IMG/VR virus record: IMGVR_UViG_3300042475_000821
Coordinates: 1-25,844 of that record
Strand: one strand, 5' to 3'
Origin: a virus
Length of the DNA: 25,844 nucleotides
Shown here: positions 1 through 25,844 of the stretch, in pieces
How positions within the stretch are numbered: position 1 is the first letter of the stretch
Layout of the letters: each line of letters begins with the position of its first letter
Program-made: the position numbers and the translations under genes
The notes under the pieces: model-generated
Told to the model about the DNA's origin: nothing
Database searches by the model: none
The model's input: only the letters and a program-made list of their open reading frames with translations

Positions 1-458
1 GTCACACACTCTAGGTGGGTCTTGTCTTTAGAGACGATTGGAATCCAATGATTCTCTTTCTTCTCAAAGTCTATTTCTAGGTTCTTTGCCGTAGGTCTTA
101 CCGGCGAGGTTCTCGTTGTAGCGTTCACCCCAACGATGGGTTTGTCGTGCGCGAGCAGTATCTCTATCGTGTTCTTCGGAAACCGCATATCTGCGTCTAT
201 CCACAGAATGTAGTCCGCGCCTTCTTTTATTGCCTCTGCCGCCAGCTTCTCGCGCTGGTCAAATATCAGGGTTCCGGCAACCGTGTAAACCGCCTGGTGT
301 CCAGTACGGTTTCTTGCGTCGTAGGCACATAACACCGCCAAGTCAAACGCCGTTCCTATCTCCATCTCTCCACGAGAAGGGATACAAATGGCGACTTTCT
401 TATCTTCCCACGGTGTCTTTTGTTGCTTTTGCTTAATCTTGTCGTGAACCTTGCCCAC
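1..458 (-). CDS. Glycosyltransferase (GT2-like), 3' end beyond the window
   Basis: The frame is open from a GTG at 458 to the left edge, so 152 codons are visible and the C-terminus is missing. The start overlaps the stop of the upstream gene by one base (TAGTG) and has a strong ribosome site, GGGGAGAG, four bases before the GTG. The N-terminus holds a beta strand followed by IPSRG (about residues 25-29), typical of GT-A type phage glycosyltransferases. At about residues 80-85 there is WIDADM, whose D-A-D fits the metal- and nucleotide-sugar-binding DxD motif. The family transfers a sugar from an activated donor; the acceptor here (virion protein, DNA or host glycan) is unknown. It lies downstream of the capsid gene in the late operon, so virion decoration is plausible but inferred. 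Confidence 0.75.
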   Translation of the reverse strand, partial: MGKVHDKIKQKQQKTPWEDKKVAICIPSRGEMEIGTAFDLAVLCAYDARNRTGHQAVYTVAGTLIFDQREKLAAEAIKEGADYILWIDADMRFPKNTIEILLAHDKPIVGVNATTRTSPVRPTAKNLEIDFEKKENHWIPIVSKDKTHLECV

Positions 459-775
459 TAAACTCTCCCCGGTCTTGTCCGTAAAAAACGGTTTGCCGGG
501 TCATTTAGAAAAGCCTTCATGCGTTTCTGGTCTACCACAGCGAACCCCCTCATAATCCCCTGTACATTCAGGTCTGCAATGACCGAATTGGGAATCTCCG
601 CTACACGCGCACCATCACCCCACCGGGCGCGTTCGTCTATTTGGTTATAAGAAGCCTTGTTAGCCTCTAGGATTGGTGCGACGTTTTGTTCGTCCCTGAT
701 GACAAGCCCGCCATCTCCGTCCGAAAACCACGTCCGCTTTCCCTCTATCGTTACTTCTTCGCCCAACTTTTGCAT
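458..775 (-). CDS. Conserved phage protein after the capsid gene, function unknown
   Basis: 105 residues from the chosen ATG at 775. A longer frame begins at 826, but its first 17 codons lie across the capsid terminator hairpin, while the ATG at 775 has TAAGG five bases upstream. The protein opens with a short beta-rich stretch (EVTIEGKRTWFSDGDGG). Its C-terminal half contains ARWGDGARVAEIP and ends in LNDPANRFLRTRPGRV, an arginine-rich tail. I recognise the style from other phage structural modules but can assign no function. It is the first gene after the capsid terminator and its stop overlaps the start of the glycosyltransferase, so the two are probably translated together. Confidence 0.8.
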   Translation of the reverse strand: MQKLGEEVTIEGKRTWFSDGDGGLVIRDEQNVAPILEANKASYNQIDERARWGDGARVAEIPNSVIADLNVQGIMRGFAVVDQKRMKAFLNDPANRFLRTRPGRV

Positions 776-786
776 ATTTACCTTAC

Positions 787-816
787 AAAACCGACGGTGG
801 GAATTACCCACCGCCG
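787..816 (-). terminator. Intrinsic terminator after the major capsid gene
   Basis: On the minus strand, ten bases at 816-807 pair with 801-792 (nine Watson-Crick pairs and one G-U) around the loop TAATT. G and TTTT follow at 791-787. The hairpin lies between the capsid stop (830) and the next start (775). A partial terminator directly after the most highly expressed late gene is common in phages. The U-run is short, so read-through into the downstream genes is expected. Confidence 0.75.
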
Positions 817-829
817 ATTCTATCACAAG

Positions 830-1783
830 TTACGCTGCTTTGATGTCAAAGATACCGCCGTGTGCTTTCTCGTTACGAACTTCGAGGGTCAGTTCGGCAA
901 GAATCTGAGTCTTGTCAGAGTCGCCGGTCTTAGCCAGGTCATTCGTCTGGAAAGGACGGAGGTAAGCAAGGGCTGCGTACTCGGGGTCGAGCATCAGGGC
1001 ATCCGTAGAACGCATGAAGCGGTCAGGAACGATGCTGATGAGGCCAAAGTCCGAGAGGTAAGCACCAGCGGCAGCCACAATAGTCGTTGGCTCTGCGCCG
1101 GTCACATAACGCTGCTCTGCAACACCAGTAAAGCCAGACACAGTTGCCTTCAAGCCTGGGGGAACAACCAAAATCTTGGGTGTGCCACCTTCTTCAAAGA
1201 TTTCCTGTGCCACGGTCTTGAGCATGGACTCAAGGAAGGTACGGGTTGTGGTGTCCGAACGGATATCGGAACCGTCACCTGTTGGGTTTGTACCAGCCGA
1301 ACCCTTGGATACGTTAGTGGTGATGTATGACAGGAGTGAACCCAGCTTACGCGCACCAGAAGTTGCCGTACCGTTGGTCTTGGCTTGGTTAGCCGTGATG
1401 ATTGTCTCGATGTCGCGCTTGATTTCGGAAGCGGCTTTAGCCAACTGGTAAGCCTTCTCAGACTTACGGCCAGCCTTGTCTACTGCCTCAAGCGTGCCCG
1501 AAACCTGAACGGTCTTACCAACGATTTGCGTGAAGTTGCCAACACGGGTCGTGGGCGAGAGCGATGCTGCGGCTGCGTCATCACCTTCGATGAGGGCGTT
1601 AGCAGTCGTAGCGGCGGCCAATGCGTCGGTCTGCCACTCGTGGTTGGTTTGGGTAGCCTTGGACTTGCCGATGGACGACATGATTGGCGTGTCGGTGGGG
1701 CTAATCGAGTAAATAACATTTGCTAAGTCTTCGCGGACACCAATGCTGGTGTACCGCAGGTAGGTATTTGAGGGTACTGACAT
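830..1783 (-). CDS. Major capsid protein, SU10/DUF5309 type
   Basis: 317 residues; builds the icosahedral head shell. The N-terminal TSIGVREDLANVIYSISPTDTP and the following KSKATQTNHEWQTD match the start of the HK97-fold family Pfam calls SU10 major capsid protein (DUF5309). The central region has the GTLEAVDKAGRKSEKAYQLAKA spine-helix type segment. The C-terminus has DPEYAALAYLRPFQTNDLAKTGD and the closing LELTLEVRNEKAHGGI-like strand. The length fits the family. AAGGAG stands upstream of the ATG, ten bases after the scaffold stop. A terminator follows. There is no sign of a fused protease, and I see no head maturation protease elsewhere in the window. Confidence 0.9.
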   Translation of the reverse strand: MSVPSNTYLRYTSIGVREDLANVIYSISPTDTPIMSSIGKSKATQTNHEWQTDALAAATTANALIEGDDAAAASLSPTTRVGNFTQIVGKTVQVSGTLEAVDKAGRKSEKAYQLAKAASEIKRDIETIITANQAKTNGTATSGARKLGSLLSYITTNVSKGSAGTNPTGDGSDIRSDTTTRTFLESMLKTVAQEIFEEGGTPKILVVPPGLKATVSGFTGVAEQRYVTGAEPTTIVAAAGAYLSDFGLISIVPDRFMRSTDALMLDPEYAALAYLRPFQTNDLAKTGDSDKTQILAELTLEVRNEKAHGGIFDIKAA

Positions 1784-1793
1784 TTAATTCTCC

Positions 1794-2735
1794 TTAGAGG
1801 AATCGTTCGAATAAAGCCGCCGCGTCTCGCGGGCGACCAGTCTGTTGTAGTTTCTTGGTCAATTTCTTGACCGCCTCTCCGTCCTTATCAAGGCGTGGAG
1901 AGCCGACCCCAGGTGCTAATGACTTGGGAGCCTCTGCCACTCTTTTGGAGACGGCAGGTTTTGACTTCTGCAATTTTTCGTATTGCATAGCCCGATACAG
2001 AGTTAGGACGGCGCGGTGGTCGTACACCTGCGACAACTCTTGGTCTGTCCAGCCTACCGATTTGGCGTAATCTTTTATCTCCTTGCGGATAACCTCGCCC
2101 TTTACCTCATCACCAAAGTCAGGGATGGCAGAACGTAGACGCTCGGCTTCCTGTTGGATATGAGACTTTAGCCTCTCCTGATGCTCGGAGGCTTGCTTGG
2201 CTTGGAGTGATTCGCGTTCGGCGCGGACAGCTTGTAGCTGCTTTTCGCGTTCCATGTTCTCTGCCATCTTGACCGCGTACCCGATGGGGTCTTGGTCTTT
2301 TAAGGCAGTCAGGTCTTCCGCAGGTTGTGTCAACATCTGTTCGATGACTTGCAACCGTTGGGCATAGGTGTCCCGCAATTTGGCGGCTTCATCTATCCTA
2401 GCGCGTTCGGATTCGACTGCCTTACGCTGTTCGGCTAGATTCTGCGTCTTTTTGGTGTAGTCAGATGTGCGTGAGTAGCCCTTAATAAGCTCGTCTAAGT
2501 CCACATCCAGTTCTTCGTTGTCAACCTTGACCCGAAACCTTTGTGGTGCTTCGACTTCTTCTTGGACTTCTTCGCCTTCCGCTTCCTCGTAGGCTTGTAC
2601 TTCTACCTGCTCGGTTTCTTCCTGTGCTAGTTCCTCGGCTTGGCCTTCCGGCTGCTCTGGCTCCAACATCCCGAAGATTTTGGCGGCTGCATTGTCTACT
2701 GTTTGTGCACTCCCTTGCGGGTTGGTGTCTTCCAT
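1794..2735 (-). CDS. Head scaffolding protein
   Basis: 313 residues, very rich in Glu, Gln, Lys and Ala. Residues about 25-65 are strongly acidic (runs of E and V-E-V), followed by a short globular stretch, VKVDNEELDVDLDELIKGYSR. A long predicted coiled coil (about residues 90-205) comes next, and a basic C-terminus rich in K and R with a final AALFERFL helix. This architecture, and the position directly before the capsid gene, are those of phage internal scaffolds, which guide capsid assembly and leave before DNA packaging. AGGAG precedes the ATG. The basic C-terminal helix would be the capsid-binding end by analogy with other scaffolds; that is inference. Confidence 0.85.
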   Translation of the reverse strand: MEDTNPQGSAQTVDNAAAKIFGMLEPEQPEGQAEELAQEETEQVEVQAYEEAEGEEVQEEVEAPQRFRVKVDNEELDVDLDELIKGYSRTSDYTKKTQNLAEQRKAVESERARIDEAAKLRDTYAQRLQVIEQMLTQPAEDLTALKDQDPIGYAVKMAENMEREKQLQAVRAERESLQAKQASEHQERLKSHIQQEAERLRSAIPDFGDEVKGEVIRKEIKDYAKSVGWTDQELSQVYDHRAVLTLYRAMQYEKLQKSKPAVSKRVAEAPKSLAPGVGSPRLDKDGEAVKKLTKKLQQTGRPRDAAALFERFL

Positions 2736-2753
2736 TTGGAACTCCTACTGTGG

Positions 2754-2987
2754 TTAAAAAACCATAAACTTGCGTTTCTTGTCTATCTCCTTGTTGGTGG
2801 CGATGGACTTGAGTGACGCAATAAATTCTTCTAGCCCCTTGAGTTTTAGACGCTCGCGTTCACGAACATCCACATCCTCGTCAGAACTATCTAAGATGTT
2901 GTTAATATACATCAGCCGTTGCTTTTCCACAACAGCCATAAAAAACTCGTCGTTCAGGAAGGCTATCGCCCGTTCTGTTTCGTTCAA
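2754..2987 (-). CDS. Small conserved protein between portal and scaffold
   Basis: 77 residues starting at a TTG whose first bases overlap the portal stop (TTGA). GTGGAG lies about eight bases upstream inside the portal gene. The protein is charged and mostly helical: FLNDEFFMAVVEKQRLMYINNIL, then an acidic turn (DSSDEDVDVRERERLK), then a helix ending in a lysine-rich tail. Genes of this size occur at the same place in related head modules and may be head-completion or assembly factors, but no function is established here. The frame is real by position, ribosome site and coupling; the TTG start is the only suitable one. Confidence 0.75.
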   Translation of the reverse strand: MNETERAIAFLNDEFFMAVVEKQRLMYINNILDSSDEDVDVRERERLKLKGLEEFIASLKSIATNKEIDKKRKFMVF

Positions 2988-5080
2988 CCAGGTATCTCCA
3001 CGTTTCCTGTAATCTGTGCCCCGACCTTGGCGGCCTTAAGCTGTGCCTCGGCTTGGAACTCTGCCGTCTTGAGTTGCAACTGGGCGGCGGCCTTCTCGCG
3101 CTCCAACTGAATGTCTGCGGCGGCTTTCTCGCGCTGTAACTGGATGTCTGCCTGTGCCTTGGCTTGGGAAACCTGAATGTCCGCTTGCGCCTTTGCCTGA
3201 GTGACCTGCATCTGGGCTTGTGCCTGTTGCATCAGGGCGGCGGTAGCAGGGTCAGGCTGTGGCTGTTGGGGTTGTAGAAGTTGCTGTTCCATCTCCGGCG
3301 TAATCTCGCGGAAGAACTCAGAGGTGTCCTTAAACCCTGCGGACTCGATGAACCGTCCCAAGGTGTTGCGGTACTGGCTAGGCGAGACTAGCGGGTTGGC
3401 TATGCCCATCTGGGACATAATCTGCTCTTGCTTTTGCAGGATTGCGGCCACCATCGCCATCTGTTGCTCTCTGTTTCCTGTGCCCAGACCTACGTTTACC
3501 GTCAGGTCGTACTCGTTGCTCCACTCGCGTGGGTCGATAGCCACGAACTTGCCACGCATCCGCACGATTCTTTCCTTGTCCTGATATTTGCAGACAAGGT
3601 GCAGGATGGACTTGAACAGGTCTTTTACCCCAGTCTCAGCGAATATCCTAGCAATCAACTCAACCTTTGCGGCTCCTGCGTTCTGAACCATCGCCACCGC
3701 TGTCGCGGTAGTGTTTTGCAGGATGTTGGGGTCTAAGCCCTGAGAAGCCTGTGTAACGCCTGTGCGCTTCTGCTGTATCTCGTCCATGTAGGCGAGCATT
3801 GGGAAGGCTTGTCCGGCCACCAGAGGTACTTGTAGGGGCGTTATAGCGGCGTTGTTCTTGACCCGCACGATACCGCCAGGTGTGACCGTCAGCATATCGT
3901 CTAGGTTTACCTGCCCATCGACTACGGCCATCCGAGCGTTGTTGGACAGGTACAGGTTATCCAACATCTGACGTGTAATCGTGGTCTTAATCTTCTGGAT
4001 GTCCACCACGCGGTCAGCCAAGCTATGCCCGAAGAACTTGTGGGGCATGGGGATTGGGCAGACTGAGCAAAACGGGATGAAGTCTGCTTCCTCGTTCTCT
4101 AGGATTGTGCCGCCAGCGTAGAACACACGGCGCAGTTCGGCAATGCCATCCTCGTCGTAGTCTGTCCTGATGTAGCACTCGAACGTCTCAATCTCGTCCA
4201 TGCTTGTGTCAAGGCTGGGGTCGTCCGGCTGCTCCCCGTTGGGGAACCGCGCCACCCTCTCAGGGGTAAATGTCAGGTCGTCGTAGGCTGGCAACTCGTC
4301 AATCTCGTCAGCCTTAAAGCCCATGCTGATTAACTCGGAACGGGTTGTCAGTCTACGGTGGGCTACAAAAGGCGCGTCAGCGATACGGCGTGCCTTCTTG
4401 GAGATTAGGAACTCCTCGGGTGGTACGTTCTCAACCTTGACCGAACCCTTCTTGTTTACCTTCTTGACCGTGACGTTATACGAGAACACGGGTTGCATTG
4501 TCATTTCTGGAGGCACGCCCGTCTGCTGGGCAAGCATCATCTGCTCTGGGGTCGGAGGAACGGGGACTTCGCCTATCTGAGTCTGGCGTTGCTTGACCAC
4601 TTCCATCTGCCCGTCTGCTAGTAGCAGGGTCAGTTCTTCCTCGGACAGGTTCTCGTACTTCTCCTTGTCCACGGATGTCTCGTCGTTCCACCAGACCTTG
4701 ATGACACCAGCCTTTTGAAGGAGCGCGTCCTTGAACCAAGTCTGGAATACCTCAAAACCTGGGTTGTCGTTCATCAGCACCCAGTTGCAATACTCGGTGG
4801 CTTGCTTGGCCTTCTCCTCGTCGCCAGGTGCTTTGGGTTCGAACCGCACCACGTCGTCGGACTGTGTAAATACACGCAGGAGTTGTGGCAATGCGCCGTC
4901 TACGGCTTCTGCGACTTCGCCTGTAACGATAGTAGACCGCCCCTCGACTTCATTGCCGTAGGGTTCGCGGTTGTACGCCATCAGCGCATCGCGGCGTTCC
5001 TCTACCGTCTCGGTATTGATGTAGCCAATGGCGTTATCAATCTCGTTTTCAATGATGGCTTGTAGGTCAAATTCTTGCAT
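2984..5080 (-). CDS. Portal protein (P22-like head-to-tail connector)
   Basis: 698 residues; forms the dodecameric ring at the DNA-entry vertex that docks terminase and tail. The sequence reads as a P22-type portal: RRDALMAYNREPYGNE near the N-terminus, ALPQLLRVFTQSDDVVRFEP, the FKDALLQKAGVIKVWWND strand, FECYIRTDYDEDG around residue 300, and MLDNLYLSNNARMAV in the middle. The C-terminus is an unusual helical tail with tandem 11-residue repeats (about residues 625-668) rich in Q, A and K, which probably forms the barrel or internal crown. The ATG abuts the terL stop (TAA-ATG) with only a weak ribosome site, so translation is probably coupled. Confidence 0.93.
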   Translation of the reverse strand: MQEFDLQAIIENEIDNAIGYINTETVEERRDALMAYNREPYGNEVEGRSTIVTGEVAEAVDGALPQLLRVFTQSDDVVRFEPKAPGDEEKAKQATEYCNWVLMNDNPGFEVFQTWFKDALLQKAGVIKVWWNDETSVDKEKYENLSEEELTLLLADGQMEVVKQRQTQIGEVPVPPTPEQMMLAQQTGVPPEMTMQPVFSYNVTVKKVNKKGSVKVENVPPEEFLISKKARRIADAPFVAHRRLTTRSELISMGFKADEIDELPAYDDLTFTPERVARFPNGEQPDDPSLDTSMDEIETFECYIRTDYDEDGIAELRRVFYAGGTILENEEADFIPFCSVCPIPMPHKFFGHSLADRVVDIQKIKTTITRQMLDNLYLSNNARMAVVDGQVNLDDMLTVTPGGIVRVKNNAAITPLQVPLVAGQAFPMLAYMDEIQQKRTGVTQASQGLDPNILQNTTATAVAMVQNAGAAKVELIARIFAETGVKDLFKSILHLVCKYQDKERIVRMRGKFVAIDPREWSNEYDLTVNVGLGTGNREQQMAMVAAILQKQEQIMSQMGIANPLVSPSQYRNTLGRFIESAGFKDTSEFFREITPEMEQQLLQPQQPQPDPATAALMQQAQAQMQVTQAKAQADIQVSQAKAQADIQLQREKAAADIQLEREKAAAQLQLKTAEFQAEAQLKAAKVGAQITGNVEIPG

Positions 5081-6331
5081 TTAGACAATCCATTTCGTGT
5101 TAATTGGCAACGGTTTGCCCCAGGTGCTAGTGGTATTTAAGCCAACAGCGAGATACCTAAAGGCATCCGCAGCGTGACTTGACCAGTCATGCAGGGGTTT
5201 GTCGTAGTAAACATTGCGCTTCTCATCGTACTCGCGGCGGTAGTTGCGTAGTGCATCTGCGCCTTGTTTAGTTCGTGGATGGAAGTAGCAATTAGGTAAA
5301 AGCCTTCTAACGGCTTGTATCCCATCGTCGATAGACATTCTTGGACAGACGGTAATGTTGAGTCCAAGGTCTTGTAAGACTTCTTTTCTACTCTTGCCTG
5401 TGCCGAGTTCTCGTACCTCAACGTCGTGGGGCAAGATGTGTTCAGCCTTTGTGTAATCATTTTGCTTAATCCAGTTGACGTACCAGTCTAGCCCTTGACC
5501 GTGGTTCTCAACGAAGTCGATAAGCCGCCTCTCCTGCCCTGCGACCTGGCAAACCCATATAGCTGTGCTATCCCCAACTCCCAAGTCCCAAGCCGTGTAC
5601 GTCTTGCAGAGGCTGTCTGTCGCGAACTCCGTAAAGCGTTCAGGTGCAAGCGTATTAAGTATCGCGCCGTAATACGCACCCTCAACCGCAGCATTAAAGG
5701 AACACTCAAATTCAGTTGCGAACTTGTCGTCGCCCATCTCTTTCTTGGCAGCTTCAAGTTCCTCTGGACTGATAATACCTGTCTGCGAAGCCTTAAATTC
5801 AAGTAACGCCCACCCTTCCTCTTTCTCTGCCCTGTCGCGCAAGTCCTTGAAGTGGTTCGCGCCCTTCGGTGTCCCGATGAACAACGCCCATCCTAGCCTA
5901 TCCGTTAGCGCAGGTCTTAGCACCTCGTTCCAGACCTTCGGGTTCATGTCCCCTACCTCGTCTAGCACAACCCCGTCTAAGTATATTCCTCGCAGGGAAT
6001 CTGGGTTGTCCGCACCGTAGAGGCTTATGCGCCTTCCGTAGAAGTCTACCCTGAGTTCGCTTATGTTAGCCGTTGGGGTCAGGGGTTCCGTAAACTTTAG
6101 CAGGTAGTCAAACGCCACCCTCTTGGCCTGAGAGTAAGTAGGGGCAACGTAGGCGTACCGTGGGCTTTCCTTGCCGCAGAGCATGGCTGCGCGGATAAGG
6201 TGGTTTATGGCAGCAACAGTCTTGCCGAACCTACGATGGCATACAGCCACCGCGAACCTATTAGCCTCCAGCGCATCGTGAACCAGAAGCTGTTGGGGTC
6301 TTGGCGCATACGGGATTGTTACTTCTGCCAC
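5081..6331 (-). CDS. terL: Terminase large subunit
   Basis: 416 residues; the packaging ATPase and DNA-cutting nuclease. Walker A is CHRRFGKT (31-38), Walker B VVLDEV (121-126) with catalytic Glu125, and the coupling motif is IGTPKG (152-157). The RNase H-like nuclease domain shows WDLGVGDST (Asp249), PHD (301-303) and the C-terminal HAADAFRYL, supplying the acidic metal-binding residues. The length fits the shorter Terminase_6 type enzymes. Its start overlaps the terS end by 13 bases and its stop abuts the portal start, so terS, terL and portal form one translational unit. Confidence 0.95.
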   Translation of the reverse strand: MAEVTIPYAPRPQQLLVHDALEANRFAVAVCHRRFGKTVAAINHLIRAAMLCGKESPRYAYVAPTYSQAKRVAFDYLLKFTEPLTPTANISELRVDFYGRRISLYGADNPDSLRGIYLDGVVLDEVGDMNPKVWNEVLRPALTDRLGWALFIGTPKGANHFKDLRDRAEKEEGWALLEFKASQTGIISPEELEAAKKEMGDDKFATEFECSFNAAVEGAYYGAILNTLAPERFTEFATDSLCKTYTAWDLGVGDSTAIWVCQVAGQERRLIDFVENHGQGLDWYVNWIKQNDYTKAEHILPHDVEVRELGTGKSRKEVLQDLGLNITVCPRMSIDDGIQAVRRLLPNCYFHPRTKQGADALRNYRREYDEKRNVYYDKPLHDWSSHAADAFRYLAVGLNTTSTWGKPLPINTKWIV

Positions 6332-6654
6332 GAGATTACCAGGGGTTGACCGTCTAATCCTGAGTGTTCATTGACCTGCGTTTCCTTCCACCCAGCCCTG
6401 GTCTTTAGCCAGAATATCATTGCCGTGGTGTTGCCGTTCTTGGCCTGTTCGTATAGCGACTTGCCTATCTGCGCGTTAGCGTCTACCCGCCCGTCGTCTA
6501 ACTCTTGCCGGTAATACTTGGATAGCGTGTCTGCGCTGATTCCGAGCTTTGTTGCTATGTCTTCGTGCCGGATACCTACCGCAGCCAGAGTCTTGACTTG
6601 AAGCCGATTCTGGTCAGTTGGTTGGTGAGCCGGTCTGCCCACTCCTTCTGCCAT
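6319..6654 (-). CDS. terS: Terminase small subunit-like DNA-binding protein
   Basis: 111 residues. An N-terminal helix-turn-helix (about residues 18-50: VKTLAAVGIRHEDIATKLGI, then SADTLSKYYRQEL) is followed by a helical region, ANAQIGKSLYEQAKNGNTTA, and MIFWLKTRAGWKET. This is the form of small terminase proteins, which recognise the packaging site and recruit the large subunit. It sits directly upstream of terL with a 13-base overlap. GGAG precedes the ATG, just after the methyltransferase stop. The only other reading would be a general phage HTH protein; position favours TerS. Confidence 0.85.
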   Translation of the reverse strand: MAEGVGRPAHQPTDQNRLQVKTLAAVGIRHEDIATKLGISADTLSKYYRQELDDGRVDANAQIGKSLYEQAKNGNTTAMIFWLKTRAGWKETQVNEHSGLDGQPLVISWQK

Positions 6655-6656
6655 CT

Positions 6657-7814
6657 TTATATCTCCGTTAAATTAGCTTTTTGGCCGGTAAAGTCTTCCC
6701 AGCGTTTTACTATTACATCGCAATACTTGGGGTCTAGCTCCATCACAAAACAGGTTCTTCCTGTTTGTTCTGCCCCTATTAAAGTTGAGCCAGAGCCACC
6801 AAACAAGTCCAGCACGTTTAAGAGTTTAATGTGGTTGCCAAATGCCCGCACCGACAAGGCTACTGGCTTTTGCGTTGGGTGGACGTAATTTGTGTCTTTT
6901 TTAATCTGCCACAAGTCCGACTCATTCTTCACCACTTCGTCAATTTTGCCGTTAAACAAACAAAACTCGTGTTGATGCCGGTATCCGTTCCCCATACCAA
7001 AGACATTTTTAGCCCAAACAATACACGCCTTGTAAGGAAGTTTACCTTGCAACGCACCATAAAAGTCCCAGTTACACCAAATGTAGTACGCCTTTGGGTC
7101 TATTAGCTGTATGGTGTTACACACTTCTGTGATGAAGTTTTCAAACTCTGGCTCGGACAGGTTATCGTTTTTAATAACCTCGTGCTTACCGCTACGTCCA
7201 TTAAATGCCACGTTGTAGGGCGGGTCGGTAAATATCAAGTCCACCTGGTTCCCGTCCATCAGCTTCTCTACCGCGTCTATGCTTGTAGAGTCCCCGCACA
7301 TTAACCTGTGCCGTCCAAGTTGGTAGATGTCCCCCGGCTTGGTCTTTGGTTCCTCTGGAACGTCTGGGACTGCGTCTTCGTCCGTTAGACCTTCTGTTTC
7401 TTTTATCGGGTTTAGCAGGGCGTTTAACTCGTCTGCCTCGAACCCTAGCAGGGACAGGTCAAAGTCCTCGCCGTCTAGTTCCTGTAACTCCAGCGTTAGC
7501 ATCTGGTCATCCCACCCTGCGTTCAATGCTAGGCGGTTATCCGCTATCACGTAGGCTTTGCGCTGGGTGTCTGATAGGTGAGCCAGCCTTATACACGGGA
7601 CGGCCTGTAAGCCTAGTTTCTGCGCGGCCATGACCCTACCGTGACCGGCAATGATTCCGTTGTCCTCGTCTACCAAGACGGGGTTGTTGAAGCCAAACTC
7701 CTTAATGCTTCCCGCTATCTGCGCGACCTGCGCCTCGCTGTGGGTTCTGGAGTTCTTTGCGTAAGGGATTAGTCCCTTGGTTTCAAGCCATTCTATTGTT
7801 TTTGCGCCCTGCAT
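6657..7814 (-). CDS. ParB-like domain fused to a DNA methyltransferase (N4/N6 class)
   Basis: 385 residues in two parts. Residues 1-105 are ParB/sulfiredoxin-like, with IIAGHGRVMAAQKLG (54-68) and the DNRLALNAGWD linker motif (92-102). An acidic linker (about 138-160) leads to a beta-class DNA methyltransferase: DPPY (197-200), HPTQKP (312-317) and the SAM-binding DLFGGSG (336-342), in that order. It transfers methyl from S-adenosylmethionine to adenine or cytosine amino groups, probably protecting phage DNA from host restriction. No partner restriction enzyme is visible. It heads the terminase operon, and AGAGGA precedes the ATG. The ParB part may place the enzyme on DNA; that is inference. 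Confidence 0.93.
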   Translation of the reverse strand: MQGAKTIEWLETKGLIPYAKNSRTHSEAQVAQIAGSIKEFGFNNPVLVDEDNGIIAGHGRVMAAQKLGLQAVPCIRLAHLSDTQRKAYVIADNRLALNAGWDDQMLTLELQELDGEDFDLSLLGFEADELNALLNPIKETEGLTDEDAVPDVPEEPKTKPGDIYQLGRHRLMCGDSTSIDAVEKLMDGNQVDLIFTDPPYNVAFNGRSGKHEVIKNDNLSEPEFENFITEVCNTIQLIDPKAYYIWCNWDFYGALQGKLPYKACIVWAKNVFGMGNGYRHQHEFCLFNGKIDEVVKNESDLWQIKKDTNYVHPTQKPVALSVRAFGNHIKLLNVLDLFGGSGSTLIGAEQTGRTCFVMELDPKYCDVIVKRWEDFTGQKANLTEI

Positions 7815-7845
7815 CCGATTCCTCTAAGGTTGTTCGGTTGTTACT

Positions 7846-7862
7846 ATTATACAACAATTATA
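7846..7862 (-). promoter_or_regulatory. Candidate leftward promoter: two TATAAT boxes before the methyltransferase
   Basis: The minus strand carries two perfect TATAAT hexamers, at 7862-7857 and 7851-7846, in an AT-rich island between the micro-gene and the methyltransferase start at 7814. No good -35 hexamer lies 17 bases upstream of either (the closest, TTGCAA at 7877-7872, is 20 bases from the second box). GTTGT and ACAAC flank the second box as a small inverted repeat. It could be a late promoter for the packaging and head genes. Confidence 0.4.
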
Positions 7863-7932
7863 AACCTAGTTTTGCAAGAACACGCTTGGCGAGTAATTTT
7901 ATGTCTGACCACAAGGCTTGTAACTTTTCCAT
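7858..7932 (-). CDS. 24-residue micro-protein, possible amphipathic helix
   Basis: The frame runs from the ATG at 7932 to a TAA at 7858 and begins two bases after the stop of the upstream methyltransferase. AAGGA stands five bases before the ATG. The product, beginning MEKLQALWSDIKLLAKR, is a plausible amphipathic basic helix ending in LGL. The last codons overlap one of the two TATAAT boxes. Small size makes the call tentative; the ribosome site and tight spacing support it. Confidence 0.5.
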   Translation of the reverse strand: MEKLQALWSDIKLLAKRVLAKLGL

Positions 7933-7933
7933 G

Positions 7934-8464
7934 TCAATCCTTCCGAAGTATGACTTGCAGGGCATCTACGGCGCGAGGGGTACGCATAATTATGTCTTTG
8001 GCGACCTTATTGTCTGCCATCTCCATGCCTAGTTCTGAGAGTTCTAAGCCCATCTGCGTACAGGTGAACTTCTCCTCCCAGTTTAGATACCAATGCCAGT
8101 CTGTGTAGTATAAGAATGAGTTTTCGTTGAACGCCCGAACGTGTGTCGGGTCTTGCCACGCTCCTAGACTTAGGTCGTAGGGGACATGGATGTGCATCTC
8201 GCCGCCGCGCTTAAGTAAGTCTCGGCAGTTAGTCATAGCGGCCACTAGGTCGGGGATGTGTTCCAAGACATCGTTGGCGATTATCTCGGTGACCATCCCC
8301 TTCTCTACTGCGAACCGTCCCAAGCGGGTGTCTATAACCTCGCCCCACGGGACTTTTGTAATGTCTAGCACCCAGTCTGGTTTCTTCTCCGGCTGGATGT
8401 CTGCGTTTATGCAGTCCTTGCGCCAGTCTTTCCCTGAGCCAAGGTTAAGTTTTACGGTAGACAA
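7934..8464 (-). CDS. SAM-dependent methyltransferase (COG4627-like)
   Basis: 176 residues, class I Rossmann methyltransferase. LNLGSG (about residues 6-11) is motif I, which binds S-adenosylmethionine. The acidic strand with NADIQPE follows, then NDVLEHIPDL (motif IV type, about 65-74), and the strand LLKRGGEMHIHVPYD. The start is TTG at 8464 with GGGGAG about ten bases upstream; no ATG fits because motif I would be lost. It overlaps the end of the next upstream methyltransferase by 20 bases. Substrate unknown; related proteins sit in carbohydrate or surface-polymer clusters. With two glycosyltransferases in the window, glycan or virion modification is possible. Confidence 0.85.
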   Translation of the reverse strand: MSTVKLNLGSGKDWRKDCINADIQPEKKPDWVLDITKVPWGEVIDTRLGRFAVEKGMVTEIIANDVLEHIPDLVAAMTNCRDLLKRGGEMHIHVPYDLSLGAWQDPTHVRAFNENSFLYYTDWHWYLNWEEKFTCTQMGLELSELGMEMADNKVAKDIIMRTPRAVDALQVILRKD

Positions 8465-8945
8465 CTATGAAATCTCCCCAATGGTTGTCTAATAATTTTG
8501 TGTATTCAAGCGTGCAATTATAACCGTTCATCTTTGCCCACTTTAGCAGGGCCTTGGCAGCGTCTGGGTAGAACCTCCAACAATCCTGTGGAAAAGCGTG
8601 GTACTCGCCTCTAGACGGGGCGTTTATGTAGAACAACCCGCCAGGTTTTAGAATCCTCACGCCCTCTAGGAAGGTTAGCCAGAACATCTCGGCGTGTTCA
8701 AAACAACTACTTGTTACAACAATGTCCGTAGAGCCGTCAGGCAGGGGGAACTTGTACTCGTCTTCCAAGACTATATCCACGCCATTTGCGGGGGAGTAGT
8801 CTAGACCTATATAAGAATAGTGCTTTGGGCACACGTCCTTTATGGAGCCGTTGACGACCTGAGACCCTATCTCCACCACAGAGGCGGTTTCTAGGGGGTA
8901 CTTGTCGTAGAACTCAGACGCGCTTTGTAGTGCGCTTGCGTGCAT
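8445..8945 (-). CDS. SAM-dependent methyltransferase (type 11-like)
   Basis: 166 residues. VVEIGSQ (about 23-29) is the degenerate SAM-binding loop, followed by YIGLDYSPANGVDIVLED with the acidic residue that contacts the adenosine ribose. FPLPDGSTDIVVTSSCFEHAE and ILKPGGLFYINAP are the later core strands of Methyltransf_11 enzymes. The protein is short, and the C-terminal HWGDFIVVYRKT closes the sheet. Substrate unknown. Its ATG at 8945 shares a base with the upstream TAA (TAATG), indicating coupled translation. Two different methyltransferases in tandem argue for a small modification pathway rather than a stray gene. Confidence 0.85.
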   Translation of the reverse strand: MHASALQSASEFYDKYPLETASVVEIGSQVVNGSIKDVCPKHYSYIGLDYSPANGVDIVLEDEYKFPLPDGSTDIVVTSSCFEHAEMFWLTFLEGVRILKPGGLFYINAPSRGEYHAFPQDCWRFYPDAAKALLKWAKMNGYNCTLEYTKLLDNHWGDFIVVYRKT

Positions 8946-9283
8946 TATTTGGGCTTGTAGCGGGTTTTGAGTCTTGTCCCGAGGGCTTTGAGTTCTTGGA
9001 GGTCTTCGCGGTTTTGCGGGACTTTGGCTGCCCAGCGTTTGAATTGGAGCGCGGCTGGCGTAGCCTCTCCGTTCTTGTCTTTGAGAGGGTGTCCAGCAGT
9101 AAGGGCTTGGGCGGCTTTTCGGTAGATGAACTTGGCGCGGTCGTACTTGTCGCCTGTTGAGGCTCCTTTGAGCGACCTAACAGGTGCGCGAACATCTCCA
9201 CCAGACCGATTATGTTCGGCCATCTTTTTCGTAGTTGCTCTGTCATAGGCTTCGAACCGCTTGGCAGCGTCCCTTATCTTCAT
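8945..9283 (-). CDS. Basic protein of unknown function
   Basis: 112 residues, rich in Lys, Arg and Ala, with no hydrophobic segment. Visible landmarks are IRDAAKRFEAYDRATTKK at the N-terminus, KYDRAKFIYRKAAQALTAG in the middle and a basic end, TRLKTRYKPK. It is probably all-helical. The ATG overlaps the stop of the upstream 53-residue gene (ATGA). It is the last and largest in a chain of basic small genes that runs from 10045. I do not recognise a characterised family; nucleic-acid or virion-interior binding is an inference from charge only. Confidence 0.75.
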   Translation of the reverse strand: MKIRDAAKRFEAYDRATTKKMAEHNRSGGDVRAPVRSLKGASTGDKYDRAKFIYRKAAQALTAGHPLKDKNGEATPAALQFKRWAAKVPQNREDLQELKALGTRLKTRYKPK

Positions 9284-9441
9284 TTCTTGGCTTGCGCCCC
9301 ACGCATATTAGCCAGGAGGCTAGGGTACTTTGTCCCCGTGGACTTGGCAAACCGCTTGGCGGCCGCCTTCTGGTTGGGGCTAAGTGCCTTGGGTTTACCC
9401 AGAGCCTTGGGTCTAGCCTTCTCGTAGACTTCTTTCTTCAT
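9280..9441 (-). CDS. 53-residue lysine-rich protein
   Basis: Reads from the ATG at 9441 to a TGA at 9280. Both ends are ATGA overlaps, with the upstream 52-residue gene and the downstream 112-residue gene. The sequence begins MKKEVYEKARPKALGKPK, continues with LSPNQKAAAKRFAKSTGTK and ends GAQAKK. About one residue in four is Lys, and there is no Asp. Function unknown. Short basic proteins of this sort occur in many phages as uncharacterised genes. The perfectly tiled overlaps on both sides are the best evidence that it is translated. Confidence 0.7.
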   Translation of the reverse strand: MKKEVYEKARPKALGKPKALSPNQKAAAKRFAKSTGTKYPSLLANMRGAQAKK

Positions 9442-9596
9442 TTCTTCACCTTAGATGGGAGCTTCTTGAGGCTAGACTGCCCTTCCTTAACCATCTTCTT
9501 GGCTACCTTCTGGGGGACACCCGTAGCCTTGGCGACCTTTGGATTGGCGGCTGCGGCGAACATTAGTTTGGCTTGCTGCTTAGATTTGAAAGGCAA
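9438..9596 (-). CDS. 52-residue basic phage protein (MPFKS type)
   Basis: Starts at TTG 9596 with AGGAG seven bases upstream and ends in ATGA with the next gene. The sequence begins MPFKSKQQAKLMFAAAANPK and has a basic second half, QKVAKKMVKEG, ending KVKK. Small proteins starting MPFKS and carrying K-x-M-F/Y-A are widespread in tailed phages, where they remain uncharacterised. The TTG start places the conserved MPFKS at the N-terminus; the only ATG in frame would remove it. Confidence 0.75.
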   Translation of the reverse strand: MPFKSKQQAKLMFAAAANPKVAKATGVPQKVAKKMVKEGQSSLKKLPSKVKK

Positions 9597-9629
9597 TTTG
9601 AATCTCCTGTTGGGCAGTTAAAGAGGTCT

Positions 9630-9968
9630 TTAATCCGATTCTTCTTCGGATTCTTCTTCCATGCTTTCCCAAGCGTCGCAGACGTTGTCCGCGCTGCACT
9701 TGAACTCGTAAACGTCGCAGAACACCTCGTTCTTGCCCAGCCCACAGCCCTTTAACTTCATCCCGTACTCACAGTTGCCGCACTTGGACTCGCCCTCGCT
9801 GGGGCCGTATTTGGCGGTCAGGATGGCTTTTTGCTTATTGCCACGGTTGACTATCTCGTCCTGAGTGGCAAGCGGACAGGAGCCTTCCTCGTCGAGGAGG
9901 CCGCCTTCCATCTCCTTGGACTCCCTTGGTTTCCCAAGTAGCCCAATCATTATTGTTGGCCCCTTCAT
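9630..9968 (-). CDS. Cysteine-rich putative metal-binding protein
   Basis: 112 residues. After a loose N-terminus, the segment around residues 62-98 carries seven closely spaced Cys residues, including KCGNCEYG, GCGLG, FCDVYEFKC and NVCDAW. This suggests a zinc ribbon or an iron-sulfur type site. The C-terminus is an acidic run (ESMEEESEEESD). The first ATG (9968) overlaps the stop of the preceding micro-gene (ATGA). An internal ATG at 9950 has AAGGGG nine bases upstream and could be the main start. The acidic tail next to several very basic small proteins is striking. Function unknown. Confidence 0.7.
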   Translation of the reverse strand: MKGPTIMIGLLGKPRESKEMEGGLLDEEGSCPLATQDEIVNRGNKQKAILTAKYGPSEGESKCGNCEYGMKLKGCGLGKNEVFCDVYEFKCSADNVCDAWESMEEESEEESD

Positions 9969-10045
9969 TTCTTGGGGGCGTACTTACCCGGCTTGGCGGG
10001 CTTCATTGGCTTCTTCATGGGCTTCATTGGTTTTTTGCCGTACAT
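9965..10045 (-). CDS. 26-residue Pro/Lys/Met-rich micro-protein
   Basis: ATG at 10045 with GGAG seven bases upstream, and TGA at 9965 overlapping the next ATG. The product is built from KKPMKP-type repeats: MYGKKPMKPMKKPMKPAKPG, then KYAPKK. Ten of 26 residues are Lys, and acidic residues are absent. It would be extended and strongly cationic. The start lies just downstream of the hairpin at 10065-10095. Similar short KKPMK peptides are seen in phage genomes without known role; binding to nucleic acid or to an acidic partner is a guess. Confidence 0.6.
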   Translation of the reverse strand: MYGKKPMKPMKKPMKPAKPGKYAPKK

Positions 10046-10064
10046 GGTATTTCTCCGTAAAAGA

Positions 10065-10095
10065 AAACCCCCCCGACTTTTGGCCGAGGGGGTTT
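10065..10095 (-). terminator. Strong GC hairpin, likely intrinsic terminator
   Basis: AAACCCCC (10065-10072) pairs with GGGGGTTT (10088-10095), with a partly paired interior. On the minus strand the stem is followed by TTTTCTTTT, giving a good intrinsic terminator for the early genes to its right; on the plus strand the tail is shorter. It stands only 20 bases before the next leftward ATG, with no room for a new promoter in between, so expression of the genes to the left needs read-through, antitermination or a promoter further left. Confidence 0.7.
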
Positions 10096-10131
10096 GAGGG
10101 CTTGAAGGAGCAATGCTGAGGAGGAGGCGCA

Positions 10132-10368
10132 CTACTCCACCGATGATTCTACTCCTTTTTGTTGAGTTTTTGCAACATATCCCCAGATATTTTTTCTGCC
10201 GAATTCTGCGGTTAGTTGTTGCCTCTCCAACCTACCCGACTTCATCAGGCTGGCAAGTGACCCAGAGATTATTCCTGGCGACATCCCCAAGTCGTTCTTG
10301 AGTGTGTTCAGGGTTACGGGTTCCGTGGCCGCGCTGATGGCTTCTAGGATTCTAGTTGTGTTTTTCAT
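10132..10368 (-). CDS. Small winged-helix DNA-binding protein
   Basis: 78 residues from the ATG at 10368, which has AGGAAAG just upstream. A frame extension to 10431 lacks such a site and would overlap the neighbouring membrane gene more heavily. The N-terminal two-thirds is a winged helix: TRILEAISAATEPVTLNTLK, then NDLGMSPGIISGSLASLMKS as the recognition helix, followed by the wing. This resembles MarR- or IclR-like minimal wHTH domains. It is probably a phage regulator of early transcription; the target is unknown. It is the last gene before the terminator hairpin. Confidence 0.75.
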   Translation of the reverse strand: MKNTTRILEAISAATEPVTLNTLKNDLGMSPGIISGSLASLMKSGRLERQQLTAEFGRKNIWGYVAKTQQKGVESSVE

Positions 10369-10507
10369 CTTCTTTCCTTTTATTACAATCGTATCCAACA
10401 CGGTTACGACCATCTTTCTTGCTTGTGACATAGCCTACGATTCCGAGGGCGAAGGCTGCGTAGATGGTTGCGTAGAGAACCAACGCTTTTGTTGACAGTC
10501 CAGACAT
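10352..10507 (-). CDS. 51-residue single-pass membrane protein
   Basis: ATG at 10507, TAG at 10352. After a short polar start (MSGLSTK) comes one transmembrane helix, ALVLYATIYAAFALGIVGYV (residues 8-27), then a very polar tail ending KRKEDEKHN. The hydrophobic-then-basic pattern suggests N-out, C-in. It overlaps the zinc-ribbon gene by 73 bases in another frame and the winged-helix gene by 17. The ribosome site is weak (GGAA directly before the ATG), so coupling to the upstream gene is likely. Function unknown. Confidence 0.55.
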   Translation of the reverse strand: MSGLSTKALVLYATIYAAFALGIVGYVTSKKDGRNRVGYDCNKRKEDEKHN

Positions 10508-10623
10508 TTCCATTGTTTATTTTTACCTTTCCTAATGACATGGCTACCGTTTTTGCGATATAGCTGACAAGAGAAGCAAAACTTACTTATCTCTGCAAAC
10601 CCTGTAGTACGTTCTTTTTCCAA
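10435..10623 (-). CDS. Zinc-ribbon-like small protein
   Basis: 62 residues from TTG 10623, preceded by an ideal GGAGG six bases upstream. CFSC (about residues 16-19) and CLDC (40-43) form a four-cysteine zinc knuckle with a basic spacer (RKNGSHVIRKGKNKQWK). The last 15 residues are low complexity (Ser, Thr, Pro, Gln) and coincide with the out-of-frame membrane gene, which suggests that only the first 47 residues are under protein-level constraint. A nucleic-acid-binding or protein-interaction role is likely by motif. Confidence 0.75.
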   Translation of the reverse strand: MEKERTTGFAEISKFCFSCQLYRKNGSHVIRKGKNKQWKCLDCQQKRWFSTQPSTQPSPSES

Positions 10624-10774
10624 TTCTTACCTCCTCAACTTTTGGTGGTTTTTGTAATAACAGCGACACGCAAACCGAATACGCTTTGCTCTTGCTCACA
10701 GAGAACCTCTCTGCCAGGTAAGTTGGGTGAACTGGTTTGCTGCTTTGCAGAATATATTTTTCTATCTGACTCAT
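10583..10774 (-). CDS. Small winged-helix protein
   Basis: 63 residues. QIEKYILQSSKPVHPTYLAE, FSVSKSKAYSVCVSLLLQ and a beta-hairpin, VEEVRIGKRTYYRV, form a complete minimal winged helix. AAGGA lies about 11 bases upstream of the ATG. Its end overlaps the zinc-ribbon start by 41 bases. Probably a DNA-binding regulator or a DNA-metabolism accessory. Another open frame (10635-10853) covers almost the same DNA; the wHTH pattern favours this frame as the conserved one. Confidence 0.7.
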   Translation of the reverse strand: MSQIEKYILQSSKPVHPTYLAERFSVSKSKAYSVCVSLLLQKPPKVEEVRIGKRTYYRVCRDK

Positions 10775-10853
10775 TTCTTACAATTTCCTTATATCTTTTC
10801 ATGGACTCTCTTAAGTCTGTTTGGTCTGCGGGAATGTAAGTAAACCTATTCAC
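10635..10853 (-). CDS. Alternative-frame open frame overlapping the winged-helix gene
   Basis: 72 codons from a GTG at 10853 that has a good ribosome site (AGAGGG, five bases spacing) and overlaps the upstream stop by eight bases. The first 26 residues (MNRFTYIPADQTDLRESMKR and on) lie outside the winged-helix gene; the remainder is read in a second frame across it. The frame may be a leader whose translation opens the winged-helix start, or an overprinted gene. No family recognised; the C-terminal part looks like antisense-free shadow sequence. Confidence 0.3.
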   Translation of the reverse strand: MNRFTYIPADQTDLRESMKRYKEIVRNESDRKIYSAKQQTSSPNLPGREVLCEQEQSVFGLRVAVITKTTKS

Positions 10854-11022
10854 TTTTACCCTCTATCCCATTTACCCACTTGTAGATTTCGTGTGCCGAG
10901 TTCTCAATCTCCTGACATAACGCCGCGATGGTGTCTCTGTCGGGAGCATACGTGTTAGCCATCTCATGCTGGAGACGATTGCCACAATGAATAATCCGAA
11001 CCGCGTGTTCACTCTCATACAT
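10846..11022 (-). CDS. 58-residue protein of unknown function
   Basis: ATG at 11022 with AAGGAAG five bases upstream; TAG at 10846. The sequence begins MYESEHAVRIIHCGNRLQHE and ends HEIYKWVNGIEGKSE. It is amphipathic and helical, with no membrane segment. It overlaps its upstream neighbour by eight bases and the GTG frame downstream by eight, the same spacing seen at other junctions in this arm. No family recognised. Confidence 0.65.
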   Translation of the reverse strand: MYESEHAVRIIHCGNRLQHEMANTYAPDRDTIAALCQEIENSAHEIYKWVNGIEGKSE

Positions 11023-11218
11023 GATTCTTCCTTTTCAGTCTTTTGTTAATCTCAGCCGCTAGTTCCTCTACGTCGCTATAAACATCCGAGCCCCAGAGAT
11101 TACAAGACTCTGCAATCGACTTGAGTTCTAGGATGTCTATCTCTAGCCACGGTTTTGCAGGGGTAAGGTCAACGATACGACGTTTATTACATTGGTAGTT
11201 CAACTGTTCGCCAGTCAT
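11015..11218 (-). CDS. 67-residue protein of unknown function
   Basis: The ATG at 11218 overlaps the stop of the upstream gene (ATGA), and GGAGAAGAAC lies just before it. The N-terminus, MTGEQLNYQCNKRRIVDLTP, is followed by a helix-rich half, ESCNLWGSDVYSDVEELAAE, with a basic end (KRLKRKNHV). No recognised domain. It belongs to the tightly coupled leftward early cluster of small accessory genes. Confidence 0.65.
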   Translation of the reverse strand: MTGEQLNYQCNKRRIVDLTPAKPWLEIDILELKSIAESCNLWGSDVYSDVEELAAEINKRLKRKNHV

Positions 11219-11448
11219 GTGTTCTTCTCCTTTAGTTTGGCTTCAATGGCTTTACCAAATGACTTGATTCCAAAATTACTGCCATGCTGATAAAGAAACT
11301 TGTCTGCATAGTCATAGATTTCATCATCCGTCAGCCCAACCCATTCACGCTTTTGTAGCCGTTCAACCTCACACAGCAAGCATTTACCAACATAATCTTC
11401 GTAGCCTTTGTCGTGGTCTTTGTGGCACACCACAGTAATCTTATCCAC
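11215..11448 (-). CDS. Small protein with a WVGLTDDE C-terminal module
   Basis: 77 residues from GTG 11448, preceded by GGAGAGG. The N-terminus has a small Cys/His cluster (VVCHKDHDKG, then CLLCEVERL), perhaps a zinc knuckle. The C-terminal 45 residues, starting KREWVGLTDDEI and ending IEAKLKEKN, match the C-terminus of the next gene upstream (11441-11953). This module recurs in phages and prophages of Burkholderiales and relatives at the ends of otherwise unrelated small proteins; its function is unknown to me. Confidence 0.7.
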   Translation of the reverse strand: MDKITVVCHKDHDKGYEDYVGKCLLCEVERLQKREWVGLTDDEIYDYADKFLYQHGSNFGIKSFGKAIEAKLKEKNT

Positions 11449-11953
11449 AATTCCTCTCCTTTAACTTATACTCAATAACCTTTGCAAAGTCGTAGCCGTT
11501 AATTTTTGGCCTAGCGCCCATATCCATCCAAAGAATATGAACTTCTTCTTCAGTGAGGCCAACCCATTCACGCTTTGGTGGTGCGGTGTAGATTGGTGTT
11601 ACTTCTCCAATTCTTTGTTCTTCTTTTGGTCTGTAATGGGTAAATCGTCTTTCCATTTGATGAGTAAACCAAAGATAACCGTATGGCTCGTGTTCACGTT
11701 TTGCCGTTTCATCGACACGTTCTTGGCTCATGTTTACGGCATTGACATCAGGGGTAACTTCAGGGGTGCAGTAGTTAGGTTTACCCCCGCAGTAAGACTT
11801 GACTGGTGACTTTTCTTCCTGCGCTAGTGCTTGGCGTAGTGCTTCTATTTTTGTGCGTATGTATTCATGAACATCTAACCCAAGACCACCACGCCTATCT
11901 AACATTTCCAAAGCCTCCAACGCCATCTCTGCTGCTTTGCGTAGGTCAGTCAT
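11441..11953 (-). CDS. Modular accessory protein with WVGLTEEE C-terminus
   Basis: 170 residues from the ATG at 11953; a GTG at 11989 would add 12 residues without a better ribosome site. The N-terminus, MTDLRKAAEMALEALEMLDR, with ALRQALAQ about residue 50, is a helix type common at the N-terminus of betaproteobacterial phage proteins. The middle is polar and probably disordered, followed by EPYGYLWFTHQMERRFTHY (a small beta domain) and the KREWVGLTEEEV...IEYKLKERN module shared with the next gene. The ribosome site is modest (GGTG). Function unknown; the mix of mobile modules suggests recombination between accessory genes. Confidence 0.7.
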   Translation of the reverse strand: MTDLRKAAEMALEALEMLDRRGGLGLDVHEYIRTKIEALRQALAQEEKSPVKSYCGGKPNYCTPEVTPDVNAVNMSQERVDETAKREHEPYGYLWFTHQMERRFTHYRPKEEQRIGEVTPIYTAPPKREWVGLTEEEVHILWMDMGARPKINGYDFAKVIEYKLKERNCG

Positions 11954-12007
11954 AGCATCACCAGTACCATGTAACCTGTGGCGCAACACGCTACAAAGGC
12001 TAGGGTG

Positions 12008-12562
12008 TCAAGCAGCGGAAAGTTCTGCTTTTCGCTTGTCCTTGGCCACCGTGATAGCGGCGATAAACCCCGCATCTGATTGAGACGCCTGGTACGCTGC
12101 TTTCCAATTTGATTGTAAATCTGTGACATTTTTGCTCTCCTCGATTAGTTTTACATAAGCCTCTGGCTCAGGTTTTGAGCCATCCTCGGGTAAATCTTCT
12201 CCTGCGTAGATGTATAAGCCTAGACCGTGTAACGCAATCCCTTTAGCCAGGCAACGCATGATGGCCGTGTTGACCTGAAAAGCGTCTGGGTTAGGGATAG
12301 CCTTGTTCTTGTGGTCAAGGACGGGAAGTTGGCAAGTAAGCGTCTTGCCGAACATCGTAACGTCCACGAATACCATCTTGGTGTCGCCGATTGAAACGTA
12401 CGGTTTATCGTACGATTCACCGAACATCTTGACAGTCCACTCTGCTTGCGGGTCTGCCTTGATTGCCTCTTGCCAAGCCCATGCCCACGACAGGTATGTA
12501 AGGTTCCCCTTCTTCTCCGTGTGGTCGTTGACGTTAATCTTAAGTAAATCTACTGCGTTCAT
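12008..12562 (-). CDS. Single-strand annealing protein, DUF1071 (Sak3) type
   Basis: 184 residues. The signature YLSWAWAWQEAIKADPQA (about 23-40) and the following beta-rich core, with CQLPVLDHKNKAIPNPDAF, VNTAIMRCLAKGIALHGLGLYIYAGEDLP, identify the DUF1071 family, which belongs to the Rad52/Sak group of phage recombinases. It would coat single strands and anneal complementary DNA, working with a 5'-3' exonuclease, here probably the YqaJ enzyme at 16538. The C-terminal helices are variable in the family. GAGGAGG precedes the ATG, which overlaps the upstream stop (ATGA). Confidence 0.88.
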   Translation of the reverse strand: MNAVDLLKINVNDHTEKKGNLTYLSWAWAWQEAIKADPQAEWTVKMFGESYDKPYVSIGDTKMVFVDVTMFGKTLTCQLPVLDHKNKAIPNPDAFQVNTAIMRCLAKGIALHGLGLYIYAGEDLPEDGSKPEPEAYVKLIEESKNVTDLQSNWKAAYQASQSDAGFIAAITVAKDKRKAELSAA

Positions 12563-12777
12563 TTGAACCTCCTCTTTAAGTCTTCGTATTCCTCAAGTGC
12601 CTCAAGTAAAGATTTTACTGCAATTCTTATATAGTCGTCGTCACCGTTAGCGTCCCGTATTGTCTGGGCGCAACCAAGCATCTTGCCGTGATTGACAGAC
12701 ATCAGGCGTTTAAGCTCTCGCAGCTCCTCTATCTCTTGCTGTTCTTGTTGTTGTGCGTGGGCTTGGCAATCAGTCAC
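12559..12777 (-). CDS. Small helical protein upstream of the annealing protein
   Basis: 72 residues from GTG 12777 with GGGAGG six bases upstream. It is rich in Glu, Gln and Leu: a QQQEQQEIEELRELKRLMS coiled coil, then a polar turn with GDDDYIRIAV and a second helix ending EDLKRRFK. Its stop overlaps the start of the annealing protein (ATGA), so the two are co-translated. It may be a partner of the recombinase; no family recognised. Confidence 0.7.
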   Translation of the reverse strand: MTDCQAHAQQQEQQEIEELRELKRLMSVNHGKMLGCAQTIRDANGDDDYIRIAVKSLLEALEEYEDLKRRFK

Positions 12778-12883
12778 GGTTAGCCTCCCATGCGCGTTCT
12801 TGCCAGTAGGAGTCGTCGTCTTCTTCTTCTCCAGACTCGGGTTCTTGGGGTGGTGTGTAATACCAGTCTTCGTCGTATTTCAT
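12770..12883 (-). CDS. 37-residue acidic micro-protein
   Basis: ATG at 12883 with the strong site GAGGAGG, six bases before it (the upstream gene at 13142 has the same GAGGAGGGCA leader). The product begins MKYDEDWYYTPPQEPESGEE and continues with EDDDS and an aromatic-basic end, YWQERAWEANRD. It is strongly acidic, with four Trp or Tyr pairs. It overlaps the next gene by eight bases. An acidic DNA-mimic or inhibitor peptide is possible, but this is speculation. Confidence 0.65.
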   Translation of the reverse strand: MKYDEDWYYTPPQEPESGEEEDDDSYWQERAWEANRD

Positions 12884-12900
12884 ATGCCCTCCTCAGAGCA

Positions 12901-12914
12901 GGGGCCGAAGCCCC
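12901..12914 (-). promoter_or_regulatory. UUCG-capped hairpin between two early genes
   Basis: On the minus strand GGGGC, TTCG, GCCCC form a five-pair stem with the exceptionally stable UUCG tetraloop. It lies between the stop of the 13142 gene (12921) and the strong ribosome site of the micro-gene at 12883. No U-run follows, so a terminator is unlikely. An RNA stability or processing element is more probable. Confidence 0.6.
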
Positions 12915-12920
12915 GGTTAA

Positions 12921-13142
12921 TTACTGTTGTAAATTTTTTGCAAACTCGATTGCTGCTTGCCCTGGTTTTGTATCTGTTACAAATCTAGCACCACGACCAT
13001 CAACATACGCACTCCAGTCTTTCTTGAACAACCCTTTAATTTCAAACGGAGCGGAAACTTTGTACTGAACTCCAGATTCGCTAATAATTCTGAATATTTC
13101 TGCTGTTGTGCTGGTTGCTTCTTGGTGTTCTACTAATTTCAT
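12921..13142 (-). CDS. First leftward early gene, unknown function
   Basis: 73 residues. GAGGAGG stands six bases before the ATG. The sequence starts MKLVEHQEATSTTAEIFRII and continues with YKVSAPFEIKGLFKKDWSAY and RGARFVTDTKPGQAAIEFAK, a probable small alpha-beta fold. As the first gene of the leftward arm it is expected to be expressed soon after infection. No recognised family; host-takeover factors are often at this position. Confidence 0.7.
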   Translation of the reverse strand: MKLVEHQEATSTTAEIFRIISESGVQYKVSAPFEIKGLFKKDWSAYVDGRGARFVTDTKPGQAAIEFAKNLQQ

Positions 13143-13264
13143 TTTGCCCTCCTCGGCGTATATGGCGGGATGCCATGAACAGAATCTTACACTACTTTTC
13201 AGGGTTGTGTAAGAAATATACCTAGGACTAACCCTAATGTATGGTTATACAGTAGAATGTAAGA
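13143..13264 (-). promoter_or_regulatory. Divergent control region between leftward and rightward arms
   Basis: This 122-base AT-rich stretch separates the two arms. Leftward, TATATT (13220-13215) is a good -10; CATACA (13243-13238) sits 17 bases upstream as a weak -35, and the spacer end AGTCCTAGG resembles strong sigma-70 promoters. A second leftward pair is TTACAC with TAAGAT (13089-offset region 13212-13184), 17 bases apart. Rightward, TAGAAT (13253-13258) stands six bases before the ATG at 13265, which would give a leaderless or nearly leaderless message. TATACC and GGTTATA form an imperfect inverted repeat, a possible operator. Confidence 0.55.
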
Positions 13265-13573
13265 ATGTCCCCGACCCAAAGAAGCCTTAAATACCTCCGC
13301 GACCAGGGCTATTCGGTCTGGACAGTCGAGCATTGGAACAGTTTTGCTCGTATTCGCCAGGACTTGTTTGGCTGTATAGACCTCTTAGCCATTGGAAACG
13401 GGGACACCCTAGCCATTCAGACCACCACGGCATCAAATATGTCGGCCAGAAAGCACAAAATCCTAGAAAACCAGTATTACCCAGAAATGGTACGGAGCAA
13501 CTGGAAAGTGCATTTACACGGCTGGATAAAGGTTGGCAACCGTTGGGAAGTAAAAGTTGTTGAACTTAACTGA
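13265..13573 (+). CDS. Nuclease-like protein at the head of the rightward arm
   Basis: 102 residues. SPTQRSLKYLRDQGY, then VEHWN, then RIRQDLFGCIDLLAI with TLAIQTT follow the strand-and-acid pattern of small PD-(D/E)XK-like folds: Asp33, Asp39 and Gln52-Thr-Thr in place of the usual E-x-K. The protein ends WEVKVVELN. Related small proteins recur in phage early regions and are usually unannotated. The ATG lacks a ribosome site and follows a -10 like box very closely, so leaderless translation is possible. A DNA-binding or junction nuclease role is suggested, and the lack of a Lys leaves activity uncertain. Confidence 0.75.
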   Translation: MSPTQRSLKYLRDQGYSVWTVEHWNSFARIRQDLFGCIDLLAIGNGDTLAIQTTTASNMSARKHKILENQYYPEMVRSNWKVHLHGWIKVGNRWEVKVVELN

Positions 13574-13587
13574 ATCCGTGGTATCCT
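13560..13587 (+). promoter_or_regulatory. Extended -10 promoter for the small RNA
   Basis: TTGAAC (13560-13565) and TATCCT (13582-13587) are separated by 16 bases, and TGG directly precedes the -10, giving an extended -10 element. It overlaps the stop of the upstream gene. Transcription would start near 13594. Four of six -10 bases and four of six -35 bases agree with sigma-70 consensus. Confidence 0.5.
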
Positions 13588-13593
13588 AGCGTT

Positions 13594-13756
13594 GTCAGCG
13601 GTGTGGCAGCCGGTGGAAACAATGATAGGCACGGAGCAAGCCCATATAAGTCTAGGGCGTGCGTGGTTGTGGAAATGATTGGATACCGTGTCCTACTATT
13701 GTTTTCATAGCTGCTCATGCCAAGAGCCACGCTCTAGTCTTATGTGGGCTTTTTCT
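13594..13756 (+). ncRNA. Putative structured small RNA, about 160 nt
   Basis: No coding frame fits here. Reading the bases by hand, 13600-13610 pairs with 13710-13721, and after a small internal loop 13616-13634 pairs with 13686-13706 (with two single-base bulges and one mismatch), making one rod-like hairpin about 30 pairs long. A second, competing helix pairs 13638-13661 with 13728-13751: 23 of 24 positions, two of them G-U. The two cannot form fully at once. A local terminator hairpin and U-run end the RNA. Its length and rod form recall 6S RNA, but the large central bubble of 6S is not evident. Identity unknown. Confidence 0.6.
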
Positions 13757-13759
13757 TTT
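13725..13759 (+). terminator. Intrinsic terminator of the small RNA
   Basis: AGCCAC (13725-13730) pairs with GTGGGCT (13744-13750) with one bulged G and a 13-base loop. TTTTT, C and TTTT follow. The downstream arm is also the 3' arm of the longer 24-position helix, which would serve as an even stronger terminator stem. It would stop transcription from both the nuclease-like gene and the small-RNA promoter. Confidence 0.7.
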
Positions 13760-14005
13760 GCTGACCGCACTCCGAGCGAGATTAAGCACCTGAATGGGTG
13801 GCGCGGAACAGAACACAGGATGTTGTCTCACCAGCAACCATCTTAGCAGCCTGTCAGCGAGGGACTGCACAACCTAGTGTCTGCAACGGGTGATGACTCG
13901 GATGCTAGGGGCAAATCGCTGCCTTATGGGGTATGTAGGGATTGGATTGCTTCTGTATCCTCTCCTGGCATCAGAGTGATAACGGCTATCACCCTAGGGG
14001 ATGCT
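13760..14005 (+). other. Non-coding stretch rich in local hairpins
   Basis: About 245 bases with no supported gene before the ATG at 14006. Visible pairings: CCGC (13765-13768) with GCGG (13802-13805), enclosing CACC and GGTG; GATGTTG with CAACCATC (13819-13842); GCAGCC with GG-CTGC (13846-13869); CCTAG (13873-13877) with CTAGG (13904-13908); and GTGATA (13976-13981) with TATCAC (13987-13992), the last just before the ribosome site. This may be a second structured RNA or a long 5' leader. I see no clear promoter in it. Confidence 0.4.
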
Positions 14006-14380
14006 ATGTTCAGAAATAGAGAGTACGGTAGTCAGCTTAAGGACTTCTCAGGTCTGAGATGGGGAGCAATATCTCCGACAGACATAGACGCAATCCTAGA
14101 GTTCTCTAACCGACTGTTCATAATCGTAGAGGCAAAATATAAAAATGCCCAAGTCCCGTTTGGGCAGAAACTATGTCTAGAGCGACTCTGCGATGCCATC
14201 CAGAGCGAAACCAAGACCTGTGTGCTAATGCTTACGTCGCACGAAAGCGATGGGGATATAGATATGGGTTTGACAATTGTTAGACAATATAGGGAAAATG
14301 GAGTCTGGCACGAATCGCCAGAAATGACTTTGAGGGAAGTCATCGACATTATGAGGAGAAAATATCTTGGAACTAACTGA
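14006..14380 (+). CDS. PD-(D/E)XK family nuclease
   Basis: 124 residues from ATG 14006, which has AGGGG five bases upstream. A GTG extension to 13877 is rejected because it enters the hairpin region and has no ribosome site. The core reads GAISPTDIDAILEFSNR (Asp26, Asp28), then LFIIVEAKYKN (Glu42, Lys44): the classical D...E-x-K active site on adjacent strands. An RLCDAIQ helix and a second sheet follow. It would cut DNA with metal ions. It heads the rightward replication and recombination operon, so it may process recombination intermediates or break down host DNA. Confidence 0.75.
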   Translation: MFRNREYGSQLKDFSGLRWGAISPTDIDAILEFSNRLFIIVEAKYKNAQVPFGQKLCLERLCDAIQSETKTCVLMLTSHESDGDIDMGLTIVRQYRENGVWHESPEMTLREVIDIMRRKYLGTN

Positions 14381-14540
14381 TGTAACACGGCGAGATTATT
14401 TCGCTGCTATGGCATTACAAGGCTTGCTTGCAAATCCTAAATTAGCCGAAGCGATTCAAAAGCGAGAAGGCTGGATAGAAGAATCCGCATGGCAATGGGC
14501 TGATAAGGTCTTGGAAATGAGGGAGAAGAATCTTGGATGA
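14367..14540 (+). CDS. 57-residue conserved phage protein (RRDYFAA type)
   Basis: Begins at TTG 14367 with AGGAG eight bases upstream, overlapping the nuclease end by 14 bases. The sequence begins MELTDVTRRDYFAAMALQGL, then ANPKLAEAI and a second helix, AWQWADKVLEMREKNLG. The pattern RDYFAA-x-A-LQ-x-LLA with a C-terminal W/Y-x-W-AD-x-(M/V)L helix is very common among small phage early proteins of unknown role. Two amphipathic helices are expected. Confidence 0.75.
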   Translation: MELTDVTRRDYFAAMALQGLLANPKLAEAIQKREGWIEESAWQWADKVLEMREKNLG

Positions 14541-14913
14541 TTTCAACACCTTCTGGGCACTCTACCCAAAAAAAGTAGCCAAGGCCGACGCTAGGAAAGC
14601 GTGGTTGCAGACCAAAGATATACGGCCAGAGTTAACAAATTTGTTAACTGCCATCACAGCCGCTTGCAAGACCGAGTCTTGGATGAAGTCAGGCGGGGCG
14701 TTCATACCCTACCCTGCCACATGGTTGCGTGGGGAGCGTTGGGACGACATTCACGAAGTCACTCTTCCAAACGTAGTCAACGAGAAACCTTGGCATGAGA
14801 CGGCTACGGGCATAGAACTAAAGGGTAAAGAGTTAGGTTTAGACCCTAGCCAGTTCGAGTCCTTCCCACACTTTAAGGTTGCGGTTATGAGAGCCGCGCT
14901 AAAGTCCGCGTGA
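14533..14913 (+). CDS. Phage replication protein, FWxxYPKK/WLRGERWDD type
   Basis: 126 residues from TTG 14533 (GGGAG seven to eight bases upstream), overlapping the previous gene by eight bases. FNTFWALYPKKVAKADARKAW (about 4-24) and GGAFIPYPATWLRGERWDD (54-72) are the conserved blocks of a domain found alone or at the C-terminus of lambda O-like and DnaD-like replication initiators in many phages. It probably helps load the replicative helicase at the phage origin. No helicase or loader is visible in the window. The C-terminal 50 residues are less conserved. Confidence 0.75.
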   Translation: MDDFNTFWALYPKKVAKADARKAWLQTKDIRPELTNLLTAITAACKTESWMKSGGAFIPYPATWLRGERWDDIHEVTLPNVVNEKPWHETATGIELKGKELGLDPSQFESFPHFKVAVMRAALKSA

Positions 14914-15290
14914 TTCTCTCCCAACACAACAGGAACCTAGCCCGTGAGATGGTGGATAACGCACCTGACGGGCATATTCTTGAGGTACGGCCACCTAAAC
15001 GCAGTCTTGACAGCAACAGGTACTACTGGGCGGTCTTGGGTGATATATCCGAGCAGGTTGTTCCAGGTAGGTCTTATGAGCCTAGTATCTGGCACGAATA
15101 CCTACGCGCCTTGTTTCTGCCTGAACGCATGGTGGAGTTGCCTGATGGGTCACTCAAAATGTTAGAACCAAGCACAAGTGAGTTGAACCAAGCGTCCTTC
15201 TCTGAGTACGTTGAAAAGGTTGTAATGTGGGCTTTGCAAAACGACGTTAGATTTAGCGACAACACAAGGGGGCTAGGTGACAAAAGATGA
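14910..15290 (+). CDS. ninB: NinB-like recombination protein
   Basis: 126 residues. RPPKRSLDSNRYYWAVLGDI (about 27-46) and EPSIWHEYLRALFLPER (57-73), with SFSEYVEKVVMWA near the C-terminus, match NinB/Orf, the lambda protein that binds single-stranded DNA and takes the place of RecFOR in Red recombination. The GTG start overlaps the preceding stop (GTGA) and has no clear ribosome site, so it depends on coupling. It neighbours nuclease and replication genes as in lambdoid phages. Confidence 0.85.
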   Translation: MILSQHNRNLAREMVDNAPDGHILEVRPPKRSLDSNRYYWAVLGDISEQVVPGRSYEPSIWHEYLRALFLPERMVELPDGSLKMLEPSTSELNQASFSEYVEKVVMWALQNDVRFSDNTRGLGDKR

Positions 15291-15576
15291 AAAAAACCAT
15301 CTTTCTAAAGTTGCAGCCCTCGGATGCATGGTCTGCCGCAGAATTGGGTACTCTGATAGCCCGTCTGAAATTCATCATCTGCGGGCCGGACAAGGATGGG
15401 GTAGGTCTTCGCACTACCTTGCAATACCACTATGCCCAGAACACCACAGAGGTAAAACTGGAGTTCACGGACTCGGAACCAAGGGATTCCCAAAGCACTA
15501 CGGATTTACAGAACAAGATTTGCTTGACGACGTAAATAAGGAACTGAATGAAAGCAATAGCGATAGCAACAACTGA
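15277..15576 (+). CDS. Ref-like (RecA-dependent) HNH-type nuclease
   Basis: 99 residues from GTG 15277, AAGGGGG upstream, overlapping ninB by 14 bases. Conserved blocks are HLSKVAALGCMVCRRIG (8-24), EIHHLRAGQGWGRSSHY (31-47), IPLCPEHHRGKTGVHGLG (50-67) and HYGFTEQDLL (74-83). These match the RecA_dep_nuc family related to P1 Ref, which nicks displaced DNA at RecA filaments. The paired Cys and His residues would hold zinc and the catalytic metal. It probably acts with NinB and the YqaJ exonuclease in recombination. Confidence 0.85.
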   Translation: MTKDEKNHLSKVAALGCMVCRRIGYSDSPSEIHHLRAGQGWGRSSHYLAIPLCPEHHRGKTGVHGLGTKGFPKHYGFTEQDLLDDVNKELNESNSDSNN

Positions 15577-16231
15577 GGGGAAGTGCCTTCCTGTCCTAGC
15601 CGCCTCCGTGACCTTCTACGTCCCGCAGGATGTGACGGTATTCCTAGCGGGTAGCGACATTATCTTTCCGCGCCACAGGACGGTGAACCTGCCCAACGAC
15701 GCGACTAACTTTGGCGACGCTTATAACGCGGTGGTCAAGCGGGCGTTTGAGGAGGCGGACGAGGTCGTGGTCTGTAACGACGATATTGTGTTCAACCCTA
15801 CCACCTGGAAGTTGCTTGGCGAGGACGTTGCGTTTTTGCGAGACAAAAGCATCCCCCTCGGATGGGCATCCGCTAGGTCTGATTATGCCCGAGGATTGCA
15901 GAACATTAGGCTAGGGCAGGGAAAAATGGAGTGGTTCAAGTACGAGACAGAAAATCTTATTAACATCACAGATGTTATAGCCCCGATTTGTAGTTACATA
16001 TCCAAGGACGCATGGGTGGACTTCCCGCCTATCAACTGGTACTCGGACGACGTGCAATGCTTGGACATCCAAAAGAAGGGCTTCCAGCACGCCATCAGCA
16101 GGGCTTACGTCCACCACGTCGGTTCTCAAACGTGTGGACGCAACGCGCAGGAACTTATACAATCTGCACAACCTTGGATTAAAGCAAATAGGCCGGAGTT
16201 ATACGACTTATGGTTTCGGAAGAAAGACTAA
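15548..16231 (+). CDS. Glycosyltransferase, GT2-like
   Basis: 227 residues. An N-terminal beta-alpha-beta fold (AIAIATTEGKCLPVLAASV) leads to NFGDAYNAVVKRAFEEADEV and VVCNDDIVFNPTTW, where Asn77-Asp78-Asp79 fits the DxD-type metal site. YSDDVQCLDIQKKGF and VHHVGSQT (about 199-206) resemble the acceptor-side motifs (ED-x-D and H) of GT-A enzymes. AAGGA lies before the ATG, inside the end of the Ref-like gene. It is odd to find it among recombination genes; a second glycosyltransferase is at the left edge of the window. The likely targets are phage DNA bases or a host or virion glycan; the sequence does not decide. Confidence 0.8.
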   Translation: MKAIAIATTEGKCLPVLAASVTFYVPQDVTVFLAGSDIIFPRHRTVNLPNDATNFGDAYNAVVKRAFEEADEVVVCNDDIVFNPTTWKLLGEDVAFLRDKSIPLGWASARSDYARGLQNIRLGQGKMEWFKYETENLINITDVIAPICSYISKDAWVDFPPINWYSDDVQCLDIQKKGFQHAISRAYVHHVGSQTCGRNAQELIQSAQPWIKANRPELYDLWFRKKD

Positions 16232-16620
16232 AGAACTGGGCGTTCTATTGTGCGTGGGGTCATGTTGGCCCTGAACACCGTACCCAATGCGCCAGCGCGG
16301 AGGGGAACTACGAGTCCGAGGATGTCTTCGAGGGCGAGGAGCCAAGGATAGAACCCGATATGTTGGACGGGCAGGAAGTAGAGAACGCGGTTAGGGTTTT
16401 ACCCGATATAAGCCGCAGGGTTTTGAAGGCAAGGTATATACAGTACCCGTACAACTTGAGCCACAATGTAGCCCAGAGATTACGGATGAGTACGGATAAA
16501 TTAGAGGCAGAATTACACATAGCCAAGAGGAGGCTGTATGACCGATTACAAAGAAATTGTTCAGGGAACAGAGGAGTGGTTACAGGCGAGGTTGGGGTTC
16601 TGCACAGCCAGCAAAGTTAG
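16210..16620 (+). CDS. HTH regulator, sigma-70 region 4 / antitermination-like
   Basis: 136 residues. The N-terminus contains LKNWAFYCAWGHVGPEH, a short motif also seen in phage late regulators. The centre is acidic. Residues about 60-110 (VENAVRVLPDISRRVLKARY, then NVAQRLRMSTDKLEAELHIA) form a region-4-like helix-turn-helix followed by a basic helix, RRLYDRL. Proteins of this form include Q-type antiterminators and RinA-like late activators. Its position near the end of the early operon suits a switch to late transcription. It overlaps both neighbours (22 and 83 bases), and the last 25 residues, read within the next gene, look unconstrained. Confidence 0.65.
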   Translation: MVSEERLKNWAFYCAWGHVGPEHRTQCASAEGNYESEDVFEGEEPRIEPDMLDGQEVENAVRVLPDISRRVLKARYIQYPYNLSHNVAQRLRMSTDKLEAELHIAKRRLYDRLQRNCSGNRGVVTGEVGVLHSQQS

Positions 16621-17143
16621 CGATGCCTTGGCGGGTAAGGATACAGAGACCCGCAAGAACTACCTCTGGCAGCTTGTAGCGGAAAGACTCACCAAGACCC
16701 AACAGGCGGGTTTTGCGCCCAACGCGGCCATGATTAGGGGAACCGAACAGGAACCCATCGCCAGAGCCGCATACGAGGCTCACACGGGCGTTTTCGTAGA
16801 CCAAGTAGGCTTTGTCCCACACCCGACAATACAATGGCTAGGAGCGTCTCCTGACGGTCTTGTAGGGGATGATGGTCTGGTAGAGATTAAGAACCCAAAC
16901 ACGGCCACGCACCTGCAATACAGGAAGGCTGGCAAGGTTCCGACCAAGTACAAGAACCAGATGATGCTTCAACTTGCTTGCACAGGTAGGAAATGGTGCG
17001 ACTTTGTGAGTTTTGACTCCCGACTGCCGGTAAGCAAGATGCTGTTCATCGTGCGGTTCGAGCCGGAACAAAAGGAGATAGACGAGATGTTAGAGAAGAT
17101 TCAGGTATTTCTAGCAGAAGTGGAGGCCGAGTGTGACGATTGA
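16538..17143 (+). CDS. YqaJ-type (lambda Exo-like) recombination exonuclease
   Basis: 201 residues. QGTEEWLQARLGFCTAS (9-25), RGTEQEPIARAAYE (67-80), LGASPDGLV (101-109), GLVEIKNPNT (113-122) and YKNQMMLQLAC near 138-150 are the YqaJ motifs. Asp106, Glu116 and Lys118 form the PD-(D/E)XK catalytic set. The enzyme degrades 5' strands from double-strand ends to leave single strands for an annealing protein, here presumably the DUF1071 protein in the opposite arm. GAGGAGG precedes the ATG. Confidence 0.93.
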   Translation: MTDYKEIVQGTEEWLQARLGFCTASKVSDALAGKDTETRKNYLWQLVAERLTKTQQAGFAPNAAMIRGTEQEPIARAAYEAHTGVFVDQVGFVPHPTIQWLGASPDGLVGDDGLVEIKNPNTATHLQYRKAGKVPTKYKNQMMLQLACTGRKWCDFVSFDSRLPVSKMLFIVRFEPEQKEIDEMLEKIQVFLAEVEAECDD

Positions 17144-17327
17144 CGACCTGGCGGTAGAGGCGGGACTGTTCTTAAAGGAGGGGGAGTTGTTGTTCAACTT
17201 TCACGAAGACTCAAGAACCCAGTTGCAGAGGTTTGCGGAAATCGTGCGCGAGGAGGAGATGTTGCGGTGCGCGAGGATGGCAGAGGATTGGGGATTTAAG
17301 AGCTTAGCCCAGGAGATGAGGGGTTGA
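17133..17327 (+). CDS. Small acidic helical protein
   Basis: 64 residues from GTG 17133 with GGAGG six bases upstream, overlapping the exonuclease end by 11 bases. The product starts MTIDDLAVEAGLFLKEGELL and contains a long charged helix, LQRFAEIVREEEMLRCARMA. The end, AEDWGFKSLAQEMRG, overlaps the next start (TTGA). The pattern F-A-x-L-V/I-R-x-E-E...C-A resembles small phage early proteins with F-A-x-L-V-A-A-A-E-R-E-A-C-A-x-L segments, of unknown function. Confidence 0.7.
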   Translation: MTIDDLAVEAGLFLKEGELLFNFHEDSRTQLQRFAEIVREEEMLRCARMAEDWGFKSLAQEMRG

Positions 17328-17473
17328 GCCAGCAGGTAATGATAGAAGCCCTGTATCAGGAGATTATTGTGGTTCTGGGCAAGTTTGACGAGGCACTTCC
17401 TCTAGCCTCTGTGGTAGGGGTTTTAGAGGTAATCAAATACCAACTTTTGAATAATACGGAGGAAGACGAATGA
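17324..17473 (+). CDS. 49-residue conserved phage protein (LPLASVVGVLE type)
   Basis: Starts at TTG 17324 inside the TTGA overlap; AGGAG is eight bases upstream. It begins MSQQVMIEALYQEIIVVLGK and has ALPLASVVGVLEVIKYQLL at the C-terminus. The core A-L-P-L-A-S-V-I/V-G-V-L-E recurs in short proteins of many environmental phages. Two helices are expected; function unknown. The stop overlaps the next ATG (ATGA). Confidence 0.7.
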   Translation: MSQQVMIEALYQEIIVVLGKFDEALPLASVVGVLEVIKYQLLNNTEEDE

Positions 17474-17583
17474 GAGACGGACTTATAGCTGCACACTTCT
17501 ACGCGCAAGACGCGGCGTTTTTCGTGCTATGTATGCTTGGCGTTATTATCTTCGCGGGGTGGACAGAGTGGCGGCGTGGTTAA
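17470..17583 (+). CDS. 37-residue single-pass membrane protein
   Basis: ATG 17470, with GGAGG seven bases upstream, and TAA at 17583. One transmembrane helix, AFFVLCMLGVIIFAGW (about 16-31), is followed by a basic end, TEWRRG. It overlaps the preceding gene by four bases and the next membrane gene by 16. Small membrane proteins in phage early operons may affect the host envelope or exclude other phages; nothing specific can be said here. Confidence 0.65.
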   Translation: MRDGLIAAHFYAQDAAFFVLCMLGVIIFAGWTEWRRG

Positions 17584-17711
17584 TAGCCGGTATCGGTGTT
17601 GTATACCTTGTAGTAGCGGTGCAGTTGTTACTAGAGGGTAAGGTGGGTCTAGGCGTAGCCTTCTTGGGTTACAGCCTTGGCAATGTTGGTCTTTATATAG
17701 CAGCCAAATAG
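17568..17711 (+). CDS. 47-residue two-helix membrane protein
   Basis: Start chosen at GTG 17568, which has GGGGTGG five bases upstream; the open frame extends to an ATG at 17529 without a good site. Two hydrophobic helices are visible: AAWLIAGIGVVYLVVAVQLL and VGLGVAFLGYSLGNVGLYIA, joined by a short EGK turn. The G-Y-x-L/I-x-N-V-G-L end recurs in small phage membrane proteins of unknown role. It could act together with the 37-residue membrane protein whose end it overlaps. Confidence 0.7.
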   Translation: MAAWLIAGIGVVYLVVAVQLLLEGKVGLGVAFLGYSLGNVGLYIAAK

Positions 17712-17719
17712 GAGAAGTT

Positions 17720-17947
17720 ATGGAATACGATAATACCAATAGCGGTGTGTTGTTTAAGAACGAGTCGGACAACGAGAAGGCTCCTGCTTACAAGGGCAAG
17801 TTAAACGTAGACGGGACTGAGTACAACCTAGCCGCATGGATTAAGACAGGCAAGTCTGGGCAGAAGTTTATGAGCCTGAAGGTTGAACTACCCAAGCCCA
17901 AGGCAGAGCCGAAGCAACAAGCCTTAGAGGACGACATTCCATTCTAA
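17720..17947 (+). CDS. DUF736-like protein with an SSB-type acidic tail
   Basis: 75 residues; AGGAG precedes the ATG. NSGVLFKNESDNEKAPAYKG, then LNVDGTEYNLAAWIKTGKSG and KFMSLKVE are the strands of a small beta-barrel resembling the DUF736 proteins of phages and plasmids. After a Lys/Pro-rich linker the protein ends DDIPF, the same tip that bacterial single-stranded DNA-binding proteins use to recruit repair and replication enzymes. This suggests an SSB-like protein for the phage recombination and replication system; direct DNA binding is inferred. Confidence 0.7.
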   Translation: MEYDNTNSGVLFKNESDNEKAPAYKGKLNVDGTEYNLAAWIKTGKSGQKFMSLKVELPKPKAEPKQQALEDDIPF

Positions 17948-17994
17948 GCCAGCAACAACTGAAAGCCCTGTTTGATTACAGGCGTGGAAGACTT

Positions 17995-18456
17995 GTGTGG
18001 AAGCCTCGACCCATTGAGGCTTTCGCCAAGTATTCTGCTTACGTCATGTGGAACCGTAGGTACGCGAATAGGGTTGCAGGACATATAACCCCTCGCGGTT
18101 ATCGCAAAATTGCTATCTTCAGAAAGCCTTACTTTGCCCACAGGATTGTCTGGGCGTACCACCACGGGTACTGGCCCGAACAGGTTGACCACATAAACTG
18201 CAAGTTTGCCGACAATAGACTAAGCAATCTCAGGGTTGCCACGCAGATGGAAAACAGGTGGAACTCCAAGCGCAGAGAGAAAACCAAGTCCAACATCAAG
18301 GGTGTCTACAAGAGGAAGGAAAAGTTTTACGAGGCGCACATAATGGCAAACTATAAGAGGTATTATCTTGGGAGATTTGTTCGAAAATCTGACGCAGCCA
18401 GAGCCGTCACCACCGCCAGAAAAGCGTTGCATAAAACATTTGCTAGGGCTGGTTAG
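17995..18456 (+). CDS. HNH homing endonuclease with AP2 domain
   Basis: At least 153 residues. RIVWAYHHGYWPEQVDHINC and LSNLRVATQMENRWN form an HNH_3 nuclease core, with Asp-His and the Asn residues of the motif. SNIKGVYKRKEKFYEAHI, with YLGRFVRKSDAARAV and ALHKTFARAG, is an AP2 DNA-binding domain. The GTG at 17995 is the only standard start. The family-typical N-terminus (LSQQQLKALFDYRRGRLVWK) is encoded in frame just upstream, from about 17944, where only ATT (17941) or CTG could start. The true start is therefore probably upstream and non-standard. It is a free-standing mobile gene inserted after the SSB-like gene. Confidence 0.85.
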   Translation: MWKPRPIEAFAKYSAYVMWNRRYANRVAGHITPRGYRKIAIFRKPYFAHRIVWAYHHGYWPEQVDHINCKFADNRLSNLRVATQMENRWNSKRREKTKSNIKGVYKRKEKFYEAHIMANYKRYYLGRFVRKSDAARAVTTARKALHKTFARAG

Positions 18457-18685
18457 TAGAGGAACATTTACCGCAACCCCAGAGGAGTTCTATCAAATCG
18501 TGATGAGCGAACATGAGGCGAAGATAGAGGGGTTGGCAAGGTATGTGTTGACGCTCCCGACAAGGGAGGCGAGGAGGAAGTGGCTTGACCAGTTTGAGGC
18601 CAAGCACAATTTGACCGTAGCCGAGGAACTAAAAGAAAGAATTACTCAGATTCATAGAGAGCGCGTTCGTGCTTCCGACGCTTAA
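18368..18685 (+). CDS. Conserved small phage protein overlapping the HNH gene
   Basis: 105 residues from TTG 18368, GAGG seven bases upstream. The N-terminus, MGDLFENLTQPEPSPPPEKR, is proline-rich. The body (GTFTATPEEFYQIVMSEHEA, then LARYVLTLPTREARRKWLDQ and FEAKHNLTVAEELKERI) is helical and resembles small proteins often found just before phage lysis genes. It overlaps the HNH endonuclease by 89 bases in another frame and converges with the endolysin gene by 44 bases. No function assigned. Confidence 0.75.
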   Translation: MGDLFENLTQPEPSPPPEKRCIKHLLGLVSRGTFTATPEEFYQIVMSEHEAKIEGLARYVLTLPTREARRKWLDQFEAKHNLTVAEELKERITQIHRERVRASDA

Positions 18686-19121
18686 CTAAGCCAGGTAGTT
18701 CTTTCCCACCCGCTTTAGTCCACGCCATGAAGGACTCAGCCGCGCCCTCAAAATCTCCACGGTTATGCTTCATGCGGATGGTTGACCTTTGGAGGTTGCC
18801 AAGCCCGACGTTGAAGGAGAAGGAAACCAGAGCGTCAAAGCGGCCTTGAGTAAGTCCACTTGGACAGAGGCGCAGAACTCCTCGTTCGAATGTAGACAGG
18901 TCTTGAGCCAAGATAGCATCGACTTCTGCCATGCTAAGAGTTCTATCCCATCCGTCGGGAATTGGTAGATTTTTGCGCTCATCGAACTTCACCCTTATGT
19001 GGTTAGAATCGATAACATGACCAACGCCAACAGTCCACAATAGAGCAGGACAGCGATAGGGACGAACTCGTACCCCCTCGTCTTTTTTGATTCCTTTGAT
19101 TGCGTCATCACTTACCTTCAC
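18642..19121 (-). CDS. Endolysin, GH24 lysozyme
   Basis: 159 residues; cuts the glycan strands of peptidoglycan to release virions. Glu15 in KKDEGVRVRPY, Cys24 in YRCPALLWT and Thr30 before VGVGH occupy the E-8x-(D/C)-5x-T triad of T4-like lysozymes, with Cys instead of Asp as in the R21 branch. ALVSFSFNVGLGNLQRST and LPGLVKRRKHERALYE are further GH24 motifs. There is no obvious signal-anchor helix, so release probably depends on the holin. The GTG start overlaps the holin stop (GTGA), with GGGG upstream. The 3' end overlaps a rightward gene. Confidence 0.93.
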   Translation of the reverse strand: MKVSDDAIKGIKKDEGVRVRPYRCPALLWTVGVGHVIDSNHIRVKFDERKNLPIPDGWDRTLSMAEVDAILAQDLSTFERGVLRLCPSGLTQGRFDALVSFSFNVGLGNLQRSTIRMKHNRGDFEGAAESFMAWTKAGGKELPGLVKRRKHERALYESE

Positions 19122-19621
19122 TTCTTACCCCATTGGCGGCTCCCGAACCAGAAAGCAATAATTCCGCTTAGTAGAGCCATCTCGTCTTCGGAGAAGATTA
19201 CGTCTGTGGCGGCAATAAACTGCTCCACGTCCATGCTACCTAACCCGCCACGAAGCAAGAAGTAGGTCAGCGCGATGTTAATCATCACCAACTCTAGGAC
19301 GAAGATAAAGGTAACCGCAGGTCGCACTATGCCGTTCAGGTTCACGACCCAACTAGAGGCGCGAGCCATGATAGCCTTGTCGTGGTCTAAAGCGGCGTTC
19401 TGGCGGTCTGCATCGGTCTGAAGGGCAATCTGGTCAGTCCTAATCTCCTCGACCCTCTGCTGGGCTAGGAAACCGCGTTCTGCAAGGGCTAACTCGCGCT
19501 CGGTCTGCATCTGCGCTAACTTTAACTCTTGCGCCTTGTCAGCCTTGTCTTGGAAGAAGTTTAGGATTTGCGGTAAGCCAGAGGCTAGGAATCCGACAGC
19601 GGAAGAAATAAGGGATAGCAT
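19118..19621 (-). CDS. Holin, 3-TM type (GTA_holin_3TM-like)
   Basis: 167 residues from the ATG at 19621, which shares a base with the previous stop (TAATG). A frame extension to 19681 would read through the end of that gene. Hydrophobic segments: residues about 3-20 (LISSAVGFLASGLPQILNFF), about 106-128 (RPAVTFIFVLELVMINIALT) and a short C-terminal one with SGIIAFWFGSRQWGKK. A coiled coil rich in Gln, Glu and Ala lies between. VRPAVTF and the FWFGSR end are typical of the family annotated as holin for gene-transfer-agent release. It would form membrane holes that let the endolysin out. Confidence 0.82.
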   Translation of the reverse strand: MLSLISSAVGFLASGLPQILNFFQDKADKAQELKLAQMQTERELALAERGFLAQQRVEEIRTDQIALQTDADRQNAALDHDKAIMARASSWVVNLNGIVRPAVTFIFVLELVMINIALTYFLLRGGLGSMDVEQFIAATDVIFSEDEMALLSGIIAFWFGSRQWGKK

Positions 19622-20070
19622 TACAGGTGTCCTTTGAAGATGTAGTAAGTGGTGACTATGATTAGCGAGGCTACGAAGCACATAACCTTGAGTTCTCGGA
19701 GTTTCTTTAGGTCACGCCCCATCTCGTCACGCCCGTCCTTGACTTCCTTCATCTGGCGCTCTTTGATGGCTTGGATGTCCTTCCACTCAAACTCAGCCTT
19801 TTCCTTGCCATAACGCTCGACAAGCTGCTGGAATAAGTCGTCCTCTGCTTCCTTGATTTCTTTCAATCTGCGCCACTCCGCGAAAGCCGTGAGGATGGTG
19901 GTATCGCCCTTAACTACCCGTTGTTTCTTTTGGAATTGTTGCTTGGCTTGGAGTTCTGCGACCCCAAGTTTTTGTATGTCAGTAACTACTGCTTCAATCT
20001 CTTTCCCTGCGGCTATCGCGCTCTTTATTCCCTGCGCGGCACTCTTTGCCGAGGCTACTAAATCACTCAT
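19621..20070 (-). CDS. Coiled-coil protein with C-terminal membrane anchor
   Basis: 149 residues. The N-terminal half is helical (VASAKSAAQGIKSAIAAGKE). The centre is strongly charged coiled coil (EWRRLKEIKEAEDDLFQQLV and EWKDIQAIKERQMKEVKDGR), and one transmembrane helix, VMCFVASLIIVTTYYIF, closes the protein. The ATG abuts the upstream stop (TAA-ATG). Its place in the lysis cassette, just before the holin, fits a spanin-like or holin-partner role, although no lipoprotein partner is visible. Function unproven. Confidence 0.7.
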   Translation of the reverse strand: MSDLVASAKSAAQGIKSAIAAGKEIEAVVTDIQKLGVAELQAKQQFQKKQRVVKGDTTILTAFAEWRRLKEIKEAEDDLFQQLVERYGKEKAEFEWKDIQAIKERQMKEVKDGRDEMGRDLKKLRELKVMCFVASLIIVTTYYIFKGHL

Positions 20071-21009
20071 TTATCCCACTTTCTCTCCTCGAAAGTAAGC
20101 CACGCCGTTTATTACTTCGCATAACTCTGGTGGTAATAACATACCATTCTTAAATGTCAGAACGCAGAACCCAGAACACCAGTTCACGGGGTTTTCTTCT
20201 ACATACACAAATTGGTCGCCACGCGGCTCCGCAAGCGTCCCTGTGTCTACACCGTATCTGCGCCCATTGTAGTCCGTCCACGGGGTCACCATCAGTTTAT
20301 GCAGGTGTCCTGTGACGATACTTCTGCCAGACTTCAGGGTGTTGTTATATGTCGCGTGTTGCCCGTTGTGCCACCTATGCTTGACCACAACAGAATTGTT
20401 TATGTCCACCCGCCATCCTGTGTGCCAACCTGGGAAGTACGAAAACAGGTCGGTGAACTCAGATAACTCTGGTGCATTTTGGGCCGCAAAATTAAAGAGG
20501 CGTACGTCATGATTACCGTAGTTCCACAGCTTAGTAGCGTTCTTAGAAGCGTTTGCAATCTCGTGTAGACGGTCTTGGCAGGCTTCTATCTCTTGCTTGG
20601 GGGTAGGGGGGTTAGTCCCCATGAGGGCGGCATGGCGGCTGATTCTAGCCCCGTCAAACACATCCCCGTTTAGGATGATGGTCTTGGGCTTAAACTCGGT
20701 CAGCAGGGAAACAAACGCCTTGTGCGCCACGGTTTCCTCATCAGGCCAATAATGGCAGTCGGAGGCTATAAAGACATGACCGTTGTCTACGGTATGGGAG
20801 ATAACCCTACGGTTATCGGGGATGTATGTGTTGGCGATGCTGTGTTGTCTTGCGGCAAAGGAGGGTAGGGATACGTCTTTTAGTGCCGCCCGCCTTCGGT
20901 AAACCGTACCTACGTCTATGCCTAGAACCTGCGCTACCTTCTGTGGACTGCCGTAGGTCTTAAACGCCGCTATTAGTTCCTCGTCCGATGCCTTTTTTAG
21001 TGCTACCAC
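20071..21009 (-). CDS. Metallophosphoesterase with N-terminal helix-turn-helix
   Basis: 312 residues. Residues about 5-42 (SDEELIAAFKTYGSPQKVAQ, then VLGIDVGTVYRRRAAL) are a HTH domain. The calcineurin-like part has all the metal-binding blocks in order: SDCHYW (D-x-H), NGDVFDG (GD-xx-D), YGNHD (GNH-D), the isolated KHRWHNG histidines and GHLHK (GH-x-H). The two-metal enzymes in this family hydrolyse phosphodiesters in nucleic acids or nucleotides. With a DNA-binding module it may act on DNA or regulate late genes; the substrate is unknown. GTG start with GGGAGG five bases upstream; it overlaps the peptidase end by 50 bases. Confidence 0.88.
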   Translation of the reverse strand: MVALKKASDEELIAAFKTYGSPQKVAQVLGIDVGTVYRRRAALKDVSLPSFAARQHSIANTYIPDNRRVISHTVDNGHVFIASDCHYWPDEETVAHKAFVSLLTEFKPKTIILNGDVFDGARISRHAALMGTNPPTPKQEIEACQDRLHEIANASKNATKLWNYGNHDVRLFNFAAQNAPELSEFTDLFSYFPGWHTGWRVDINNSVVVKHRWHNGQHATYNNTLKSGRSIVTGHLHKLMVTPWTDYNGRRYGVDTGTLAEPRGDQFVYVEENPVNWCSGFCVLTFKNGMLLPPELCEVINGVAYFRGEKVG

Positions 21010-21430
21010 GTTTCCTCCCGCTTAGAGACATTACGTCAATTGGCTCGTGGGAGGATGTATCGTACAGACACGCCAGCTTTACTGCTTCTGCCGGAGTTAA
21101 TCCTAAGTGCATGGCAGCGATAGCAAAGTTTGCCCCAGTTCCAATTGCCCAAAAGTCGTTCTTTATCTTCGCAGGAATGATGGTACTCTCGTAAATCCAA
21201 ATGCCATCACTTCTGAGTTCGAGAACGGTCACATCCGTATCCGAGTCTAGGTCTGCCCCAGACTCCAACGAATTGTAGAACTTTAATAGTTTATCCCAAT
21301 CTCCGCAACCCCCGTAGATACTCTCTTGTCCCTTACGGAGCTTCTCTACGAGGTAGAAGGAGTCATCACCGCTGACCATCGAGTCTGCGGCAATCTCTCC
21401 CGTAGACGCTTTGGCAGCGATGGTGGTCAT
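20960..21430 (-). CDS. Proteasome/HslV-like Ntn-hydrolase peptidase
   Basis: 156 residues. The N-terminus, MTTIAAK, gives a Thr as the first residue after Met removal, the nucleophile of Ntn peptidases. ADS (15-17) and K30 occupy positions like Asp17 and Lys33 of HslV. YGGCGDWDKLLKFYNSLE matches the GFAGG...ELFE region, and AIGTGANFAIAAMHLGLTPA with EAVKLACLYDTSS is the closing helix-strand block of proteasome beta subunits. The C-terminus is short and basic. No HslU, Clp or other ATPase gene is visible. Possible roles are virion maturation or control of host proteins; both are inference. The ATG overlaps the upstream stop (ATGA). Confidence 0.8.
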   Translation of the reverse strand: MTTIAAKASTGEIAADSMVSGDDSFYLVEKLRKGQESIYGGCGDWDKLLKFYNSLESGADLDSDTDVTVLELRSDGIWIYESTIIPAKIKNDFWAIGTGANFAIAAMHLGLTPAEAVKLACLYDTSSHEPIDVMSLSGRKRGSTKKGIGRGTNSGV

Positions 21431-21588
21431 TTCACCACTAGGCTTAGCAGGAGGACAATTATGAAGCCAGCGGAACCGATTAGGATTTGCTCTAGGCGCT
21501 TGAGCCTGGCATTGATTCCGAGATAGCGTTCAGCACAGACAGCTTCGTGGGTGTCTAGTTGGCCTTTAACCTCGACAATCGTTGCCAT
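21427..21588 (-). CDS. XhlA-like small membrane protein
   Basis: 53 residues. The N-terminal half is an amphipathic helix (DTHEAVCAERYLGINARLKR), and the C-terminal half one transmembrane helix, IGSAGFIIVLLLSLVV. This helix-then-TM form is that of hemolysin XhlA-type phage proteins that sit beside holins and endolysins. ATGA overlap with the peptidase and a TGATG junction with the tail chaperone gene upstream support translation. It is probably part of the lysis cassette; the family call rests on architecture. Confidence 0.65.
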   Translation of the reverse strand: MATIVEVKGQLDTHEAVCAERYLGINARLKRLEQILIGSAGFIIVLLLSLVVK

Positions 21589-22112
21589 CAGCTAGGCCAT
21601 CCCTGTGCGCCTACCACCGCAATCAAAGCCTCGACTGTGGTGCAGGCAGCGATAGCAGCTTCTAGTCTGTCGCACTCAGCAACGATAGCCGCACGCTTTG
21701 TGACCACATCTGCGGGTATAGCGACATTGCGCTCTGCCTTGCGTACTACCATCCAATCGGTCTGGGCAAGCATAGAACCAGCCGTGTCCTTAACCTGTGC
21801 AGTCCATTGGCTCTTTAGTCCCTTAGTTACTAGACGCTCTGCTGAGTCCACCATCGCAGGCTCGCCATCAACCACGCCCAAGACTTTGACGTACATGGGG
21901 TTGCCATCTTGGTCTACTTCCTCACGGTCATTCAGGAGTTTAGGATTACCTACGCCCCAGTAGAATCTTTGGTCGTAGTCAGGTGCGTCTGCTACCTCTA
22001 CCACGCCTAGCTGCTCACGCAGGGCAGGGTCACGAAGGTGCGGATAGCGGACAGAATTTATGGTTATTTCGGAATCAATGTTTACAGGGTTGCCGTTTAA
22101 GAGGAATGCCAT
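21588..22112 (-). CDS. Tail fibre / tail assembly chaperone-like protein
   Basis: 174 residues with AAGGAG before the ATG. The N-terminal part is a small beta domain (FLLNGNPVNIDSEITINSVR, with YPHLRDPALREQLGVVEV). The C-terminal part, LAQTDWMVVRKAERNVAIPA followed by VVTKRAAIVAECDRLEAAI, is the typical end of phage tail fibre assembly chaperones (Pfam Phage_tail_APC type). These proteins assist the folding or attachment of tail fibres and usually follow the fibre gene. Here an HNH gene separates it from the fibre. Confidence 0.75.
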   Translation of the reverse strand: MAFLLNGNPVNIDSEITINSVRYPHLRDPALREQLGVVEVADAPDYDQRFYWGVGNPKLLNDREEVDQDGNPMYVKVLGVVDGEPAMVDSAERLVTKGLKSQWTAQVKDTAGSMLAQTDWMVVRKAERNVAIPADVVTKRAAIVAECDRLEAAIAACTTVEALIAVVGAQGWPS

Positions 22113-22594
22113 GAATCTACTCCTTTGTAAGTGTTGTGCTTTTTCATATTTTCCTTGATTGGAAGATATTGCAAATTGTATTCAACATGAAGCCCACAAA
22201 CATTCTTCCCTCGCAAAGGAACAATATGGTCTACATGACAATCCTCTGGGCGGTTGACATATATCTCACGAATCTTTGACATGTCTGCCCACTTTGGTCT
22301 CTGACGAATCTCTGCAATCTCACGCAGTCTTGAGTGGAACCTACGATAACCTTTTGTGTAAGACTGCCCATGCTTTGTGTTTGCTTTCCCCTGCGCTGGA
22401 CACGACACCTCAGTCCGATAACATCCGCATGACTTGGTGTGGCCTGTGCGTAGTTTCTTTCCATCAACCACAACCTTATTCCCACACTCGCAAACACAGT
22501 TCCACGCCGCACGGGTTTCTTGATTAGGCGCACGGGCGACGACAGTTAGTCTGCCGTGTTTCTGCCCAACCATGTCAATTAGAAAGCCCATCAC
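22097..22594 (-). CDS. HNH endonuclease with N-terminal zinc-binding domain
   Basis: 165 residues. VGQKHGRLTVVARAPNQETR, then WNCVCECGNKVVVDGKKLRT and HTKSCGC form the zinc-binding N-terminal domain found in many phage homing endonucleases. Later, PEDCHVDHIVPLRGKNVCGL and EYNLQYLPIKENMKKHN carry the H-N-H core (DH, N and N residues). It starts at GTG 22594 or ATG 22591, both overlapping the fibre stop, and it overlaps the chaperone start by 16 bases. It therefore occupies the junction without disturbing either gene, as mobile endonucleases often do. Confidence 0.85.
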   Translation of the reverse strand: MMGFLIDMVGQKHGRLTVVARAPNQETRAAWNCVCECGNKVVVDGKKLRTGHTKSCGCYRTEVSCPAQGKANTKHGQSYTKGYRRFHSRLREIAEIRQRPKWADMSKIREIYVNRPEDCHVDHIVPLRGKNVCGLHVEYNLQYLPIKENMKKHNTYKGVDSWHSS

Positions 22595-25026
22595 CGCCCC
22601 AAGGAATATTTGAAAGGAGTTTCGGCAAAAGCCATATATATGTAAGTTGCACCAGAGCCATTTGAGTTTGTACCAGTTGACCTAGGCTTGAATCCATTAG
22701 AAAGAATATCTGCAGGGAAATCGTTTAATTCAGAAGCAGAACTGCTGGCCCACAGTCTTGCTGATGTTCCTGAGTTGTATGAATCTCTAGCAGTATCTCT
22801 AATTTCCCACTCGTTGCCAGAAGCATCAGTACGTTTCACCATCACATATCTTGGTCTAAAGCCTGTAAAAATCATAGGCCCATCCGTAGAACCATTGCCC
22901 GTGTAACTTCCAAAGGCGCTATACCCCGCTACTGGTGCGAAGCAGTAGGCAACGTAGGTTCCTGTGTTGTCGTTCACATTACCGCTAGTTCCAATACTAA
23001 AAACAGTTGAAGTTGGGGCTGTGTTATTCCACCTTGTTGCAGATGTTGTTTCTGCATCGGTTAGGTTTAATACCAGATACTTTGTTGCCCCAACAGAAGT
23101 GTGATACACAACCCAATTTTCAGAGGCACTTCTTTTTTTAACAATCACTATGCTAGGAGCAACCCCAAGGCCATGACCCACCGTAGCGTTAGCACCTGTA
23201 CCAGTATAAGTAACAATCGAGAACCCGCTAGTCGTATTCGCCCTGACTGTGCTGGTTATAGTGCCAGAGGTGTTGGTAGCGTTAGAGCCGCCAGCGTTCC
23301 AGTTCCATGCAACATAAGTTGCAGAATTGGTATTTATAAAATCACCAGATTTGTTTGGTGTTGTGAAACCATCTGACCCAAAAGTAAGTTGTTCGGTCGT
23401 ATCTTCTGCGTCCGTTGCATTGGAATACAAAGCATATCCGCTTCTTACCGCATCAAATAAGCCGTGATAATAAGCGGCAGACCTTGCCTTGGCCCACACA
23501 AAATCAGGCTGGAATCCGACACCAGTAATGCTTCTACTTGCATTGCCATTACCTGTATACAGAATGGCGTTGAAATACTTCCCAGCCTGTGTAGTGCTAG
23601 TAGCACCGATGGTCGGCGTAGGCAGATTAGTTGTACACAATGCCTTAAAGCCAGAGGGGGCTGTGTAGGCAAAGGCACGTTGACCAAAGTTGAAAGAAAG
23701 CGTACCGCTACTAGAATATGGAGAAACGGCTGGCCCGATAGCCCCAACAGTAGGAATAGTTGCTACTTGTCCTGTTCCAGCCGCAGGGTTTCCTGAGTTA
23801 TACCAAGTACCGTTTCTACCCGCCCACACTTTTCCGCTTGACGGTTCAAACGCAACCATCAAAGTTTCTCCAGCACTAACCCCTGTTCCACCAGTGCCTT
23901 GATTTGAATTGTTTCTCCAAACAGCCCCTGTCCCAAGTTCAATTCCTACGCTACTTGCCGTAGCACCAACAAAATTACTAGATGTTGACAAGTTACCATC
24001 TAAACTTACACCAACATATGAATATGAATATGTATTAGCAGGACTTACTTCAAAATACCATTTTTCGCTTGATGGTATAAAAGTTGAAAAGTTGTTGTTT
24101 CCTGTGCTATTAGTGCTTCCTAAAACATCTAGGTTTCCATTTGAAAGGGTTGTATTACTTCCTTTTGCTAGTGGGTTCCAAGTACAGTAATTCCCACGCA
24201 CCTCACCACCAACACCTGTGTCTGTACCGTATGCCGTAGGTGAATCTACTAGCGAGTCATTGCCAGCACCAGCGGTCACCGAGAAGTTGTTAGGTGTCCA
24301 GTTGTTGCTGTTGCTTGAGCTGTCCTTGCCAAGCGTCGCAGCCGTGGTGTTGGAGTTGTCTGCAAACTTTAGGAAGAACCCGTTAGTGCCGTATGTGCCA
24401 GAGTAAGCCTTGGGCTTCCATACACCTGTGGCAGAATCAGTTTCACCGAAGTCTGATGGGGTTAGGGCTTGACCGTCGATGAAGTTGATTTCGGTGAGGT
24501 AACCGTTGTGACGACCATAAGACGAACCCTGAACACCTATTTTATGAGAGTTAGTATTATTTACATCTGTTTCAAAATTTTGACTTGGATAGGTGGTAGT
24601 GGACAGCGCAGTAATTTGTGTCCCATTCCAATAGATTTTTACCCGATTGGTTGATGTTGCTTGCGTGGTGTCTATTGCAACAACCAAATGCCCCCATGCG
24701 CTGACATCACGGAATACTTGCGTTGTTTCAATCCGCATATCATAGGTTGTGGAATAGTTCAAAATCTCTAGTCTGCCGTTATCACCTTCTTCACGAAACC
24801 AAATAGCAAAAAAATTGTTTGCGTCAACATCCGAAGCAAACATAGTATTGGTGGTTGTAGGCAAACATCTTTTTACCCATCCAGACCATGTAAAAGTTCT
24901 GCGATTGCTAGCAGACGCAGGTGTGCGATTCAGATACGCACTATCCGCAGAGTTAAACCGCAGACTGCGCTCTATCTGATAGCCGCCCCCCGCAGAGGTA
25001 TGGGCATTACCTTGAATTATGCTCAT
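22591..25026 (-). CDS. Tail fibre with lectin-like domains
   Basis: 811 residues. The N-terminal region (about 15-195) is a LamG / concanavalin A-like domain: RSLRFNSADSAYLNRTP, TFTWSGWVKR, GHLVVAID and VKIYWNGTQI. The middle (about 290-450) looks SPRY-like, with KWYFEVSP, YVGVSLDG and VWAGRNGTWY. The C-terminal third has three copies of a module: YTGNG...GFQPDFVWAKAR, YTGTG...GVAPSIVIVKKRS and YTGNG...GFRPRYVMVKRTD. These are glycan-binding folds, so the protein is probably a host-recognition fibre. ATGA overlap with the upstream fibre gene. Confidence 0.82.
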   Translation of the reverse strand: MSIIQGNAHTSAGGGYQIERSLRFNSADSAYLNRTPASASNRRTFTWSGWVKRCLPTTTNTMFASDVDANNFFAIWFREEGDNGRLEILNYSTTYDMRIETTQVFRDVSAWGHLVVAIDTTQATSTNRVKIYWNGTQITALSTTTYPSQNFETDVNNTNSHKIGVQGSSYGRHNGYLTEINFIDGQALTPSDFGETDSATGVWKPKAYSGTYGTNGFFLKFADNSNTTAATLGKDSSSNSNNWTPNNFSVTAGAGNDSLVDSPTAYGTDTGVGGEVRGNYCTWNPLAKGSNTTLSNGNLDVLGSTNSTGNNNFSTFIPSSEKWYFEVSPANTYSYSYVGVSLDGNLSTSSNFVGATASSVGIELGTGAVWRNNSNQGTGGTGVSAGETLMVAFEPSSGKVWAGRNGTWYNSGNPAAGTGQVATIPTVGAIGPAVSPYSSSGTLSFNFGQRAFAYTAPSGFKALCTTNLPTPTIGATSTTQAGKYFNAILYTGNGNASRSITGVGFQPDFVWAKARSAAYYHGLFDAVRSGYALYSNATDAEDTTEQLTFGSDGFTTPNKSGDFINTNSATYVAWNWNAGGSNATNTSGTITSTVRANTTSGFSIVTYTGTGANATVGHGLGVAPSIVIVKKRSASENWVVYHTSVGATKYLVLNLTDAETTSATRWNNTAPTSTVFSIGTSGNVNDNTGTYVAYCFAPVAGYSAFGSYTGNGSTDGPMIFTGFRPRYVMVKRTDASGNEWEIRDTARDSYNSGTSARLWASSSASELNDFPADILSNGFKPRSTGTNSNGSGATYIYMAFAETPFKYSLGR
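23445..23747 (-). other. Second open frame inside the fibre gene, not a gene
   Basis: Listed only so that the 2.4 kb fibre gene is not read as split. This minus-strand frame of 100 codons lacks a ribosome site, has an erratic composition and lies wholly within the fibre reading frame. Confidence 0.1.
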
Positions 25027-25820
25027 GCTAACGCGCCTGTCGCAGATATGTAAACATTGGTTCCGTTAGAGAAGTAACTCACCCAGTACGTCCCAGTAGC
25101 CGATAGTGCCGTAAGCACGCCAGTTCCAACCTTCGTGTTGGTGTGGGCAGATACCGTGTAATTGCTACCATTTACTAGCAGAATGTTACCCGATTGTCCG
25201 CTAGTTATGTTAGTAAATGTAAGCGTAATCGACCCCGTAGGCGTGCAGGAGAAGTTGTTTCCTGCGGTCATGTCAAAGCTGCCGTCGTTGTCCGTTACCA
25301 GGGTTCCCTTGGCTGCGCCTGAGAAGGTAGACCCGCCAGAGATAACTTGCGTTCCTGAGAAGGTGTTTGTCCCGCTAGAGTTGATGTTCCCAGAAATAAT
25401 CGCAGACCCGGAAATCGTATTCGTACCCGACAGGATATTGCCGCCAGAGAATGTATTTGTGGTTCCCGACGAGTTGATATTGCCGGAAATAATTGCCGAG
25501 CCAGAGATGGTGTTAGTACCCGACAGGATGTTCCCGCCTGACAAGGTGTTCGTAGAGGACAGAATCGTGCCTCCAGAGGCCGTCAGAATCCCCGTCACGG
25601 TCAAGGTGTTAGCCGACCCACCCCCAGATATGAACATCCCGCCAGCGACCGTCAGAGGGTCACCAGATGAGCCTGTCTGGAACTCCTTCAAGTGAACCAT
25701 CAACTCACGGATAGCATTGTTTATGCTACTTGGGGGACACCCCTCGTCGATGTTAATGCTTTCTATGTCTGTGTTAGCAGAGTTGGTCGTTGAGTATTCT
25801 GAAATCTTATTCTTAGGCAT
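25023..25820 (-). CDS. Tail fibre / spike protein with beta-repeat shaft
   Basis: 265 residues; GGAG six bases before the ATG. The N-terminal MPKNKISEYSTTNSANTDIE and the helix SSINNAIRELMVHLKEFQTG are typical of virion-attachment ends of phage fibres. A shaft of S-G-x-N/T-x-I/L repeats follows (about 60-170), including two perfect 31-residue copies containing GGNILSGTNTISGSAIISGN. The C-terminal domain (FTNITSGQSGNILLVNGSNY and WVSYFSNGTNVYISATGALA) is beta-rich and probably trimerises or binds the next fibre protein. It precedes the lectin-like fibre in the same operon. Confidence 0.8.
   Translation of the reverse strand: MPKNKISEYSTTNSANTDIESINIDEGCPPSSINNAIRELMVHLKEFQTGSSGDPLTVAGGMFISGGGSANTLTVTGILTASGGTILSSTNTLSGGNILSGTNTISGSAIISGNINSSGTTNTFSGGNILSGTNTISGSAIISGNINSSGTNTFSGTQVISGGSTFSGAAKGTLVTDNDGSFDMTAGNNFSCTPTGSITLTFTNITSGQSGNILLVNGSNYTVSAHTNTKVGTGVLTALSATGTYWVSYFSNGTNVYISATGALA
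25380..25544 (-). repeat. 31-codon tandem repeat with synonymous divergence
   Basis: Two copies, 25380-25451 and 25473-25544, are offset by exactly 93 bases. They encode the same amino acids over at least 24 residues, yet differ at roughly 16 of 72 bases, nearly all third codon positions. The protein repeat is a beta-shaft unit. Confidence 0.8.
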
Positions 25821-25823
25821 TTC

Positions 25824-25844
25824 TTACTCCAGTCCGAAAATTGA
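25824..25844 (-). CDS. Possible 3' end of an upstream gene
   Basis: Only seven codons are visible: a frame ending G-L-E and TAA at 25824, three bases before the fibre ATG. By the packing of this operon an upstream tail gene should end here, but a second frame with a later stop is also possible. Too little sequence to identify. Confidence 0.3.
   Translation of the reverse strand, partial: SIFGLE

Follow-up and report, generated by a model that had tools for sequence, protein, structure and literature searches.

In the leaders of the replication genes of plasmids pT181 and pIP501, two mutually exclusive folds are possible, one of which is a terminator, and the choice between them is made by a counter-transcript of the opposite strand. 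At the start of an early transcript of phage HK022, the put RNA, which is shorter than the RNA described here, causes processive antitermination via the polymerase. The c4 RNAs of P1/P7 and N15 are related to the immunity system of P4. To our knowledge, few cases of RNA switches in phage leaders have been described. In the P4 system, the CI RNA pairs with the flanking seqA and seqC, which terminates transcription of the replication genes (PMC4825925). Gifsy-1 IsrK is a phage small RNA with an intrinsic terminator, and some of its transcripts read through into an mRNA (PMC4825925).

The locus analyzed here resembles the P4 immunity leader (seqA-CI RNA-seqC) in that an untranslated leader of replication genes combines premature transcription termination with one strand complementary to two others (PMC4825925). 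In P4, however, the trans-acting RNA is an internal one produced by processing, whereas here the switch would reside within one leader of ~165 nt that has its own terminator and closing helix. P4 is the nearest biology, and the likeness is one of logic only. A scan of the RNA against Rfam, at the gathering threshold and at E ≤ 10, returned no credible family, and no match of the P4 CI/C4 type was obtained, only RF00489 (17.3 bits for a threshold of 50) and RF02620 (15.5 bits for a threshold of 115). The leaders of pT181 and pIP501 share the exclusive folds with this locus and differ from it in their counter-transcripts; here, promoter-like sites are at chance level. The put RNA similarly lies at the start of an early transcript and affects termination. 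IsrK has in common with this locus an intrinsic terminator and partial read-through; unlike what we propose below for the cis switch, its short form activates translation of the read-through mRNA in trans, and no exchanging-helix attenuator of this design was seen in the passages of PMC4825925 considered here.

The window, i.e., the whole stretch of 25,844 nucleotides under analysis, is an IMG/VR virus contig with head and packaging genes leftward and one gene set rightward. In the rightward direction, a 102-aa ORF (13265-13573) is followed by the RNA and an ORF starting near 14003. Next come genes for a protein of the replication initiation/primosomal type (14533-14913), for NinB (14910-15290) and for a nuclease dependent on RecA (15277-15576). 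Its portal protein shares 54% identity with that of Methylophilales phage Venkman and as much as 61% with those of uncultured spring-water phages, making a betaproteobacterial host likely. The promoter can be read directly on the plus strand, where the parts of the RNA described below are also located. It consists of TTGAAC (13560-13565) and, after 16 nt with TGG ahead of the -10 box, TATCCT (13582-13587), and overlaps the end of the 102-aa ORF. The predicted transcription start is at 13594, 7 nt past the -10 box. A simple consensus scan did not list 13560-13587 among its sites. The promoter is nevertheless supported by conservation, as the hexamers recur in relatives, even when an insertion of ~46 nt moves the promoter away from the stop codon that precedes it (L010 and L011). 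According to the open reading frame listing, no long ORF spans 13594-13757. The U-tract TTTTTCTTTT (13750-13759), read directly and present at this place in the collected copies, marks the predicted 3′ end of a terminated RNA of ~165 nt. Promoter, noncoding region and terminator thus agree with the initial annotation. In the leaders of relatives that we examined, a replication gene of like kind is mostly next downstream. The rightward replication/recombination operon has this RNA as its 5′ leader.

Two folds of this leader share several strands. In state I, B5 (13602-13637) pairs with B3 (13688-13714) in a long rod, which comprises 13600-13610 with 13710-13720 and 13613-13634 with approximately 13686-13706, and the P1 helix joins the 5′ strand GTCAGCGG (13594-13601) to TTGCTGAC (13758-13765). 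As the latter is located past the U-tract, P1 is possible only in read-through RNA. T5, on the 5′ side of the terminator helix (13638-13661), is then held within the rod loop, where it can make a small GCCC/GGGC hairpin, and the 3′ strand of the terminator (13722-13751) has a small hairpin as an alternative. In state II, T5 pairs at 23 of 24 positions with 13728-13751, followed by the U-tract; B3 pairs instead with C5 (13662-13687) to form hairpin C, nested in the terminator helix; and the 5′ end folds into hairpin D (within 13595-13616), whose 3′ side takes up the 5′ strand of P1, so that D and P1 are mutually exclusive. In the computed structure of the terminator fold, nucleotides 13617-13632 of B5 are left unpaired. 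The initial annotation had placed both long helices correctly to within a base and had rightly described their strands as interleaved, with a connector of 3 nt; P1, hairpin C, which competes for the 3′ strand of the rod, and hairpin D come in addition. In contrast, its description of the RNA as stand-alone is contradicted by the position at the head of an operon and by a closing helix that extends past the terminator.

The minimum free energy of 13595-13760 is -69.1 kcal/mol, compared with -49.2 ± 3.5 for shuffled sequences (z = -5.6; none of 200 shuffles was as good). When pairing of the terminator is forbidden, the rod becomes the best fold at -65.1 kcal/mol. The two states of the window are thus close in energy: the gap is 4 kcal/mol for the terminated RNA and shrinks to 0.7 kcal/mol when P1 can form (-72.2 and -72.9). 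For the C5 region, the z score of the R-hairpin in group T1, defined below, ranges from -1.0 to -5.6 depending on the sequence, with -4.3 for the window.

Related viral contigs were fetched with two neighbor proteins and three DNA patterns. After parsing, they yielded 88 distinct copies, which fall into two sequence groups of common architecture, T3 (50 distinct cores) and T1/T2 (38 distinct cores), with the window in T1. T2 shares motifs with T1 and forms chimeras with it. In three of them (L002, L006 and L022) the 5′ part comes from one of the two types and the inner helices from the other, a pattern suggestive of recombination at the boundaries of helices. The window fits the T1/T2 type, with the conserved GTCAGCGG...TGGCA and CATGCCAAGAGCCACGC and with the P1, D, rod, C and terminator helices. 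GTCA.C....TGGCA and GCTCATGCCA are invariant in T1, as is CCTGTCAAGCCCAAGTCT in T3, a motif that had also served as a search pattern. The RNA showed no conserved site for a ligand or a protein. In related phages, RNAs of both groups follow the same promoter and gene; T3 is also found after other genes and other promoters, and even then the RNA starts immediately 3′ of the promoter. A covariance model built on 35 T3 copies (R1) did not recover the window at E ≤ 1, and thus the groups are linked by architecture and position rather than by detectable sequence. The R1 model gave nothing above noise in Venkman and four other annotated phages (one match, E = 0.14). In genome contigs, the promoter pattern was found at one locus, in a Pseudidiomarina MAG (L182), where the R1 search was negative; it was also negative for L153 and L169, which have the promoter string TGGTATCCTAGTGTTGTCGG and no recognizable RNA downstream. 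Searches of INPHARED and PLSDB with the RNA sequences by blastn returned no credible match; one match of 26 bases lies inside a DNA ligase gene and was rejected as a relative.

Conservation of the helices was assessed with swap tests, in which each strand was paired with the partner strands from other copies, using 5000 permutations. Cognate strands paired better than swapped ones in the rod (-32.5 versus -21.3 kcal/mol in T3, n = 49; -26.1 versus -17.6 in T1/T2, n = 37), the terminator (-30.7 versus -22.0 in T3; -39.3 versus -27.4 in T1/T2), hairpin C (-7.9 versus -5.6; -17.5 versus -11.4), hairpin D (-8.4 versus -7.3; -8.3 versus -5.7) and P1 (-7.8 versus -7.1; -12.7 versus -11.0). In all ten tests, for five helices in two groups, none of the 5000 permutations reached the observed mean, a count that is not a calibrated probability because sequence relatedness remains in the swap and shuffle controls. 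For P1, the swap test gave no signal within a single type, in which the 5′ strand is invariant, and became informative with more divergent copies, where compensatory pairs are found (GTCATCGG/CCGATGAC, GTCAGCAG/CTGCTGAC, ACTGGAAG/TTTCCAGT and GTTGGAAG/TTTCCAAC). P1 is absent or uncertain in several copies of T3 (L196, L203, L246 and L236, among others) and shifted in four others (L189, L195, L198 and L220), and the rod of L212 is mismatched.

Base pairs were also counted after plain MAFFT alignment of 35 sequences from T3, with shuffled and slid alignments as controls. For state I, 90.3% of the cells were paired, compared with 35 to 51% in the slid controls; there were 105 double-change cells versus 34.5 in shuffles (reached in none of 500), and 21 pairs had double changes, versus 12.9 in shuffles and 6 to 12 in slid controls. 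For state II, 94.7% were paired, with 70 double-change cells versus 18.3 (again none of 500 shuffles). We consider these many double changes across unlike leaders, as read from the alignment, a stronger argument than the permutation counts. Furthermore, column 3 of the alignment covaries both with column 143, in P1, and with column 18, in hairpin D, and columns 93 and 94, which correspond to B3, covary both with columns 23 and 22 (rod) and with columns 76 and 75 (hairpin C). As one base cannot pair twice, these columns indicate two states. The conservation of two mutually exclusive states in evolution is thus strongly supported by sequence comparison. The initial annotation had predicted bistability, to be judged by compensatory change in related phages, and both folds are indeed kept in this manner.

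Folding during transcription was modeled with equilibrium partition functions on growing RNAs for ten copies, a model of nested folds that leaves pseudoknots and kinetics aside. In most copies the rod stays until the 3′ half of the terminator emerges, and terminator and hairpin C then replace it. The rod of L005 is preferred even in the terminated RNA, whereas the terminator is strongly preferred in L026; according to the model, the set point would therefore vary between phages.

A stable hairpin with a U-tract ahead of coding genes, conserved in relatives, and an evolutionarily conserved, mutually exclusive antiterminator fold argue that the RNA is probably a bistable transcription attenuator acting in cis in the leader of the replication/recombination operon. 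We infer that transcripts actually terminate at this site, that the balance is regulated, and in which direction. The ~165-base RNA most likely acts as an on/off switch, as follows. Transcription would begin at ~13594, and B3, as it emerges, would pair with the distant B5 (state I) or the neighboring C5 (state II). In state I, confinement of T5 in the rod loop would prevent full formation of the terminator helix, and the polymerase would read through; the 5′ end could then pair past the U-tract, and P1 would fix the RNA in its antiterminated form. T5 and the terminator 3′ strand would instead form an intrinsic terminator in state II, and the ~165-nt RNA would be released. Of the three functions proposed in the initial annotation, the best match is attenuation of the rightward operon, given the terminator, the position before replication genes and a closing helix specific to read-through RNA.

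Our preferred, unproven candidate for the signal is the terminated RNA itself. State II would free most of B5, and this strand could bind in trans to B3 of nascent leaders that carry the same allele, from the same or an identical phage, so that T5 is released and termination is forced, in the manner of the P4 CI RNA. Negative feedback and homotypic immunity would ensue. That the terminated RNA is such an allele-specific regulator, involved in feedback or superinfection immunity, is possible though not probable in our estimation, and it is compatible with a cis attenuator. It is suggested by the outer part of the rod, which is hypervariable between phages and yet matched between strands: among 45 T3 alleles, cognate strands gave -13.5 and swapped strands -5.2 kcal/mol, with none of 5000 permutations as good. 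In a clade of 13 T3 leaders with one promoter, T5 and the terminator 3′ strand are invariant while B5 and B3 have nine variants each, mostly matched in the outer rod (-15.2 versus -8.4). Nine phage pairs with identical T5, counted on the basis that both flanks were at least 93% identical, have a mean gapped identity of 0.72 in the outer rod. The unpaired stretch of B5 in the terminator fold also agrees with a role in trans. However, such variability can reflect neutral compensatory change or recombination in a helix indifferent to sequence as well as selection for new specificities. In addition, the window revealed no lysogeny module of the repressor type, and thus immunity may have no role. 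A counter-transcript initiating within the leader was considered and rejected: the candidate antisense promoter (13723 to 13695) is at chance level, as are promoter-like sites across 12500-15000, and its -10 box, on the minus strand, falls in the hypervariable B3 and is not conserved.

Alternatively, a phage or host protein loading on the leader or the promoter might override the terminator, like a Q-like antiterminator, or the RNA might bind the polymerase as HK022 put does, with the rod as a platform. We regard such factor-dependent antitermination as rather unlikely. The leader does sit at the start of an operon, related phages have an annotated Q-like antiterminator shortly downstream of the homologue of the 13265-13573 ORF, and two of these proteins have weak similarity to ORF 16210-16620 of the window (E = 7e-4 and 0.002 in single comparisons). 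This mechanism, however, leaves unexplained the conservation of hairpin C and of two alternative partners for B3 and for the 5′ end.

The conservation of both long helices and the short connectors might also fit one static pseudoknot in a structural or nuclease-resistant RNA, as by geometric reasoning the loop lengths permit two helices of similar length side by side. Such a fold is very unlikely, because two covarying, mutually exclusive partners exist for B3 and likewise for the 5′ end (columns 3, 93 and 94), which argues for selection on two or more states. The terminator/antiterminator architecture and the invariant stretches in T1 and T3 would also be compatible with a metabolite riboswitch; we give even less credence to it, since no riboswitch is among the Rfam matches, the long rod is free in sequence, and T1/T2 and T3 have no recognizable sequence in common. 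The initial annotation had also proposed a 6S-like polymerase decoy, which is of similar length and whose long rod one of the states recalls, or an RNase III substrate; neither accounts for the conserved terminator fold, and the decoy is extremely improbable given the absence of any Rfam 6S match at E ≤ 10 and the presence of exchanging helices rather than a single rod with a conserved central bubble, which was not seen.

Beyond the bistable RNA, the rest of the untranslated leader (13766-14002), which runs as far as the likely start codon of the following ORF, forms a second module. It is interchangeable, as other relatives have RF02932 or other sequences in this place. The type present in the window, which is common to 16 copies, has no Rfam match over 13766-14002, and its single-sequence fold is ordinary (z = +0.23). 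By eye, matched changes are seen among its relatives (L191, L195, L197, L220, L228, L237, L167 and L180; also L272, L280, L288, L299, L022, L039 and L125), namely CAGCGA/TCGCTG, TACGA/TCGTA and CAGAGA/TCTCTG, and the module ends near an GGCTNNCACCC-TTGGGG motif before the start codon. In eight relatives, Rfam RF02932 (Betaproteobacteria-1 RNA) is directly 3′ of the bistable RNA (L005, 3691-3812; L027, 5497-5618; L011, 667-785; L021, 673-791; L043, 5460-5581; L126, 3910-4031; L127, 1448-1566; L227, 5760-5882), and by motif an RF02932-like sequence is present in 21 collected copies. RF02932 is thus the second module of a phage replication-operon leader in these eight relatives, a separate module adjoining the bistable RNA, for which the window gave no match. 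In four T3 copies, the start codon was classed as following the U-tract nearly directly, which the ORF listings support for L196, L203 and L246. Other sequences observed in this place are a tRNA T-arm-like sequence (GGTTCAAGTCC, GGTGCAAATCC) in L012 (~4110-4260) and downstream of the RNA in L180, and another structured-looking leader (CAGTCCTTTTCGGGCTG ... CACCGAAGGAGATTG) ahead of another gene (MHYYTFNIGDYR...) in L004 (~1850-2010), L015 and L088.

Judged from the searches and comparisons above, the RNA is a new family of a known general kind, with unusually rich evolutionary evidence for two exclusive folds, documented by natural variation across the 88 distinct copies, which come from environmental phages. 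RF02932, an orphan among Rfam RNAs, gains a position and a context. More speculatively still than for a trans-acting role at this locus, these leaders might represent a widespread, unrecognized class of phage immunity or copy-control RNAs, whose attenuated product acts in trans on sibling leaders with a specificity set by the rod. The hypervariable matched rod predicts allele-specific repression in trans; if so, near-identical phages with different rods would not repress one another. This prediction would bear on replication control and sibling exclusion in phages of freshwater bacteria.
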